From NCBI GenBank assembly GCA_902793465.1, contig CADBDT010000006.1, positions 18,975 to 82,974 of the forward strand: 64,000 bases of DNA, given 5' to 3'. This document shows positions 1 through 64,000 of this stretch, piece after piece. Each line of letters opens with the position of its first letter. The stretch's first letter is position 1. The DNA is from an uncultured Coriobacteriaceae bacterium (lineage in GTDB: Bacteria; Actinomycetota; Coriobacteriia; Coriobacteriales; Atopobiaceae). Both the position numbers and the translations under genes were made by a program. The notes below the pieces were generated by a model. That model saw only the letters and a program-made list of their open reading frames with translations, did no database searches and was not told the DNA's origin.

Positions 1-525
1 ATCATAATCCTGGACTCCTTCTCCAACGTACCTGCAACAGACGACACCATGAAGCAGCTCATAGAGACATGCGGCGACCGCAAGGTCTACTTGGTAAACG
101 TCCGCATCCCCGAGTCCGAGCAAGAGCAAATAAACGAGCAGATCTCGCGCTTTGCAAAGAAGTACGACAACGTGACGCTCATAGACTGGTACGGGTACAG
201 CGAGGGACACCCCGAATGGATCTATCCGGACGGCGAGCACCTAACCCCCGAAGGCCAGCCGTACTACATCGACCTCATCACGAACGCCATAGCCAAGGAC
301 TTTGTGGAGTCTGGCGGCTCCGTAACGGAAGACAAGAAATCTAGCGGAAGCTCGAGCACATCTACGAGCACGGAGACCACAAGCGACTCTTCGTCCTCCA
401 GCTCGGATTCGAGTTCCAGCAAGTCCTCCACATCTTCCAGCACGGATTCAAGCTCCAGCAGCTCGTCGACCTCGTCTGGCAGCTCCAGCAGCAAGTCTGC
501 CTCTCTCGGCAATGCAGGGGCATAG
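1..525 (+). CDS. C-terminal part of a membrane acyltransferase / SGNH-type protein (5' end outside window)
   Basis: The reading frame is open from the first base, so only the last 174 codons are seen. The visible part resembles the extracytoplasmic SGNH-hydrolase-like tail found behind acyltransferase-3 (OafA/YrhL-type) membrane domains: a strand IIILDSF, then DWYGYSEGHPEW, then the block DGEHLTPEGQPYY, in which Asp and His match the usual DxxH position of SGNH enzymes. In that family the tail works outside the membrane, often in O-acetylation of wall or surface polysaccharide. The last about 70 residues are almost only Ser, Thr, Asp and Lys, a disordered linker-like tail that is odd for the family. 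The membrane part cannot be checked here, so the acyltransferase call is inference from the tail. Confidence 0.6.
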   Translation: MIILDSFSNVPATDDTMKQLIETCGDRKVYLVNVRIPESEQEQINEQISRFAKKYDNVTLIDWYGYSEGHPEWIYPDGEHLTPEGQPYYIDLITNAIAKDFVESGGSVTEDKKSSGSSSTSTSTETTSDSSSSSSDSSSSKSSTSSSTDSSSSSSSTSSGSSSSKSASLGNAGA

Positions 526-560
526 GTGCCAAACTATTTCAAACTAGACATACTACTTGA

Positions 561-665
561 GGGCAGATGCTCTCTATACTCGCGCCGACGCGAATCACGA
601 GCGAAGCGAGTGGGCGAACGCAAGTGAGCGCTGAGCGATCGGGCGAGCATAGAGAGCATCTGCCC
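561..665. repeat. Family C hairpin element, copy 1
   Basis: A core of about 47 nt, containing GAGCGAAGCGAGTG and GTGAGCGCTGAGCG, sits between arms of about 25 nt. The left arm begins GGGCAGATGCTCTCTAT and the right arm is its complement with one or two mismatches. The arm sequence is found nowhere else in the window; the core recurs at four other places. Confidence 0.85.
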
Positions 666-752
666 GCCAGCAATGGTTGCTGACAAGACCTCATCACACC
701 TGCAGTATTTGGGTTAATCCATTGGCTGAGGGTGGGTCATTTCCGGCTGTTC

Positions 753-847
753 GCCCGCATGACATTATTATCCACTCGCTCAGCGCTCACTTCGTTCGCT
801 CACTCGCTTCGCTCGTAATTCGCGGTGAATAATAATGCCGCGTGGGC
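753..847. repeat. Family C hairpin element, copy 2 (core reversed)
   Basis: The same core is present on the opposite strand (CGCTCAGCGCTCAC, then CACTCGCTTCGCTCG) between imperfect arms of about 23 nt that share CATTATTAT/ATAATAATG. The arms differ from those of copy 1, only about 90 bases away. Confidence 0.8.
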
Positions 848-1000
848 TTCCCATCGGCATAAGACGAGTAATATTGCTGAGTATCCCAACGTGCGCACCT
901 GCCTTACGTCGGACTCCCTACCGTCCGTCGGTATGTCGAGCTCCGCACCATGTGACGGGAGTAAACTTTGACTGCATGCCTGCGGAAGGAGACCGTCATT

Positions 1001-2548
1001 ATGGAAATGCTACTTATGTTCGTCTTGGCCCTCATGCCAATCCTATGGCTCGTTCTTGCCCTATGCGGCATGAAGATGGAAGCCTGGAAGGCTAGTTTTG
1101 GCGCGCTCGTAGTTGCTGCGGCGCTCGGAATCTTTGTATGGAAGATGACGCCCATTAACGCGGCAACTGCCGCACTCGAGGGAATGGCAATGGCCATCTG
1201 GCCTATAGTCATCGTTATTATCGCTGCCGTGTTTACGTACAACCTCACCGTGCACACCGGCGCAATGGAAACGATTAAGGGTATGCTCACGTCCGTGTCA
1301 AGCGACATGCGTGTGCTGGTGCTGCTCATAGGATGGTGCTTCGGGGGCTTCCTTGAGGGTATGGCTGGCTTCGGCACCGCCGTGGCAATTCCCGCATCGA
1401 TGCTCATGGCACTGGGCTTCGACCCCATCATGGCAATCCTCGCATGCCTTCTTGCGAACGGCGTACCCACCATGTTTGGCTCCATTGGTATCCCCACCAC
1501 AACGCTTGCAAGCATTACGGGGTTAGACCCCACCAACCTTGCGCTCATGCAGGCGCTGCAGGTGGCTCCCTTTGTAATCCTCACTCCCTTCCTTATGGTC
1601 ATGCTCGTAGGCGGCGGCCCCAAGGCACTCAAGGGCGTCGTACCCATAACGCTTATAACCGGCATATCCGTGTCCGTTTCGGAAATTGCCGCAGCTGCAT
1701 TTATCGGCGCCGACCTGCCAATGGTCGTTGCCGCAGTGGTTTCCCTTATCGTTACCTTCCTTGTGGCACTCAAGATGAAGGGCGAGGTTCCGCCCCAGTA
1801 CGCGCTCGAGACCCCCAAGAGCGAAGAGAAGCTCACACCCAAACGTGCCCTTACGGCTTGGGCGCCCTTTATTCTTATCTTTGTGGTGCTGGTGCTTACT
1901 TCCAAACTGGTTCCCTTTATCAATGGCCCGCTTTCTTCCATTAAGTCCGTCGTAAACATCTACCAGGGCGACCCGAACGCAACGCTCACCTTCTCGTGGA
2001 TAAACACGCCGGGCGTACTCATTCTTGTTTGCGGTATTGTTGGCGGCATTATTCAGGGCTGTCCTTTTGGCGAGATGATGGGTGTTCTTTGGTCCACCTG
2101 CAAGCAGATGTCCAAGACCATCCTTACCATGCTTTCGGTTCTTGGCTGCGCAAAGATAATGGGCTACTCCGGAATGATTGCGAGCATCGCCGCATTCTTC
2201 GTAAACACGCTGGGCGGGCTGTATCCCCTCGTTGCACCGGTCCTCGGCGCGCTTGGCACGTTTGTAACGGGCTCGGGCACCTCGAGCGAGGTACTGTTTG
2301 GTTCCGTTCAGCAACAAGCAGCCCAGGCAATCGGAGCAAACGAGTACTGGCTGTGCGCTGCCAACTCTCTTGGTATCTCCGCCGGAAAGATGCTCTCTCC
2401 TCAATCGATTGCAATCGGCACTGCTTCCTGCGGCCTTATGGGCAAAGACGGTGAGGTGCTTGGCAAGATTGCGCCCTATACCTTTGCCTTCGTTATAGTT
2501 ATGGCCATTATTATCCAAGTGGGCGTAATGATGGGCATTGGCATGTAG
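1001..2548 (+). CDS. lctP: L-lactate permease family transporter
   Basis: A 515-residue polytopic membrane protein of the lactate permease family (LctP/LldP), which moves lactate (or glycolate) with protons across the cytoplasmic membrane. Hydrophobic segments run through the whole length. Family signatures are GWCFGGFLEGMAGFGTA (about residues 110-126), GSIGIPTTTLA (about 160) and GSGTSSEVLFGSV (about 424). The length fits the usual 500-550. I place the start at the ATG at 1001, which follows GGAAGGAG at good spacing, rather than at the upstream in-frame TTG at 968. The gene stands alone, but LarB (5032-5826) and a D-2-hydroxyacid dehydrogenase (22412-23500) nearby also concern lactate. Confidence 0.93.
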   Translation: MEMLLMFVLALMPILWLVLALCGMKMEAWKASFGALVVAAALGIFVWKMTPINAATAALEGMAMAIWPIVIVIIAAVFTYNLTVHTGAMETIKGMLTSVSSDMRVLVLLIGWCFGGFLEGMAGFGTAVAIPASMLMALGFDPIMAILACLLANGVPTMFGSIGIPTTTLASITGLDPTNLALMQALQVAPFVILTPFLMVMLVGGGPKALKGVVPITLITGISVSVSEIAAAAFIGADLPMVVAAVVSLIVTFLVALKMKGEVPPQYALETPKSEEKLTPKRALTAWAPFILIFVVLVLTSKLVPFINGPLSSIKSVVNIYQGDPNATLTFSWINTPGVLILVCGIVGGIIQGCPFGEMMGVLWSTCKQMSKTILTMLSVLGCAKIMGYSGMIASIAAFFVNTLGGLYPLVAPVLGALGTFVTGSGTSSEVLFGSVQQQAAQAIGANEYWLCAANSLGISAGKMLSPQSIAIGTASCGLMGKDGEVLGKIAPYTFAFVIVMAIIIQVGVMMGIGM

Positions 2549-2554
2549 CTGCAA

Positions 2555-2708
2555 CCTCTATAGTCTCCCCCAAGCGAAGGTCCAAACCTTCCGGCGCCAT
2601 GGACAAGCACCGTGCTCAGACAGTCCTCACTTCAACGCGGAACTGTGCGCGGCTGCTTTCCATGGCGCCTCGCGGTTTTGACCTTCGTTTGGGGGCAGAC
2701 TATAGAGG
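2555..2708. repeat. Family B hairpin element, copy 1
   Basis: A 154-nt hairpin between lctP and the dipeptidase gene. The outer arms are locus-specific and nearly perfect (CCTCTATAGTCT at the left, AGACTATAGAGG at the right, continuing through GAAGGTC). The inner stem GGCGCCATGGA/TCCATGGCGCC and a core with GTGCTCAGACAGTCCTCA and GGAACTGTGCGCGGC recur elsewhere. Confidence 0.85.
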
Positions 2709-2753
2709 TCTATGATACTGTCGAACACGTAGACATCATTCGAAGGAGGCAAC

Positions 2754-4232
2754 ATGCCCTGCACAACCATACTTGTTGGCAAGAACGCAAGCTACGATGG
2801 ATCGACCATCGTAGCACGCAACGAGGACTCCATGAACGGCGAGTTTACCCCCAAGCGCTTTTGCGTTGTGCTGTCAGAAGACCAGCCAAAAACGTACACA
2901 AGCGTGCTAAGCCATCTGAGCATCCAGCTGCCCGATAATCCCCAACGCTACACGTCTTTGCCTAACGCGCTTCCCGATGAGGGCATTTGGGCAGCGGCTG
3001 GCATAAATGAATCGAACGTAGGCATGAGCGCCACCGAAACCATAACCACGAACCCACGAGTTCTTGCCGCCGACCCGCTGGTGCCCAGCCCAACAGCAGC
3101 GGACAACAAGACTTCTGGAGGTATTGGCGAGGAAGACATGGTCACGCTCATGCTCCCCTACATTCGCACCGCCCGCGAAGGAGTGCTTCGCCTCGGGTCG
3201 CTCCTTAAGCAATACGGAACCTACGAGTCCAACGGGATCGCATTCCACGACACCAACGAAATATGGTGGCTGGAAACCGTTGGCGGGCATCACTGGATAG
3301 CCAAGCGCGTGCCGGACGACTGCTACGTAACCATGCCCAACCAACTGGGCATCGACCATTTTGACCTCACGGATGCGGAAGGCGAAGGCAGGGAGTACCT
3401 CTGCTCACCTGATTTACGCGCGTTTATGGAAGAGAATAACCTCGATCTAACCATGGACAAGCAAACGGAACCTGCAAGCTCTCGCAAAGTATCGAACATA
3501 TTCAATTCTCGCCTGGCCTTTGGCAGTGCCGACGATGCCGATCATATATACAACACGCCTCGCGCCTGGGCAATACAGCGCTATCTAAACCCGTGCTCCC
3601 TCGCCAAGGAGGGTGCTTCCATGCATCCCGAGTCAGACACGATTCCCTGGTGTCGCACACCGGAGCACAGGATTACCATGGAAGAGGTAAAGTATGCCCT
3701 TTCGCTCCACTACCAAGGAACGCCCTACGACCCCTATGGTGCTCCTGGAACGCCCGACCTGCGTGGAAAGTACCGCTGCATAGGCATAAACCGCACAAGC
3801 CAGCTGAGCGCCACCCAACTTCGCGGAAACCAGCCCGAGGACTTCTGCGCAATACAGTGGATTGCCTTTGGCAGCAATCCCTTTAACGCCTTTGTTCCCC
3901 TATTTGCCAACGTGGACAGGGCTCCGGCGTACTTTACTACCACCCAGAAGACCGTCTCTACCAATAGCTTCTATTGGGCCAACCGCCTTATAGGCGCCTT
4001 GGCCGACGCATCGTACGCGGCGTCTCTTCCGCACGTGGAGCGCTACCAGCAAAGTGTTGTGGCCGAGTCCTTTGGCATACTTGCATGTGCCCAAAAGAAC
4101 GGCGGCTCTCGCGAGGAAGCCAACGAAGAGGTGGCCCGCGTGGTACGTAAGGAGACCGACGAGCTGCTGGGAAACGTACTCTTTGAGGCAAGCATGGGCA
4201 TGAAGAACGCCTTTTCGCGCTCGGACAACTAG
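2754..4232 (+). CDS. pepD: C69-family dipeptidase
   Basis: A 492-residue peptidase of family C69 (PepD/U34, Ntn-hydrolase fold). Members cleave dipeptides in the cytoplasm, using an N-terminal cysteine as nucleophile. Here the protein begins MPCTTILVGK, so Cys3 is the expected nucleophile; next come STIVARNEDS with the conserved Arg and Asp, GINESNVGMSATET, and DTNEIWWLETVGGHHWIAKRVPDD, all typical of the family. There is no signal peptide, and the length fits the family's 470-500. The start is secure: GAAGGAGG lies just before the ATG. The gene is monocistronic, between a family B hairpin upstream and a family A hairpin downstream. It presumably supplies amino acids from imported dipeptides. 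The exact substrate range cannot be read from sequence. Confidence 0.92.
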   Translation: MPCTTILVGKNASYDGSTIVARNEDSMNGEFTPKRFCVVLSEDQPKTYTSVLSHLSIQLPDNPQRYTSLPNALPDEGIWAAAGINESNVGMSATETITTNPRVLAADPLVPSPTAADNKTSGGIGEEDMVTLMLPYIRTAREGVLRLGSLLKQYGTYESNGIAFHDTNEIWWLETVGGHHWIAKRVPDDCYVTMPNQLGIDHFDLTDAEGEGREYLCSPDLRAFMEENNLDLTMDKQTEPASSRKVSNIFNSRLAFGSADDADHIYNTPRAWAIQRYLNPCSLAKEGASMHPESDTIPWCRTPEHRITMEEVKYALSLHYQGTPYDPYGAPGTPDLRGKYRCIGINRTSQLSATQLRGNQPEDFCAIQWIAFGSNPFNAFVPLFANVDRAPAYFTTTQKTVSTNSFYWANRLIGALADASYAASLPHVERYQQSVVAESFGILACAQKNGGSREEANEEVARVVRKETDELLGNVLFEASMGMKNAFSRSDN

Positions 4233-4269
4233 GGTCAATACAGGATAGTCTCTATAGAGCCTAAGTTTT

Positions 4270-4393
4270 CGTCGTACCGCTAGGGGATACTCCCCATAGG
4301 GTACATTGCGGATAATGCCTCTCGTGAGGGAATGGACTTCTCGCAATGTACCCTATGGGGAGTATCCCCTAGCGGTACGACGTTTTCGGACAA
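4270..4393. repeat. Family A hairpin element, copy 1
   Basis: Inverted arms of about 45 nt contain GGGGATACTCCCC followed by GGGTACATTGCG; the right arm mirrors them and ends CTAGCGGTACGACG. The 30-nt loop keeps the family's GGAATGG. The outer bases TTTTCGGACA match the terminal repeat of copies at 58240 and 63293. It lies between two convergent genes and could also end transcription, but there is no clear T-run. Confidence 0.85.
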
Positions 4394-4414
4394 CCTGCAT
4401 TGTATGCCTTGTTC

Positions 4415-4714
4415 CTAGTAGCGTCGCACCCCAAAGTCACGCTCGTCGTCTACCAGGCTTACGGGCTTCTCGCTGCCAACGCTCCAGTTGTCACCGAACC
4501 CAGGCACAAGCGTGCTGAGCCTTCTTAGAAAGGCGAGCTGGCCCGTGGAGCTGCCTTGGACCTCTGCGGTTACCGTTCCGTTGCGCTCGTTTCTTACCCA
4601 TCCCGTAAGGCCTTCCTTGCGTGCACACGTTACGCATGCGAACCTAAAGCCTCGGTTCTGCACACGTCCCACAAAGACGTACCTTACGCGTTCTTTGCGT
4701 GCGGTTGATTCCAT
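4415..4714 (-). CDS. acyP: Acylphosphatase
   Basis: A 99-residue small cytosolic enzyme of the acylphosphatase family, which hydrolyses carboxyl-phosphate bonds such as acetyl phosphate. The catalytic arginine is Arg24 in VQNRGFR (the family consensus is VQGVGFR), and the catalytic asparagine is Asn42 in GWVRN. The following NGTVTAEVQG is the usual strand. The change of the GV pair to NR next to the active site is unusual but leaves both catalytic residues. The ATG at 4714 is preceded by GGGAGG and gives normal family length; upstream extension would add unrelated residues. It is divergent from the small gene at 4791. Confidence 0.88.
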   Translation of the reverse strand: MESTARKERVRYVFVGRVQNRGFRFACVTCARKEGLTGWVRNERNGTVTAEVQGSSTGQLAFLRRLSTLVPGFGDNWSVGSEKPVSLVDDERDFGVRRY

Positions 4715-4790
4715 TCGGCCTCCCTCAACATGGCAAACGACGCTCATAACTGCTAATATCTTAACGAATACAGACGGTTGGAAGTGAGCC

Positions 4791-4991
4791 ATGCGCTGCC
4801 TTTACTGCGGAAAGAAGCTCGAAAACCAAACCGCAACATGTCCACGCTGCGGCAGCGAGGACTGTTGTAAGGTTAACTGGCGCGGCGTTGGTCTGACCGT
4901 CGTTTTTGCCGTTATATCAATTGCAATAGTGGCTCTTCTTGTTTTTGCCGTTCTAACATGGCACGAGTCCCAAGTGATTCTTATTGGCTAA
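4791..4991 (+). CDS. Small zinc-ribbon membrane protein, unknown function
   Basis: A 66-residue protein with two CxxC pairs (Cys3/Cys6 and Cys17/Cys20) that look like a zinc ribbon of the 'double zinc ribbon' style. One hydrophobic segment follows at about residues 34-57, and a short hydrophilic end. It would be a single-pass membrane protein with the zinc ribbon at the N-terminal side, most likely cytoplasmic. A GGAAGTGAG stretch precedes the ATG. It is divergent from the acylphosphatase gene with a shared 76-base region. I do not recognise a family with known function; the metal-binding motif and good ribosome binding site are the reasons for calling it real. Confidence 0.65.
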   Translation: MRCLYCGKKLENQTATCPRCGSEDCCKVNWRGVGLTVVFAVISIAIVALLVFAVLTWHESQVILIG

Positions 4992-5006
4992 TTCTCGCTG
5001 GTAGAT

Positions 5007-5045
5007 CGGACCACGGCTAAGGGACTGTCCCCTATCCGTGGTCCG
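5007..5045. terminator. Hairpin at the 3' end of larB (family D core)
   Basis: Ten-base perfect arms CGGACCACGG/CCGTGGTCCG enclose a loop that contains AAGGGACTGTCCCC, itself partly self-complementary. It overlaps the larB stop codon and separates convergent genes, so it may end transcription from both sides; the T-run is absent. The loop sequence AGGGACTG recurs in three other hairpins. Confidence 0.55.
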
Positions 5046-5826
5046 GTGTCGTTCGTGCGTGGTCAATGAGCGCGGCTTGGTAGCCAGCACCAAAGCCATT
5101 GTCTATGTTTACCACCGAGGTTCCGCTAGAACAGGAATTGAGCATGGCAAGCAACGCAGAAACGCCGCCAAAGGCAGCGCCGTAGCCCACGCTCGTGGGA
5201 CATGCAATAACAGGACAGGCACACAAACCTCCTATTACGCTTGCAAGAGCACCTTCCATTCCTGCCACCGCTACGACTGCGGTTGCTCTTTGGAACGTTG
5301 GTGCATACGAAAGCAACCTATGGATTCCAGCTACGCCCACATCGTAGACCCTCTCTACCCTACTGCCCATCATCTGGGCGGTAATGGCAGCCTCCTCGGC
5401 ACAATACAGGTCGCTGGTACCCGCGCATGCGACCACAACCAACCCATTGCCGTTGGCTGGCGGCATAGACCCCACAACCAGCGCATGCGGTGTCTCAAAG
5501 TACTCTACCGGCATGCCACCGCATACCTTGCTCTGCCGTAGCAGGTCCATTGTACGTTGTGCCTTAGCCTCATCCACGCGGGTGGCAAGCACATGGTCCT
5601 GGCCGGCGTCAATAAGCGACTCCGTTATGCCCGCAATCTGCTCTGCCGTCTTTCCTGCGCCATATATCACTTCCGCTACGCCGGTCCGCACGCCGCGATG
5701 CGTGTCGGGTTTGGCATAGCCAAGGTCGGTAAACGGATCCATGCTTAGCGCAACTATGGCATCGCTCACCTGTACGCTGCCAGAGGCAACGCCATCAAGA
5801 AGCTCGGAAAGTTCTTGTCTTTGCAT
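5032..5826 (-). CDS. larB: LarB-like nickel-pincer cofactor biosynthesis carboxylase (PurE fold)
   Basis: A 264-residue protein of the LarB family (AIR-carboxylase/PurE-like C-terminal domain). LarB carboxylates nicotinic acid adenine dinucleotide, the first step towards the nickel-pincer nucleotide of lactate racemase. Family features visible are GYAKPDTHRGVRTGVAEVIYG near residue 35, then the Rossmann-like half with ACAGTSDLYCAEEA, YDVGVAGIHRLL and GMEGALASVIGGL. The ATG at 5826 follows AGGAG. It has no larA, larC or larE neighbour in the window, so its partners would have to be elsewhere. The distance to the lactate permease gene (about 2.5 kb) fits a lactate theme but no operon is formed. 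It lies 31 bases after the NlpC/P60-like gene on the same strand. Confidence 0.88.
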   Translation of the reverse strand: MQRQELSELLDGVASGSVQVSDAIVALSMDPFTDLGYAKPDTHRGVRTGVAEVIYGAGKTAEQIAGITESLIDAGQDHVLATRVDEAKAQRTMDLLRQSKVCGGMPVEYFETPHALVVGSMPPANGNGLVVVACAGTSDLYCAEEAAITAQMMGSRVERVYDVGVAGIHRLLSYAPTFQRATAVVAVAGMEGALASVIGGLCACPVIACPTSVGYGAAFGGVSALLAMLNSCSSGTSVVNIDNGFGAGYQAALIDHARTTPDHG

Positions 5827-5857
5827 GTAACATACTCCTAACTGCACGTAAAAGCGG

Positions 5858-7111
5858 CTAGCTAAGCACTATGTTGTTGAGCCATCCCCAGCGTACAGGC
5901 ACGGTTTCTCCGTAATAGGAGCACCATTCGTCGAGCGTTGTGGTGCGAATGTAGCCAATGTTGTCCATAACGGTGTTGTTGCCCACGTACATGCCAATGT
6001 GTCCGTATATGCGCCCTGCAGACGAATGCGGATGGGTAGACACCGCCACGGCCATGCCGGGCTTAAGCTCTGCTCGGTTGGAGCTAAAGCAGAACTCGGC
6101 ATACATGTCGTTGGCATTGCCCGAAACAAAACCATAGCCTGCGTTTATCATTACGTTAGAACACCAGCCCGCACAGAGCCCACCGCCAGGCGACGGTGTG
6201 CTTTGGCACGATGCCACGACCGCGGCCGCAGATCCCGTACTCTGCGCGGGTGCCTGCTCTTCCGCGCTGGCGGGTGCGGGCGTCTTGTCACCCGACGAGG
6301 CCGATGCCGAATCCTGGCTATTTGCCTGGCTCGATGCCTGCCGCTCCTGTTCCTCTTTTTGTGCAGACTCCAGTGCCGCCTTCTGCTCAGCTGCCTTCTG
6401 CTCGGCGGCTTTTTTCTCTGCAGCCTCACGCTCGGCCTGCGCCCGTGCTGCCTCCTTCTGGGCGGCAAGCAACTCTGAGTCGCGCTTTACAATGAGGTCC
6501 TTAACCTCCTTGTCCAGCCCGTCTATGAGCCTCTGTGCCTCCTGCTGCTTGCCTCGCATGGCCTTGAGCTGGTCTGCCTGGGTGCGACTTACCTCTTCCA
6601 GGCTCGCCTCTTGCGCCTCGAGCTCGGCACGCTCGTATGCGCACTCCTCGCGCATGCTGTTTACGTCGGCTATGAGCTGGGCCTGCTCGTCGGTTATCTT
6701 GTCGTAGTAGTAGAGGTTGGATATGAGTTCTTCTACGGAGGTGGAGTGAACGAAGAGGTCCACCATGCCACGACTGCCGTCTTTGTACTCTTCCGACACA
6801 CGGTCCGACAGCTCCCTGCGCTTGGTGGCGAGCTTTCGTTCCAGTCCCGCAATACGTGTTGTGATCTTGGAGATCTTTGCCTTTACGGCCTCGATCTGGT
6901 CGAGCGTCTTTGACTGCTCCGTACTAATCTTCTCGTATTCCGTGGCAATGGCATTGAGTTCTGCCTGAGCGCTTGTCAGACGCGACTGAGCAGAGCTCAG
7001 GTCCGTTTGGGTATCGGCAAGCGCTGCCGCTGGAAAGCCAGACATAATGCCAGATATGGCAAGAATGCGCAAGGCGGAACGCCTTGTGAGCGTGGTGCGT
7101 TTAGGGTTCAT
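5858..7111 (-). CDS. Secreted coiled-coil NlpC/P60 or CHAP-type peptidoglycan hydrolase
   Basis: A 417-residue secreted protein. Residues 1-32 form a signal peptide with an RR pair (TLTRRSALRILAISG) and an Ala-rich cleavage region. Residues about 35-260 are a long coiled coil, as in PcsB and RipA-type hydrolases. An Ala/Gln/Ser-rich linker follows to about 310. The C-terminal domain has a Cys in LCAGWCSN (about 314) and a His in YGHIGMYVG (about 370), fitting a Cys/His peptidase that cuts wall peptides. In PcsB-like proteins the coiled coil interacts with FtsEX; no ftsEX is in this window. The ATG at 7111 follows GAGGAG. An upstream extension of 32 codons lacks a signal-like start. Whether the domain is NlpC/P60 or CHAP is not settled by eye. 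Confidence 0.82.
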   Translation of the reverse strand: MNPKRTTLTRRSALRILAISGIMSGFPAAALADTQTDLSSAQSRLTSAQAELNAIATEYEKISTEQSKTLDQIEAVKAKISKITTRIAGLERKLATKRRELSDRVSEEYKDGSRGMVDLFVHSTSVEELISNLYYYDKITDEQAQLIADVNSMREECAYERAELEAQEASLEEVSRTQADQLKAMRGKQQEAQRLIDGLDKEVKDLIVKRDSELLAAQKEAARAQAEREAAEKKAAEQKAAEQKAALESAQKEEQERQASSQANSQDSASASSGDKTPAPASAEEQAPAQSTGSAAAVVASCQSTPSPGGGLCAGWCSNVMINAGYGFVSGNANDMYAEFCFSSNRAELKPGMAVAVSTHPHSSAGRIYGHIGMYVGNNTVMDNIGYIRTTTLDEWCSYYGETVPVRWGWLNNIVLS

Positions 7112-7166
7112 TTTTACTCCTCGAGCTTTTGGCAAGAGCAGACTTACTATAGCACGACCACAAATC

Positions 7167-7221
7167 GGGCGCAGTCCCTTAGTTGAGGTTTTGTGCCAAA
7201 ACAACAACTAAGGGACTGCCC
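7167..7221. repeat. Hairpin with family D sequence
   Basis: GCAGTCCCTTAGTTG and CAACTAAGGGACTGC form a 15-base stem, with TTTTG/CAAAA forming a second stem inside. The motif AACTAAGGGACTGCC recurs at 60076-60124 and, in variant form, at 22333-22380 and 5007-5045. It lies upstream of the NlpC/P60-like gene and downstream of the giant surface gene. Confidence 0.7.
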
Positions 7222-7238
7222 TAACGAACGATGGGGAC

Positions 7239-7349
7239 GCTGTGCAGCATGGGGATATTCCCCTATGGGTACATCGCGGATAGGTTTCCTTAAAATGGAA
7301 TGACCTGCTCGCGATGTACCCGACGGGGAGTATCCCCAATGTGCACAGC
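7239..7349. repeat. Family A hairpin element, copy 2
   Basis: The conserved GGGGATATTCCCC-TA-GGGTACATCGCG and its mirror CGCGATGTACCC...GGGGAGTATCCCC are present, with the family loop GGAATG. Outer arms GCTGTGCA/TGCACAGC are specific to this locus. A further GGGGTACTCCCC at 7376-7387 may be a broken half copy. Confidence 0.85.
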
Positions 7350-7418
7350 TCCCCCAGACCCTTAACTAAATGGCGGTGGGGTACTCCCCTTGATAGGTCG
7401 CCGCTGTCCGGTCCCGCC

Positions 7419-10400
7419 TTACTTTGTGCGGAAGGCGTTGGCGGTTGGACCAGGGGCGGCTGCACCCTTGGAGAGGACCACCAGCTCGACTGCCTCGGCG
7501 CGCTTGCCGAAGCCAGAGGACCCGGCAGGCTCGCCATCCTTGGCCCAGCCAGACCAGCCAAACGTCTGGGAGTGGACGCGATACCACACGCTTAGGTATG
7601 CGGCGTCATCTCCCGTAAGCTTCACGCGCACGGCTTCCATACGTCTGGACTGGCCAGTTGTGCCACTAATGGCCCCGTTGGCAGACCAAGACGCCTCCCA
7701 GCCAATGCCCCTTAGGTGCGACAGGTACTCAACACCAGCAGACGGCAGCGCTGGCGTCTTGAGCCAGAATGCCTCCATGCGCTTGGCCTGGCCAGTTGTG
7801 CCAATAGTACCGGCCGGCTTGTAGCCTAGCCAGCCATCGCGGCGCACGTGGGCGTTGCCTTGGAGTACGGAGCGGAAGGCGGTGATCGAAGGATTGTAGT
7901 CGGTGGGACGGGCATCGCCCTTGAGCACGACCATCTGGAGTGCCTCTCCCCTCTTCGCAAGCCCGGCAGTACCGGCCGGCGCGCCATCGCAGGCCCAACC
8001 CATCCAGCCGTACGTTTGGGAGTGCACGCGATACCACACATGATAGCCCGCATCTGAGAGTCGCTGCGAGAGCTTTATCTGCACCGCCTCGAGCCTGCGA
8101 GCCTCTCCTGTGGTACCGCAGAGCGCTCCGTCGGAGGTCCACTTGTCCTGCCAGCCTATACCCTGCAGGTGGGCACGGTACTCAATGGTGCCACCGGTAA
8201 CGGTAGCGGCAAATGCCTCCAGGCGCTTGGCCTGTCCCACGGAGCCCAGCGTGGTGCCATTGGCCACGGCCGGAAGGTCTCCCTTGGTCTGCATGTGTCC
8301 AGAGTAGCTTGTGGGCAGGCTGTTGCCGCCGTCCACCTGGAACTCGTACGTTACGGAATCCTTGAGGTTGCCCTTGCCGGTTATGATGACCTTGGCCTTG
8401 CCCACGCCCACGTTGTCCTCGTAGGAGAGCGTGTAGTCGCGACCTTCCACCATATCGTATCCGTTGAGCGTGACCTTTGGCTTGGGTGTTACGGCCGAGC
8501 CGGTATATGCCACCGATGCGGGAAGCTCAACGTCGCACGACTTCACGGATCCCGGCACGATGGTAAAGGTGACCACCCTGTCGTTCTTGTCGGTAGTTAT
8601 GTCGTCGGAGTTATCCTCCTCGAAGTCGTTCGCATCGTATTCGTAAGGTATTGCCCTATCCGGCACGTTGGTGGGATGCTCCTCGTCCTGCTCCTCGCTA
8701 TCCTGCGCCTGCGTCTCCACGTACCAGCTCGCGTTGTCAGCGACCTTGGCAGTTACCTGATACTTGCCCACGTTGGTGGCACACGCATCGCCTTCCTCGT
8801 CTATGCCGTCGTCTGCAGCAAGCGGTCCGCCCTCGAGAGCCTGTAGGTCGTGCAGCGTGTAGTTGTCGCCACCCCATACACCAGCCTGTGGCCCGCCGTC
8901 GAACACAAGCTCATCGCCCTCGGGCACGTCTGCCAAGTTCTCGAGCCAATACACGTAGGCCACCGTATCGCTGTTTTCCTTGCCAGCGGCAGAGGTGTAT
9001 GCCTCTATAAACAGCATTCCGTCATTGCCAATCTTGTTGTTGTCGGTATCCAGGTAGATGGGCTCGCCGTTGTATACTGTAAACTCGCCATCGGAGTTAA
9101 TGCGATAGTTTATCTGGCCAAACTCCTCGTCGGTGTCGAGGAAGATCGTCTGAGGCGAGAGATACGTGCCCTCGTCCACGGTGGCATAGGGCTCTGTCGC
9201 CTGAACGATCTCCTTCTCTTCCGGGTTGTAGTGCACGTACACGTCCACCTGGTTGCTCAAGTTGTCCGGATTGGCAGCATGAGAGAGGTCCACCGTACCC
9301 GGCACCCTATATGTGCTCGTAACGTTTCCGTCGTCATCGACGTCCTGCACAACTAGGTCGTGCTCGCCCCACGTTATGTTGGCATCCTCCACCGAACCGT
9401 CGCTGAATATGATCTCGGTAGACTTGGGTAAGACACTGGCAAGGTCTGTGCCAAAGGGCACATCATATACGTCCACGGGATCGCACACGAAGACGAGCTT
9501 CGTCGCCGTCTGCGGGAAGTACAGGTAGACAGTGCACTTCTTGCTTTCCCCAAAGATGTCGTCGGCCACCAGCGCAGTGTACACGTCATCGTCACCCATG
9601 TCCTCATCGCCGGCGTCTTGTGGCGTCATGGCACCCGTATCGCCCTCTTGCGAGTCCTGTCCCTGCTCCTCGGCTGGCTCAGACTGAGTCTCGACAGACT
9701 GCCCGCCAAGCGTGCTGCCGTCATTGTATGCCGCATCCACGTCGTCAGCGAAGGCGAACTGCTTATCCTCAGCCGGCTTAACCTTTACCGCAGCGGTATA
9801 TGCTTCGCTAAAGGCCGCCTTGCCATCGGTTGGCACAGCAGGATCCCATGTGAGTCCGTTGCCGTCATCGTTGTCGATTGCCAGCGGTATAGCCTCAAAC
9901 GCGTTGTTGGCCAACGTGGACGTGGGTGTTATCTGGCTCGCGGTAGCCAAAGGCTGTCCCGCCACAGGCGCAGCCATTTGCACGGTTATGGCCTTAACGA
10001 TGGGCATGTAGCGTGCCTGGACGGTAAACGTGGGGGTGGTATCGAATGCGGGAGCAGTGTTAAGCTTGAACTCCGCCGAAGACCCATCCACCTCGTAATC
10101 GTCGGTATCTGTATCGGTACCAGCAGGTTGAGTGTCTACTTTTGTTAATCCTTCCGGTACGACCCAGTCCACAAACACTCCGCCCTCGACCGTGGGTGCG
10201 GGAAGCACGAACTTCATGTCTGCATCAAGCTCTATGGTGTAGCTCTGCGTGATATCTGCATTGTCTTTGTTCTTGAGAACTTTATTGGCGTTTACATCGA
10301 ATGCCTGTACCGTAACGCTAAACTTCTTGGGCTCCGTTACCGTATTGGTAAACACCACGGTTACGGTGGCCGTGCCGTCTGCGTTGCGACGCCAGGTCGC

Positions 10401-13400
10401 AGAGTCCGCATCCTGAGGCTTGGTAACGGTAACGCTGCTCTTGAACTGCTGTGCTTTATCCTGCGGCAGCACCATGGTTCCAGTGTAGGTAATGGTACGT
10501 TGGAGGTTCGTTACCGCATCGGCTTGTTCGCCCACCACGCGCCGCCATGCAATCTCCGGAATGGCAAACTGCTCGCCTCCATTGCTCCAGGTAAGCTTGC
10601 CAGTTTCTGGCAGCGGCGCGCCTTCGGCAGGCTTGGCTACCTCAGCGGTAACCGCTCCGACCCTGTCTACGTACTGTGCCTTAAAGGTCGCGTCGTAATC
10701 GGGCACGTTAAACTCAACATAGCGGTTGGTGTAGCTGGATCCGAGCACGGTTTGCGTCACATCTTCCGATTGGCCATTCGTAACTTGCCAGCCAGTAAAG
10801 CGCTTGTCAAGATCATCTTTGGCCATCACGCTCTTGGTACTCCCTGCACGCCATCCGAATGTTTGCGCCGTGCTGCCTGGGCCATCATATACGGATACGA
10901 TATGTGTTTGAGGGTCGGTTGCGTCAGCAAAGGAGACAAATGCAGCATTCTGTGCTGGGTCACAGAAGGTGTATCCCACTGGGGAGTTTACGGTAGTGTT
11001 TGTATCATAGGCAAACTGCCAGCTATCGTCACCAATCTTAGGAGCAAGGGCAATCTTTGCGGTGTACTGAGTGTTGGCCTCGGCATTGCCATCGGCAGAG
11101 GCGGGAATCCACGTAAGCGTGTTTCCTATACTGCCGCCAGCTATGTCGGGAGTAGCAAATCCTGCGTCTGCGTTCGCCAACGTGACGTTAACCTTTGCCG
11201 TATTGGCAAGGGGACTCCCCGTTGTAGGTACGGCTAGCTCGCTTACCGTAATGCTCGACACGATGGGCTTGAACATAGCCTTTAGCGACAAGGTCGTGGT
11301 AGAGTCCTCTTCTGGGGCGGCGGTTAGTCTAAAGGTGTTCGCCTTGCCTTCCACCGGGGCGATCCCTTCGCCAGGCTCCCAGCCAACGAACTCTCCGCCA
11401 GCAACGTTGGGACGTGCCACCGCAAACGTGGTACCGTCCTCCTCGTCTGGCTCGTACTCGCACGTGAAGGTCTCCGCAGTCACACCTTGCAGAGCGTCGG
11501 CGTCGCTGTTGTTAACGTCGTACGCTGCAACCTGTACGTCGTACGTTACGGGATCCAGAGGGGCGCTTGGACCAACGGCCTTGCCAGTGGTAAAACGCAC
11601 CTCCACCGTAAGCGTGCCGTCGCTGTTCCAGGTCTTACGTACTTGGATGGCGTCCTTGTCGCTTGTCCAGTCTTCAACGATCTTTACTTTGTCGCTGTCT
11701 TTGCCCTGAAGCGTTATGGTTGGCTTGCCATTCTCTCTGCTCAGCAGGCTCGCATGCTCCTTGGGAACCACAATCTTGGCCGTGTACGTCGTGTTTTCGT
11801 ACAACACGTTGGCCAGTTCCTCGGTCTTGTTCTCGCGTGTCCACGAAATACCGGTGTCTACGTAGTAGTTCCTGTTGTTGTACACGTATTTGAGCGTCGT
11901 AAGAGTTGGCAGCTGCTTATCGTTATCGCTCGCCTCTGGAATGCCAAAGGCGTAGAGCTCGAGCTCCTCCACTCGTGGCACAAACTGCGCCGCAACCGTA
12001 AGGGCATAGTTGTATGGGATGCCGTAGCCCTCATGTATGTCGTTGCCTGCGGGCATGGTAAAGGTTATGGTCTTGTTGTTTGTGCCCTGGCCGTTATCGT
12101 TCTTTAGCCTAATCCGACTCGTTATGTCTTTGCCTGCGGCATTGGTAAACTTCCATCCAGTAAATACCCTGTTTGCAGGCACCACGGCCGAAACCGTATA
12201 CGTAGCACCCTCGCGCAGCCTGAGCTCCTGCTTCGTACCGCTAGTGTTGTCTATAACCGTTACCTTGTGCGTGTCGTCGTGGCCGTCTATTACGTAGCTT
12301 ACCTCCGGGCTTTTGGTGCCATACGATATGGCGTATGTCGTAACGGTGTACACGTCCCTGTCGGCAAGGTCGATGTCTATTCCGCCACGGTAGATGTCGT
12401 AGCCGTTCTTGCAGATGTCCTTCGTCTTGTTCTGTGAGGTGGCACCGTTCTTGCGCGTAAGCTTGTAGTAGATGGCCTCGCCCTTTACGTTCTCCACGTC
12501 CAGCACGATGCGCTGCTTGCCGTTGAGCCTGTTCTCCTTGCCCGTCTCGAGCGTAATGCTGGCATCCTTGCCGGCCTTTGCCTTCGGGGCTGCAACGCTC
12601 TTGGCGTTGGCGATAACATATGGACCCGGCATGCCAGAGTAGGTGTTGTCCTTCGAGCGCAGCCATGCAAGCGCGAGCTCGGGATAGTGGTTGCTCATTA
12701 TGCGGGACATGTTGTGCGCCATGGTACCCATCATCATAAGGGTGTTGGTTTCGTAGCTCTTGGTGGCGTTGTCCTTGCTCGTAAACGTAAAGATGAAGTC
12801 CATGAGCTGGTACCCGTACTTGTCGAGCAGCTTTATTTCGTCGGCCGTCAGGTAGTCGTATGCGCCCGTGGCCTTGAGCTGCTTGAAGAAGGTGTTCACG
12901 TAGCTCTTCTTCTTATTGGTATCCAAGCCGCTCCAACCCTTTATGAGCTTGTTCATCACCTCGAGCTTGGACAGCTCGCCACCAATGGTGGGCAGGCGGT
13001 TCATTATGGTGCCGGCACGCTGCAGGAAGCCCTCCGCGCGCTCGGGCGGCATGGCAAACACCATGGCAACGATGCTCCTAAACGCCGGCTGAACGCTGGC
13101 GGCATAGGCACCACGGTTGGCGATGCACCATCTTTGTGCGTTTGCCAGCAGGTCGCGCAGGAACACCTCCTCGCTGATGAGCTTTTTCATCTTTTTCTCG
13201 TACTTGGCAACCGAGTCCTCCTTGGGTCCCATGTCGGGCCAGAAGTGCATGGCCGCCGTGGAAAAGTAGTTGTCGTACACGATGGCTGGGTCCACGGATT
13301 CCAGCTGCTTTATCATGTTTGCCTTGCTGTACTGGTAGGAGTACTCGGGATCGTTGTCGCGATAGGTGGTAACGCTCCTCGACACACCGTTAAGCGCGCG

Positions 13401-15845
13401 CGTGACCGTTTGCGTGCTCGACTTAACGTTTGTGTTGTGGTTCTTTCCGGGAACATAGTGATCCACGCCATAGCGCTTGAAGCCCATCTCGGTCGGACCA
13501 ACCAACGGCACAAGGTCGCCGTAGTTAATTATGTTGTGAATGCTGTAGTACGAAGCCTTGTTGCTGCTGTTCTCGGCCTCGTCGGTGCCGCCCTGCGGGG
13601 CCTCGAAGGTGTAGGCGAACACCGGGCACTGCCATTGCTGGCTGCTGGCAACGCCGTACTTCTCGATAAGGCGCTTGGCCGTGAGGTTGGAGGTGGCCCC
13701 GGCACGCGAGAAGCCAGCTATCCAGAAGCTCACCTTGCCCTGCTTGGCCTTTTCCAGAAGTCCGTTGCGCGCCAGGTAGGCATCGACCTCGCTGGTCACT
13801 TGGTTAGCAGCCTCGGCAAAGCCCTGTGCCTCGGTCGCCGTGGTGGAGCTGGTGCCGTCTCCCAGGGTAAAGTTGCTGCCCCACTCCGCCTCGTAGTTGG
13901 CGCCACGCACGGCAATGGGAACCAAGACCTGCCCCGAGCCCGTGTTGTCGGCCTTAACGAGCTCCTTGCTCGCAATGGTAACGCCAATGGTGCCGATTCC
14001 CGGCTTTTGCACGTTGAAGTCGTTTACGTAGATCTTCTGGTCGTCACAGCCGATGTCGGCCATAAACTGCCGTGCAGAGGCGTGCTTGTTTATGTAGCCG
14101 TCCTTGTCCGTGGTCTTGCCGGTGTTGAGGTAGAAGCCGCTCATGGCCATGCACAGCGACGTGGTTGACAAGGCGTCGTTGTACGTCATGGGATCGCGAC
14201 CATTGCCATCGCTGTTAATGAAGTAACCATCCGAGTAGTAGAACTGGGCAGCCGAGTCGGCATCGGACTTCTCCACGTTGGGGAAGCGCACGTAGCAGCG
14301 CAGACGCTTAATACCATCGATTTTTCCGTCTTCCGCAGGCGTCGCGTTCTCCGCCGCGATGGTGGTAACCTGCTTGGTCGACTGTCCGCTCGAACCCGTT
14401 CCCTCGGGCGTCTTGCCATCCCTCACAAGGAAGGTCTTGCGGATCGAACCAGAATCGTTGTACGTGAAGTGATACCCCCCGTTGTCCGACGTAAGGTAGC
14501 GCAGGCAGTTGGGAGCCTTGTCTTGGGGACTTGTTACCTGATGCGAATCGCTCTTGGGGTACGCATAGCCTGCGCGTACCTCGGAGCCGCGACCCAAGTT
14601 AAAGGTCATGTATGTGCTGGGGTTCTCGGTAATCAGGTTGCCTTGGTTGCCGTTGTCCTTAATAACGCACTTGCCGTTAACGAACAGCGTGAACGCCTTG
14701 ACCGGGCCGCGTGACGTGGAGCGCACGTACACTCCCCCTCCGGCCATCTCCTTGCGCTGGGTCTGCGTTACGTTGTTGGAAACAATAGTGCAGTCGGCAA
14801 TGCTGTCCATCGCACGGGCGTTTCCGTTGGTAAAGTCGCCAATGTACACGCCGCCGCCAGCCTGTGCAGCCGTATTGCGCCTAATGGTAAGGCCGGACAG
14901 CGTTATGTTGGTGTCCGTCGTGCCTACACCGCCGCCACCTCCCGCAGTTCGGTTGCCCTCCACGAGGAAGCCCGAGACGCTCGTTCCGGCACCGTTAACA
15001 TACACGCCGCCGCCAATCTTGCCCCCGTTGGCGTTGTTGGAAACCTCCGTCTTCGCGTTGCCGCTAACCACCGTGTCGGTGCTATTGGTCATTATGCCAC
15101 CGCCGTTGCGCTTGGCGTAGTTCTCCTTGATCTTTGCGTTCTTCATAAAGAGGAAGAACTTGTCGCTGCCTGCGTATATACCGCCACCGTCGTTGTATGC
15201 ATAGCAGTGGGAGATCTCGGAGTTGTTGAGCGCCACGGTGGTATTGGAGCCCTCGGCCCATATTCCGCCGCCGTATCCGTCCTTACCCCAGTTCTGCTCG
15301 GCACGACAGCCAACGATGGTAACGTCGTTGAGCGTGAGCTTGGTGTTGCCATCCAGGTCTATGCCGCCCGACTTGTTGGTGCTGTATCCGCCGGTAATGA
15401 CGCCACACGCGCTAATGGTGGCAGACTTCTGCTCGCCGCTGCTGTTCCAAGTCCGCACCTGCTTGTTGGAACGAGCTCCACCGTTTATGGTTAGGCTCGT
15501 CTTGCTGTTGACCTTTATCACATGTCCGCTGGAGTTCTGCTTCGTGAGTCCGCGATCGTACACGTGCCCCTGCATGTGAAGCACTATGTTGGAGTTGCCC
15601 GGCAGCTCCAGGGGCACGCCAGACCAGTTGCTGTCCATGTATATATCCATGGCAGTAAAGCTCTTGCCGTTGTTGAGGAACTTCTGCAACTGGGCGATGG
15701 AGCTGAAGTTTCCGTTGCCCTTGTTGGAGGTATAGTGGCCGCTGTCGGCAGCATATGCTGGTCGAGCCGCCAAAAGCACGAAGGCACAAAGTGCCAATAG
15801 CCATAAAGCATGGTAGCGTTTGCGAGCTGAAAGTGTGTGTTTCAT
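7419..15845 (-). CDS. Giant secreted surface protein: beta-helix, lipase-like domain, Ig/InlB-like repeats, six ChW repeats
   Basis: A 2808-residue protein. A signal peptide (hydrophobic LWLLALCAFVLLAARPAYA) is followed by a right-handed beta-helix at about 50-430, with Gly-rich rungs such as GGGIYAG and GGGVYVNG. A region at about 520-1080 resembles an alpha/beta lipase: nucleophile elbow GFSRAG near 710, then NYGDLVPLVG and GVDHYVPG as candidate acid and base. A long stalk follows, built of InlB-B-like and Ig-like modules (VFTGWKF, GGEFVGWEPG, GGVFVDWVVP) and a module with AYTGSAVTPKPKVTL near 2448. The end (about 2511-2808) has six ChW repeats (pattern YxxHxQxxGW...GTxGxxxRxEA) in two triplets. 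ChW repeats are thought to bind cell walls or mediate export-related attachment. The ATG at 15845 follows GGGAGG. Role inferred: adhesin or secreted lipid/ester hydrolase displayed on the surface. Confidence 0.85.
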   Translation of the reverse strand: MKHTLSARKRYHALWLLALCAFVLLAARPAYAADSGHYTSNKGNGNFSSIAQLQKFLNNGKSFTAMDIYMDSNWSGVPLELPGNSNIVLHMQGHVYDRGLTKQNSSGHVIKVNSKTSLTINGGARSNKQVRTWNSSGEQKSATISACGVITGGYSTNKSGGIDLDGNTKLTLNDVTIVGCRAEQNWGKDGYGGGIWAEGSNTTVALNNSEISHCYAYNDGGGIYAGSDKFFLFMKNAKIKENYAKRNGGGIMTNSTDTVVSGNAKTEVSNNANGGKIGGGVYVNGAGTSVSGFLVEGNRTAGGGGGVGTTDTNITLSGLTIRRNTAAQAGGGVYIGDFTNGNARAMDSIADCTIVSNNVTQTQRKEMAGGGVYVRSTSRGPVKAFTLFVNGKCVIKDNGNQGNLITENPSTYMTFNLGRGSEVRAGYAYPKSDSHQVTSPQDKAPNCLRYLTSDNGGYHFTYNDSGSIRKTFLVRDGKTPEGTGSSGQSTKQVTTIAAENATPAEDGKIDGIKRLRCYVRFPNVEKSDADSAAQFYYSDGYFINSDGNGRDPMTYNDALSTTSLCMAMSGFYLNTGKTTDKDGYINKHASARQFMADIGCDDQKIYVNDFNVQKPGIGTIGVTIASKELVKADNTGSGQVLVPIAVRGANYEAEWGSNFTLGDGTSSTTATEAQGFAEAANQVTSEVDAYLARNGLLEKAKQGKVSFWIAGFSRAGATSNLTAKRLIEKYGVASSQQWQCPVFAYTFEAPQGGTDEAENSSNKASYYSIHNIINYGDLVPLVGPTEMGFKRYGVDHYVPGKNHNTNVKSSTQTVTRALNGVSRSVTTYRDNDPEYSYQYSKANMIKQLESVDPAIVYDNYFSTAAMHFWPDMGPKEDSVAKYEKKMKKLISEEVFLRDLLANAQRWCIANRGAYAASVQPAFRSIVAMVFAMPPERAEGFLQRAGTIMNRLPTIGGELSKLEVMNKLIKGWSGLDTNKKKSYVNTFFKQLKATGAYDYLTADEIKLLDKYGYQLMDFIFTFTSKDNATKSYETNTLMMMGTMAHNMSRIMSNHYPELALAWLRSKDNTYSGMPGPYVIANAKSVAAPKAKAGKDASITLETGKENRLNGKQRIVLDVENVKGEAIYYKLTRKNGATSQNKTKDICKNGYDIYRGGIDIDLADRDVYTVTTYAISYGTKSPEVSYVIDGHDDTHKVTVIDNTSGTKQELRLREGATYTVSAVVPANRVFTGWKFTNAAGKDITSRIRLKNDNGQGTNNKTITFTMPAGNDIHEGYGIPYNYALTVAAQFVPRVEELELYAFGIPEASDNDKQLPTLTTLKYVYNNRNYYVDTGISWTRENKTEELANVLYENTTYTAKIVVPKEHASLLSRENGKPTITLQGKDSDKVKIVEDWTSDKDAIQVRKTWNSDGTLTVEVRFTTGKAVGPSAPLDPVTYDVQVAAYDVNNSDADALQGVTAETFTCEYEPDEEDGTTFAVARPNVAGGEFVGWEPGEGIAPVEGKANTFRLTAAPEEDSTTTLSLKAMFKPIVSSITVSELAVPTTGSPLANTAKVNVTLANADAGFATPDIAGGSIGNTLTWIPASADGNAEANTQYTAKIALAPKIGDDSWQFAYDTNTTVNSPVGYTFCDPAQNAAFVSFADATDPQTHIVSVYDGPGSTAQTFGWRAGSTKSVMAKDDLDKRFTGWQVTNGQSEDVTQTVLGSSYTNRYVEFNVPDYDATFKAQYVDRVGAVTAEVAKPAEGAPLPETGKLTWSNGGEQFAIPEIAWRRVVGEQADAVTNLQRTITYTGTMVLPQDKAQQFKSSVTVTKPQDADSATWRRNADGTATVTVVFTNTVTEPKKFSVTVQAFDVNANKVLKNKDNADITQSYTIELDADMKFVLPAPTVEGGVFVDWVVPEGLTKVDTQPAGTDTDTDDYEVDGSSAEFKLNTAPAFDTTPTFTVQARYMPIVKAITVQMAAPVAGQPLATASQITPTSTLANNAFEAIPLAIDNDDGNGLTWDPAVPTDGKAAFSEAYTAAVKVKPAEDKQFAFADDVDAAYNDGSTLGGQSVETQSEPAEEQGQDSQEGDTGAMTPQDAGDEDMGDDDVYTALVADDIFGESKKCTVYLYFPQTATKLVFVCDPVDVYDVPFGTDLASVLPKSTEIIFSDGSVEDANITWGEHDLVVQDVDDDGNVTSTYRVPGTVDLSHAANPDNLSNQVDVYVHYNPEEKEIVQATEPYATVDEGTYLSPQTIFLDTDEEFGQINYRINSDGEFTVYNGEPIYLDTDNNKIGNDGMLFIEAYTSAAGKENSDTVAYVYWLENLADVPEGDELVFDGGPQAGVWGGDNYTLHDLQALEGGPLAADDGIDEEGDACATNVGKYQVTAKVADNASWYVETQAQDSEEQDEEHPTNVPDRAIPYEYDANDFEEDNSDDITTDKNDRVVTFTIVPGSVKSCDVELPASVAYTGSAVTPKPKVTLNGYDMVEGRDYTLSYEDNVGVGKAKVIITGKGNLKDSVTYEFQVDGGNSLPTSYSGHMQTKGDLPAVANGTTLGSVGQAKRLEAFAATVTGGTIEYRAHLQGIGWQDKWTSDGALCGTTGEARRLEAVQIKLSQRLSDAGYHVWYRVHSQTYGWMGWACDGAPAGTAGLAKRGEALQMVVLKGDARPTDYNPSITAFRSVLQGNAHVRRDGWLGYKPAGTIGTTGQAKRMEAFWLKTPALPSAGVEYLSHLRGIGWEASWSANGAISGTTGQSRRMEAVRVKLTGDDAAYLSVWYRVHSQTFGWSGWAKDGEPAGSSGFGKRAEAVELVVLSKGAAAPGPTANAFRTK

Positions 15846-15876
15846 GGCAGCCTCCCTCACGGTACAGTTACCCTTA

Positions 15877-15882
15877 ATTATA
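15877..15882 (-). promoter_or_regulatory. Candidate -10 box of the giant surface gene
   Basis: TATAAT on the minus strand lies 31 bases upstream of the start codon. A GGGACA 18 bases further upstream is a weak -35 candidate, located in the edge of the adjacent repeat element. Confidence 0.45.
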
Positions 15883-15904
15883 GTTTAGTTGTGACGCTCC
15901 TGTC

Positions 15905-15992
15905 CCTAAACAAAGGCAAGCCCTTCCGACGCCAGGGACGAGCGCCGTGCTCAGACAGTCCTCGCTGCGCTGCGGAACTGCGCGCAGCTGCT
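15905..15992. repeat. Truncated family B element (left part only)
   Basis: The family B left inner arm and core are present (GTGCTCAGACAGTCCTC, then GCGGAACTGCGCGC and GCTGCTTTCC). The expected right arm GATGGCGCC... is missing and is replaced directly by the family A palindrome at 15993. One element appears to have been joined to, or inserted into, the other. Confidence 0.75.
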
Positions 15993-16086
15993 TTCCGCAG
16001 ACGTACCCTTTGGGGATACTCCCCCTGCGGTACATTGCCCGCAATGTACCGCAGGGGGAGTATCCCCAAAGGGTACGTCTGCGGAA
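15993..16086. repeat. Family A element, copy 3: perfect 46-bp palindrome with 2-nt loop
   Basis: Checked base by base, 15993-16038 and 16041-16086 are exact reverse complements, with only CC between them. The arms contain the family signature GGGGATACTCCCC and GTACATTGC plus locus-specific ends (TTCCGCAGACG). The usual 30-nt loop is missing. It lies just past the stop codon of the alpha-amylase gene. Confidence 0.9.
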
Positions 16087-16093
16087 TATGACC

Positions 16094-17560
16094 CTATTCG
16101 TACTTTCTAAGAACAGAGGAGCCCGACTCGCTCACATATACGGAGAGGCCACCACCAGAAACGTCGAAGTCCGCCCATCCCTCACCGTCGGTCTGCACGT
16201 TGGGGTGATTGCCCACCACGCACACCCACGTCTCGTTGCAATGGCGCGGTCCCACGCACATGCGCTTACGTCCCTGCGCACGATCCGACACGACCACCGC
16301 GCATCCGCTCGACTCCCACTCGTCCACGCCTTCACGCGTAAACCCAATTACATCGGGAGAGTCAGACCAGTTTTGCTGCGAACCATATGCCAGCAACTCA
16401 CGAATCCTAATTAGGCGTGCAAGCTCTGGCACTGCATCTACCCTATCCGTACCATACAGGTCCCCATAGAAGACGCACGGGTACCCGGCCTCGTTTAGCA
16501 ATATGAGCGCATATGCCGCAGGCTTGAACCAGTCCTCGACGTAGGACTGCAGGGCCTGGCCGGCTTGCGTGTCGTGATTGTCCACAAACGTAACGGCATT
16601 GAGCGGGTCCGCCTGCACGAGCGTACCGTCAAAGATTGTCGAAAGGTCCATGTTGCCGTTGGAAACCGACACATCGTGCAGCTTAAAGTGCAGGAACACG
16701 TCAAACAGGCTCATAACACGTTCGGGGCCCAAATATCCCTCGAGCGAACCGAGGGAAGACTCCCAGTACTCCCCCACGGCATACAGTTCCCTGCCCACTG
16801 CAGCCTGCACGTCGTTGAGCCAGCGTATGTAGAAGCTTCGCTCCATGTGCTTTACCGCATCCAGGCGAAAACCGTCCGCCTTGGTTAGCTCCGCAAACCA
16901 TATGCCCCACCGAACAAGTTCGTCGTATACGGGCGGATAGAGCAAGTCAACGTCGCAGCCCATAAGGTAGTCGAAGTTTCCGAATTCATGGGTTACGTTA
17001 TTGTCCCAATGCTTGCCCTCAAACAGAAATATGGAGTTGTCTCCGTTTGCGGCGTTGTAGTCCACCCCGTGGAAGCATTTCCAGTCCCATATAAAGTCGC
17101 TATAGCTCCCCGCCCGACCGGGAAATGTGAACTTAGACCAGGCCTCGATGGTTTGAGTGCCCGATACAACGCGATTCCTGTCTTCGCGTGCCACGGCAAC
17201 GGCAGGAACCCATTCGCATTCGTCTGCGCCCATTCGCTGATTAAGGACGACGTCCACCAAGACCTTAAGGTCGTGCGCGTGCAGCTCTTCTACGCATTTT
17301 AAAAATGCCTCACGCGTTCCGTACTTCGTGGGAATCGAGCCCTTTTGGTCAAACTCGCCCAAGTCGTACAGGTCGTAGACACCGTAACCGACGTCTTGTG
17401 CCCCTGCGGCACCTTTATAGGCCGGCGGCAACCAAACAGCCGTTATGCCCATGTCGCGCAATTCTTGCGCACGTCGCGCAACGCGCTCCCAATGCAGCCC
17501 GTCCGACGGCAGATACCAGGAGAACCCCTGTAAGAGTGTCTTGTTTTTTTGGCAGCCCAT
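16094..17560 (-). CDS. amyA: Cytoplasmic alpha-amylase, GH13 (subfamily 5-like)
   Basis: A 488-residue enzyme without signal peptide that would hydrolyse alpha-1,4 glucans or maltodextrins inside the cell. It starts LLQGFSWYLPSDGLHW, typical of the GH13_5 group. The conserved regions are present: VLNQRMGADE, GFRLDAVKHM (nucleophile Asp about 231), YAVGEYW (acid/base Glu about 259) and FVDNHDTQ (third Asp about 326). The length fits the bacterial cytoplasmic amylases of about 480-500. It starts seven bases after the pilO stop, so it is probably transcribed from the pilus operon, although the function is unrelated; the ribosome binding site is weak (GGAAC at a long distance). It ends at the 94-base palindrome 15993-16086. 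Confidence 0.9.
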   Translation of the reverse strand: MGCQKNKTLLQGFSWYLPSDGLHWERVARRAQELRDMGITAVWLPPAYKGAAGAQDVGYGVYDLYDLGEFDQKGSIPTKYGTREAFLKCVEELHAHDLKVLVDVVLNQRMGADECEWVPAVAVAREDRNRVVSGTQTIEAWSKFTFPGRAGSYSDFIWDWKCFHGVDYNAANGDNSIFLFEGKHWDNNVTHEFGNFDYLMGCDVDLLYPPVYDELVRWGIWFAELTKADGFRLDAVKHMERSFYIRWLNDVQAAVGRELYAVGEYWESSLGSLEGYLGPERVMSLFDVFLHFKLHDVSVSNGNMDLSTIFDGTLVQADPLNAVTFVDNHDTQAGQALQSYVEDWFKPAAYALILLNEAGYPCVFYGDLYGTDRVDAVPELARLIRIRELLAYGSQQNWSDSPDVIGFTREGVDEWESSGCAVVVSDRAQGRKRMCVGPRHCNETWVCVVGNHPNVQTDGEGWADFDVSGGGLSVYVSESGSSVLRKYE

Positions 17561-17567
17561 TGTGTTG

Positions 17568-18200
17568 CTACTTGTTCCAGTCGCTCATCTTGCTAAGGTC
17601 CTGGCCCTTGTTTTCTGTGTTGCCTTGCGACGATGGCTTTGCGTTTTTGGTGGCCTTCTCTATAAACGTGAGCTTGCACGTAGTGGTAAAAGTAGTGCTG
17701 GCCCCGCTTCCGCTCGTGGTCTTTTTTACGATGCCTAACGAGTCTACAATGCAGAGGTATGGTCCATATGCGATGTTCTGTATAACTGCACGAGCTTCCT
17801 CGTACGAGCCCGTTTCGTAGGAAATCTGGCCAACGCGATGTACGGTATTGTCGTCTTTGAGTTCGGGATCATCAAAGTCTATGTGGTATTCGCGATCGGT
17901 GGGAATAACACCGTTGAGGTATGCCATAAGGCTCTGCGTGTTGTCGTAGTTGGGAACAATAATGGGAAGTATCCCCTGCGCCTTGTATGCGTCAACCTCC
18001 GTGGACATTTTTTTGAGCTGCGCGGCCATTGTTTGGTTAGAAACAATCTGGTCCTGTGCCTGGGCAATCTGGGCGTCGAGCTCCGCCGTTTCTGTTTGGA
18101 CCCTAACGAATACGAGCTGATACCATGCAATGACCACAGCAACGAGGGCAAGAAGTGCCAGGAGAACCTTTTCGCGTTTGGAAAACGTATACGTTAGCAT
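17568..18200 (-). CDS. pilO: Type IV pilus assembly protein PilO-like
   Basis: A 210-residue protein with one membrane segment near the N-terminus (LLALLALVAVVIAWYQLVFV, about 13-32), then a short coiled coil and a small globular domain, the layout of PilO. PilO pairs with PilN on the outer face of the membrane and links the cytoplasmic PilM ring to the pilus. The family is weakly conserved, and the call depends on the layout and on the pilM-pilN-pilO order. The C-terminal 30 residues are hydrophilic and low complexity. It begins 3 bases after the pilN stop; pilM, pilN and pilO form one unit. No pilin or PilB/PilC gene is in the window. Confidence 0.78.
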   Translation of the reverse strand: MLTYTFSKREKVLLALLALVAVVIAWYQLVFVRVQTETAELDAQIAQAQDQIVSNQTMAAQLKKMSTEVDAYKAQGILPIIVPNYDNTQSLMAYLNGVIPTDREYHIDFDDPELKDDNTVHRVGQISYETGSYEEARAVIQNIAYGPYLCIVDSLGIVKKTTSGSGASTTFTTTCKLTFIEKATKNAKPSSQGNTENKGQDLSKMSDWNK

Positions 18201-18202
18201 CC

Positions 18203-18832
18203 CTATTTCTCCTTGTCCTCTGAACCCACCAAGGTAACCACGAGCGTGGTGGTCGATGTCTCTCCCTCTTTCTTCTGGTTTGATGCAGCGGCAACGTTAA
18301 CACGCTCAACGACGCTCTGGCCTTCTAGATCCTTGGCAATGCTGCCCGCCGTCTCCAGTGTTGCGCCTTCCAGCGTAAGCGTTACCGTACCTCCATCTAT
18401 TACGATTCCACTTACCGACGCCTTGGGCATTACGAGCTTTTCCACCATATTAAGAATGGATATGGCATCGGTGGAGTCTCCACCATAACGCGTCATATAT
18501 CCGTCGTAAGCTTCCTTTATGTCCCCGTAGTTTGAAAGAGACGCAGAGAGCTCCTGGGCGGTACTCTGCTGAACGGCAAGCTCCTCGCGCTTTTGCGCGA
18601 CGGCAGTCAGAGGGTCAAGGACACCAAATTTAACAAGCAGCGCACCTACCACAAGCGCAATTACGCCACCAATAACAATCGAGCGAACGTCCATGGACTT
18701 CTCGGACGTTTGGTAGAGGTTCATGGTCCTCTTGGTCGGATAGTCCACGTTGCCGCCGCCAGAATTCCCGCCCTTCTTAAGGCGACTGGTTATAAAGGAC
18801 AGGTTTATTTCTTTTTTCCAATCAAGCGCCAT
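18203..18832 (-). CDS. pilN: Type IV pilus assembly protein PilN-like
   Basis: A 209-residue single-pass membrane protein. The N-terminus MALDWKKEINLSFI contains the 'INL' type motif by which PilN binds the groove of PilM. A membrane segment follows at about residues 52-70 (VIGGVIALVVGALLVKFGV), then a coiled-coil stretch and a small alpha/beta domain. The start codon lies inside the last codons of pilM (11-base overlap), typical of translational coupling. The N-terminal part before the membrane is longer than usual (about 50 residues, with a GGNSGGGN linker). The role is inferred from gene order and layout. Confidence 0.8.
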   Translation of the reverse strand: MALDWKKEINLSFITSRLKKGGNSGGGNVDYPTKRTMNLYQTSEKSMDVRSIVIGGVIALVVGALLVKFGVLDPLTAVAQKREELAVQQSTAQELSASLSNYGDIKEAYDGYMTRYGGDSTDAISILNMVEKLVMPKASVSGIVIDGGTVTLTLEGATLETAGSIAKDLEGQSVVERVNVAAASNQKKEGETSTTTLVVTLVGSEDKEK

Positions 18833-19841
18833 TGATGCTCGCCTCGCCCTCTAGCAGACTTGCAATCGCCATAGTGTACGAGCCTCCGTTGTCCAACTCC
18901 ATCATTTCGGGAGGCATGACCATCGTGGCAAGCTCCAAGGGTATGGGAAAAGCCCTTACCACCACGTCCAGCAGCTGGGGTATTTCTACGCCACCACCCA
19001 GCAGATACATGCGCTCGACGTCGTTCTCGTTCGAGAAGTTATAGAAGTTTATAACCTTGTTTATCTCGAAGCACAAGCGGTCGTACACCGCCTCGCACTC
19101 GGGGGCATCCAGGACGCCCTCGAAGTTGGACGCCTTGTACGTGCTTGCCACATGACGGTCCACGTTCTTTATGTCTGCAATAACGGCGTCCAGGTCCCTA
19201 CAACCAAAGTCGATAGTCTTTGACGCCTTGAACTTAGATCCCTTAAACAGCTGCACAGAAACATGCTCATAGCCAATGTTAATAAATACCTGATGCAAGC
19301 CGTCCTCTATGGGGTTGCGGTTAAGATAGTCTATTAGAAGTCGCGTGTATGCCATCTGTGAGGGAATTACCACCTTTAGGCGGAACCCGGCCTTTTTGAG
19401 CATGGCCGCGCGCTCCTCTATGAGCTTTTTGCTTGCCGCTGCCGCATACAGCTCCAGCCGCTCGGGCTTTCCCTCCTCGTCCGACACCATTTCGTCCACT
19501 GCGTAATCGTATACGTAGTTGCCAGGGTCCTCGTCTATGTAGTCCCTAAACTCATAGGGAAGGTTTAGCTTAAGCTCCGCGTCGGTCATGGGCGGAAGGG
19601 TAACATGCCTAAAGAAGGAGCCACTCTCTCCCAGCACCATAACTACATCGCGCGCCCGTATACGCTCTTCCTTGCGAATGCTTGCAATAAGGCTCACAAG
19701 CGTCTGAGGCGCTATTACGCCATCCTCGCCTATTATGTTCTCCGGTAATGGACGGGAGATTAGGCGCACCGTTCCGCCATCGCGGAAAGCGAACTTTATC
19801 GATGCTGTCCCTAAGTCCATTCCCACTATAGAAGCCGCCAT
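18822..19841 (-). CDS. pilM: Type IV pilus assembly ATPase-like protein PilM
   Basis: A 339-residue cytoplasmic protein of the actin/FtsA-like PilM family. It begins ASIVGMDLGTASIKFAF, the phosphate-1 loop of the actin fold, and has FINIGYEHVSVQLF and MYLLGGGVEIPQL as the later nucleotide-binding strands. PilM polymerises in the cytoplasm and binds the N-terminus of PilN. The start was set at the ATG at 19841, which follows TTGGAGG; the longer reading frame would add a hydrophobic leader foreign to the family. It is 63 bases downstream of pilD on the same strand and overlaps pilN. Confidence 0.87.
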   Translation of the reverse strand: MAASIVGMDLGTASIKFAFRDGGTVRLISRPLPENIIGEDGVIAPQTLVSLIASIRKEERIRARDVVMVLGESGSFFRHVTLPPMTDAELKLNLPYEFRDYIDEDPGNYVYDYAVDEMVSDEEGKPERLELYAAAASKKLIEERAAMLKKAGFRLKVVIPSQMAYTRLLIDYLNRNPIEDGLHQVFINIGYEHVSVQLFKGSKFKASKTIDFGCRDLDAVIADIKNVDRHVASTYKASNFEGVLDAPECEAVYDRLCFEINKVINFYNFSNENDVERMYLLGGGVEIPQLLDVVVRAFPIPLELATMVMPPEMMELDNGGSYTMAIASLLEGEASINGA

Positions 19842-19904
19842 ACGTACCTCCAAGAAACAGCAAAACAATATATACATAATACGCGAATTCTCGCGCTCGT
19901 TACT

Positions 19905-20789
19905 TTACAAATGGACCAACGACAAGTACCAAGAAACCACTTGCGGACCAACCAACATAGTAACCCAACAGGAAAGCGCAATGGCCGGGCCAAAGGGAAT
20001 GAGTCGCGACTGCGCGTCTTCTACCACCTCGCTGGCATCCGCGTCCACCTCCGTTTGTGCAATCTCACCGGTTTCCGGATCCTCGCCGGCGTTTGTCGCG
20101 CGCTTGCCTACCGCGGCCAAAACGATTCCAAGCACGCATGCCAGAATAATAAGGAAGAGGGACTGCTGCCAACCAAAATACAACCCAGCAACAAAGAGGA
20201 GCTTTACGTCTCCTCCGCCAAGGCTCGGTCGCCCAAGCACATGATCCATTACAAGCGACAGCAAAAGAACGGGTACGGCAACAACAAAGGCCCCCACAAG
20301 AGACTCAACAAGCAATGCCAGAGCATCGTGCATTCCAAGCGCGCCTCCTATGCCAATGTAGGCAAGTCGTATAACAATGGCTGCCACTATGGTTGAGTTT
20401 GGTATTACATATATATCGAGGTCGGTGAGCGAAAGTACCAAAAGGGCGCAGCTAAACGCTATGAGCTCCACAGTTGTTAGTGTGAGTCCGTACCTAAGAA
20501 AGAGCGACACAAACACGCATGCACAGAGCGCCTCTACCAGCGGGTAGCGCGCACTCACGCGCGTGCCGCAATAGCGGCATTTTCCACGCAGCAGCAGCCA
20601 ACTAAAAACTGGCACAAGATCCTTTGCGGCAAGCTCGTGACCACAGCTCACGCAATGGCTGCGACCTTTTGTTACCGACTCCCCATGAGCCATGCGCCAC
20701 GCCAGACAGTTAAGAAACGATCCCATGCACAGCCCGAGCAACGCCACGACAAAAACGCAGTATGCCATTGCAAACGATGATTCGAACAC
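19905..20789 (-). CDS. pilD: Prepilin peptidase (A24 family)
   Basis: A 294-residue polytopic membrane protease that cuts, and often methylates, type IV prepilins. The zinc-binding cytoplasmic loop has two CxxC pairs (HCVSCGHE and KCRYCGTR). The catalytic aspartates lie in LTDLDIYVIP and SLGGGDVKLL, the latter being the GxGD-type motif. About 40 residues after GKRATNAG are acidic and look like an inserted loop. I chose the GTG at 20789 because GGAGGACC is correctly placed; an ATG seven codons later is an alternative. It is upstream of pilMNO on the same strand. Prepilin substrates are not in the window. Confidence 0.9.
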   Translation of the reverse strand: MFESSFAMAYCVFVVALLGLCMGSFLNCLAWRMAHGESVTKGRSHCVSCGHELAAKDLVPVFSWLLLRGKCRYCGTRVSARYPLVEALCACVFVSLFLRYGLTLTTVELIAFSCALLVLSLTDLDIYVIPNSTIVAAIVIRLAYIGIGGALGMHDALALLVESLVGAFVVAVPVLLLSLVMDHVLGRPSLGGGDVKLLFVAGLYFGWQQSLFLIILACVLGIVLAAVGKRATNAGEDPETGEIAQTEVDADASEVVEDAQSRLIPFGPAIALSCWVTMLVGPQVVSWYLSLVHL

Positions 20790-20820
20790 GCGGTCCTCCT
20801 CATAACAAATAAAGTGAACA

Positions 20821-20844
20821 GGCCAGCCACATTTTTGGCTGGCC
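20821..20844. terminator. Hairpin between the Gly/Ser-tailed protein gene and pilD
   Basis: GGCCAGCC and GGCTGGCC form an 8-base stem with an 8-base AT-rich loop. The following T-run on the minus strand is weak, so it may be an attenuating hairpin rather than a strong stop. Confidence 0.5.
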
Positions 20845-20874
20845 CACGTTCCCTATGGATACATATCCCGTTGG

Positions 20875-22065
20875 CTATGGGTTAGTTTGAGTCGTTGCCT
20901 CAGGCGTTGCGACTGCAGGGGTCGGCGTAACCGCGCCGCCGCCACCGCTAGGCGCTTCGGTTCCTCCGCCAGCGCCCGAATCGCCGCTCCCTCCAGAGCT
21001 TCCGCCGCTGTCGCCTCCAGAAGACCCGCCATCGGATCCACCGATGGGCGTACTAGAGCCACCTGTATCGCCGCTAGAGCCACCAGAGCCTGAACCAGAG
21101 CCAGTATCAGAGCTGGAACCGCCGCCGCTTCCGCCGGTCTGGCCACTGTCGGAGGAGCCACCGCTCTGTTGGCCGTCAGTGTAGTCGTCTTGGCTACCCT
21201 GATTATTGCTACCACCGTCGTTATAGTTATCGCGATTGCCTTCTTGCGACTGGTTCTCCTGCTGTTTCTGCTTGTCGGCCTCGCTCTCCACGATCTTTAG
21301 CTTTTCCTTTTCCTCGGCCGCTACGCGCTCGGCTTCCTCTTTTGCCTTCTGCGCCGCCTCTTGCTCCTTTATGGCCTCTTCGCGACGCTCGCGCGCGGCT
21401 TCCGCCAAAGAATCGGCATGCTGCGTTCGCTCTGGGTCGGCACGAACAAAGGCACATGCTTGGTCAATCTGTTCGTCGGTTACCGCCAAGGCACCTATGG
21501 GAGCAAACGTAACGTAGTCGGATACACTGTTGGATACAGAAAAATCCTCCCCAACTTCCACGTTAAAGGTAACGGCTGGATTGCTGTATACGACTCCAGA
21601 CGACGCAATGGGCATGCCCACAAGGGTAATCTCGTACGAACCGGGCTCAAGTCGCAGGCCGCTACCATCCTTGGACACGTACGTGTCTTTGTCTACGCCC
21701 TCGCCAGCCTTAGTGGTGCCAGTGAGCTTTATGGGAACGCGCGAGCTCCTGTTGTCGAGCTCAGGAACGTACAGTGGCAACGAGACTGCCGCACGATTGT
21801 CGTCGAAGCTTTCGGCAGCACCCTGTTTGTACGCATCTAAAACCGTAGTGTTTTGCGACGGCTTAAGAAATAGCACGTACGAAAATCCAGAGAGACACAT
21901 TATGGCAATCGCAGCACAGGCAATCGCACCTACAAGCTGAGGAACGCTCTTGTTGCTAAGGGGTCTTTGCACCGAATGACCGGCAAACCTGTCCTCAACG
22001 CTCACCGGCTCATACGTCTGCATGTCCAGCGAATCAAAAGGTTGCTCCTGATCGTACACGCCCAT
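20875..22065 (-). CDS. Membrane-anchored protein with Gly/Ser-rich tail, probably surface-linked, unknown function
   Basis: A 396-residue protein: a hydrophilic N-terminus of about 50 residues, one membrane segment (GAIACAAIAIMCLSGFSYVLFL), an extracytoplasmic domain to about residue 200, a charged coiled-coil stretch rich in Glu, Ala and Lys (about 200-260), and a tail of some 130 residues almost all Gly, Ser, Asp and Pro. I do not recognise a family. The ATG at 22065 is preceded by GAGGAGG. The gene directly precedes pilD, so a role on the pilus platform or in wall crossing is conceivable, but this is inference from position. The tail resembles the flexible spacers that let wall-spanning proteins cross a thick peptidoglycan layer. 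Confidence 0.7.
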   Translation of the reverse strand: MGVYDQEQPFDSLDMQTYEPVSVEDRFAGHSVQRPLSNKSVPQLVGAIACAAIAIMCLSGFSYVLFLKPSQNTTVLDAYKQGAAESFDDNRAAVSLPLYVPELDNRSSRVPIKLTGTTKAGEGVDKDTYVSKDGSGLRLEPGSYEITLVGMPIASSGVVYSNPAVTFNVEVGEDFSVSNSVSDYVTFAPIGALAVTDEQIDQACAFVRADPERTQHADSLAEAARERREEAIKEQEAAQKAKEEAERVAAEEKEKLKIVESEADKQKQQENQSQEGNRDNYNDGGSNNQGSQDDYTDGQQSGGSSDSGQTGGSGGGSSSDTGSGSGSGGSSGDTGGSSTPIGGSDGGSSGGDSGGSSGGSGDSGAGGGTEAPSGGGGAVTPTPAVATPEATTQTNP

Positions 22066-22200
22066 TGGTGACCTCCTCAAGTAAAGAGTCTATATAGCTA
22101 TATTACCTAGTGCGCACAGTGCTGTCTCATGTTTTTTCTCACTACTCAATATGACCACCGTTAGCAAGGGCAGTTAGTAAGAATCTTGGGCAGGGGCAGT

Positions 22201-22325
22201 CCCAAAAGAAGCGCCAAATCCTTCCGGCAGCCCAGAAAGCACCGTGCTCAAACAGTCCTCACTTCGTTGCGGAACTGCGCGTGGCTGCTTTTTGGGCCGC
22301 CTGGCGGATTTGGTTCTTCTTTAGG
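22201..22325. repeat. Family B hairpin element, copy 3
   Basis: The conserved core (GTGCTCAAACAGTCCTCA, GCGGAACTGCGCG) lies between locus-specific arms with CCAAATCC at the left and GGATTTGG at the right. The inner stem has GGCAGCCCA/TGGGCCGCC in place of the GGCGCCATGG seen in other copies, again with matching changes on the two sides. Confidence 0.85.
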
Positions 22326-22332
22326 GGCAGGA

Positions 22333-22380
22333 GCAGTCCCCCAGTCGAGTCATTGAACAAGACTTTAACTGAGGGACTGC
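22333..22380. repeat. Family D hairpin
   Basis: GCAGTCCCCCAGT and ACTGAGGGACTGC form an imperfect 13-base stem. It ends about 30 bases past the dehydrogenase stop codon and may serve as its terminator. Confidence 0.6.
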
Positions 22381-22411
22381 CTTCAATTGCTATACCGTCG
22401 TATTCGAGGTA

Positions 22412-23500
22412 CTAGGCTACTACCGAGCGCTCCACGTAGTCGATGCCGCGCTCCTTGGCAACGGCGTTCGTAAGCGTTACACGAGCAATCTCGCCAAGGG
22501 CCTGCTTGGTGAAGAAGGCCTGGTGAGAGGTAACTACCACGTTGGGGAACGAGCAGAGGCGCGCCGTAATGGAGTCCACGAGCTCACCGGAGCGGTTGCG
22601 GTATACGTTCTCGTTCTCCTCCTCGTACACGTCGAGGCCCACGGCGCCAAACTTGCCGCTCTTTATGCCGTGGATGATGGCAATCGTGTCTACCAGGCCG
22701 CCGCGACCGGTGTTCACGAAAATGACGCCGTCCTTCATCTTGGAAACGGCATCCTCGTCGATCATGTGATAGCTGTCCTTGTTCAGGAACGCGTGCAGCG
22801 AAATGAAGTCTGCAACCTCGTACAGAGGGTCGTAGCTCACGCGACGGTCTGCAAAGCCGACGCCCTCGATAAGGCAGTTGGCCTTCTCGTCGTATACCAT
22901 TTGGCCATCGGCATTGTATACGGGCACGTACTCGTCTACGATCCCGGCATCTACGAGAGCCTTGTTGGGGCCGAGGTCGGCACCGACGACCTTCATGCCA
23001 TAGCCCTTGCAGATCTTGCAGAGGGCTGCGCCAATGCGACCGGTGCCAATGATGCCCGCGGTTTTGCCGATGAGCGTCTCGCCAACGAGGCCGTCCAGCG
23101 AGAAGTCGTTCTCGCGAACGCGGATGTAGCCCTTGTGGATACGACGGTTTGCCGTCTGGCCGATGGCCATGGCGTGCTCGGCGATGGCCTCGGGGCTGTA
23201 TGCGGGCACTCTGGTTACGGTAATGCCCAGCGACTTTGCCATCTGGTGGTCAACGGCGTCGAATCCCGCGCAACGCATGAGGATGTGCTTAACGCCCAGG
23301 CCGGCAAGGATCTCCACTGCCATAGCGTTAATGTTGGCGTTTACGAACGCGCAGACGGCGTCATAGCCGTTGGCCAGAATAGCCGTACGCCACGTAAGGT
23401 TGGTCTTGGTATAGGTAATGTCGACCTCGGGGAAGTCGGGCAGAACCTCGTCGAACGACTTGCGGTCATACTCGGTGGCGCCAAAAAAGAGAAGCTTCAT
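22412..23500 (-). CDS. ldhA: D-2-hydroxyacid dehydrogenase, probably D-lactate dehydrogenase
   Basis: A 362-residue cytoplasmic NAD-dependent enzyme of the D-isomer-specific 2-hydroxyacid dehydrogenase family. It would reduce pyruvate to D-lactate or a similar 2-ketoacid. The NAD site is GIIGTGRIGAAL (about 147-158). The substrate Arg lies in VNTGRGGLVD, the acid in the GLDVYEEE stretch, and the catalytic His in TSHQAFF (about 325). The end region TSHQAFFTKQALGEIARVTLTNA resembles D-LDH of lactic acid bacteria. The insertion around residues 180-200 is longer than in LdhA. The ATG at 23500 follows GGAAGGAC. Pyruvate kinase lies next upstream, about 550 bases away, separated by a large repeat element. 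Specificity for lactate is likely but not proven. Confidence 0.87.
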   Translation of the reverse strand: MKLLFFGATEYDRKSFDEVLPDFPEVDITYTKTNLTWRTAILANGYDAVCAFVNANINAMAVEILAGLGVKHILMRCAGFDAVDHQMAKSLGITVTRVPAYSPEAIAEHAMAIGQTANRRIHKGYIRVRENDFSLDGLVGETLIGKTAGIIGTGRIGAALCKICKGYGMKVVGADLGPNKALVDAGIVDEYVPVYNADGQMVYDEKANCLIEGVGFADRRVSYDPLYEVADFISLHAFLNKDSYHMIDEDAVSKMKDGVIFVNTGRGGLVDTIAIIHGIKSGKFGAVGLDVYEEENENVYRNRSGELVDSITARLCSFPNVVVTSHQAFFTKQALGEIARVTLTNAVAKERGIDYVERSVVA

Positions 23501-23679
23501 GTTCGTCCTTCCGATCGTGCGCGGCTCTATGCCACGCCAACAACGCAGATAATTGAATAGTAACCCAGTAACGGGCAAACGGCCGCGAGCTATCGGCGAC
23601 AGGCGAACATAATGGTACGAGCAATTCATTCTTGCAAAAGTAGCGACACCGGAACCTCAGGCGGACCGTTCGATAGCGG

Positions 23680-23985
23680 CTAGCCCGGAGCCTGCCCCTA
23701 CGCAATGGCCTAAACCGCGAGGCGCCATGGAAAGCAGCCGCGCGCAGTTCCGCAGCGTAGCGAGGGGCAACCATAAAGGTTAGGGGCACCCAACTCGCGT
23801 GAGGAGCGGAGCGACCGCGTGTGCAGTCTTCGCAGCGAGGGGCAACCAAAGAGGTTAGGGGCACCCAACTCGCGCGAGGAGCGTAGCGACCGCGTGTGCA
23901 GTCTATGCGAGGACTGTTTGAGCACGGCGCTTGTCCATGGCGCCGAAAGGTTTAGGCCATTGCGTAGGGGCAGGCTCCGGGCTAG
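23680..23985. repeat. Family B hairpin element, copy 4, expanded by an internal tandem repeat
   Basis: The outer arms are 37 nt and exactly complementary (left begins CTAGCCCGGAGCC, right ends GGCTCCGGGCTAG). The family core is present in reverse orientation but is split by two tandem copies of a 75-nt sequence (23759-23833 and 23834-23908). It is the longest element in the window. Confidence 0.9.
23759..23908. repeat. Two tandem 75-nt units inside a family B core
   Basis: Both units begin AGCGAGGGGCAACC, contain GGTTAGGGGCACCCAACTCG and end GACCGCGTGTGCAGTCT; they differ at about six positions. The sequence was not seen elsewhere in the window. Confidence 0.85.
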
Positions 23986-24045
23986 GCCCACCACTAAAGT
24001 TTTTTGGGCAGCTCTTGGCCGTCATTTATTTGTAGTCTTAAGATC

Positions 24046-25503
24046 CTATCGAACTTGGGCAACCTCAATCATGTTGGTGGAGGAAACGTAGGTGTCGTCG
24101 TAGGGCGTCGTCTGCGGGTCACCTGCCATAACCACCACAAGGTCGCCGTCCTCAACGAAGTCCAGCTGCTTTGCAATCTCTATAGCGTTGTAGCACGCAT
24201 CCATATGGGTCTCTTGCTCGGTGGTCTTTATGCCACGCACGCCCCAGTTAAAGCACATGCGTCGCAAGGCCGCTTCCATGGATGAGAAGGCGTAGATTGG
24301 CTGGCGAGGCCTCGAGGCGGCAACCAGGCGGGCGGTGCGACCAGTGTGCGTGGTGCACAGAATGGCCCTGGCCCGCACACTGTCGGCAATAACCACGCTG
24401 GTGGTCCCGATTGTGGTGTTCACATTGCGAATGCCCTGGCGCTCTGGTGGAATGCGCTTCTCGCCACGATGCTTCTCGGTCTCCAGGCATATGGATGCCA
24501 TGGTCTTTACGGCACTTACGGGATAATGGCCAGAGGCGGTCTCGCCGCTAAGCATAACGCAGTCGGTGCCATCATAGATGGCGTTTGCAACGTCGGCAAC
24601 TTCGGCTCGCGTGGGACGCGGGTTGCGAATCATGGAGTCGAGCATCTGCGTGGCCGTAATAACCGGCGTATAGGTCTTGTTGCAGCGACGAATAATCATC
24701 TTTTGCACGTGGGGCACCTGCTCCTCGGGTATCTCTACGCCAAGGTCGCCACGAGCCACCATAATGCCGTCGGAGTGAGCAATTATCTCCACGTAGTTTT
24801 CCACGGCAAGTGTGCACTCGATCTTGGAGAAGATCTGAATGTCCTGCTTGTCCATGTCGGCGCAGATGGCACGAATCTCCTCTACTGCGCCACCGTCGCG
24901 AATAAACGAGGCGGCAATCGCATCGATGCCAAGCTCGCAGCCAAACCTAATGTCCGCCTCGTCCTGTGGGGTAACCGAAGGGAGTCCAATGTTGACGCCC
25001 GGAACGTTTATGCCCTTGCGCTCGCCAAGCTCGCCACCGTTCTTTATGCGGCAGCGAATGTCGGTGCCGGCAACGCTGAGGACCTCCAGCTCAATAAGGC
25101 CGTCGTCCATAAGGATAGTCGATCCCTTTTGCACATCGCTGGGAAGACCCTCGTACGATACGGAAATGCACTCAGACGAGCCAAGCACGGTATTGGTGGT
25201 AAGAACGATTTCGCTTCCCTCTTCGAGCGTTACCTTTTCGTGATCCACGAGCAAACCGGTACGCACCTCCGGACCCTTGGTGTCCAGAAGTATGGCTATG
25301 TTTGCGCCTTCTTCGGCAGCAATCGTGCGCACGCGCTCGATGTTCTTGCGGTGATAGTCGTGGCTACCATGGCTAAAGTTAAACCGCGCCACGTTCATAC
25401 CGTTGCGAATAAGCTCGCGCAGCACGTTGTCGTCTTCGGTTGCAGGTCCCATGGTGCACACTATTTTGGTGCGCTTGTTGGCTATATTGGCAGGGATGGC
25501 CAT
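24046..25503 (-). CDS. pyk: Pyruvate kinase
   Basis: A 485-residue glycolytic enzyme that makes pyruvate and ATP from phosphoenolpyruvate and ADP. Signatures: TKIVCTMGPAT at the start, MNVARFNFSHGSHDYH for phosphate and potassium binding, IFSKIECTLAVENY with the catalytic Lys, MVARGDLGVEIP for metal binding, and PVITATQMLDSMIRNPRPTRAEVADVANAI. The C-terminal regulatory domain is present (residues about 355-485) without the extra PEP-mobilising domain found in Bacillus enzymes. The ATG at 25503 follows GGAG. It is divergent from nothing: the AmmeMemoRadiSam genes lie upstream on the same strand, 123 bases away, probably a separate unit. Confidence 0.97.
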   Translation of the reverse strand: MAIPANIANKRTKIVCTMGPATEDDNVLRELIRNGMNVARFNFSHGSHDYHRKNIERVRTIAAEEGANIAILLDTKGPEVRTGLLVDHEKVTLEEGSEIVLTTNTVLGSSECISVSYEGLPSDVQKGSTILMDDGLIELEVLSVAGTDIRCRIKNGGELGERKGINVPGVNIGLPSVTPQDEADIRFGCELGIDAIAASFIRDGGAVEEIRAICADMDKQDIQIFSKIECTLAVENYVEIIAHSDGIMVARGDLGVEIPEEQVPHVQKMIIRRCNKTYTPVITATQMLDSMIRNPRPTRAEVADVANAIYDGTDCVMLSGETASGHYPVSAVKTMASICLETEKHRGEKRIPPERQGIRNVNTTIGTTSVVIADSVRARAILCTTHTGRTARLVAASRPRQPIYAFSSMEAALRRMCFNWGVRGIKTTEQETHMDACYNAIEIAKQLDFVEDGDLVVVMAGDPQTTPYDDTYVSSTNMIEVAQVR

Positions 25504-25626
25504 GAATTGCTCCAATCTGTTGTTGGTACCCACCACATTATAGATAGATTAAGGTCTATGAATGCACGCGTTCGACCAACGATGCGAATAATCCTACAAG
25601 AGCCACGGGCAACTACAGCCAACGTG

Positions 25627-26469
25627 CTAGCAGTTGCCGGTAAACACATGCCGAAGGTTGCTACGCGCAACCTCTGCAAGCGCATATACCGTGGCAACAG
25701 GCGTGGGTCCCACGTCCGTCTTGCGCCACGCGGGAAAGAAGCGTGACACATGCAGCACAATGGAGGGGTCTACGGAGGCAAGCCACAACGAGAGCTCCTC
25801 CATCTCCTCCGGTGTGTCATTTACGCCTGGCACCACCAGCGTGGTAACCTCCAGGTGGCACCCCGGCTCGCATGCCAGGATCTCTATGGTACGCTGCGTT
25901 GCGCGAAGGTCTCCGCCAAGGGAGGCGTAGGTGCCGGCCCGAATCGACTTGAGGTCTATGTTCGCGGCATCCAAAAGCGGCGCCACCTCCTCTGCCACCT
26001 TGCGGTTTACGCAACCAGCAGATACGAGCGCGTTTGCAAGCCCGGCCTCGCGCACGAACAGCGCCGCGTCGCGCACGTATTCCCAGCACACGAGTGGCTC
26101 GTTATACGTGTAGGCCACGCCCACCATGCGTGCGTCGCTCTCGTGTGCCTGCGCCGCAAGGAGCGCCAGCTCCTCGGGCAACACGCTGCGCCATGCAACC
26201 TCGCTCTCCCCCACCTGCGATATGCTTGCGTTCTGGCACCACGGGCATCGTAGGTTGCAGCCGTATCCACCCACCGACAAGATTGTGGAACCAGGCTTCC
26301 ATAGGGCGAGCGGCTTCTTTTCCACGGGATCTATGGCAATCGACGTCAGGCGTCCATAGGCCAAAGGCAGCACCCGACCGTTAACGTTCCCCCGGGCCCT
26401 GCACGCTCCCAACGAGCCCGGTACAAGCCTGCATGCATGGGGACACACTTCGCAGCGCGCACTTGTCAC
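25627..26469 (-). CDS. amrS: AmmeMemoRadiSam system radical SAM enzyme
   Basis: A 280-residue radical SAM protein (PflA-like, AmrS). It begins with a cysteine-rich region (ARCEVCPHACRLVPGSLGACRARG), as in family members. The radical SAM cluster motif CxxxCxxC is CNLRCPWC at about 71-78, followed by VAYTYNEPLVCWEYV and later GVNDTPEEM. The family is predicted to work with Memo-like and AMMECR1-like partners on an unknown substrate, perhaps a protein or nucleic acid modification. The GTG start overlaps the stop of the preceding gene by 4 bases (GTGA), so the two are translationally coupled. No other gene belongs to the unit. Confidence 0.9.
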   Translation of the reverse strand: MTSARCEVCPHACRLVPGSLGACRARGNVNGRVLPLAYGRLTSIAIDPVEKKPLALWKPGSTILSVGGYGCNLRCPWCQNASISQVGESEVAWRSVLPEELALLAAQAHESDARMVGVAYTYNEPLVCWEYVRDAALFVREAGLANALVSAGCVNRKVAEEVAPLLDAANIDLKSIRAGTYASLGGDLRATQRTIEILACEPGCHLEVTTLVVPGVNDTPEEMEELSLWLASVDPSIVLHVSRFFPAWRKTDVGPTPVATVYALAEVARSNLRHVFTGNC

Positions 26470-27866
26470 AGGTGCCTCACCACCTCAAAGCGCTCGAGCG
26501 AGTAGTCATCGAAGTCCAGGTCTATGCGGCCCTTTTGCGCCGCTATGCCAACCTGTTCCTCCACGGTGTCCACTCCATCCAAATCTGGGAGCAAAAGTCC
26601 CCTCCTGCCATCGTGCGTGCTCACTATTACCCCATAGCGAGCGGGGTCCAACTCGGCTGTTGACTCAATGCGCTCCGGAGCGGTAAGCACGTCCACGTCG
26701 TACACGAGATCGGCCAGTTCGCTTTTCCTAACCGGACTAAAGCGTGGATCGCGCGTCCCTGCCGATATTGCGTTGGCACAGATCTCTTTTGCAAGCGAGG
26801 ATCGCGTGGGCGCAATGGTTCCAATGCAGCCACGCAGGCGTCCGTCCACCTTTAGGGAAACAAAGCAGCCCGCCCGCGAATCCAAGAGCTCGGCCGGAAG
26901 GTCCTTTGGCACGCCGATTGTTTTGCCTTCGAGCACATAAGCTTCCAAGGATGCTCTGGCAAGACGCACATACGCGTCCTCGTTCCGCTTGCGCTGCGCG
27001 AGGTCGCGCGAGCGACGCGTAAGATACGCCTCCAGGCGATCGCATTCCGCGCACGCGCCTTCCTCACCTCGTGGCTCGATTGCCGCCACGCCGTATCCCA
27101 CGCCAAACGGCCCCTCGTAGCTCAGCAGCTCGCAATGAACGTCCGTACGATCGAGCGCGCCAACCATCATCATAAAGCTCCTAAGGCCGCACTCCGCTGC
27201 ACGCTCGCTTAGCGACGGATCCATGGCCAACACGTCCACAAGGTCGCCCGTTGCAAAGTCGTGCGTTATGCGCTCGTCAAACTGCGGTCCCTCGGGCACA
27301 AAGCCATACGGCCCGTCCTCTTTGAGCTTGTGGGAGAGATCACCCGAAGCAAGCCACACCACCCTGCGCCCCAGCTTCTGCGCCGCATCGCGCACTGCCA
27401 TGCCCAGCTTGTAGTGCTCCTCAGGAGAAAACCCCGAGAGGCCAATGCGAACAATCTTGAAGTCCGGGCATTCCCTTTGTAGGAAGTGCAGGGCAATCAT
27501 GGTTCCGTGGTCGAGCCGCGCATCACGCTCGTAGTCCGTGCCCGCCGCAATCGAACGGTCTTCGCATAGCGAGCAGATTCCTTGCACGAGCTCCACGTCG
27601 TAGGCTGCGCTATAGCTTGCCCGCGGGGCACCGTAGGCGGCAAAGCTTCCGCTCGCATGACGCCCCGGCGATATGTGAAAGTAGTCACCATACAGCGTGG
27701 CATGCGGAGAAGAGATTACCACCGTATCCGGGGCAAGCGCCGCAACGCGCCTGCCCACTTCCTCGCACGCGTCTACCGTAGCCTGAATGCCCTTCTCCCT
27801 GCCGCGTCCGACCGACGGTATGATGAGTGGTGGATGGGGCATAACAAACGCGCCTACTATTGCCAT
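26466..27866 (-). CDS. amrAB: AmmeMemoRadiSam system proteins B and A fused (Memo/LigB-like + AMMECR1)
   Basis: A 466-residue two-domain protein. Residues about 1-270 are the Memo/LigB-like domain related to class III extradiol dioxygenases: FVMPHPPLI, VISSPHATLYGDYFHI and ASGDLSHKL carry likely metal-binding His residues. Residues about 285-466 are an AMMECR1 domain with the hallmark LRGCIGT (about 340) and GTRDPRFSPV. In many bacteria the two parts are separate genes (amrB, amrA); here they are one chain, and the radical SAM partner follows with a 4-base overlap. The biochemical role of this system is not established. The ATG at 27866 follows AGAGGGAGG. The fusion supports physical cooperation of both domains with AmrS. 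Confidence 0.9.
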   Translation of the reverse strand: MAIVGAFVMPHPPLIIPSVGRGREKGIQATVDACEEVGRRVAALAPDTVVISSPHATLYGDYFHISPGRHASGSFAAYGAPRASYSAAYDVELVQGICSLCEDRSIAAGTDYERDARLDHGTMIALHFLQRECPDFKIVRIGLSGFSPEEHYKLGMAVRDAAQKLGRRVVWLASGDLSHKLKEDGPYGFVPEGPQFDERITHDFATGDLVDVLAMDPSLSERAAECGLRSFMMMVGALDRTDVHCELLSYEGPFGVGYGVAAIEPRGEEGACAECDRLEAYLTRRSRDLAQRKRNEDAYVRLARASLEAYVLEGKTIGVPKDLPAELLDSRAGCFVSLKVDGRLRGCIGTIAPTRSSLAKEICANAISAGTRDPRFSPVRKSELADLVYDVDVLTAPERIESTAELDPARYGVIVSTHDGRRGLLLPDLDGVDTVEEQVGIAAQKGRIDLDFDDYSLERFEVVRHL

Positions 27867-27980
27867 GGTTTCCTCCCTCTAGAACGTTTGCCGTCCATTA
27901 TCCCAAACGTGCCACACATTGGCATCGCATACCGAGCTGTTTCATCTCATCCTGTATTGCTACTACCCAAAAGGCATTGT

Positions 27981-28006
27981 GATACAATTTGCCATGTAAT
28001 GGCAAA
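27981..28006 (+). promoter_or_regulatory. Extended -10 box and operator-like palindrome before the GH4 gene
   Basis: TGATACAAT (27980-27988) is an extended -10 type promoter element. Directly after it lies TTTGCCAT-GTA-ATGGCAAA (27988-28006), a perfect 8-base inverted repeat at the likely start of transcription, where a bound repressor would block the promoter. The regulator is not in the window. Confidence 0.65.
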
Positions 28007-28028
28007 CAATAACAAGAAAGGGGCTCCC

Positions 28029-29432
28029 ATGAAGGACGGACTAAAGATTGCCACCATAGGCGGTGGCTCGAGCTACACGCCCGAGCTTATGAACGGGTTT
28101 ATTAAACGATACGACCGTTTGCCCATTAAGGAAATCTGGCTCGTGGACGTGGAGCGTGGTCGCGAGAAGCTCGAGATAGTGGGAGCCCTAGCCCAGCGCA
28201 TGTGGGACAAGGCAGGCCTACCCGTAAAGGTGCACCTTACGCTGGACCGACGCGAGGCCCTAAAAGACGCAGACTTTGTTACCACGCAGTTCCGCGTGGG
28301 TCTTTTGGAGGCAAGGATAAAGGACGAGCGCATTCCCTTTAGCTACGGAATGCTGGGGCAGGAAACAAACGGAGCTGGCGGGATGTTTAAGGCACTACGC
28401 ACCATCCCCGTAATCCTAGACATAGTGGAGGAGATGAAGGAGCTCTGCCCCGACGCCTGGCTCGTAAACTTTACAAACCCGTCCGGCATGGTAACCGAGT
28501 CCGTTATTCGCTACGGCAAATGGGACCGTTGCATAGGCCTCTGCAACGTACCCATAGGCGCAATGATGGGCGAGCCCAAACTCATAGACAAGACCATGGA
28601 CGAGCTTGTGTTCCGCTTTGCGGGAATCGACCACTTCCACTGGCATCGCGTGTTTGAAGCCGCCACCGGCAAAGAGGTAACCAGGCAGGTAATAGACGGT
28701 ATGCTGGATCCGAACAAGGACGACGGCACGCCAGCAAACATTCACAACATTCCGTTTGCACGCGAGCAGCTCGAACACCTTGGCATGATTCCCTGCGGGT
28801 ATCACCGCTACTACTACCTGCAGTCCAACATGCTCGAGGACGGTCTAAACGAGTACGCCGACCCCGAAAAGGGAACTCGTGCGCAGCAGGTTAAGGAGGT
28901 CGAGGACCAGCTATTTGAGCTCTATCGCGACCCCGAGTTGGCCGAGATGCCCGAACTCTTGGCCAAACGTGGCGGCGCTCACTACTCGGACGTGGCAACC
29001 GAGTCTGTGGCGGCAATCTACAACAACGCCAACGAGCACATTGTTTGCTCCACGCTCAACCGTGGCGCCGTGCCCGATCTGCCAAACGATGCTGTCGTAC
29101 AGGTGAGTAGCTACGTTGGCGGTGCGGGAGCACAGCCCGTTGCCTTTGGCCCCATGCCCACCTCTGCGCGCGGCTACCTGCAGCTTATGTGGAACATGCA
29201 GCGCCTGGTGGAAGAGGCTGCCGTAACCGGAAACTACGGAGCCCTTCTTGAGGCCGTGGCGCTCAACCCGCAGACTCCCGCCGGAAGCGAGGCCAAGCAG
29301 GTTATAGACGAGCTGCTTATTGCCCACAAGGCCTACCTGCCCCAGTTTGCAAACAAGATTGCCGAGCTCGAGGCAAATGGCGTAACCATTAAGGATCCTG
29401 TGGTACGCGACCTCTGCGAGCGCGGACTGTAG
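28029..29432 (+). CDS. Glycoside hydrolase family 4, probably 6-phospho-beta-glucosidase
   Basis: A 467-residue NAD- and metal-dependent glycosidase of family GH4. It hydrolyses phosphorylated disaccharides, taken up by a PTS, through a redox mechanism. The NAD site is KIATIGGGSSYTPEL (5-19). The metal/catalytic segments are NFTNPSGMVTE (about 148-158), GLCNVPIG (Cys about 173) and GIDHFHWH (His about 200), followed by an ALNP-type ending in VALNPQTPAG. The TNPSG pattern and overall sequence fit 6-phospho-beta-glucosidases better than alpha-galactosidases. The ATG at 28029 follows AAAGGGG. A palindrome between -10 and start suggests sugar-dependent repression. A GH1 enzyme of similar function lies at 36851-38329. 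Confidence 0.88.
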   Translation: MKDGLKIATIGGGSSYTPELMNGFIKRYDRLPIKEIWLVDVERGREKLEIVGALAQRMWDKAGLPVKVHLTLDRREALKDADFVTTQFRVGLLEARIKDERIPFSYGMLGQETNGAGGMFKALRTIPVILDIVEEMKELCPDAWLVNFTNPSGMVTESVIRYGKWDRCIGLCNVPIGAMMGEPKLIDKTMDELVFRFAGIDHFHWHRVFEAATGKEVTRQVIDGMLDPNKDDGTPANIHNIPFAREQLEHLGMIPCGYHRYYYLQSNMLEDGLNEYADPEKGTRAQQVKEVEDQLFELYRDPELAEMPELLAKRGGAHYSDVATESVAAIYNNANEHIVCSTLNRGAVPDLPNDAVVQVSSYVGGAGAQPVAFGPMPTSARGYLQLMWNMQRLVEEAAVTGNYGALLEAVALNPQTPAGSEAKQVIDELLIAHKAYLPQFANKIAELEANGVTIKDPVVRDLCERGL

Positions 29433-29473
29433 GGCACGCTAGAAGCGCCTGTTGGAATGGCGCCATTGCATCT

Positions 29474-29509
29474 CCTTTGCAACGAAGGGGTACCCCTTCG
29501 TTGCAAAGG
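29474..29509. terminator. Perfect 36-base palindrome between convergent genes
   Basis: CCTTTGCAACGAAGGGG-TA-CCCCTTCGTTGCAAAGG is exactly self-complementary apart from the central TA, which is itself palindromic. It lies between the stop codons of the GH4 gene and the lipoprotein gene and would form a strong hairpin in both transcripts. Confidence 0.75.
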
Positions 29510-29520
29510 CTCGTTCAACC

Positions 29521-30177
29521 CTACTCCCCCTCACCCAGAGCATGGAAGCAATTTTCTAACGCAACAAGGGCGTCTTCGGTCGGTGCGTGCAGGTTTATGT
29601 TGAGCCCTTGTGCCTTGCCTTGTTTGGCAGGCGCCTCGAAGAAAAAGTACTCGTGATACGACACCTCCCCCTCAACCACGTACGTGGCATAGAGGATATA
29701 GCACGGAACGCCGCCAAGCGTGCCCTTGTCGTATTCGATGCTTACCTGCACGTCGTTGTCTTCCAGCACTTCCTTGAGCTTCATGGAATAGGCATCCACC
29801 CATGCAGACACAGAATCAACGTCGGAGACAGCCGACATGTCTCGGTTTATTATTACGATTTGCTGGTCTGACCCGTTGCCCACGCACATGGCAAGCTCTT
29901 CGCCCGTAGAGAGCATGCTGTCGTACGAGGTGTTCGCAAAGCTTTGGGGAAAGACCGCCTCCAGCCCAAGGTCCGCATTCGTATAGCTAAGAGGCTCGGA
30001 CTTATGGTCGCCCGCGGTATCGACAGAAGACTGCGAGCTTGCGGCGTCTTGAGCTGTGACGCTCGCAGATGCGGAAGAGGAACCTGCTTGGGATGCTCGG
30101 CCGCAGCCAACTACACCCAGACAAAGAATGCCCGTTATTCCCGCACAAATGGCGGCGTTAAATATAGAAGGCTTCAT
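29521..30177 (-). CDS. Lipoprotein of unknown function
   Basis: A 218-residue secreted lipoprotein. The signal sequence ends in a lipobox (LGVVGCG), with Cys about residue 22, followed by a Ser/Ala/Asp-rich linker and a globular domain starting about SYTNADLGLEAVFPQSF. The domain pattern (LEAVFPQSFANTSYDSML, INRDMSAVSDVDSVSAWVD, GTLGGVPCYILYATYVVEG) resembles small lipoproteins of the PsbP/DUF1795-like kind, but I cannot assign a function. The ATG at 30177 follows AAGGGGG and gives a clean signal peptide. It is monocistronic, convergent with the GH4 gene and divergent from the cysteine synthase-like gene. Confidence 0.8.
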   Translation of the reverse strand: MKPSIFNAAICAGITGILCLGVVGCGRASQAGSSSASASVTAQDAASSQSSVDTAGDHKSEPLSYTNADLGLEAVFPQSFANTSYDSMLSTGEELAMCVGNGSDQQIVIINRDMSAVSDVDSVSAWVDAYSMKLKEVLEDNDVQVSIEYDKGTLGGVPCYILYATYVVEGEVSYHEYFFFEAPAKQGKAQGLNINLHAPTEDALVALENCFHALGEGE

Positions 30178-30236
30178 GCAAGGCCCCCTTGCAAATTGCT
30201 CGTAATACAGAGCTAATCTTATCATTGCAACCATTC

Positions 30237-30268
30237 GGATGAACAGGGGACGTGTCTGGTGTTCATCC
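30237..30268. repeat. Short hairpin with GGGGACGTGTC sequence (family E)
   Basis: GGATGAACA and TGTTCATCC form a 9-base stem around a loop containing GGGGACGTGTC. Similar GACGTGTCCCC/TGTTCA combinations occur at 31338-31411 and 34285-34318. It lies between divergent genes. Confidence 0.65.
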
Positions 30269-30361
30269 GTCCCCCGTTCACCCCTTTGTAAAACGTTAAT
30301 CAACTTGTTGAGCAAAGCGCTAGAATGGTCGTGCAAAAAACGCGACGCTACGGAGAGGCGC

Positions 30362-31309
30362 ATGGTTTACAACAACATTCTTGAGGCCGTAGGACACACT
30401 CCCCTTGTGCAGCTGCAACGCATACCCGATGCCTCCTGCGCACGCATTTTGGTAAAGTTCGAGGCAACCAACGTTGGTGGATCCATAAAAACGCGCACGG
30501 CGCTGCAAATGATCCGTGCCGCAGAGGAGCGGGGCGACATTGGGCCAGACTCGATTATTGTGGAGCCTACCAGCGGAAACCAGGGCATTGGCCTTGCGTT
30601 GGTTGCGGCTGTGCTTGGCTATAAGGCAAAAATTATTATGCCGGACTCCGTTTCTATGGAACGACGCAAGCTCGTGGTTCACTACGGAGCCCAGGTTTTG
30701 CTGGAGCACGACGACGGCGACATTGGCGCATGCGTGGAACGCTGCATTCAACGAGCGCTGCGCATGGCGCAAGAGGACAACCGCGTGTATGTTCCACAGC
30801 AGTTCGAGAATCGCGACAACCTGGTGGCGCATATCCAAAACACGGCAGTGGAAATCTTAGACGACGTGGACTCGTCCATCGATGGTTTTTGCTCTGGCAT
30901 TGGCACCGGGGGAACCATAACCGGCATTGGCAGCGTGCTGCGCGAAGCCAACCCCAACGTATGCATTTGGGCTGTGGAGCCGCAGAACGCCGCCATTCTT
31001 TCGGGGGGATCTATTGGCACCCACTTGCAGATGGGCATTGGCGACGGCATTATCCCCGACATTCTGGACACCACCATATACGACGACATTTGCATAGTAA
31101 CCGACATTGAGGCAATGGAGATGACCCGACGCCTCGCACGCGAGGAAGGGCTCATGTGCGGCATTTCCAGCGGTACCAACGTGGTGGCTGCGCTGCGCAT
31201 GGCTCGCGAGCTCGGACCAGATAAGACCGTGGTAACCGTTTTGCCCGACACCGGTGAGCGTTATATATCGACCAAACTCTTCTGTGGCGAGGAAGGTCTC
31301 AAGTTTTAG
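30362..31309 (+). CDS. cysK: Cysteine synthase-family PLP enzyme
   Basis: A 315-residue fold-type II PLP enzyme, most like O-acetylserine sulfhydrylase, which joins sulfide and O-acetylserine into cysteine. The PLP lysine is in GGSIKTRTAL (Lys about 43), the phosphate loop is GIGTGGTITGIG, and the PLP-ring serine lies in GISSGTNVVA. Two positions differ from the usual CysK motifs: KTR in place of KDR after the lysine, and TSGNQGIGLA in place of TSGNTGIGLA, so a related activity such as cystathionine- or diaminopropionate-type synthesis is possible. The length fits CysK. No cysE or sulfur gene adjoins. The ATG at 30362 follows GGAGAGGC. Confidence 0.8.
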   Translation: MVYNNILEAVGHTPLVQLQRIPDASCARILVKFEATNVGGSIKTRTALQMIRAAEERGDIGPDSIIVEPTSGNQGIGLALVAAVLGYKAKIIMPDSVSMERRKLVVHYGAQVLLEHDDGDIGACVERCIQRALRMAQEDNRVYVPQQFENRDNLVAHIQNTAVEILDDVDSSIDGFCSGIGTGGTITGIGSVLREANPNVCIWAVEPQNAAILSGGSIGTHLQMGIGDGIIPDILDTTIYDDICIVTDIEAMEMTRRLAREEGLMCGISSGTNVVAALRMARELGPDKTVVTVLPDTGERYISTKLFCGEEGLKF

Positions 31310-31337
31310 CCAAGCCTGGAAGCTCAAATGGAGCAAG

Positions 31338-31411
31338 GATTAGGGCGCGATGCAGACGTGTCCCCCTGTTCAAAAATGAACACTGGGACCCGTCCCCTGT
31401 TCATCTAATCC
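31338..31411. repeat. Nested hairpin with family E sequence
   Basis: Outer arms GGATTAG/CTAATCC enclose an inner TGTTCA-AAAA-TGAACA hairpin and two copies of the GTCCCCTGTTC-like motif. It lies between the convergent ends of the cysteine synthase-like gene and the diguanylate cyclase gene. Confidence 0.65.
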
Positions 31412-32940
31412 CTTACTCGGGCGCCCAGCTCCTTTAGCTGGGCCTTGCGCTCATACATGCGTTTGTCTGCGCGGTGGAACGCAACGTAGAGCTGTTCGTC
31501 TTCCGGCTCGAGCTCGGCCATGCCTGCCGCAACAACAACCTCGCTGAGCTCGATGTTCTTTTCCACACGCTGGTTAAGGCTAGCGAGCAGTTCCTCGCGG
31601 CGCTCAAAGTCTTCGTCTCGTGCAAGAACCACGAATTCATCTCCACCAATTCGAAATACGGGACTGTTGGTGTACGTTTCGCAAATGAGCCTATAGGCAG
31701 AGCGCAGGTACTCGTCTCCATCCGCATGTCCAAAGGTATCGTTTACATACTTGAGCCCATTAACGTCACATACGATAACAGCAAGCTTGATGGCCGTCCC
31801 CTGCCTAATGGCCTCGTCCACCACGGCCTCTTCCTGGGTATAGGCATATTTGCTCTTTGCACCCGTAAGCGAGTCCCTATAGGCGATCTGTTTTACCTGA
31901 CCCAGCTCTCGCTCGCTCCTTTGGGCGCGCTCGCCCGCATTCTTGGTGTTCTGACGCTCAATTGCGAGCATTGCCTCAGACGTTTTGCGCGTTTTTCGAA
32001 TTATTGCGCCAAAATACGCAAAGAGTGCCACGCCCGTAACCAGAATCTGGATGGTGCTTCGCATAATCATCTCGTCACCAACGCTGCGCACCTGGTCTTG
32101 AATCAGGTCGTCGGCAACCAGCACCGTTAGCATCCAGTTGGCATCTTGAATTGGCACGTAATAGAGCATCTCCCGAGCGCCGTTGAAGCTAAACTCCACA
32201 CCACCTTGGTTACCCTCATAAAAATCCTTGCTAAACGCTTCCCACGTTTTGTTATCAAGGCTGCCACGCATTGTTTCCAAAAGGTTATCGTCCGCGCTAA
32301 AGGGGCCAAAGCTCAGCTCAGTAAGATTGTCGCCGTTGCCATAGTAGAGCCCAAAAGACGTTTGGTTTGCGTCGGAATCGAGCGCGAGTCCTTTTACGAT
32401 ACCTTCTATATCCACCTGCACGAAGCATGCCTTTATGTTCTTTCCAACAATTGACAAACCCGAGGCGGGTATTGCCAAGCAAACCTGCTTGTTTGCACCG
32501 TACAGGTCGGTTGCACTAATCACCTCACCGCTTTCCAGCGATCCGTCGGTAAGAAAGTCGTATCTGCTCCCTCCGCTGTAAGTGGAGTATCTCGTATATA
32601 CAATATTTTCTTCGTTGACAATCGCAAACTGGTCTATACCGTATGCGGTCTCCACCTTCCCAATAAAGGCACGCAACGCATCCTGCGAAACGAGGTCGTG
32701 CGGCTCTGCGATTTTAAGAGCACGCCGCATCTGGTCAAACTCCTTGCCTATGGCAGCGGATGCCATCTGCGACCGCCGACCGGCAAATTCTCGCAAATAG
32801 AACTCGGTTATCTTGTTGGCCGCGTTGTTTGCGGCGTATCGTGCGCCCGAAGTAACCCACACCGTTGTGCCACCAACGATTGCTATAACAAGCAGCGCCC
32901 CTATTATTACCTGAGTGGAAAACGTTAGCTTCTTTTGCAT
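31405..32940 (-). CDS. Membrane sensor diguanylate cyclase (dCache-like + GGDEF)
   Basis: A 511-residue protein that would make cyclic di-GMP from two GTP. Segment order: membrane helix at about 10-30, an extracytoplasmic sensor of some 250 residues with the shape of a double-Cache domain, a second helix at about 295-315, a short coiled coil, and a GGDEF domain (about 355-505). The active site is RIGGDEF (about 428-434), with the substrate-binding CDVNGLKYVNDTFGHADGDEYL before it. No RxxD inhibitory motif is evident where expected. The gene starts 12 bases after a frameshifted sugar-binding-protein gene; such binding proteins often present ligand to the sensor. The pair therefore probably once coupled an extracellular solute to c-di-GMP. 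Confidence 0.88.
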   Translation of the reverse strand: MQKKLTFSTQVIIGALLVIAIVGGTTVWVTSGARYAANNAANKITEFYLREFAGRRSQMASAAIGKEFDQMRRALKIAEPHDLVSQDALRAFIGKVETAYGIDQFAIVNEENIVYTRYSTYSGGSRYDFLTDGSLESGEVISATDLYGANKQVCLAIPASGLSIVGKNIKACFVQVDIEGIVKGLALDSDANQTSFGLYYGNGDNLTELSFGPFSADDNLLETMRGSLDNKTWEAFSKDFYEGNQGGVEFSFNGAREMLYYVPIQDANWMLTVLVADDLIQDQVRSVGDEMIMRSTIQILVTGVALFAYFGAIIRKTRKTSEAMLAIERQNTKNAGERAQRSERELGQVKQIAYRDSLTGAKSKYAYTQEEAVVDEAIRQGTAIKLAVIVCDVNGLKYVNDTFGHADGDEYLRSAYRLICETYTNSPVFRIGGDEFVVLARDEDFERREELLASLNQRVEKNIELSEVVVAAGMAELEPEDEQLYVAFHRADKRMYERKAQLKELGARVRD

Positions 32941-32952
32941 TGCGGCCTTGCC

Positions 32953-34055
32953 CTACCTGTGTTCGCCGTACAACACGCCCAGCATGTCGGCCGCGTCGTC
33001 TTGGTAGATAAGAGTCGTCTTTTCGTCTGCCTTCTCTGGATACAGCCTGCCCGGTTGCACGCCATCCGCAATCTTTACGGCGGTTTGGATGGTATCGAAG
33101 CCAATTGAGTAGCAGTCCTGCACGCCCAAACAATATATGACGCCATCACGCAAAAAACGTAGCGCTTCCCTATCGTGGTCCATTCCCACAATGACCACCT
33201 TCCGCTGCGCAGCCACAACCGCATGCGCCGCACCTACAGGGTTGCTCATGTTGCAGCACGCAATCCCCGCCAGGTCCTTGTGCTCTTGCAGGAATTGCTC
33301 GGTTAGCCGTTGCGCATGACCTATGGAGTCGTGATCGTAGGCAACCTCCACGACCTCCATGTTTTCGTACTTCGCAATGGTGTCTTGCACGCCACGGGCG
33401 CGGTCCTCATGACAAGGGGCGCCCTCGCTGCCCACCAAGACGGCCACCTTTCCCTTGTAGCCCAGCTTCTTGCACAGGGCCTCGGCAAGCAACGCGCCAT
33501 CCTCGTAGTTATGGGTGTTTCCCACGTAGGCAATACGCTTGCATCCGGGAGCGGCATCGGAGCTGGAGAAGGTCATGACTCGCTTTCCCGAGTCCATGAG
33601 CTCGTCAATTGTGGGAGTTATTATTTCCTCGTCCGCAACATCCACACCTATGACGTCGTATGGTCCCTTGGCAGCCTGCTGCAACCGCTGCTCTTGATCT
33701 TGCGCAGAGACGCCTGTAGGCGCAAGGTACTCATATGTAACGGTAACGCCCTTTTTGAGGTACTGGCGCGGGCGTCTTCCATACCAAGCGCCACCGCATC
33801 CCACCAGGGATGCACGAGCTTGTAGGTAAAGTAGAAGTTGTAGCTGTTTCTTTTTGGGGTGTAGTCGTCTAAATCGTGCTCGAAGTCGACCGCAGTATCT
33901 GCAAGATGTGCAGACGACGCGTCCGTAGAAGCGTTGGCAGACACAGAGACGTCGCCCGCAAACGCCGCGCCATCGCGCTGGGGAACAACGCACAAAGTTG
34001 CGCCTAGCGCAGCGCCAAGGAGCACCCGCACAGCCACGCTTGCTCGACTATGCAT
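32953..34055 (-). pseudogene. Frameshifted periplasmic-binding-protein-like sugar-binding protein (RbsB type)
   Basis: Two overlapping reading frames together give one protein of the Peripla_BP_4/RbsB family. The upstream part has a signal peptide (VAVRVLLGAALGATLCVV) and NSYNFYFTYKLVHPWWDAVALGMEDAR; the downstream part continues QYLKKGVTVTYEYLAPTG, then DVIGVDVADEEIITP, GKVAVLVGSEGAPCHEDRARGV and CLGVQDCYSIGFDTI. The frame changes near 33770 in GCCCGCGCCAG, where one base is missing or two are extra. Start ATG at 34055 after GGGGAGG. A sequencing error is possible, since the rest is intact. It directly precedes the sensor cyclase gene, suggesting a ligand-presenting partner rather than a transporter part; no permease is nearby. 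Confidence 0.82.
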
Positions 34056-34284
34056 AGGCACCTCCCCACTCTCTCAAAAAAAGATAAGCAGCTACAAACA
34101 ACGCCGAAACAAAGCTATTAGTGTGCCAACCTTAGCACAACACCGGCTTCACTCCATTGCGGTTCTGTTTCACGCCTTACGTTTGGCATGTAACGCCCGG
34201 ATGGCGCCGGCGTCAATCCATCCGAAGACCCATGGCGGCGAGCCTTTATGCCGTGCGGGGGCAGCAAGGGACCCGTCTGATTGC

Positions 34285-34318
34285 CCGTGGAACGCAAAAC
34301 ACGTCCCCTGTTCCACGG
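34285..34318. repeat. Short hairpin with family E sequence
   Basis: CCGTGGAAC and GTTCCACGG form a perfect 9-base stem; the loop contains ACGTCCCCT, as in the hairpins at 30237 and 31338. Confidence 0.65.
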
Positions 34319-34332
34319 AAGGGGTAAGCGAC

Positions 34333-34358
34333 CCTTGGGGATATTCCCCAAAGGTCAC
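34333..34358. repeat. Half copy of family A
   Basis: CTTGGGGATATTCCCCAAAGG matches one arm of the family A palindromes (GGGGATATTCCCC as in the copy at 7239). The partner arm is missing. Confidence 0.6.
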
Positions 34359-34378
34359 GGCCTCACGTAAAGCAGCAG

Positions 34379-35008
34379 CTAGAACCCCAGCATGTCGTTA
34401 ACCAGAATTACGTGAATCCTGTTTGCGTGACGCGAATAACGCGTTACCAGGAACTGGCAGCAAATCGTGTCTGCCGATTTGCAGTTTGCGCACGAACCGG
34501 TTTTGGCGCACGGCGTGTTAAGGCCAAAGCGCTGGACGTTTATGGGCGCCGCTACGTTTCGAGCACGCTTTATGGCGCTATCCACATCATCGCACACCTT
34601 GTTCATGCCCACTATAAAGAGTACCTTCTTGGGTCCCTGCGCAATTGCAGACACGCGGTTAGCGTTGCCGTCTATGTTAACGAGCACGCCGTCTTCCGTC
34701 ATGGCGTTGACGCTGGAAAGAAATACGTCCGCGTCGTAGGCAGCAAGCATTGCCGCGCGCTTGTCCTCGATCTCGTCTCTGTCTATGAATTCGTACGGCC
34801 CCTGCTTGAGCGCGCTTGGAAGGCCAATGGCATGGACGCTCTCTCCCCCACCCATCGTAACGGTGTTGCCCTCGTCTATAAGCTCGAGCGCAATCGTGAG
34901 TGCCTCGTCCTTGCTTGGCGCGTAGTAGCCACACATATTGCGCGACTTGAGGCCCTTTATTACCTTGGTTGCCAAAAGCTCGTTACGCTTGAACTCAAAC
35001 TCGTTCAT
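34379..35008 (-). CDS. LUD-domain protein (YkgG/LutC-like), function uncertain
   Basis: A 209-residue cytoplasmic protein of the LUD (DUF162) family, with NTVTMGGGESVHAIGLP and FLSSVNAMTEDGVLVNIDGNANRVSAIAQGPKKVLFIVG, the typical nucleotide- or substrate-binding strands. LUD proteins include LutB/LutC subunits of lactate utilisation, but this stand-alone kind is of unknown role. A C-terminal cluster CAKTGSCANCKSADTICC has five cysteines in 17 residues and may hold iron-sulfur or zinc. The ATG at 35008 follows AGAGGGGGAG. It starts 25 bases after the NifX-like gene, so both are likely co-transcribed, an uncommon pairing. No lutA or lutB gene is seen. Confidence 0.85.
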   Translation of the reverse strand: MNEFEFKRNELLATKVIKGLKSRNMCGYYAPSKDEALTIALELIDEGNTVTMGGGESVHAIGLPSALKQGPYEFIDRDEIEDKRAAMLAAYDADVFLSSVNAMTEDGVLVNIDGNANRVSAIAQGPKKVLFIVGMNKVCDDVDSAIKRARNVAAPINVQRFGLNTPCAKTGSCANCKSADTICCQFLVTRYSRHANRIHVILVNDMLGF

Positions 35009-35033
35009 CTCTCCCCCTCTTTTGCCTGCAAAC

Positions 35034-35399
35034 TCAATGCCTGCAAACGTCGTTGTCCGACATCCGCACGACTTCTCCCGCCACGAACTTTACCAGTACG
35101 TCACCTACCATAGGCGTTTCGCGCTCCACGTAGACCGCGATTCCCGCCTGGGTAAAGCGCATGAACGGCGGCATACCCATACCAGCAGTAATAATAGCAT
35201 CTGCATTGAGTCCCATAACATGGTCGATAACACCACCGCAACCTGCAGTGTCATGATCGGCATTCTGAACCGCGGTAACGGATACGGGCTTCATGTTGTC
35301 GTCAAAGTCAACGACGGTAAGCCACGGCGCGTGGCCAAAGTGTCCGCTTCTGGGACTGTCTAGGGTCTGGTTTGTTTCGCTGGGAACGACTACTCGCAT
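35034..35399 (-). CDS. NifX/NifB-like dinitrogenase cofactor-domain protein
   Basis: A 121-residue protein that is just one domain of the 'dinitrogenase iron-molybdenum cofactor biosynthesis' family (NifX, NafY, MTH1175-like). Features are the start MRVVVPSETN, RSGHFGHAPWLTVVDFD, AGCGGVIDHVMGLNADAIITAGMG, and an end on a short helix. Stand-alone members in non-nitrogen-fixers may bind metal clusters, but their job is unknown. There is no nif gene in the window. The ATG at 35399 follows GAGAGGAG. It leads a two-gene unit with the LUD-domain gene. Confidence 0.85.
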   Translation of the reverse strand: MRVVVPSETNQTLDSPRSGHFGHAPWLTVVDFDDNMKPVSVTAVQNADHDTAGCGGVIDHVMGLNADAIITAGMGMPPFMRFTQAGIAVYVERETPMVGDVLVKFVAGEVVRMSDNDVCRH

Positions 35400-35460
35400 A
35401 CATGCTCCTCTCGGTCATTGGGTGAACAAGTATTCTAGACCAGTTGAGCCTCGGGGTGGT

Positions 35461-35574
35461 GTGCCGTAAGGGGACACTCCCCTACGGGTACATAGCGGAT
35501 AGCCTTCACGTAATGGAATGGCCTACTCGCGATGTACCCGATGGGGAGTATCCCCTTACGGCACCCCCACAAAC
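35461..35574. repeat. Family A hairpin element, copy 5
   Basis: GTGCCGTAAGGGG at the left pairs with CCCCTTACGGCAC at the right; the internal CGGGTACAT and GATGTACCCG and the loop GGAATGG follow the family pattern. It lies between the VanY gene end and the NifX-like gene. Confidence 0.85.
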
Positions 35575-35584
35575 AGGCTATGTC

Positions 35585-36658
35585 CTACGCATAACCCCAG
35601 GTCAGCAGCTTCCAGGCGCCGTCTGCGCCGGTGCGGCCCAGGTGCCACGTGTAGTCGTTGTAGTCTTTGTCGGGCTCCCAAGCAGTGCCCTGCGCCTGGT
35701 CTGCGCTCGGAGAATGGAAGTCGGTAACGAGAACGATTGCCTGGTCAAACTCGTCGGTGCCCTGTTCGCGCAGGCTGTTTGCATATGCGAGCTCCTCGGC
35801 GCCGCAGGCGTCGTCGCCGGCAAAGACAAACCGCTTCATAACGCAGCCTTTCCAGTTGGCAAACTCGCCCAAGATGGGATCTATCGTGGAGTCGATGTCG
35901 GACTCGGCATATGTCTTGGAAGTGCCGTAGTCCACCTTGCAGCCCGCAATGTATTCCGGAACCTCGTTGAGGTATTCCTCAAAGGTAACGCCGGTTTCCA
36001 TAATCTTTTTTGCAACCTCAGGGTTGTCTATAAAACGAATGTGCCACGGCTCGTAGCTATAGCCCGTAAATATCTTGCGCTCATGCAGGTAGCGCAGAAT
36101 AAAGCCGTGGTCGGCAAGCTTGGCGTGGACTTTTTCCCATATGTCGGGATGCTTCATCATTTCGTCATTTTCGGCAACGTTCTTGCCATCGATTACCAAA
36201 AAGAGGTCGAGCGCAAGACCAGTGTGGTGCTCGGAGTAACCAGGCGTTGCCACGATTCGCTTTGCATACTCCTCGCCCTTCTCCTTGGTAAACTCATCCA
36301 TGACCTCCTGCTGATGCGCCACACTGCGGTAGCACGAATCCAGGTCTACAAAGGTACCCTCTGCGTCCAGATCCTTCTTAAGAGCCAAATAGGCCTCGTA
36401 TGCCTTGCGCTCCACCTTAACGGGCTCGTCGTACAGAGGACTCTTTGCCTCTACGAGGTCGACCTTGGCCTCCCAGTCATCGGGAAGCTTGTGCTGCTTG
36501 TTTACAAGAACCATGTAGTCGATTCCGCCAGCCGCCGCCACCGAAGCTGAGCCCTGCGAACCGGCGTTATTGCCACCCGAACATGCCGAAAGCACAGCTG
36601 CACCAAAAGCAGCACCGGCCAAACCCACAAAGCCCCTTCTTGTTACTGCGTTTGCCAT
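35585..36658 (-). CDS. D-alanyl-D-alanine carboxypeptidase, VanY type, exported lipoprotein
   Basis: A 357-residue wall peptidase of the M15B (VanY/LdcB) family, which removes the last D-Ala or cuts LD bonds of peptidoglycan peptides. The start ANAVTRRGFVGLAGAAFGAAVLSAC has a twin-arginine-like TRRGF and a lipobox (LSAC), suggesting Tat-dependent lipoprotein export. Zinc-site motifs are SCYRS (about 106), EHHTGLALDL (about 143-152) and YEPWH (about 204), matching SxYRS, HxxGxAxD and ExWH. Some 120 residues after the peptidase domain, with a PDK...YNDYTWHLGR ending, form an extra domain I cannot name. Start ATG at 36658. It is divergent from the GH1 gene. Confidence 0.9.
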   Translation of the reverse strand: MANAVTRRGFVGLAGAAFGAAVLSACSGGNNAGSQGSASVAAAGGIDYMVLVNKQHKLPDDWEAKVDLVEAKSPLYDEPVKVERKAYEAYLALKKDLDAEGTFVDLDSCYRSVAHQQEVMDEFTKEKGEEYAKRIVATPGYSEHHTGLALDLFLVIDGKNVAENDEMMKHPDIWEKVHAKLADHGFILRYLHERKIFTGYSYEPWHIRFIDNPEVAKKIMETGVTFEEYLNEVPEYIAGCKVDYGTSKTYAESDIDSTIDPILGEFANWKGCVMKRFVFAGDDACGAEELAYANSLREQGTDEFDQAIVLVTDFHSPSADQAQGTAWEPDKDYNDYTWHLGRTGADGAWKLLTWGYA

Positions 36659-36707
36659 GGTGTTCCCCCTTGCCTGCATCTGACAGTCTATTTTGAACTT
36701 GCGACCT

Positions 36708-36713
36708 ATTATA
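36708..36713 (-). promoter_or_regulatory. Candidate -10 box of the VanY-type gene
   Basis: TATAAT on the minus strand lies 50 bases upstream of the start codon in the divergent region; no convincing -35 box was found. Confidence 0.4.
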
Positions 36714-36820
36714 CCTTTGGGCTAATTGACATACCGCCGGAGACCTTTCCCGCATGCATTCCATTGTGTTCCGCACCCGCGCCTCAGTCCCCTCAAAACG
36801 CAGCACGGTACTATGATTAG

Positions 36821-38329
<1,509 letters not shown>

Positions 38330-38426
38330 GCGCGCTGTGCCCTTTGGAGACACCGCAGCGCGCCCATCCGGTGCCTTCCCGTGGGTACATCGCGTGGTAC
38401 TACCCCAGCGTGTATGCCCTAAGGGA

Positions 38427-38582
38427 GTACGCCTGCCCCCAAACAAAGATCAAAACCGCGAGGCGTCATGGAAAGCAGCCGCGCGGAGTTCCGCGGCGAG
38501 CGAAGCGAAGCGAGGACTGTCTGAGCACGGCGCTTGTCCATGGTGCCGGAAGGTTTTGATCTTTGTTTGGGGGCAGGCGTAC
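38427..38582. repeat. Family B hairpin element, copy 5
   Basis: The outer arms are 31 nt and exactly complementary (left begins GTACGCCTGCCCCC, right ends GGGGGCAGGCGTAC). The core is in reverse orientation (GTTCCGCGG, GAGGACTGTCTGAGCAC) and contains GAGCGAAGCGAAGCGAGG, a sequence reminiscent of the family C core. Confidence 0.88.
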
Positions 38583-38712
38583 GCACAGGGGTTTACCCCG
38601 AGATGCACCCACGACTACCCTCTCGCCCATACATTTTGGCCAGCATAAAGAAACTCAGCTATTTTTGTACATGCATGGTTTTTGTGACGAGCACGTGCTC
38701 GCCATCAAAAAA

Positions 38713-38743
38713 TGACAGTTCTGTCAAGCGCATATACTATAAT
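38713..38743 (+). promoter_or_regulatory. Candidate promoter with a palindrome in the -35 position
   Basis: A perfect -10 TATAAT is at 38738-38743. No good -35 is at the right distance; instead TGACAG-TT-CTGTCA (38713-38726), a perfect 6-base inverted repeat, occupies it, suggesting an activator or repressor site. Confidence 0.5.
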
Positions 38744-38815
38744 GCCGCGCTTGAAAACCCTCGCTGAGCGAATTTTCGCTAACATCGACCCTATATATGA
38801 TTCTTACCCCAACCC

Positions 38816-38937
38816 ATGACTCTTGTGTTCAAGCACATTACGGCAAAGCCGTCCATAGAATTGCGGGGCTTTTGAGACAGAGTCATTTTTTCCGGCACGT
38901 ATACGTTAGCAAGAGCGTATGAGCCGGTTATGCAATA
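38816..38937 (+). promoter_or_regulatory. Structured 5' leader with intrinsic-terminator-like stem
   Basis: ATGACTCT (38816-38823) pairs with AGAGTCAT (38879-38886), which runs into six Ts, the shape of an intrinsic terminator. Inside is the hairpin ACGGC-AAA-GCCGT (38840-38852). A second hairpin, CCGGC...GCCGG with ATACG/CGTAT (about 38892-38925), precedes the ribosome binding site. It could attenuate the cyclase gene; I could not match it to a known riboswitch. Confidence 0.45.
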
Positions 38938-38950
38938 AAGGAGCACCTTT

Positions 38951-40111
38951 GTGACATACTACACAACCATTATGGTGATTACTTGGATGGCGCTCGCAGT
39001 CCTCACCGTACTGGTACACGAAAACAACCGCATGAGCACGGGCAGACGCAAGCTCTGCTATGCGGAGTTTGCGCTTATTGGAGCCTCCGCACTTGCAGAG
39101 TGGCTTGGCGTTGTACTCGGCACCATTCCCGGCCTTCCCGGATTGCCCATTCTCTTGGCAAAATGGGCAGACTACACCCTTACCCCATTAGCGGGAGGCG
39201 CCATCGCTTGGCAGCTTAGGATGCACAACAAGTGGGAAGAAGCACTCAATGCCCTCCTCACCTTCAACATTGCGTTTCAGACCATAGCCTTTGCCATGGG
39301 ACAAATGATTGTGCTCGACGCGCACAACCAATACGTTTACGGGAGCCTTCACGTGGTTTACGTGGCGGTCTATCTTGCCGTGTTTGCCGTCATCGCAATC
39401 CTGTTTGTTCAATATGGCCAGTCCTTTAGCAAGCAGAATCGGGGTTCTCTCTATTTGACCTTAGGGATAGTTATTGCAGGCATAGCAATGCAGGAGATTA
39501 TGGGCGGAGAGGTACGCGTGGCCTACCTCTCCCTCGCCTTGTGCGCGGCGTTTCTCTACATTCGCAACGGGGAGTTCTTCCAACTTGCTCAGGATCAAAG
39601 CATGGAAGTACAGCGGGCAATGCTGATGATAGACGACCTTACTGGCATAGGAAGTCGCCGTGCGTACTCGGAAGCGCTCGCAGAGCTCGAAGCCAGCGTT
39701 ATGCCAAGCGACCTCGCCGTATTCTGCGTGGACGTAAACGGGCTCAAAGAGACCAACGACGTTATGGGCCACGCGGCTGGCGACGAGCTTATTCGTGCAG
39801 CCGCAGACTGTATCCAAAGCGTCTTTGACTCGGCAGGAAACTGCTATCGCACGGGCGGAGACGAGTTCGTGGTGATCGCGCACATGGACAGGGAACAGAC
39901 GAATGAGACGCTTGGTCTGCTGGAGCAAAAGGCGTCTACCTGGAAGGGCAAAGCAGGCCAAGAGTTGCATCTTGCCTGCGGCTACGCGCTTTGTGCCGAC
40001 TGGCCCGACACCTCGCCCGAGGGACTCGTAACGCATGCCGACCACGCAATGTACAATGCGAAGGAAGCCTACTACCAACAGAAGGGCAGAGACCGCCGCA
40101 GAAGGCGATAG
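38951..40111 (+). CDS. Polytopic membrane diguanylate cyclase
   Basis: A 386-residue protein. The first about 205 residues contain six or seven hydrophobic helices and form a membrane sensor of a kind I cannot name (MASE-like layout). A GGDEF domain follows (about 225-375), with DDLTGIGSRRAYSEAL, FCVDVNGLKETNDVMGHAAGDEL and the active site RTGGDEF (about 300-306), so it should make c-di-GMP. No EAL domain is present. The GTG start at 38951 follows AAAGGAGC. It is monocistronic, with an unusual 200-base leader carrying a palindromic promoter and a terminator-like stem, and ends at a strong hairpin (40150-40192). Confidence 0.87.
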   Translation: MTYYTTIMVITWMALAVLTVLVHENNRMSTGRRKLCYAEFALIGASALAEWLGVVLGTIPGLPGLPILLAKWADYTLTPLAGGAIAWQLRMHNKWEEALNALLTFNIAFQTIAFAMGQMIVLDAHNQYVYGSLHVVYVAVYLAVFAVIAILFVQYGQSFSKQNRGSLYLTLGIVIAGIAMQEIMGGEVRVAYLSLALCAAFLYIRNGEFFQLAQDQSMEVQRAMLMIDDLTGIGSRRAYSEALAELEASVMPSDLAVFCVDVNGLKETNDVMGHAAGDELIRAAADCIQSVFDSAGNCYRTGGDEFVVIAHMDREQTNETLGLLEQKASTWKGKAGQELHLACGYALCADWPDTSPEGLVTHADHAMYNAKEAYYQQKGRDRRRRR

Positions 40112-40149
40112 GATCGTACATAACGTGCCCAGACCACAAAACGGAGACG

Positions 40150-40192
40150 GTGACAGACGGAGCCCCCCTCATTGAGGGACTCCGTCTGTCAC
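40150..40192. terminator. Strong hairpin between convergent genes
   Basis: GTGACAGACGGAG and CTCCGTCTGTCAC form a perfect 13-base stem, continued by CCCTCA/TGAGGG inside. It overlaps the last codon of the decayed hsdR-like gene and follows the cyclase gene by 38 bases. The T-run is lacking. Confidence 0.65.
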
Positions 40193-40990
40193 AGGTCAAT
40201 CACCAGGCCTCGATGAGTAACATGCCGTAAGTCGGCTCTCAGAAACTCATAACAAAACGTCCCATCGTACTCCACGGTCACGAAGTCACAGAACCTCTCG
40301 TAGTAGGCCTTCAAGCGCTCGATGACCCGGGCCTTGGCCTCCGCCCTGCTCACGCCACCACGACGGCGGGCGAACCTCGACATGGGCCTCATAACGTCGT
40401 TGATGGCCGTGCCGGACTCGGGGACGCCACCCTCCGCGAATGCCGACCGCAGCAGCTCCCTTGTCTCGTCCGGCTTGAGGTTGAGGTCTTTGACCATAAC
40501 GCCCAGCTCGTCCAACATCTGCTTGCGCAAATACTCCTGCCACTTCTCGCGGGCATCGTCGCCGACGCTCACGCCGGCGATAAAGTTCTCGATAAGGTCG
40601 CGCTTGTCACGCAGCGCCAGCGAGGCCGAGATGGCGCGCGTGATGTCGCTGGCGATCTCCTTGTCCTTGCAGTTGCCGTCGTGGAACTTCTGCACCAGGC
40701 GCAGGATGAATCCCGCTGCGCCTCCCAGGCCTCGCGGGCGAGCCGTCCCCGCCGACGTGCTCGGGCTCCGGCTCCGAGGGGTCCGCCCACGCCTCGGCGT
40801 CGTTGAAGAGGGAGAGCCACATCTGGTCGCCGGGCACGCGCTCCGACCTCGGCGCGAAGAAGCGCAGGTTCGCGAGCTTGACCATCTCGACGAGGCGGGC
40901 CACCCTTAATGCGGTACCCGAAGACCCAAACCTGCAGGCGAAGACCGAAGAGGTGGCTTGCGAGGCGTTCGAAATCGACGCCCTCGAACC
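40189..40990 (-). pseudogene. hsdR: Remnant of a type I restriction enzyme R subunit (C-terminal part)
   Basis: The last about 170 codons match the C-terminus of HsdR: DGNCKDKEIASDITRAISASLALRDKRDLIENFIAGVS, then LDELGVMVKDLNLKPDETRELL, GTAINDVMRPMSRF and LKAYYERFCDFV. Upstream, from about 40710, the continuation lies in another frame (VARLVEMVKLANLRFFAPRSE and MWLSLFNDAEAWADP), and nothing beyond about 40990 resembles the helicase domain. So the 5' two-thirds, including motor and nuclease motifs, are gone and a frameshift splits the rest. No hsdM or hsdS was found. It lies next to hipBA, in what looks like a decayed or gained defence spot. Confidence 0.72.
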
Positions 40991-41292
40991 CTGAACCGCT
41001 GTCGATATTTAGGCGCTACAAAAAGCAGTAAAGTGTAACTTTTCTCGGCGCACTTCCATCCTTGCCGTCTTACTGCCAGTTGCGGCTTCCCATGACACGG
41101 TGGGATTGCCGTAACGGGTACCGCAACACTGGCGTAACCCGACCTTCGCCTCGTACCGGGCCGTACTTGAAGATCTTGGTTTTGGACACCATTGTTTCGA
41201 CGACAAAAGTCAACATGCAGCCCCTTCCCCAGCATTTGGCGGAACTGCTCTTGCTGCATGGCGATGTCCCCTCGACAAGGCAGACGAAAGCC
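40991..41292. other. Unassigned 300 bases between hsdR remnant and hipA
   Basis: Several short open frames exist on the minus strand (for example VSKTKIFKYGPVRGEGRV near 41170) that look like decayed coding sequence rather than a gene. They may be the rest of the lost restriction locus; no family is recognised. Confidence 0.35.
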
Positions 41293-42594
41293 TCAGAGGC
41301 ACTCGAGAAATCGCCTACAGTTTGCACCTATCTCGCGGGCGAGTGCTGTACCAACCTGTTCGACGCCAGGCAATCGTGCCTTGCTTGCGTCGTCCAGAAC
41401 TACCTGTAGTGCCGAGGGGATCTCCGACGCCATGTGCGCCGCAGACGAGGTGATCCATTCGAGCGTCACGTTCGCGGATGCAAGGTTTTCGTTTTGCGCG
41501 AGCAACTTGAGGTTCTTGCTGCCGAGCATCCCGAATCGGTTCTCGCCTCCTATGGACATTGCCGCCCTCAAAGGCCTTCTTTGTCTTGGAGCGAGCGATT
41601 GATATGGCGCAATCGACGCGACGTCGTACAAAGGAGCCAGGAGGGCCGTACCTTGGGTGCCCAAAAGAACGGAGTAGTTCTTGGCATGCGCGTCGGTTGC
41701 ACCAATAAGATAGTTAAAAAGCAAGTAGAGAACAAAAAGCCGCATGTTGCGGGTGGAGTTGGCGTCGGTTGTGCCCAGCAATGCCAGCACTTCGGGAGAA
41801 GAGGGACCGCCCTGCTCGGCGTACTTGCGACTCGGATCAACTCCAAGGGATTGGCAGAGGTCTTCCTGATGAACTCTTACAACATCTCCGTTTACATTCG
41901 TGATTCGATCGTATCTTTGGATGCAAATCGCTCGTTCGAGACCAAAGGTGAGGTATTCGACCCGCGCTGCAGGAAGCCCTATCTTTGTTGCGACTTGCTG
42001 GCAGAGATACTCGTCAAGAGCTTGGTTGTCGTATCCGATGACACCGGGCTTGAGGATGTGCGTCGTAGGCTCAACACCCTCACAGGCAAACCATCGCCCA
42101 TCTTGGTGTCTGAGGGCCATCTTCGACTGGGCGCCGCCGAGGGACCACCGTCCCATGCGGCCCACTTCCCACGGGCTCGAGGCACGTTCGCGCAGGAGGC
42201 GCAGGCGCTCCTCAAGATCCGAGTCTTGCAGCTCAACTAGGCTACCGGACCTGCTCTCAATAATATGTGCAGAAGCTTCTGGTACAAGCTGGACGGCACC
42301 GGGACAGTCAAGACCGATGTGAAACAGTAGGGCGAAGGGGTTCTCGCCCGAGCAGCCATAACGATCCGCAATGCCTGCGCGCACAACAGGGTCGTCTGGA
42401 AGAAGACCCATTAGGTAAGGACGTATAATGCGCTGCGGATACGTTACGGGCGCGATGCGCATGGAGAGGGATACGGGAGGACCTGAGTAGGAGGGCTCAT
42501 AAGCAAAGCTCAATGCCCCATCCTCGTCTTGCAGGACACGTCCAGCAAGCGTGCCGGCGATGTAGAGCAGAAGCGTACGATAGCGGCCTCTCAT
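41293..42594 (-). CDS. hipA: HipA-like serine/threonine kinase toxin
   Basis: A 433-residue protein of the HipA family. In Escherichia coli HipA phosphorylates glutamyl-tRNA synthetase and causes persistence. Features: N-terminal couple_hipA domain with VSLSMRIAPVTYPQRII and RPYLMGLLPDDP, the ATP-loop-like GRWSLGGAQSKMALRH (about 150-165), HILKPGV, and the catalytic/metal region NYLIGATDAHAKNYSVL (about 295-311) followed by LLAPLYDVASI. I place the start at the ATG at 42594, whose ATGA overlaps the hipB stop and which has GGGGAC upstream; an ATG at 42609 is possible but poorly spaced. The antitoxin gene precedes it, and three operators lie in front of both. Confidence 0.92.
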   Translation of the reverse strand: MRGRYRTLLLYIAGTLAGRVLQDEDGALSFAYEPSYSGPPVSLSMRIAPVTYPQRIIRPYLMGLLPDDPVVRAGIADRYGCSGENPFALLFHIGLDCPGAVQLVPEASAHIIESRSGSLVELQDSDLEERLRLLRERASSPWEVGRMGRWSLGGAQSKMALRHQDGRWFACEGVEPTTHILKPGVIGYDNQALDEYLCQQVATKIGLPAARVEYLTFGLERAICIQRYDRITNVNGDVVRVHQEDLCQSLGVDPSRKYAEQGGPSSPEVLALLGTTDANSTRNMRLFVLYLLFNYLIGATDAHAKNYSVLLGTQGTALLAPLYDVASIAPYQSLAPRQRRPLRAAMSIGGENRFGMLGSKNLKLLAQNENLASANVTLEWITSSAAHMASEIPSALQVVLDDASKARLPGVEQVGTALAREIGANCRRFLECL

Positions 42595-42896
42595 GACATG
42601 AGTCCCCATCTATCTGCGTCGAGGGTGCTCGTTGCGGCCAGTTCTACCAAGCGATTTACCTCAGCGTCCTCGGTGGCACTATCAGTCGAAACACGAACGT
42701 CCAGGCTAGCGCCTAATACAGCGAGGAGGGCGATAAGTCGGTCGACACTCAGGTTGTTGAGCTCGCCGTTTTCTACCGCGTAGACCGTCCTCAGCGGTAT
42801 GCCCGAGCTCTCCGAGAGCTCTTTTCGGCTGATGCCGTGCCGCTGCCTGAGCGATTTGACCAGGGCACCCGCCTCGCCAGAAGAGGTTAACTGCAT
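42591..42896 (-). CDS. hipB: HipB-like XRE antitoxin and operon repressor
   Basis: A 101-residue DNA-binding protein. Residues about 10-65 are an XRE helix-turn-helix (GALVKSLRQRHGISRKELSESSGIPLRTVYAVENGELNNLSVDRLIALLAVLG). The remaining 35 residues would cover HipA. HipB proteins neutralise HipA and repress their own operon by binding several palindromes; exactly such sites lie upstream (42915-42985). The ATG follows GGAG and the gene overlaps hipA by 4 bases. Confidence 0.92.
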   Translation of the reverse strand: MQLTSSGEAGALVKSLRQRHGISRKELSESSGIPLRTVYAVENGELNNLSVDRLIALLAVLGASLDVRVSTDSATEDAEVNRLVELAATSTLDADRWGLMS

Positions 42897-42914
42897 AACG
42901 CATCACTCCAGTAT

Positions 42915-42985
42915 GCGCAGCATTCTGCAATACAGGATGATTTTGCAGCATGCTGCAATTATTGTCAACTGTGCAGCATGCTGCA
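42915..42985 (-). promoter_or_regulatory. hipBA promoter with three operators 28 bp apart
   Basis: On the minus strand TTGACA (42968-42963) and CAAAAT (42945-42940) are separated by 17 bases, a good sigma-A-type promoter. Three palindromes lie on it: TTGCAGCATGCTGCAA (42943-42958, between -35 and -10), TGCAGCATGCTGCA (42972-42985, upstream of -35) and the weaker GCGCAGCATTCTGCAA (42915-42930, downstream of -10). Their centres are exactly 28 bp apart. Confidence 0.88.
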
Positions 42986-43102
42986 AAATGGAGGAGCTGT
43001 ACGGCTAGCAGATCAAAGCCATTTCGGATGGAGTCAACTGGCCTTGCCCCTACAAGAGCCCCCGTTTGTGGTCCGAAACAGCAGAGCCACCTTGACTCCA
43101 CT

Positions 43103-44050
43103 CTACACCTGTACGATCTCGCTTCCCATAGTGTCGTAGTCAGCCAGCGCCACGCTCACGATGGCGGGGTTGTCGTACGTGTTGTAGTAATAGGTGTTCG
43201 TGCGGGTAGACATACCACCGGTGTATACGGTTATCTCGTAGGCGCCATCGCCCATCTTGGCTGCCCCGTCTACCATGGAAACCGCGCCCAGCGTATGGAA
43301 CAGGCGACTCACGTTTTCCTCCTCGGTCTCCTTCTGCGGATAGTGGGCGTTGTGGTACGCAACGCGAACAAAGCGCGACGGCGAATAGCAGTCGCCTGGG
43401 ATTCCACGCATCCCGCTGCCAGAACCGTAGGCGTCAAGCTCTGCGCCGCGCCAACTTACTGGGCCAACCACGTCGGGACTGCATCCTATGTAGCTGCGTA
43501 CGTTCTCGCGATGGTAGGCAAAGGTCGGCTGGTTGGCCAGCACGTCGAGGTCGTCGTTATACACATGCATACCATCGTGCATGTACTCCACCACAATGCT
43601 GCGGTCCTTGTCGCCAATTATCCAATGCAGCAGCGAGCAGGGATACTGCTCGTTTATGGGCCTGTTTACAATAGCGGTGCTCTTAAGCGCCTCTTCAACC
43701 TCGTCTACCGTAGTGAAGTTCGCAACAACCCACAGGGGAAACTCCCATGCGCACACGTTTGTCTTGCCAGCCACGGCGTCTGTCTCGTACTCCGCATATC
43801 CGGGAAAGTTGAGTCCCGCAACCGCCAGTCCCTCGTCGTTGGCACAATCGAAATACAACGGGGTGTTTTGAGCGACGATTCCCATGCCATACACGGGGTG
43901 CTTTATTGCCTCTATAGCCCCAAACGGCGAATTGGGCTCCCAACCCAAAGGCGTGATTACCACCCGTTGTCCGTAGCCACAGCTCCAGTCCAAGTTGCGA
44001 CCAAAGTACATGTTTCCCATGTTGTCCGTAAACCTAATTCCCGTGCACAT
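43103..44050 (-). CDS. bsh: Bile salt hydrolase (choloylglycine hydrolase family)
   Basis: A 315-residue cytoplasmic Ntn-hydrolase of the bile salt hydrolase/penicillin V acylase family. The residues known to matter in bile salt hydrolases are all here at canonical positions: Cys2 (nucleophile after Met removal), Arg18, Asp21 in GRNLDW, Asn81 in VAGLNFPG, Asn173 in NQPTF and Arg226 in SPSRF. The rest (LLHWIIGDKDRSIVVE, GMRGIPGDCYSPSRFVRVAY, TNTYYYNTYD) follows bifidobacterial BSH closely, so bile salts are favoured over penicillin V. It removes glycine or taurine from conjugated bile salts, which suggests a gut habitat. It follows a GntR regulator gene by 76 bases on the same strand. Confidence 0.92.
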   Translation of the reverse strand: MCTGIRFTDNMGNMYFGRNLDWSCGYGQRVVITPLGWEPNSPFGAIEAIKHPVYGMGIVAQNTPLYFDCANDEGLAVAGLNFPGYAEYETDAVAGKTNVCAWEFPLWVVANFTTVDEVEEALKSTAIVNRPINEQYPCSLLHWIIGDKDRSIVVEYMHDGMHVYNDDLDVLANQPTFAYHRENVRSYIGCSPDVVGPVSWRGAELDAYGSGSGMRGIPGDCYSPSRFVRVAYHNAHYPQKETEEENVSRLFHTLGAVSMVDGAAKMGDGAYEITVYTGGMSTRTNTYYYNTYDNPAIVSVALADYDTMGSEIVQV

Positions 44051-44126
44051 GCCAACCCCTTCCTAAAGCAACTATCTGCATATAAAACTATACAACTGAT
44101 AAACCTCTTAGTGGTGTATGCATCCG

Positions 44127-44873
44127 CTAACGGGACTCGCGTATGGTTTTGCTGCTAATTACGCAACGGTTTGCGGGAAGCCACACACTCCCCCACTCGA
44201 ACGGCGTTCCATCCTCCAAGCAAACGAGCTGGTCCATGTTGAGCACGGGCGCATGCTCGTCGCACTGAAGCCACATGCCACGCGCCTTGCCCGCAACACA
44301 CGCACTGTAGGTTACTTCGGACTCTCCAACCGGCAAGCCGCTCGTGCGTTCCACCGCCGCAAACAAGCTTTCTAACTGGAAGTCTGCCTTGTCCAACCCT
44401 GGACACGCTACCAGGTTAAGATGGCTCTCAATAAACATTGCAGGACGTCCGTGAACCGATCGCACCCGTGTGAGATACAGGTACGGCGTTCCGCAGTCGA
44501 TGTCCAGCATGTTAGCGCACATCTCGCCCGCAGGCTCCACCCTATGCTCTATTACGTGTGTTACGTAGGGTATGTCGTTCTTGTCCATGGACTCGGCAAA
44601 CGACAGGAGGCGGGTGCTGCTCGGGCGAGCCATAAGCGGCTGGGCCACAAAGGTGCCGCGGCCCCGCTGGGTTACCAAGAGACCCTCGTCCACCAGCGCC
44701 TGAATACCCTTCTTTACCGTTCCGCGCGAAAGACCCAACATGTCCATGAGCTCGTGCTCAGACGGAATGGGCTCGCCCACTCCCCACTCTTTGGCGTAGA
44801 TCTTTTCGCGAACGATGTTAGACACCTGCTCGTAGAGCAGCGAGCCCCCATCCTTGCTCAGCATGGCGTTCAT
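44127..44873 (-). CDS. GntR-family regulator (HutC subfamily, UTRA domain)
   Basis: A 248-residue transcription factor. Residues about 10-75 are the GntR winged helix (YEQVSNIVREKIYAKEWGVGEPIPSEHELMDMLGLSRGTVKKGIQALVDEGLL), followed by GRGTFVAQP, then a UTRA ligand-binding domain (about 95-235) ending in GSVWLPANRCVI. Such proteins sense small sugars or amino acid derivatives. I chose the ATG at 44873, which has GGGAGG upstream inside the preceding gene; its stop is 2 bases away, so the two are coupled. It lies between the PLC-like gene and bsh. Control of bsh is possible but cannot be shown. Confidence 0.88.
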   Translation of the reverse strand: MNAMLSKDGGSLLYEQVSNIVREKIYAKEWGVGEPIPSEHELMDMLGLSRGTVKKGIQALVDEGLLVTQRGRGTFVAQPLMARPSSTRLLSFAESMDKNDIPYVTHVIEHRVEPAGEMCANMLDIDCGTPYLYLTRVRSVHGRPAMFIESHLNLVACPGLDKADFQLESLFAAVERTSGLPVGESEVTYSACVAGKARGMWLQCDEHAPVLNMDQLVCLEDGTPFEWGSVWLPANRCVISSKTIRESR

Positions 44874-44875
44874 CC

Positions 44876-45559
44876 CTATGGCCTCCCACACGTCGTTGGG
44901 TCTAGCCCTTTGGCATGCAACCGCAGAGACTCGTTAAGGACATTATCTACCTCAGCATAGGTGCGGGCAAAGAAGTCGGCGTTCAAGAGTTCGTATTTGG
45001 GCTCGCTTGAACCTAGACTTTGCTGGTTCTCTTCCACTATTCTCCGAAACACTCCAATGGTCTCGTGGACATCTGGCTCCTCGATGGCATACTGCGCAAA
45101 CTTCGCGCATGCATCCACAAGCTCCGAGGTCGCCCCTGGCATCCGGGAGATGGGAAGCGTTTTTCCAAATGTATTGAAGTCCGCCTGCTTGCGAATACGC
45201 GTCTGCTCTCCCGGCTTTACCCCAATGCGAGCAATGTACTCGTTTGTGCGCAGGTTGTAGTAATGGTCGCAAAGCAGATGCATCCAAGCCCCCAAAACAA
45301 GGTCGCTCGGATCCTTACCGCGGACGTACAGATTATAGAAGGCCGCCGCGTCGGGTACGGGAACATACTTGGGGTCGGCAAAATGCGTGTCCTTGTACGG
45401 TATTTTGTGAGTGACGTTGGGCACTACATATCCCACGTAAATATCGGGCACCACGTTGCCAAACAAAAAGGCGTTCGTATCGCGTACCCCAAACGCATCC
45501 AGGGCTCCGTTTTCAAACAGGCGCTCGGCATGCGATATGTGTATGTTCCAACTAGGCAT
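44876..45559 (-). CDS. Zinc-dependent phospholipase C-like hydrolase, unknown substrate
   Basis: A 227-residue protein of the zinc-dependent phospholipase C / S1-P1 nuclease-like superfamily. It begins MPSWNIHISHAERL, with metal-binding Trp/His residues at the very N-terminus, then FLFGNVVPDIYVGYVV with a metal Asp, and LGAWMHLLCDHYYN with two further His and an Asp. There is no signal peptide: the conserved Trp and His lie right after Met, so it is probably cytoplasmic, unlike secreted phospholipases. Start ATG at 45559 after AAGGAG. It is followed by the GntR gene with a 2-base gap. Substrate not predictable. Confidence 0.75.
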   Translation of the reverse strand: MPSWNIHISHAERLFENGALDAFGVRDTNAFLFGNVVPDIYVGYVVPNVTHKIPYKDTHFADPKYVPVPDAAAFYNLYVRGKDPSDLVLGAWMHLLCDHYYNLRTNEYIARIGVKPGEQTRIRKQADFNTFGKTLPISRMPGATSELVDACAKFAQYAIEEPDVHETIGVFRRIVEENQQSLGSSEPKYELLNADFFARTYAEVDNVLNESLRLHAKGLDPTTCGRP

Positions 45560-45664
45560 CAATCGTCTCCTTAAACGCAGACAAGTATAGCCCACAAAAC
45601 ACATTGCGCGGAACGTTCCCCGAACCACAAATAATCCGCCTCAGGCACCCTGTGCCGTCTGGAA

Positions 45665-45759
45665 GCCGAGCCCTTGCGTTCATCTGGCGCGAATCACGAG
45701 CGAAGCGAGTGAGCGAACGCAGTGAGCGCTGAGCGGCCAGATGAACGCAAGGGCTCGGC
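45665..45759. repeat. Family C hairpin element, copy 3: perfect 24-bp arms
   Basis: Arms of 24 nt (left begins GCCGAGCCCTTGCG) are exactly complementary and enclose the 47-nt core (GCGAATCACGAGCGAAGCG, GTGAGCGCTGAGCG). It lies between mtnN and the PLC-like gene, both on the minus strand. Confidence 0.92.
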
Positions 45760-45776
45760 GGACAGCCGGATGTGCC

Positions 45777-46475
45777 CTATAGCCTTGCAACCATTGCGCG
45801 AACCACGTCTGCCCCAAGATGAGAGGTTTGCTCCTTAAACGTGGGAAAGTCCACGGCAGAGGAGCTGTTCGCATCGTCGGATATTGCACGTATAACCACA
45901 TAGGGCACGCCTGCCAGGTAGCACGCATGGGCGATTGCCGCGCCTTCCATCTCGCAGCACGCAGCACCAAACTGATCCACTATGCGATTCTTTGCCTCCT
46001 CGGTGCATATAAACTGGTCGCCAGTGGCAATGCGCCCCTCGCACACGAGGGCGTTGGGCACGACCTCCCGCATTACCTCCATCGCCAGTTTGCGCATTCG
46101 CGAATCAGCCGGAAATGCAAGCGTATCCAAAAATGGGTTTTGTCCAGGAGCATAGCCAAGTCCGGTAACGTCCATGTCGTGCTCCACGGTATCAGTAGAA
46201 ACAACAAAGTCGCCAATGGAGAGCCGCTTGTCAAGCGCACCAGCTATACCAGTATTTATGACGTGGGTTACGCCGTACTGGTGAATGAGCGTGTGCGCGC
46301 AGAGAGCGGCATTCACCTTGCCGTCCCCGCACATTGCCACTACAACGGGCACACCCTCAAGCAGGCCGATGTTGAACTCCAAGCGGCCGCGCATCTCTAC
46401 GCGCAACTCCTCGAGCTGCTCGCGAATGAGCTCCACCTCCACATCCATGGCGCCTATTATTCCGACCTTAGCCAA
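45777..46475 (-). CDS. mtnN: 5'-methylthioadenosine/S-adenosylhomocysteine nucleosidase
   Basis: A 232-residue cytoplasmic nucleosidase of the PNP superfamily that splits MTA and SAH, by-products of polyamine and methyl-transfer reactions. Motifs: KVGIIGAMDVEVELI at the start, VINTGIAGALDKRLSIGDFVV, ATGDQFICTEEAK, CCEMEGAAIAHAC with the catalytic Glu pair, and VIRAISDDAN with the catalytic Asp. I set the start at the TTG at 46475, which follows GGGGAG and gives the usual family length; a GTG at 46526 would add 17 unconserved residues. It follows pheT by about 50 bases and may be read through from the pheST unit. Confidence 0.92.
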   Translation of the reverse strand: MAKVGIIGAMDVEVELIREQLEELRVEMRGRLEFNIGLLEGVPVVVAMCGDGKVNAALCAHTLIHQYGVTHVINTGIAGALDKRLSIGDFVVSTDTVEHDMDVTGLGYAPGQNPFLDTLAFPADSRMRKLAMEVMREVVPNALVCEGRIATGDQFICTEEAKNRIVDQFGAACCEMEGAAIAHACYLAGVPYVVIRAISDDANSSSAVDFPTFKEQTSHLGADVVRAMVARL

Positions 46476-46525
46476 AGCTCTCCCCTGTCCGTCAAATCGT
46501 TTAGGAAAACTGCTAGCGTGCGCCA

Positions 46526-49003
46526 CTAGGAGCGTATCTCGCCACCCGTGCTCTTGAGCACCTTTGTTACCAAACGCGTGTGTACCTTGTCTACCTCGGC
46601 CGAGGTGAGCGTGTGGTCGTCCGCGCGATACGTGAGCGAAAATGCCATGGACTTCTTGTCCTTGCCCACGCGCACCGGATCGCGATACACGTCAAACAGG
46701 CGCACGTCGCGCAGAAGTTTGCCGCCCGCACTCGTAATGCGCTGAACGAGCTGCTCGTACGTCATGCTCTCGTCGACCACAATGGCAAGGTCCACGTCCA
46801 CACCCGGAAGCGTGGGAACGTCCACGTATGGCAGCTGGTCCTGCGCAAGGCGCAACAGCATTTCTGCGTTGAGCTCGAACGCGACCACCGTGTCGCTAAT
46901 GCCATAGAGATCGAGCGTCATGGGATGAATCGCGCCGACCCAGCCAAGGACGGAGCCCTTGCAAACCACCTCGGCAGCAAGGCCGGGCTGCAGCCAGGAC
47001 GACTTTTCGGGGGTCGTCGGACGGAAGCGAACCTTGGTTATGCGCAGCGCATCAAGGAGCTCCTCCACCACACCCTTGGCGTCAAAGAAGTCGTGCGTTC
47101 CGTACTTTATGTTCCAGGCGTCGTTGTCCCACGAGCCAGAAAGCACTCCTGCCACGTAGGTCACCTCGTCGGGAAGGCTCTTGTTGGCACGGCCGAACAG
47201 CAGACGTCCGATCTCGTACAGATGGACGTTGGCAACCCCGTGATCCTTGTTGTATGCCACTGCACGCAGAAGGCCGGGCAGGAGGTCGCGACGCATCTCG
47301 CTCTGCTCGCTCACAAGCGGACGGATAATCTTTACAGCGGTACCCTTTACCTCACGGGCCATGCCCATACGCGCAAGGTCGCGCGGGTCTGCGAAGCAGT
47401 AGGTGCTCGTCTCGCAAAGACCACAAGCGCGCAGCGTGGCACCTATCTTGCGCATGCGGTGCTGCTCCAGGGTAAGGCCACCGGCATGGTTTTGCGGCGC
47501 AGGTAGCGTGGGTTCAACGTCGCCTTCGCCCCACAGGCGCAGGATCTCCTCCACGAGGTCAATCTCGCGCGTAAGGTCTGGCCTGTTTGTAGGAGGTACC
47601 ACCAGGTACGTACCATCCTCGCCTGCACTCACCTTGCAGCCCAGTCGCGTAAGGCGCGTAGCCATGAACTCGTCCTCTATGTCTGCCCCGCAGATGGCGC
47701 GCACGCGGCTGGGACGCAGAGCAATGGCGGCTGGCTCCACCTTGTTGGGATAGCAGTCCACCATGCCGCGCACGACCTCTGCACCACAGCACTCCTCAAA
47801 GAGCGCCGCCGCAATGTTGGACACCTCGTTGCAGCGCGCGGCGTCCACCTGGCGCTCGTAGCGCATGGACGACTCGCTCATAAGTCCCAGGTTGCGGCTC
47901 GTGCGGCTAATGCAGCCCGAATCGAAGCAGGCGCTTTCCAGGAGCACATCCACCGTGTTCTCGTCGATGTCGGAGTTAAGACCACCCATAACGCCGGCAA
48001 GTGCAACCGGCCGCTCGCGGTCGTCGGTAATAACGAGCATGTCGGAGGTGAGCTCGCGGTCCTGGTCATCGAGGGTGGTAAGGTGCTCCCCATCGCGTGC
48101 AGAACGTACCACAATGTGACGTTTGCCATCACGTTCGGTAAGCTTGCCCAGGTCGAAGGCATGCAGCGGCTGGCCAGTAAGGAACATAACGTAGTTGGTC
48201 ACGTCCACCACGTTGTTTATGGGACGGGCGCCAGCGGCCGTAACGCGCTTGGCAAGCCACTCGGGCGAGGGTCCAATCTTTACGTTGCGCACGACGCGCG
48301 CAGTGTAGCGCATACACAGCTCGGAATCGTCTATCTCCACGTCCACCAGGCTGTTTACGTCGCCTTCGCCATCTGGGCCGGCCCCATGCTCCTGCTGGAT
48401 GACAGGCATTTGCATGTGCGTGTCCACATCGTAGATGGCACTTACTTCCGTGGCCACGCCAGTCATCGAGAGGCAGTCGGGACGGTTGGGGGTCATCTCA
48501 CAGTCCAGGACCGTGTCGGACATGCCGCGGTACTGCGCAAAGGGCACGCCTACTGGCGCGTCGGCGGGAAGGATCATTATGCCCTCGTGGGAGTCGCCCA
48601 AGCCGAGCTCGCGCTCGGAGCAGTTCATGCCGCACGACTCGATGCCGCGAAGCTTGGACTTCTTTATCTTAAAGTCGCCAGGAAGCACAGCACCAATCAT
48701 GGCAACCACAATCTTGTCGCCAGCCTCAAAGTTCTGCGCACCACAAACAATCTGCAGCGGCTCGGGCTTTCCGTCCGCATCTACGTTTTGCGTGCCCACG
48801 CCCACCTTGCACAGCCACATGTGGTCGGAGTTGGGGTGACGCTCCTTGGAAAGAACCTCGCCAGTAACAACGTGGTCCAGATTAGCGCCAACGCGCTCCA
48901 CGCCCTCCACCTCGGTGCCGGTGCGAGTGAAGTCCTCTACCAGTACCTGCGGATCGTCGGGTATGTCCACCAGCTCTTTGAGCCATTCGTAACTAATACG
49001 CAT
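46526..49003 (-). CDS. pheT: Phenylalanine-tRNA ligase beta subunit
   Basis: An 825-residue subunit of the alpha2-beta2 enzyme that charges tRNA-Phe. Domain order: N-terminal RISYEWLKELVDI, tRNA-binding (EMAP-like) domain at about 40-155, B3/B4 editing domain at about 215-390, B5 domain at about 405-475 (RPSRVRAICG), a core resembling a degenerate class II fold, and the FDX-ACB domain at about 735-825, with VPTLPGVDVDLAIVVDESM and SLTYRADDHTLTSAEVDKVH. The length fits the family. Start ATG at 49003 after AAAGGCGAG. It follows pheS by 71 bases and is under the same T-box. Confidence 0.97.
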   Translation of the reverse strand: MRISYEWLKELVDIPDDPQVLVEDFTRTGTEVEGVERVGANLDHVVTGEVLSKERHPNSDHMWLCKVGVGTQNVDADGKPEPLQIVCGAQNFEAGDKIVVAMIGAVLPGDFKIKKSKLRGIESCGMNCSERELGLGDSHEGIMILPADAPVGVPFAQYRGMSDTVLDCEMTPNRPDCLSMTGVATEVSAIYDVDTHMQMPVIQQEHGAGPDGEGDVNSLVDVEIDDSELCMRYTARVVRNVKIGPSPEWLAKRVTAAGARPINNVVDVTNYVMFLTGQPLHAFDLGKLTERDGKRHIVVRSARDGEHLTTLDDQDRELTSDMLVITDDRERPVALAGVMGGLNSDIDENTVDVLLESACFDSGCISRTSRNLGLMSESSMRYERQVDAARCNEVSNIAAALFEECCGAEVVRGMVDCYPNKVEPAAIALRPSRVRAICGADIEDEFMATRLTRLGCKVSAGEDGTYLVVPPTNRPDLTREIDLVEEILRLWGEGDVEPTLPAPQNHAGGLTLEQHRMRKIGATLRACGLCETSTYCFADPRDLARMGMAREVKGTAVKIIRPLVSEQSEMRRDLLPGLLRAVAYNKDHGVANVHLYEIGRLLFGRANKSLPDEVTYVAGVLSGSWDNDAWNIKYGTHDFFDAKGVVEELLDALRITKVRFRPTTPEKSSWLQPGLAAEVVCKGSVLGWVGAIHPMTLDLYGISDTVVAFELNAEMLLRLAQDQLPYVDVPTLPGVDVDLAIVVDESMTYEQLVQRITSAGGKLLRDVRLFDVYRDPVRVGKDKKSMAFSLTYRADDHTLTSAEVDKVHTRLVTKVLKSTGGEIRS

Positions 49004-49074
49004 TTGCTCGCCTTTCTTATATACAACGGACGAGGACTCCCCCATCCGTCACGCTCTCTACTTGGTGCCCTTTG

Positions 49075-50142
49075 CTAGAACTGACGCAGGAAGCGCATGT
49101 CGCCTTCCATAAGCATGCGCAGGTCGGGCAGGTCGTAGCGAAGTGCTGCCACGCGCTCCACGCCAATGCCAAATGCAAATCCGGTGTACTTCTCGGGGTC
49201 GATTCCCACGTACTCAAACACGTTGGGGTCAACCATGCCGCAGCCCAGGATCTCCAGCCAGCCCACGTTCTTGCAGAAGCGGCAGCCTTTGCCGTGGCAT
49301 ACGCCACAGCTCACGTCTACCTCGCAGCTTGGCTCGGTAAACGGGAAGAAGTGCGGGCGGTAGCGCGTGGCGCGCTCCTTGCCAAAGATCTCGCGGCAGA
49401 AGTAGTCGAGCGTGCCCTTTAGGTCGCCAAAGGTTATACCCTCGTCCACAACAAGGCCTTCTACCTGCGTAAACTGCGGGAGGTGGTTTGCGTCTGCCGT
49501 GTCGGGGCGAAACACCGTGCCCGGGCAAATCATGTAGATGGGGGGCTTGTTTTCCTCCATGTAGTGCACCTGCATGCCCGAGGTCTGCGTGCGAAGCAGG
49601 ACGTCGGAGTCGCCTAGCTGCAGCGGCGGCTTGCCTTCGGGCGCGTTGTCTACCACGTAGAACGAGTCTTTTGCGGAGCGGCTCGGATGGTTTTCGGGAG
49701 CGTTGAGCGCGGTAAAGTTGTAGTAGGTGGTCTCCACGTAGGGACCGTCTGCCACAATGTAGCCAAGACCGCAGAAGATATCCTCTATTTCCTCGCGAAT
49801 CTGGTTTATGAGGTGCTGCGTGCCCAGGCTTATGCGACGGCCGGGCAACGTTACGTCGGAAGCCTCGGCCTCCATGCGCTCGAACATGAGCTGCCTTGTG
49901 AGCTCCGTCTTGCGTTGTTTGAGCGCCTCGTCCACGTTCGCGCGCACCGTGTTGGCAAGCTTTCCCATGGTCGGGCGCAATTCTGGCGGAATCTTGCCCA
50001 TCATACGCATTATGGTTGTGAGCGAGCCCTTTTTGCCCAGCACCTTTACGCGCAACTGCTCGAGCGCATCCATAGACTCGGCCTGCGCCAGGTCTTGGAT
50101 AACTTTGGACTCAATCGCCTCGAGCTCTTCTTGCATCGACAT
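49075..50142 (-). CDS. pheS: Phenylalanine-tRNA ligase alpha subunit
   Basis: A 355-residue catalytic subunit. An N-terminal coiled coil (about 1-85) binds the tRNA; the class II catalytic core follows, with HPSRSAKDSFYV (motif-1 region), LLRTQTSGMQVHYM, FTQVEGLVVDEGITFGDLKG and the motif-3 GIGVERVAALRYDLPDLR at about 328-345. FFPFTEPSCEVDVSC and a CxxC...C cluster (VCHGKGCRFCKNVGW) form the small loop seen in many bacterial PheS. The ATG at 50142 follows AGGAG. The gene is preceded by a T-box leader (50150-50460), so expression should rise when uncharged tRNA-Phe builds up. Confidence 0.97.
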   Translation of the reverse strand: MSMQEELEAIESKVIQDLAQAESMDALEQLRVKVLGKKGSLTTIMRMMGKIPPELRPTMGKLANTVRANVDEALKQRKTELTRQLMFERMEAEASDVTLPGRRISLGTQHLINQIREEIEDIFCGLGYIVADGPYVETTYYNFTALNAPENHPSRSAKDSFYVVDNAPEGKPPLQLGDSDVLLRTQTSGMQVHYMEENKPPIYMICPGTVFRPDTADANHLPQFTQVEGLVVDEGITFGDLKGTLDYFCREIFGKERATRYRPHFFPFTEPSCEVDVSCGVCHGKGCRFCKNVGWLEILGCGMVDPNVFEYVGIDPEKYTGFAFGIGVERVAALRYDLPDLRMLMEGDMRFLRQF

Positions 50143-50149
50143 CTGCTAA

Positions 50150-50460
50150 CTCCTCCTCCATACAAAAAACCGCCCCTGCATCTGCGCGTTTGCGCAGGTC
50201 CAAGGACGGACGTATCCGCGGTACCACCTCGGTTGAGCACATCGGTTGTCGTGTCCGAGCACCCCACTCGTTAGTCCCGTGTCGTGGGACGGACGGCTTC
50301 CCTACTGAGCGCCTCATGCGACGCCGTTGAGGTCGCGGCTGCTAGAGTGAACTCTGCGCGTCACCTTTGCGGACACCTCTCAGCCAATGGGCGCCCTCTC
50401 TGTGGCTCCGGCATTCAACGCGCAAACCTCTCCGTCATTGCCATGAAGCGCTAGGATAGC
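50150..50460 (-). ncRNA. T-box leader (tRNA-Phe sensing) of pheST
   Basis: The minus strand carries the conserved T-box AGGTGGTACCGCGG (50229-50216). A terminator stem ending GCAGGGGCGG followed by six Ts (about 50180-50161) lies just before the pheS ribosome binding site. Upstream is a stem I-like region; the triplet TTC followed by A (50351-50349) is a good candidate for the Phe specifier codon. T-box leaders bind uncharged tRNA and let transcription continue. Confidence 0.92.
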
Positions 50461-50949
50461 ACAACTTGGAGAGGCTTAGCTTGGCAGCGTATGGTTTCTG
50501 CACGTTTCCCGTTTTTGAGCGCGCAATATGCACGCCGTTGCGGGACGTAGCGTGCGTCTACACGCACCCACGTGCATTTGGGTTGGCCCCACTGCTGGAA
50601 ATGCACGCCGTTGCGTGGCGTTGGCCGGACTGCACGCAGCCACGTGCATATTGTCTGTGTCTGCCATGGGAAACGCACGCCAGTGCGTTACGTCCGTCTT
50701 ATCTTCACGCAGTTACGTGCATTTGATCCGCGTCCGCCACGCAAGATGCACGCCATTGCGGGGTGTTGCGCTTGTCTGCACGCAACGACGTGCGTTTGGG
50801 CTTTCTACGCACCAGGAAACGCACGCCAGTGCGTGGCGTTGGCCGGACTGCACGCAACCACGTGCATTTGGGGTCCTTCCGCGGCGGGAAATGCACGCCG
50901 TTGCGGGACGTCGCGCGCGACTGTACGCACCCACGTGCGTTTTGGCGCG
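50461..50949. other. Gap filled by a regular tandem array
   Basis: Between the T-box leader and the end of the HAD gene there is no gene. The region 50528-50940 is the array described separately; 50461-50527 may contain one more decayed unit and should also hold the pheS promoter. Confidence 0.6.
50528..50940. repeat. Array of six degenerate 49-50 nt units with constant 23-nt spacers
   Basis: Units start at 50528, 50601, 50673, 50746, 50819 and 50891 (steps of 72-73). Each begins ATGCACGCC or ACGCACGCC and ends CGTGCAT or CGTGCGT. All five spacers are exactly 23 nt, mostly beginning TTG and ending GAA, with variable middles. Around most spacers the flanking bases form perfect inverted repeats such as CGTGCATTT...AAATGCACG. 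The period is not a multiple of three, so it is not a coding repeat. Confidence 0.9.
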
Positions 50950-51774
50950 CTAGTCCGCAAACGGCCAGTTGCCAGCAGCAAGGCTCTCAATCGCGGCGGT
51001 AACGGACTCGTCCTCGCAGCTCCCGAGCCGCCAGCGCGCGACCGCAGCAGCCTCCGGGGCGGCATCGCGCACCACCGCGGAGTTAGGAACATGCGCGAGC
51101 ATGGCAACGTCGTTTCCGCCATCGCCAAACACCACGACCTGGTCTTTTCCTATACCCAGCGCATCGCACAGGACATCGATTCCGCTGGCCTTGCTCCATC
51201 CCGGGGGCATTATGTTTAGGAAGCCCTTCATGGGCAGGTCGAAGTCGACGCCATCTACCTGCGAAGACAACAGCTCCTTTACCTCGCGCGTATACTGCAG
51301 GCTGCCCGCCACAAACACGTTGGCCTTGTCCATGTTGTGATTTGGCACGTCGTCTACTGCCTGTGATTGCCTGGCATAAACGGGAAAGGTTTGCGCAAGA
51401 TCTTCCACGCCACCCACCACCAGCTGCGGAATGCCATTCTCAAAGCAGATAAGCCCAGCATGCGGAACGTCCGCAAGTATCTTTACCACGCGAACAAGAG
51501 GCTCCCGCGGCACAAGCTCCCGATGGATAAGCTTGCCGTCCAAAAACACCTCCATCCCATTTGTGGCCAAGCACGTGGCACTGCAGGCAGCGTCTCCGCC
51601 AAAGAGCTCCGGAATGTGAGAGAAGCCCCTTCCGCTGGCTGGGCCAATGCGAATTCCGGCATCGAGCGCCGCGTGGAAAGCCGCGCGCGTACGGTCGCTC
51701 ACACTCGTCCTGCCATATGGAAGTATGGTTCCGTCAATGTCCGTAAGGATGAGCCTAATGTTGTTTTCTGCCAC
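50950..51774 (-). CDS. HAD-superfamily hydrolase, Cof type
   Basis: A 274-residue cytoplasmic phosphatase of the Cof/YbiV-like branch of the HAD superfamily, which dephosphorylates sugar phosphates, nucleotides or cofactors. Motif I is LILTDIDGTI (nucleophile Asp about 12), motif II is GPASGR, and motif IV is VVVFGDGGNDVAML, with a C2-type cap between about 85 and 195. It starts with GTG after GCGAGG. It lies 11 bases downstream of the esterase gene, the third gene of the nagA-esterase-HAD unit. The substrate is unknown; the neighbourhood with NagA hints at a sugar phosphate, which is inference. Confidence 0.9.
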   Translation of the reverse strand: MAENNIRLILTDIDGTILPYGRTSVSDRTRAAFHAALDAGIRIGPASGRGFSHIPELFGGDAACSATCLATNGMEVFLDGKLIHRELVPREPLVRVVKILADVPHAGLICFENGIPQLVVGGVEDLAQTFPVYARQSQAVDDVPNHNMDKANVFVAGSLQYTREVKELLSSQVDGVDFDLPMKGFLNIMPPGWSKASGIDVLCDALGIGKDQVVVFGDGGNDVAMLAHVPNSAVVRDAAPEAAAVARWRLGSCEDESVTAAIESLAAGNWPFAD

Positions 51775-51785
51775 TGTTTACCTCG

Positions 51786-52784
51786 CTAATCGGTTGTATA
51801 GGTGTCGCATGCATGGGCAAAGCGCCTAAGAAAGAAATCGCGTGCCTCCCTCCCCTTTTGGGAGTCGCTCAGCATGTCGAACGCATGGTAGCAGCCTCTA
51901 AACACGCGAAAGTCGGTTGGCACGCCTGCACTGCGCAGCGCCCCCATATAGGACACCGTCTCGTCCAAAAACGGGTCCAGGGTTCCAACAAACGAGATTG
52001 CAGGTGGAAGACCTTGGTAGTACGTCTCTCGTGCGGGAACAGCATATGGAGTTATACGCTCGCGGTCCATTTCCTTTAGATAGAGGTCCCACGCCTGCTG
52101 GTTTAGGCGCGTGTCCCATACTGGCGCGCTGTTGTTTGCAGACGACGGGGTGGGCTTGTTGTCCAGCATGGGATAGAGCGGCATCTGGCACGCAATGGGT
52201 ACGCTGGAGCGCCCGGCACGCGCAAGGTCGCGCTCATACAAGCAAAGTGCGGCCGTAAGCCCACCGCCTGCGCTCTCGCCACCAACAAAAATCTGATCTT
52301 CCCGTACGCCCAGGTCGCCTGCATTGCCATGCAGCCACTCCAGCGCCAGACGACAGTCCTCCAACCCGCCAGGAAAGGGCATCTGTCCGGCAAGGCGATA
52401 CTGCGGGCACACAACAACACAAGGACGCTCGCGCAGCATGTAAGGTGGCATGCCAATATACGCTATCTCCGGAGCTCCCGTAACATATCCCCCGCCATGG
52501 ATCCACAGCACGCCGGTGGCGTCTCGCGGAGTCGCGCCCCCATGGGCGCCAACCATGGCATGCAACACCAGAAGACGCAGCCTTGTTCCGTCTTCGCGCT
52601 TCACATACACGTTTTGCACCTTCACGTCCTTGGGAGGACGCAGAACACGCAAAACCTTTAGCAAGCCCTTTCGTGGGTCTTTCTCGGATGTGGACCATGT
52701 AAGGGGCAGAGGTCCTTTTGCAAGGTTAAACAGCTGACCACGAACATGCATGTCGCGATCCGCGGCATCCTTCCAACCGGCCAC
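51786..52784 (-). CDS. Alpha/beta hydrolase, hormone-sensitive-lipase-like esterase
   Basis: A 332-residue cytoplasmic esterase of the HSL (family IV) group. The oxyanion motif is WIHGGGYVTG (about 95-104), the nucleophile elbow is GGESAGGGLTAAL (Ser about 170), the acid is in GTLDPFLDE (about 265-273) and the base His in GCYHAFDM (about 302). Such enzymes hydrolyse short acyl or aryl esters, for example acetylated sugars. The GTG start at 52784 follows GGGAG; an internal ATG at 52751 is an alternative. It is 2 bases after nagA and followed by a HAD gene, so an operon for modified (acetylated) sugars is plausible but unproven. Confidence 0.88.
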   Translation of the reverse strand: MAGWKDAADRDMHVRGQLFNLAKGPLPLTWSTSEKDPRKGLLKVLRVLRPPKDVKVQNVYVKREDGTRLRLLVLHAMVGAHGGATPRDATGVLWIHGGGYVTGAPEIAYIGMPPYMLRERPCVVVCPQYRLAGQMPFPGGLEDCRLALEWLHGNAGDLGVREDQIFVGGESAGGGLTAALCLYERDLARAGRSSVPIACQMPLYPMLDNKPTPSSANNSAPVWDTRLNQQAWDLYLKEMDRERITPYAVPARETYYQGLPPAISFVGTLDPFLDETVSYMGALRSAGVPTDFRVFRGCYHAFDMLSDSQKGREARDFFLRRFAHACDTYTTD

Positions 52785-52786
52785 CC

Positions 52787-53953
52787 CTACTCCCTAATTC
52801 TATGGCCGTCAACATATGTTTCGACCAAGTTGAGCTCGGGGTCGAAGACCGCAAGATCGGCTGCGCGACCAGGAAGGATGGAGCCGCAACGGTCCCCCAT
52901 ACCCAGCGAGCGTGCGGGAACTTCCGTGGCCATACGAATGGCCTGCTCCGCGGTAACAATTCCCCAGTCAGCCACGTTCTTGACCGCGCGAGCAAGGGTA
53001 AGGGTGCTTCCGGCAAAGTTGCCACCATTCTTTAGGTAGGCGGCTCCGTCGCGCAACTGGATGGGAAGCTCGCCAATAAAGTAGTCGCCATCGGGCAGGC
53101 CACCGCAGCTCAGGCAGTCGGTAATAAGCACCACGTGCTCCCAACCCTTCGCGCGCACCAGCGTTTCGACCACCACAGGGTCCACGTGCAGACCATCGCA
53201 AATGAGCTCGGCATATACGCCCTGGCTCGTCATGGCGCAACCCACGATACCCGGGTCGCGATGGGCCATGTCGGCCATGCCGTTAAAGGTATGCACCACA
53301 ATCTTTGCGCCGGCCAAAACTGCAGCGGCAGCCTGTCCGTAAGTTGCCGAGCTATGCCCTATGGCACAGCGTACGCCCGCAGCAGTGGCTTGGGTTATGT
53401 ACTCTGCAGTGCCCTCGCGCTCGGGAGCGAGTGCGCTCTTTGCAATGAGCCCGCCCGCAGCTTCCTGCCAACGCTCCAGCAGCTCGATTTTGGGATCAAT
53501 GAGGTAGCGCGGATTCTGTGCGCCCTTGTGCTCTTCGGTAAAGAAGGGGCCCTCAAGAAAGATTCCCTGGATCTTGGCACCCAGGAATCCGTCGTCCTCC
53601 TGCTGCATGCGTTGCGCCTCGCAAACGCTCGCACAAGCATTCTGCGTGTCGTCCACCCCTGCAGTCAGCGTGGTGGGAAGCCAGCTCGTGGTTCCGTGAT
53701 GCGCCAGCCCCTCGCTAACGGCCACTACGCCTGCCGGGTCGCAATCCATTACGTCGTGGTCCATAAAGCCGTGGATGTGCGTGTCCACCAGACCGGGAGC
53801 CACCCAGCAGCCCATGCGGTCCACGATTCTTACGCCTTGCGGCTCGTCCACGAACACCTGGCCAAACTTGCCGTCCTCCACCATAAGGAAGCCAAAGCCA
53901 TCGATTCCACCGGGCAGGACGAGCTTGTCGGACTTAATCGCAAAAGTTGCCAT
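52787..53953 (-). CDS. nagA: N-acetylglucosamine-6-phosphate deacetylase
   Basis: A 388-residue amidohydrolase that removes acetate from GlcNAc-6-phosphate, feeding amino sugars into wall synthesis or glycolysis. Metal and active-site segments: VDTHIHGFMDHDVMD (about 55), GIFLEGPFF with the metal Glu, AIGHSSATY, VHTFNGMAD and VVLITDCLSCGGLPDGDY; the Cys-containing DCLS replaces the common TDAM form. The end ATEVPARSLGMGDRCGSILPGRAADLAVFD is standard. Start ATG at 53953 after GAAGGAGG. It leads a three-gene unit (nagA, esterase, HAD) on the minus strand. No nagB was seen. Confidence 0.93.
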   Translation of the reverse strand: MATFAIKSDKLVLPGGIDGFGFLMVEDGKFGQVFVDEPQGVRIVDRMGCWVAPGLVDTHIHGFMDHDVMDCDPAGVVAVSEGLAHHGTTSWLPTTLTAGVDDTQNACASVCEAQRMQQEDDGFLGAKIQGIFLEGPFFTEEHKGAQNPRYLIDPKIELLERWQEAAGGLIAKSALAPEREGTAEYITQATAAGVRCAIGHSSATYGQAAAAVLAGAKIVVHTFNGMADMAHRDPGIVGCAMTSQGVYAELICDGLHVDPVVVETLVRAKGWEHVVLITDCLSCGGLPDGDYFIGELPIQLRDGAAYLKNGGNFAGSTLTLARAVKNVADWGIVTAEQAIRMATEVPARSLGMGDRCGSILPGRAADLAVFDPELNLVETYVDGHRIRE

Positions 53954-54256
53954 GGAGGCCTCCTTCGTATTTTGGTGAATGTGCTTTTACCATAATACCC
54001 CCAGGCAATGCGCTTGGCGCCCACAGCACGGCTGTCGTCCCCGAAGGGCAGCTAAAAGCTCGCCATGCAAAACCCAGCGCCCAATTTGCATCCGGCCTCC
54101 ATCTCAGCTGCACCTTTACCCTATCTGTCACTTCCCAACACATGTAGTTAGACCCCCGCACATACTGCTATGACCGCAGCATGCTAGGGGGTCGTCTTTG
54201 CCACGAATAATGTGTGGAACAGCCTATTGCTTGCAGTTGACAAGCCCTTGTGAGTG
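53954..54256. other. Intergenic region upstream of nagA
   Basis: It contains a hairpin (54151-54193) at the end of the flavodoxin transcript and otherwise no feature that I recognise; the nagA promoter should lie near 53965-54010. Confidence 0.5.
54151..54193. terminator. Hairpin downstream of the flavodoxin-like gene
   Basis: GACCCCC and GGGGGTC form a 7-base stem, with CTGC/GCAG pairing inside. It lies about 65 bases after the flavodoxin stop codon. There is no clear T-run. Confidence 0.5.
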
Positions 54257-54829
54257 CTATTTTTCGGCTTTGGCGTCGGCTTCCCCGGCCTCGTTGCTCA
54301 CACTGGCTTCCTCGGCTTGTGCTTTGGCCTTTTGAGCCTCTTCCTGCTTCTTCTTTTCGTGATTGCGTATCATCTGGACGATAGGCGCCTCGGGCTTCTC
54401 GCCGTACGTACCCTCCGCAATCTGCTTCTCGATCTTGGCAACTTCGCGCTTTGCCCACGGGCCACCAATCTCGTGGAGATATGGCTTCGGCTTACCGCGC
54501 ATATACATTGCCATGGGATGGATGTCGATTCCCTTGGCCTTTAGCCGCTCCTGAATAAGGAATATGGGCCTATGCGTGAGTGCGGAACTGCCAAACACGA
54601 TGGCAATGGTAACCATGCCCTCAGGAATGCTTTCCAGATACTCCTCCATGGCGGGATCGAGCCTAAACTTGTATAGAGCACCACCAATAAACAGTATGTC
54701 AACCGGCTTGGTAATGGGGGCACGGGGGTCATCGATCGAAATAGGCTCAACATCAACGCCTTCGGCGATGATCTCGGCCATCTCGCGCACGTGACCACCA
54801 CGCGATTGATAGCGAATCGCAACGCTCAT
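54257..54829 (-). CDS. Flavodoxin-like protein with charged C-terminal tail
   Basis: A 190-residue protein. Residues 1-150 follow the flavodoxin fold: SVAIRYQSRGGHVREMAEIIAE (the FMN phosphate loop, here YQSRGGHV), PVDILFIGGALYKFRLDPAMEEYL, and VTIAIVFGSSALTHRPIF. It may carry electrons or act as a small quinone or nitro reductase; the partner is unknown. The last 35 residues are a Lys/Glu/Ala-rich helical tail that flavodoxins usually lack. Start ATG at 54829 after GAGGAGG. It is monocistronic. Confidence 0.8.
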   Translation of the reverse strand: MSVAIRYQSRGGHVREMAEIIAEGVDVEPISIDDPRAPITKPVDILFIGGALYKFRLDPAMEEYLESIPEGMVTIAIVFGSSALTHRPIFLIQERLKAKGIDIHPMAMYMRGKPKPYLHEIGGPWAKREVAKIEKQIAEGTYGEKPEAPIVQMIRNHEKKKQEEAQKAKAQAEEASVSNEAGEADAKAEK

Positions 54830-55302
54830 GTTTCCTCCTCATGCCTTGTTTAAATACGTGGGCTATTATACGAGAAGTCCAGCAATTGTTACATAGTTTG
54901 CGCGCACGTGGCACGCCCACGTTGCGCGCCCGGCAGCCCCGGACCCTCCCGCACGGCCAGCACCCGCAGGCGCACGTGGCAGCCGCCGAATTCTTCTGCA
55001 CGCTCAGCGCTCACTGCGTTCGCTCACTCGCTTCGCTCGTGATTCGCGCCCACGTTGCGCGCCCCGGCGGTCCCCGGACCCTCCCGCACGCCCAGCACCC
55101 GCATGGCGCACGTGGCAGCCGCCGAATTCTTCTGCACGCTCAGCGCTCACTGCGTTCGCTCACTCGCTTCGCTCGTGATTCGCTGCAGAAGAATTCGGCG
55201 GCTGCCACGTGCTTGTGATTCGCGGCGGGAGAGTTCGGGGGCCGCCGGGACGCATGGAATTCGCGGCGGGAGAACGGAGTGCCCTCCGCCCGCCGCTATT
55301 GT
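54830..55302. other. Intergenic region with tandem family C elements
   Basis: Most of this 473-base gap is a tandem duplication of about 133 nt containing two family C cores (54914-55180), the second completed by a right arm to 55212. I see no gene. Confidence 0.6.
54914..55212. repeat. Tandemly duplicated family C elements, copies 4 and 5
   Basis: Two direct repeats of about 133 nt (54914-55046 and 55047-55179) each hold a left arm and the 47-nt core. Only the second has a right arm: 55108-55136 and 55184-55212 are exactly complementary over 29 nt (GCACGTGGCAGCCGCC...). In the first copy the core runs straight into the next repeat. Confidence 0.9.
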
Positions 55303-56238
55303 CTATCCCTTCATGGCTTGGTAGGCACTGCCGTACATGGCGGCATCGTTGCCGAGGCTTGCTGGAAGAATGCGGGTGCCGATGGACGGGGCGAGGCAGT
55401 ACTTGCGGAATGCGGCGCGCAGCTCCTCTGCAAAGAGGTTGAAGCCGCCCGCTACGCCTCCGCCCAGCAAATACATCTGCGGGTCGATAATCGCAGATAT
55501 CTGAGCCATGGCATAGCCCAGGCAGTCGCACATGCAGGAAATCGCAGCCTGCGCGGCCTTGTCGCCATCACGACATGCGTTGAATACGGAAAGCGTATCG
55601 GTCGGACCACTCAGGGCAACGGGGTCCTGTCCCAGCTTCTCGCACTCCTGCTTGTACACACGCACGATACCCGATGCGGAGGCGTACTGCTCAAGGCAGC
55701 CCTGACGTCCGCAGCCACAGCTGTCCTTCTCGTTGCGATTAACCGTAATGTGGCCAATCTCGCCGCCTGCGCCAAATGCACCGGACACAATCTTGCCGTC
55801 CGTTACCACGCCGCCGCCCACACCGGTGCCAATGGCCACCAGCACAAAGCTCTTGGCATCCTTTGCCGTACCCTGCCACAGCTCGCCAAGAGCCGCAGCG
55901 TTGGCGTCGTTTACAAAGGCGAGGTTAGCGCGAGAGAAGGTGCGCTTGAGCGCGGCCTGCAGGCCTTCGGGATCGAGCTCTATGTTTGCGAGCATGCCCA
56001 CCTTGCCGTCGTCGTCAACGGGTCCGGGAACGTCCAGGCCTACGCCCACAACGTCGTCGGCAGAGGCGCCGTTGTCGGCCAGGAGCTTCTTGAGCCCCTC
56101 TGTGACCACGGCGAACGCCGCCTCGCTCACAATCTCGCCCGTGGGAATTTGAGTCGCTGCCTCAAGCGTGCCCTCGGTAGAGAACATGCCTGCCTTAATG
56201 CTCGTTCCGCCAATATCGATGCCCAGTACCTTGTCCAT
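55303..56238 (-). CDS. glk: ROK-family sugar kinase, probably glucokinase
   Basis: A 311-residue ROK kinase that phosphorylates glucose or a related sugar. ATP loop: KVLGIDIGGTSIKAGMF (4-20). Sugar and catalytic part: FVNDANAAALGELW (catalytic Asp in NDAN) and FGAGGEIGHITV. The zinc site of ROK proteins is CGCGRQGCLEQYAS (about 172-185), with the preceding His. There is no DNA-binding domain, so it is a kinase and not a NagC-type repressor. The length fits glucokinase of Gram-positives. Start ATG at 56238 after AAAGGAAC. It is monocistronic; a ManNAc or fructose specificity cannot be excluded. Confidence 0.9.
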   Translation of the reverse strand: MDKVLGIDIGGTSIKAGMFSTEGTLEAATQIPTGEIVSEAAFAVVTEGLKKLLADNGASADDVVGVGLDVPGPVDDDGKVGMLANIELDPEGLQAALKRTFSRANLAFVNDANAAALGELWQGTAKDAKSFVLVAIGTGVGGGVVTDGKIVSGAFGAGGEIGHITVNRNEKDSCGCGRQGCLEQYASASGIVRVYKQECEKLGQDPVALSGPTDTLSVFNACRDGDKAAQAAISCMCDCLGYAMAQISAIIDPQMYLLGGGVAGGFNLFAEELRAAFRKYCLAPSIGTRILPASLGNDAAMYGSAYQAMKG

Positions 56239-56359
56239 AGCAATGTTCCTTTCGCATAGCAAAAACCACATATATAGTTGAGCCTGCGCTCTATACTAGA
56301 CCCTTACGCACAACCTGGATATGGCATTTAGGTCAAAGGCGCACGATGGCAGCGCTAGG

Positions 56360-56384
56360 CTGTCCGAAAACGGCGTGCCCCATT
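56360..56384. repeat. Solo end of a family A element
   Basis: CTGTCCGAAAACGGCGTGCC matches the terminal inverted repeat (TTTTCGGACAG) and neighbouring GGCACCC of the elements at 58240 and 63293, without the rest of the palindrome. Confidence 0.55.
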
Positions 56385-56398
56385 CCACCCAGCTCGAG

Positions 56399-57001
56399 CT
56401 AGTCCTCCACCACAGCCTCGAGTCGAATGGCGCTCCTATCCCGAAGGCTCCCAAACTGCCCACCAAGCCAAAGGGACGACTCCCCCGGCCCCAGCACTAG
56501 CGGCATCCTGCTGTGAATTGGTGCCACATCGGCATTGGGCTGAGTGGTAACGACAGAGAACCTCCCCTGGTCGAAGACGGCAGCCAGCAAGAAGACCTCC
56601 CGGCCAGGCATGGTAAAGCGAACGTCGGTCGCTCGCCTTTCGCGCGACCTTGTGTACGACTCGTAAAACCCTCGTACGGGAACCAGGCATCGACCGTTGT
56701 TCATGGCGTTTGCCCACAATCCCCTACCTTCGCGGGATTGGCTCAGTGCCGTTTCCATTCGCGTGTTAAACACAAGCTTGGACTTTCCGCGCACCGATAT
56801 CTGGAAGCCCCAAACGAGCGACGCCACCTGCAAGCCACCCGCCTGGTCGGCCACGAACAGGGGAACCTCCTTGCCTGGATACGCATCGGGCACAGACACG
56901 GAAGGCTTGCGCCGGGGCACGCGTGCCCTTCCCGAAACCCGCAGATCGTCCAGCGCGAGCTGCAGCTCCTCAAACATGAGCGGAGACACCCGATGGCACA
57001 C
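56399..57001 (-). CDS. SRAP-domain (HMCES/YedK) protein, abasic-site crosslinking
   Basis: A 200-residue protein of the SOS-response-associated peptidase family, which bonds covalently to abasic sites in single-stranded DNA through Cys2. The usual start is MCGR; here the GTG at 57001 gives (f)Met-Cys-His-Arg-Val, so the nucleophile stands at position 2 as required. Other family residues: LVFNTRMETA (Asn), VPVRGFYESY (Glu about 107; usually GFYEW) and VAPIHSRMP (His about 161). Longer upstream starts would bury the Cys and are rejected. GGGGGA precedes the GTG. It is divergent from the DUF362 gene over a palindromic promoter region. Confidence 0.88.
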   Translation of the reverse strand: MCHRVSPLMFEELQLALDDLRVSGRARVPRRKPSVSVPDAYPGKEVPLFVADQAGGLQVASLVWGFQISVRGKSKLVFNTRMETALSQSREGRGLWANAMNNGRCLVPVRGFYESYTRSRERRATDVRFTMPGREVFLLAAVFDQGRFSVVTTQPNADVAPIHSRMPLVLGPGESSLWLGGQFGSLRDRSAIRLEAVVED

Positions 57002-57064
57002 GTTCGTTCCCCCGTCGCTCTTCCGTACGCCTTTGTCTGCAAAAGACACGCGGCGTTCTTGTAT

Positions 57065-57078
57065 ATAATTAATTATAG
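57065..57078. promoter_or_regulatory. Palindromic AT-rich region between SRAP and DUF362 genes
   Basis: TATAATTAATTATA is a perfect 14-base palindrome containing a -10-like TATAAT on each strand, placed about 30 bases before the DUF362 start. Opposed promoters may overlap here; no clear -35 boxes were found. Confidence 0.45.
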
Positions 57079-57105
57079 TGCAATAACGACTATGTGGAGG
57101 ATAGT

Positions 57106-58131
57106 ATGGCCATTCACAACTCAACACCCGCAACAAACGGACAGACCTACGTAGCTCCAAGCGAGCGCGACGGCAACAGCTCCGTGGTCTACTTTACCCG
57201 CGACCTCAGCGCCGCCGGCCTGCGCAAGGCATTCGCGAAGGTGGCAAAAAGGCTGGACGGTCGTGTGGCCATAAAGCTGCACACAGGCGAAAAGGACGGT
57301 CCCAACATTATTCCACGGCCCTGGGTTGCCGAGCTCGTGGAAAAGGATCTCCCCGAGTCCGTAATCGTAGAGACGAACACGTACTATGCCGGCGACCGCG
57401 ACACAACCGAGAAGCATCGCGACACCATTGCCCACAATGGTTGGACCTTCTGTCCCGTAGACATTACCGACGAGAACGGATACGTGGAGTGGCCGGTTGC
57501 GGGCGGCAGGTGGTTTGACACCATGGCAGTGGGCGCGAATCTGGAGAACTACGACTCCATGCTTACTCTTACCCACTTTAAGGGCCACACCATGGGCGGC
57601 TTTGGCGGCTCCAACAAAAACCTGGGTATCGGCTGCGCCTCCGGCAAGGAGGGAAAGAAGTGGATTCATGCCCAGACCTCGGACAACGGCGCAAGCTGGG
57701 GCGGCCAGTGGTCTGTGGACAACGAGGAGCTCATGGAGAAGATAAGCGAATCCACCAAGGCCACCATAGACCACTTTGGCAAAAAGATCGTATACGTAAA
57801 CGTTCTGCGCAACATGAGCGTAAGCTGCGACTGCGAAGGAACTGCGGCACAGCCCGTGGTAACGCCCAATGTGGGCATCCTTGCCTCCACCGACATCTGC
57901 GCCATAGACTCCGCGAGCGTCGACCTGGTGGTAGCCATGACAAACGCCGGCCTCGTACACAACCACGACCTCGTGGAGCGCATGACCAGCCGCCATGGCT
58001 TCCGTCAGCTCTCCTACATGCACGAGCTCGGCATGGGCAACTGGCGCTACGAGCTGCTGGACCTGGACAACGGCGACGCGAAGGTTCACCTAAACGACGC
58101 CGTCTCGCACGTGGTGCCGTTCGAGGGATAG
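57106..58131 (+). CDS. DUF362-domain protein, function unknown
   Basis: A 341-residue cytoplasmic protein of the DUF362 family. Family features: DGRVAIKLHTGEKDGPNIIP, ESVIVETNTYYAGDRDTTEKHRD, MLTLTHFKGHTMGGFGGSNKNLGIGC, and a C-terminal CAIDSASVDL. Many relatives carry ferredoxin-type clusters, but here the cysteines are few (LGIGCASG, SVSCDCEG) and no 4Fe-4S ferredoxin motif is present. I chose the ATG at 57106, which follows GTGGAGG. It is divergent from the SRAP gene; a functional link is not known. It ends upstream of a nested family A element. Confidence 0.85.
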   Translation: MAIHNSTPATNGQTYVAPSERDGNSSVVYFTRDLSAAGLRKAFAKVAKRLDGRVAIKLHTGEKDGPNIIPRPWVAELVEKDLPESVIVETNTYYAGDRDTTEKHRDTIAHNGWTFCPVDITDENGYVEWPVAGGRWFDTMAVGANLENYDSMLTLTHFKGHTMGGFGGSNKNLGIGCASGKEGKKWIHAQTSDNGASWGGQWSVDNEELMEKISESTKATIDHFGKKIVYVNVLRNMSVSCDCEGTAAQPVVTPNVGILASTDICAIDSASVDLVVAMTNAGLVHNHDLVERMTSRHGFRQLSYMHELGMGNWRYELLDLDNGDAKVHLNDAVSHVVPFEG

Positions 58132-58442
58132 CAAACGGACAGCGCCTGAGCCCAGAGGACGCTCAAGCGGAGGACGGTGCAGAAGGATGCCCGCGCGCAG
58201 TTCTCTGCGAAGGATAGTGGGCTTTGCACCCAGGACAGGCTGTCCGAAGAGGGGTGCCGTGAGGGGATACTCCCCTACGGGTACGTCGCGGATAGACCGA
58301 TGCGCAAGGGAATCCCGACCCGCGACGTACCCGATGGGGAGTATCCCCTCACGGCACCCTATTCCATCACGAGTTTTCGGACAGCATACCGACCTGTCCG
58401 TTCTCTGGGCTCAGCGCCCTGCTGCGCCAACTCCCTGCCAGC
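58132..58442. other. Intergenic region filled by nested palindromes
   Basis: Nearly the whole 311-base gap belongs to one nested structure: outer arms CTGAGCCCAGAG (58147-58158) and CTCTGGGCTCAG (58405-58416), then GGACAGG/CCTGTCC, then the family A element. The left part between the outer arm and family A resembles a degraded family B core (GCGCGCAGTTCTCTGCG). Confidence 0.7.
58240..58384. repeat. Family A element, copy 7, with terminal inverted repeats
   Basis: It begins CTGTCCGAA and ends TTTTCGGACAG. Inside, 58252-58359 form the palindrome GGGTGCCGTGAGGGG...CCCCTCACGGCACCC, with the family signatures GGGGATACTCCCC and CGGGTACGTCGCG. The loop is about 30 nt. Confidence 0.88.
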
Positions 58443-59942
58443 CTACTGCCGGTAGTAGGTCAAGAAGTCGGCTATCTTGTCCAGGGCTTCGCCCAGGATG
58501 GCGCGACGCGGCAGGAAGACGATGCGGAAGTAGCCCGGCGTGTTCCAGTTAAAGCCTCTGCCAGGGACAATGAGCACGTGCTTGTCCTGCAGCAGGTCCA
58601 GCTGGAACTGTTCGTCGTCGGTAATGTTGAACTTCTGGGGATCGAGGTGCGGGAAGATGTAGAACGCAGCCTTTGGCTTTACCACCGTTACCCCGTCTAT
58701 GGCGCACAGCCTCTCGTACACAAAGTCGCGCTGGTTGCGCACGCGACCGCCGGGCACTACGTAGCTCTTTACGCTCTGATGGCCTCCCAGCGCGGTCTGC
58801 ACGATGGATTGCGCGGGGACATTTGAGCACAGACGCATGTTGCTCATAACGTTTATACCCTCCATGAGGTCACGGCCCAGCCGCTTGTTGCCGCTTATGG
58901 AAATCCAGCCGATTCGCCATCCAGCAATCATGTGGCTCTTGGATAGCCCGTTAAACGTTATGCAAAAGAGGTCTGGTGCCAGGCTCGCTATGCTCACATG
59001 CTCCTCGTCGTCCATTATCAGACGATCGTAAATCTCGTCCGAAAGGATAATGAGCGAATGCTCCCGCGCAAGCTGAACGATCTCTTGTAGGATCTCGCGT
59101 GGGTACAGCGCTCCAGTGGGGTTGTTTGGATTGATAATTACGATGGCCTTGGTGTTGCTTGTAACCTTTGAGCGCATGTCGTCCATGTCGGGCAGCCAGT
59201 CTGCCTGCTCGTCGCACAGGTAATGAACGGCCTTGCCGCCAGCAAGCGTAACGCACGCTGTCCATAGCGGATAGTCGGGGCTCGGAACAAGAATCTCGTC
59301 GCCCGTTTCCACCATGGCCTGCATAACCATGTTAATGAGGTCGCTTACGCCGTTTCCCGTATATATGTCGTTCATAGTTACGTTGGGAATGTGCTTTATC
59401 TGGTCGTACTGCATAATGGCCTTGCGAGCGGCAAAGAGTCCACGGCTGTCGGAATAGCCCTCGGTCTTGCGTAGCTGGCTGGCCATGTCCTGCACCACCT
59501 CGTCGGGCGTGCGGAACCCAAACGGCGCGGGATTTCCTATGTTGAGCTTAAGGATGTGAATGCCGTCCTCCTCCATGCGCATTGCCTCGTCGAGCGCGGG
59601 GCCGCGTACGTCGTAGGACACGTTGTCGAGTTTGCTTGATTTCTTAAAACGTCGCATGGTGGGCTCCTCTTTTGTTTGGACTTCTTCCGCTGTAAAAGGA
59701 CTGTTTGTTTGAGAATCGGTGCTCTGACCGGTAGCAAGCCATTCTTCCGACACCTCCAAGGCGGTGCTAAGGAAGGCCAGCATGTCGGAACGCGGTATGG
59801 TCTTGCCACTTAGATATTGGCTAAGCTGGCTCTTTCCAAGCTTTTGTCCCTGCGCTTGCGCTATGTGCAGCAGGTCAACCTGCTTTAGACCGCGCTCCTC
59901 GAGCGCCTGTCGCAATCGGATGGCAAACGTTTCTTGCGTCAT
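58443..59942 (-). CDS. XRE helix-turn-helix fused to an alanine-type aminotransferase
   Basis: A 499-residue fusion. Residues about 5-65 are an XRE-type HTH (AIRLRQALEERGLKQVDLLHIAQAQGQKLGKSQLSQYLSGKTIPRSDML). A linker follows to about 105. Residues about 110-499 are a class I/II aminotransferase of the AlaA/AspC branch: IGNPAPFGFRTPDEV, TGNGVSDLINMVMQAM, IINPNNPTGALYP, ILSDEIYDRL and the PLP lysine in FNGLSKSHMIAGWRIGW (about 330). MocR-type regulators use a GntR domain, so an XRE front is uncommon. It may make alanine from pyruvate and also bind DNA. Start ATG at 59942 after GGAGC. Four GTTCAAT-like half sites lie just upstream, possible own operators. Confidence 0.9.
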   Translation of the reverse strand: MTQETFAIRLRQALEERGLKQVDLLHIAQAQGQKLGKSQLSQYLSGKTIPRSDMLAFLSTALEVSEEWLATGQSTDSQTNSPFTAEEVQTKEEPTMRRFKKSSKLDNVSYDVRGPALDEAMRMEEDGIHILKLNIGNPAPFGFRTPDEVVQDMASQLRKTEGYSDSRGLFAARKAIMQYDQIKHIPNVTMNDIYTGNGVSDLINMVMQAMVETGDEILVPSPDYPLWTACVTLAGGKAVHYLCDEQADWLPDMDDMRSKVTSNTKAIVIINPNNPTGALYPREILQEIVQLAREHSLIILSDEIYDRLIMDDEEHVSIASLAPDLFCITFNGLSKSHMIAGWRIGWISISGNKRLGRDLMEGINVMSNMRLCSNVPAQSIVQTALGGHQSVKSYVVPGGRVRNQRDFVYERLCAIDGVTVVKPKAAFYIFPHLDPQKFNITDDEQFQLDLLQDKHVLIVPGRGFNWNTPGYFRIVFLPRRAILGEALDKIADFLTYYRQ

Positions 59943-59951
59943 TTTGCTCCA

Positions 59952-60030
59952 AAGTTCAATTTTGTCTCTCATAAATTGAACTCACCTTATCATTATGAGA
60001 AAAAAGTTCAATACGGGAGTTCAATTTTAT
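59952..60030. promoter_or_regulatory. GTTCAAT repeats and inverted repeat upstream of the XRE-aminotransferase
   Basis: GTTCAAT occurs at about 59954, 60009 and 60020 and in reverse (ATTGAAC) at about 59975. TCTCATAA (59967-59974) and TTATGAGA (59993-60000) form an 8-base inverted repeat with an 18-base gap. This density of sites directly before an HTH-protein gene suggests autoregulation. Confidence 0.5.
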
Positions 60031-60075
60031 AGAGCAACGGGATAAATAGCGGTTTATTCAGCTGGGTTTTCGCGT

Positions 60076-60124
60076 GGCCACAACTAAGGGACTGCCCCCA
60101 TTGACTGCCCCCCATTTGTGGTCC
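60076..60124. repeat. Family D hairpin
   Basis: GGCCACAA and TTTGTGGTCC pair around two CTGCCCCC runs; the left part CAACTAAGGGACTGCC is identical to the hairpin at 7167-7221. Confidence 0.65.
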
Positions 60125-60236
60125 CCTCCAAACGGGTTTCAAAGAAAGCTCCATGGCGGTCGCCAGTTTGCTCGGCCAGATTTCGTTTTGCGTTGTACAC
60201 TGGTAACACCAATTCGCACGCAGGACGGAGTTATTC

Positions 60237-62807
60237 ATGGCAAAAAAACGCGCCGTTCCCTCCCCCAAGCAGGAAACGCTCAACATTCCTTCGTTTTTGA
60301 TGAACCCCGTGACTTCGCGAGTGCCCGACGGCGCACCCGCCAATCAAAACGCTACGCGCAGGCAAAGGCCCAAAAGGCCAAAGAAGGTCGAAACCCAGCA
60401 GATACTGGAGCTCGCGCCAGAGCCTGAGGTCACTCCAGAGCCGGAACCCAAGGTAGAGCCGCAGTCGAGCCTAGAGCTCAATGTGGAGCCCACGGCCCAA
60501 CCAGATACTGCAAGCGGCCCCGAAGACGAGCAAGAGGCGGTTGGGAACCTCAGCTTGGAACCCGAGGAAGAGGCAAAGCAAGAGACCGAACAGAACACGG
60601 AGGCGGAGCGCGATGTAGCATTGGACGAACACACCAACGCCGCGCTTACGCCAGAACAGGGCTCGGAGCTTGATTCGATGCTAGAGGACGAGGCAGAGGA
60701 GATCCCTGCAAACATGGTCGACTCGAACGCCAAGACCGAGGCTGACGCCAAGTCGAATGCGGAGGACGCAACCGATGCAAAGCAGGAGGTCGAGGCCCAG
60801 GCCGCACCAGAGCAGGATCAGGAGCAGAATCCAGAGTCCGCGCCAGCACAAACAATCAAGCAGGAGTCCGCCACCGAGCCAGAGCCAGAGACGGAGACGG
60901 AGACCGAGCCTGCCACTGCGCCGGAGCCGGAGCCGGAGCCAGAACCGGAGCCCGAGACCAGCACCACCCCTGCGTCCGTTTCTGCAAAAGAAGAGGCGCC
61001 AGAGGACAAAGGCGCACCTAAGGCAAAGCAAGATGAGCCCAAAGAAGAAGCCGACAAGACAACCGACTCCGACGCCGCTCCCAACAATGACCCCAAAGAC
61101 GAGCCGCTGCGGCGCGCGCTCAAGCAGGAGGAAGAGCTGGACGCCGTTATGCAAACGGTCTTCGAGGCTGCCGGCGTGCCTGTTTTAGATGAGGCAGAAG
61201 ATTACACATTCGGCTCCTTTGTGGAAGCGGAGCCAGAGCCCGAGACCGCCTCGGCAACTACGCAGCCGGCGCCCGACACGACAAAGCCGACCCGAGTTCC
61301 CTCCCTCAAGGAAGACCTCGCGTTGCTCAACAAGGTGGAGCGTCGTCTTTATGCGCATCGCTACGCGTCTACCGAGATCATGACGTTTGGCGAATCGATA
61401 GATCCCCCCAAGGCCGCGGCAGATCGTGCCGAGGCGCTGGCGGTGCTCGTGGAGGAAGACCACGAGCTGCTAAGCAAGCCCGAGGTAGGCGGCATGGTTG
61501 AACGGCTTGCCAACCAGTCGACAAAGCTCGATCCCCTTGTGGCAAAGCAGGTGGCGGTTCTTGCGCGCGACCGTCGCGAGCTGGTAAGCGTTCCCGCATC
61601 CCTGCAGGCAAGGCTCGTCCACGTACAGACGGAGTCTTACGAGGCGTGGCTTGCTGCGAAGGCAAACAACGACTGGGCCTCCTTTGCGCCCTACCTCGAT
61701 CGCTTGGTCAATTTGCGCCGCAGGGTTGCCGAGGCAATCGATCCCAATGCAGACCCCTACGACACCATGCTCGACATGCACGAAAAGGGCACCAACCGAG
61801 CCTTCTACAACAACTTCTTTGCCCGCGTTAAGCAATGCGTGGTACCGCTGCTCTCGTCAATTTCCATGAGCGGCCGCACCCTAAGCCGCAACTGCATAGA
61901 GGGGCGCTTTGACACCACACGCCAGTGGGAGCTCGCGCACGACATAATGCAGCTTCAGGGCATAGACCAGAAGGCGCACTTCCTCGCATCCACGGAGCAC
62001 CCCTTCTCCGACGCCATGACCAGCAACTATGCCATTACGGCCGCACGCGTTGTGCCAGACGACGTTATGTGCAACGTGTACACCATGCTGCACGAGCTGG
62101 GTCACAACTTGTACGAGCAGGGCGTGGACCCCAAGTTCAACCGTACGTCGCTTAAGGGCGGGACGTCCATGGGCATACACGAGTCGCAGTCCCGCCTGTT
62201 CGAGAACTACATAGGCCGCGACCGCGCGTTTATTCCCGTGCTCTTGTCACTCATGAAGCAGCGCTTCCCTGGCCAGATGGGTCGCGTGACGCCCAATCAG
62301 CTGTATAGGGCCGTTAACCGTGTGGTCCCCTCTCTCATTCGCATGGATGCCGACGAGCTCACGTACCCCCTGCACATTATTGTTCGCTACGAGATCGAGC
62401 AGCTTCTGGTAAGCGGCAAAGCCACCGCACGCGACGTCCCCAGGCTGTGGGCAAGCCGCTACTCGCGCTATATAGGCGCCAACGTTCCCGACGACACGCA
62501 CGGCGCGCTGCAGGACGTGCACTGGGCCGAGGGTGACTTTGGGTACTTCCCCACCTATGCGCTGGGCAACGCCTATGCCGCGCAGATGCGCGCGAAGATG
62601 ATCGATGAGGGCATGGATTGGAGCGGTGTGTTGGCGTCCGGAAACCTAGAGCCCATTCGCGCATGGCTGCACGAGCGCGTATGGCAGTACGGCCGTTCCA
62701 AGGACCCCTCCGAGATTATTAAGGACGCATGCGGTGAGGCCTTTACCCCGCGCCACTATGCCAACTACCTCACGCATAAGTTTGCCGCACTCTACAGCCT
62801 GCGCTAG
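60237..62807 (+). CDS. M32 carboxypeptidase (Taq type) with a 350-residue acidic N-terminal extension
   Basis: An 856-residue protein. Residues about 355-856 are a complete M32 zinc carboxypeptidase: the zinc motif HELGH (about 618-622) in MLHELGHNLYEQG, the family motif HESQSRLFENYIGR (about 647-660), and STEHPFSDAMTSNYAIT. M32 enzymes trim amino acids from peptide C-termini in the cytoplasm. Residues 1-50 are basic (MAKKRAVPSPK, RRQRPKRPKK); about 50-350 are extremely rich in Glu, Pro, Ala, Asp and Gln, with runs such as EPEPEPEPEPEPE. No signal peptide or membrane helix is seen, and M32 enzymes normally lack such an extension. The ATG follows GGACGGAG. Dtd follows 32 bases later. Confidence 0.9.
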   Translation: MAKKRAVPSPKQETLNIPSFLMNPVTSRVPDGAPANQNATRRQRPKRPKKVETQQILELAPEPEVTPEPEPKVEPQSSLELNVEPTAQPDTASGPEDEQEAVGNLSLEPEEEAKQETEQNTEAERDVALDEHTNAALTPEQGSELDSMLEDEAEEIPANMVDSNAKTEADAKSNAEDATDAKQEVEAQAAPEQDQEQNPESAPAQTIKQESATEPEPETETETEPATAPEPEPEPEPEPETSTTPASVSAKEEAPEDKGAPKAKQDEPKEEADKTTDSDAAPNNDPKDEPLRRALKQEEELDAVMQTVFEAAGVPVLDEAEDYTFGSFVEAEPEPETASATTQPAPDTTKPTRVPSLKEDLALLNKVERRLYAHRYASTEIMTFGESIDPPKAAADRAEALAVLVEEDHELLSKPEVGGMVERLANQSTKLDPLVAKQVAVLARDRRELVSVPASLQARLVHVQTESYEAWLAAKANNDWASFAPYLDRLVNLRRRVAEAIDPNADPYDTMLDMHEKGTNRAFYNNFFARVKQCVVPLLSSISMSGRTLSRNCIEGRFDTTRQWELAHDIMQLQGIDQKAHFLASTEHPFSDAMTSNYAITAARVVPDDVMCNVYTMLHELGHNLYEQGVDPKFNRTSLKGGTSMGIHESQSRLFENYIGRDRAFIPVLLSLMKQRFPGQMGRVTPNQLYRAVNRVVPSLIRMDADELTYPLHIIVRYEIEQLLVSGKATARDVPRLWASRYSRYIGANVPDDTHGALQDVHWAEGDFGYFPTYALGNAYAAQMRAKMIDEGMDWSGVLASGNLEPIRAWLHERVWQYGRSKDPSEIIKDACGEAFTPRHYANYLTHKFAALYSLR

Positions 62808-62839
62808 CATCGACCAGGCAGCGACGAGAGGAGCTTTGC

Positions 62840-63277
62840 GTGCGTGCACTCATACAACGCGTCCTGGACGCGCAGGTAACTGTGGAAAACGAGATAGTTG
62901 GGTCGTGTGGCCACGGCCTGCTGGTCTTCCTCGGTGTGGGACAACAGGACACCAAGGAAAACGCAGAGCGGCTGTGGCGCAAAATATCCCGGTTGCGCAT
63001 CTTTGCCGACGAGCAGGGAAAGACCAATCTCTCGCTCATGGACGTGGGCGGAGAGCTGCTCGTAATTAGCCAGTTTACGCTGTTTGCCAACTGCAAGCGC
63101 GGCAACAGGCCGTCCTTTACCGAAGCCGCTCCCCCCGCGCTCGCAAACGAGCTTTACGAGTACTTTTGCAAACTGGCAAGGCAGGACGTAAGCCATGTGG
63201 GCCAAGGTGTATTTGGCGCCAGCATGCAGGTATCATTAACAAACGACGGGCCTTTTACCATCTGGTTGGATATTTGA
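62840..63277 (+). CDS. dtd: D-aminoacyl-tRNA deacylase
   Basis: A 145-residue cytoplasmic enzyme that removes wrongly attached D-amino acids (and glycine) from tRNA. It begins MRALIQRVLDAQVTVENEIVG; the active-site motifs are ISQFTLFAN (about 76-84, SQxTL) and LTNDGPFTIWLDI (about 131-143, NxGPxT with the cross-subunit Gly-Pro pair). The length is exact for the family. The GTG start follows GAGAGGAG. It lies 32 bases after the M32 gene and is probably co-transcribed; both deal with amino acid quality or turnover. Confidence 0.96.
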   Translation: MRALIQRVLDAQVTVENEIVGSCGHGLLVFLGVGQQDTKENAERLWRKISRLRIFADEQGKTNLSLMDVGGELLVISQFTLFANCKRGNRPSFTEAAPPALANELYEYFCKLARQDVSHVGQGVFGASMQVSLTNDGPFTIWLDI

Positions 63278-63292
63278 CCTAACAAGGGGAGG

Positions 63293-63439
63293 CTGTCCCG
63301 AAACCTTTTGACGAGGTGGGGTGCCGTCTGGGGATACTCCCCATCGGGTACATCGCGAGCAGGTCTTCTCCTTACGAGGAGTCCGTCCGCGATGTACCCG
63401 TAGGGGAGTATCCCCTGACGGCACCCTGTTTTCGGACAG
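63293..63439. repeat. Family A element, copy 8, with terminal inverted repeats
   Basis: It begins CTGTCCCGAAA and ends TTTTCGGACAG, with the palindrome GGGTGCCGTC...GACGGCACCC and the signatures GGGGATACTCCCC and CGGGTACATCGCG inside. The flanks GGGGAGG and CCTCCC continue the pairing, as if the element sat within an older hairpin. It lies between dtd and mscL. Confidence 0.88.
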
Positions 63440-63590
63440 GCCTCCCGGAACGTACGCCTGGGGACATCCCCGTAAGAGCCTCGACTGCCTATACACCGCA
63501 CACCGTTTCTATTTTATTATTTCTATTCACAAATCCTTCACAGTGTGGCATTATCTACACGCACCAAAAGTCTCTAGGAAAGGTCGTACC

Positions 63591-64000
63591 ATGAGTTTGA
63601 TGGAAGAGTTCAAAGAGTTTATTAACCAGGGCAACGTTATGGATATGGCCGTAGGCGTCATTATTGGCGGCGCGTTTACCGGCATAGTTACCGCCCTTAC
63701 CAACGACGTAATTCAGCCTCTTATCCAGCTGGCCGCAGGCGGCGCGCCCGACGTCTCGGGTCTTATGATTCCTGGCACAAACATCAACATTGGTGCCTTC
63801 TTCGCGGCAGTTATCAACTTCCTTATTGTTGCGATTATCGTCTTTGCCATGGTAAAGAGCCTCAACAAGCTTAAGGAGGCCACCGCCGCCATTACCAAGA
63901 AGCAGGAAGAGGAGGCCGAGGCCGCCGCTCCCACTTGCCCCTTCTGCCTGGAGGAGGTAAAGGAGGGCGCAACTCGCTGCCCGCACTGCGCTGGCGCTTT
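63591..64000 (+). CDS. mscL: Large-conductance mechanosensitive channel with zinc-ribbon tail (3' end outside window)
   Basis: The first 136 codons are seen. It begins MEEFKEFINQGNVMDMAVGVIIGGAFTGIVTALTNDVIQP, the MscL N-terminal helix and first membrane helix (about 15-40), followed by a periplasmic loop and a second helix (AAVINFLIVAIIVFAMVKSL, about 64-83). MscL pentamers open under membrane tension to release solutes during hypo-osmotic shock. After the cytoplasmic KKQEEEAEAAA helix comes CPFCLEEVKEGATRCPHC, a four-cysteine zinc ribbon that is added to MscL in some Actinobacteria and Firmicutes and is absent in the E. coli protein. Start ATG at 63591 after AGGAAAGG. The end is cut by the window. 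Confidence 0.95.
   Translation, partial: MSLMEEFKEFINQGNVMDMAVGVIIGGAFTGIVTALTNDVIQPLIQLAAGGAPDVSGLMIPGTNINIGAFFAAVINFLIVAIIVFAMVKSLNKLKEATAAITKKQEEEAEAAAPTCPFCLEEVKEGATRCPHCAGA

Follow-up and report, generated by a model that had tools for sequence, protein, structure and literature searches.

What is the regular repeat array upstream of pheS in an uncultured Coriobacteriaceae bacterium, and which of its properties is conserved? The array lies in the window, a 64,000-nt stretch of DNA taken from a 3.1-Mb genome (G000). The original prediction described it as six units of 49-50 nt separated by constant 23-nt spacers. This regularity is real. Units beginning with ATGCACG or ACGCACG start at positions 50528, 50601, 50673, 50746, 50819 and 50891, giving successive distances of 73, 72, 73, 73 and 72 nt, and the spacers are 23 nt long. 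Tandem Repeats Finder reported the same array at 50522-50942 with a period of 73 and 5.8 copies. The half-site core defined below has 18 matches in the 64-kb window compared with 3.6 +/- 1.9 in shuffled sequences, so the window array is far from a chance arrangement.

The natural module is a 19-nt half-site, CACGCAnnnRCGTGCRTTT, rather than the 49-50 nt unit proposed originally, because arrays begin and end in either orientation and can contain odd numbers of half-sites. In each site, three to four free bases lie between the head box (ACGCA), which is conserved, and a tail box with a TTT end. What was called a unit consists of two half-sites facing head to head, and what was called a spacer is made up of the linker joining tail-to-tail half-sites and a few further bases. 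The whole array (50526..50942, no strand assigned) contains 12 half-sites in strictly alternating orientation, with start-to-start distances of 35 (or 34) and 38 nt in turn and a period of 72-73. Half-sites 1, 3, 5, 7, 9 and 11 are on the minus strand at 50526..50544 (CCCGCAACGGCGTGCATAT), 50599..50617 (CACGCAACGGCGTGCATTT), 50671..50689 (AACGCACTGGCGTGCGTTT), 50744..50762 (CCCGCAATGGCGTGCATCT), 50817..50835 (CACGCACTGGCGTGCGTTT) and 50889..50907 (CCCGCAACGGCGTGCATTT). Half-sites 2, 4, 6, 8, 10 and 12 are on the plus strand at 50561..50579 (CACGCACCCACGTGCATTT), 50633..50651 (CACGCAGCCACGTGCATAT), 50706..50724 (CACGCAGTTACGTGCATTT), 50779..50797 (CACGCAACGACGTGCGTTT), 50851..50869 (CACGCAACCACGTGCATTT) and 50924..50942 (TACGCACCCACGTGCGTTT). 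We rejected a coding repeat, since the 72-73 period rotates the reading frame at each 73-nt step and no gene model falls on any array. A 141-codon open frame spans the window array and is taken as a chance feature of GC-rich DNA.

The array is flanked on one side by pheS (49075..50142, minus strand) and its apparent T-box leader (50199..50447, minus strand), which was weakly confirmed (43 bits, E 5.5e-8, a score below the Rfam gathering threshold). On the other side is a gene that we named from its sequence as a HAD-like phosphatase (50950..51774, minus strand), whose stop codon lies 7 nt off the array end. The suggested link to pheS or its T-box did not hold up: the 41 other arrays described below adjoin unrelated genes, and the congener G002 has the same gene order in its syntenic HAD-pheS interval with no array there. 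Another congener, G004, has a different intergenic repeat at the same place upstream of pheS (locus L122), composed of ACCGCTGCGGGT palindromes in both orientations. Elsewhere in the window there are two near-identical tandem duplications, one of 136 nt at 54914-55183 (2.0 copies, 96%) and one of 75 nt at 23759-23904 (1.9 copies, 94%).

The original prediction proposed searching for the unit elsewhere in the genome, and this search revealed a large family. The window-array DNA used as a query matched more than 120 places in G000. The half-site pattern occurred 357 times with at most one mismatch (control, 1) and 481 times with at most two mismatches (reversed control, 34). We mapped 42 arrays with 4-26 half-sites each and 445 half-sites in total; this map consists of the fetched array regions and leaves out about 11 half-site matches at other loci. 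Neighbouring half-sites nearly all alternate in orientation. Spacings are exactly 35, 38 or 73 nt in 376 of 403 cases, where 73 corresponds to one missing half-site. Among the other spacings, 17 are off by one and there are single changes of -10 and -11.

All G000 arrays lie outside predicted genes, as judged with our own codon-usage gene caller and by reading the neighbouring proteins by eye. Array ends fall anywhere in the unit, and few arrays have common flanks. Because most array flanks are unrelated, we rejected the idea that the G000 arrays belong to a larger composite element. A near-perfect palindrome of about 115 nt, with parts GGGGATACTCCCC...GGGTACATCGCG / CGCGATGTACCC...GGGGAGTATCCCC, adjoins four arrays and is a separate dispersed repeat. 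We counted roughly 30 copies of it in about 320 kb of G000, including one in the window at ~58246-58368 (L097 15221-15343) and others at loci L063, L066, L068, L076, L078, L092 and elsewhere. The arrays are unevenly distributed in one region, with seven in 42 kb of contig C1 (85-131 kb; simulation P 0.001). AbiE-like and Fic-like genes, judged from sequence, are also found in this stretch.

We compared units across the family and found that their parts are conserved very differently. The identity of the core between any two units is 97.5% at every level of relatedness. Linker identity is 60-67% inside one array and 43% between arrays, and the free nnn triplet within the half-site drifts at the linker rate. 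A 92-column alignment of 74 units had zero gaps; these 92-nt pieces were preselected for standard spacing, and the lack of gaps therefore speaks to how well the linkers fit, whereas rigidity is measured independently by the spacing count given above. The nearly invariant core next to drifting linkers and triplets indicates that each half-site and its spacing are under selection in place. Selection at the level of the nucleic acid, which had been proposed from the window array, was thereby borne out. The linkers share a polar consensus, and their polarity is mostly uniform inside an array. It is therefore probable that arrays expanded as a directed 73-bp unit was duplicated in tandem.

We examined related genomes for the same architecture. 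Outside the G000 species the exact half-site is all but absent: it has 357 copies in G000, whereas no other genome of the class, among 397, has more than three, cross-genome counts of this kind relying on exact-pattern searches. A head-box-only pattern (TGCGT-17/18-ACGCA-43/46-TGCGT) gave 107+107 matches on the two strands of G000 and 73+70 in the congener G003 (control, 3+2), and 0-2 per strand elsewhere. G003 arrays have a period of 72 and half-sites CGGAGGTTT and CGGAACTTT, also written ACGCAnnnnCGGA(S)GTTT and ACGCAnnnnCGGAACTTT. The two types often form adjacent arrays, a recurrent arrangement that contrasts with the mostly unrelated flanks in G000. At many G003 loci, the tail types CGGAGG and CGGAAC are directly side by side (L170 15440-16158, L255, L260, L253, L254), and beyond such paired arrays come a GC-rich end common to these loci and a GGCCGAAAGGGGCCTAGCCCC palindrome. 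Assemblies were fragmented, with G003 contigs often terminating in arrays. The congener G012 contains ACGCAnnnnCGGA(S)GTTT-like half-sites with a period of 63; its head-to-head step is unchanged, but its tail-to-tail step is 28 rather than 37, a shortening by roughly one helical turn. The periods of 63 and 72-74 correspond to approximately six and seven turns of B-DNA. Another congener, G005, has one small array of three half-sites spaced at exactly 35 and 38, and traces amounting to a short array or a single unit were seen in G007, G008, G009 and, from another genus, G355. The matches from one search of genome contigs were judged to be chance. Across these sequences, the tail box varies from species to species and from one adjacent array to the next, and the head box and period appear constant. 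Most congeners have few arrays or none, and array positions are not common between genomes. An essential host role is thus unlikely.

The inverted repeats are an obvious feature of these arrays, and they invite an explanation based on structured RNA or a DNA cruciform in which the spacers are hairpin loops preserved by compensating changes. This was the central claim made for the window array, where the T/C choice matches across the spacer in four of five cases and within the unit in two of six. We confirmed that tally, and the two arms do change together between species. Covariation analysis within G000 and G003 found no compensatory signal for either spacer or unit pairing. Watson-Crick combinations at the two variable purine positions made up 45% and 43% of 181 spacer pairs compared with 49% and 48% expected, and 53% and 46% of 188 within-unit pairs compared with 49% and 51% expected. 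A.C mismatches were as frequent as expected in both sets. The match in four of five spacers is therefore small-number noise, given 43% against an expected 48% over all 181 such pairs in the genome. Folding a single strand of the window array as RNA gave a structure no better than shuffled sequences (z -0.75), and no Rfam family in the window reached its gathering score. Covariation in G003 is confined to the positions that separate its two array types, and the three to four bases between boxes are unpaired there on either side. With neither covariation nor excess folding, base pairing is not the conserved property. The hairpin reading is largely refuted, and we regard a structured RNA or cruciform as most unlikely. 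A neutral minisatellite, in which tandem units were merely duplicated and drifted, fits the greater similarity of linkers within arrays than between them. Drift of that kind should not spare the core while the linkers diverge, indels are nearly absent, and relatives keep the architecture with a different sequence. The uneven conservation refutes such neutral drift, an account that we find hardly credible.

The remaining alternatives concern elements that act for themselves or for their neighbours. Half-sites could be recognition sequences for a transposase or recombinase that copies the units as passive, selfish, non-autonomous elements with no host function. Species-specific bursts, the missing array at the syntenic site of G002 and the cluster of seven arrays all agree with this account, as does a tyrosine recombinase gene (phrog_1, E 9e-25) that has an array as its neighbour in G000 and again in G003. 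Recognition at the time of copying alone, however, would not maintain half-sites that are intact throughout long, diverged arrays. None of the RAYT genes of the genus has these half-sites at its flanks, which carry different inverted repeats. The recombinase is found on one side of the array in G000 and on the other in G003, and chance alone should yield about 0.8 shared neighbours. Selfish copying is in our view rather unlikely, though arrays are gained and lost between species. The recombinase itself (L073 2736-3932, L233 659-1861) is divergent and barely recognised by Pfam, and we found no viral or plasmid relatives of it. Its G000 and G003 copies are 66% identical, but we rejected it as a partner of the arrays because of this opposite placement, which is within chance expectation. 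A phage or plasmid origin of the arrays was also rejected: viral contigs contained no four-box match, and there was no plasmid match. A regulatory or insulating element for neighbouring genes, such as the operator array of a regulon, would explain the intergenic, operator-like sites and the location of many arrays close to the 3' end of the upstream gene in same-direction pairs. Against it, we recognized no common function among the flanking genes, as judged from their sequences. These genes form 24 same-direction, 8 divergent and 6 convergent pairs, an unbiased distribution resembling that of all G000 gene pairs (192:41:31). We consider local regulation very improbable.

We favor a model in which the arrays probably form a dispersed, non-coding, BIME-like family of helically phased bipartite sites for cooperative protein binding. 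Among the functions listed in the original prediction, a protein-binding array and rotational phasing fit best, and a structured RNA does not, for the lack of covariation and of excess folding. In the model, a sequence-specific protein, probably dimeric or built of two domains, would bind each site as double-stranded DNA, and neighbouring protein molecules would touch along one face of the helix. Such contacts would explain why the boxes and their spacing are kept while the linkers drift. Arrays would grow and shrink through tandem duplication of the 73-bp unit and would spread to new intergenic sites. Their role may be at the level of the chromosome, for example in bridging, supercoil control or nucleoid anchoring, roles of the kind suggested for the gyrase-binding BIME-2, instead of the regulation of one neighbouring gene. 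The predicted protein and its cooperativity are proposed from sequence constraint, and the helical-phase argument builds on periods of two classes, 72-73 and 63, together with some irregular spacings. If the model is correct, the variation of the tail box by species and by adjacent array means that the specificity of the recognising protein must have shifted too. One contact surface of this protein may be stable while the other evolves, or paralogues may be involved; G003 carries both site types. A bolder proposal, which we advance only tentatively, is that these alternating bipartite sites, spaced family-wide at whole helical turns in dozens of intergenic lattices, belong to a previously undescribed nucleoprotein system. 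On that reading, retention of the head box and exchange of the tail box would imply a line of descent of DNA-binding proteins whose specificity diverges.

If the model is true, it would extend BIME-like interspersed systems beyond the RAYT/REP world and into gut-type bacteria. It would do so with unusually clear evidence that selection acts on the double-stranded sequence of a site and on its helical phase, and not on the structure of an RNA or a hairpin. Sister species that share the layout but exchange the tail box would offer a natural experiment on how a DNA-binding protein and its hundreds of target sites alter their specificity in step. The long-standing question of BIME function would become testable through the discovery of a single protein.

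We compared the arrays to known repeat systems. CRISPR loci resemble them in the regular alternation of units of about 50 nt with 23-nt spacers, but the units here have a mean column identity of 76% and form inverted pairs, the apparent spacers share a polar consensus, and none of the flanking genes looked like cas when judged by eye from sequence. Iterons and the partition (centromere) arrays of plasmids consist of protein sites phased with the helix. The arrays described here are similarly phased, but more than 40 of them are spread over one genome assembly. BrickBuilt of Porphyromonas gingivalis is a MITE with an internal minisatellite, in which a 23-nt head-to-tail repeat without spacers lies between a conserved leader and tail (PMC4596501). 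Like BrickBuilt, our arrays are intergenic, species-limited and internally repetitive; unlike it, their units alternate, and most array ends have no common leader or tail of the kind that, with terminal inverted repeats, marks such a MITE. REPINs and RAYT-borne REPs are likewise paired inverted modules dispersed between genes. We rejected a RAYT origin or REPIN identity because the RAYT-like genes of the genus end in other inverted repeats, and at the loci examined no half-sites flank RAYT-like (Y1_Tnp) genes, including the single one in G000. This gene (L051 1060-1960; G000:C10:73102-73428) is flanked by its own palindrome, CCTCTCAAGGGGGAGTACCCCTCTTGATTGG. Y1_Tnp genes are present in 15 of 16 genomes of the genus, many with private flanking inverted repeats. 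The arrays are thus not CRISPRs, a known RNA family, RAYT-associated REPs, a BrickBuilt-type MITE or a neutral minisatellite. Our search of the literature, whose coverage was incomplete, found no described counterpart in this bacterial group.

The REP/BIME clusters of enterobacteria and Xanthomonas offer the nearest comparison. These clusters are extragenic, reach high copy numbers through species-specific expansion, and consist of short alternating elements with two alternating linkers (PMC2817692, PMC3733652). The G000 family is similarly extragenic and exceeds 100 copies, with 445 half-sites in 42 arrays and none in a predicted gene, and its modules alternate at regular spacing. It differs in other respects. 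REP modules are palindromic, whereas the half-site here has an imperfect dyad in G000 only, and a single half-site of the congeners is non-palindromic (ACGCAnnnnCGGAGGTTT; ACGCAnnnnCGGA(S)GTTT in G003 and G012). The foot tags GTAG and CGTC of REP elements are found in 21.6% and 0% of the 445 half-sites. The very rigid whole-turn period and the lack of covariation also set our arrays apart. BIME-2 elements are tandem alternating REPs that bind DNA gyrase (PMC2817692). By analogy, the arrays described here seem most like BIME-2, which we adopt as the closest working likeness.
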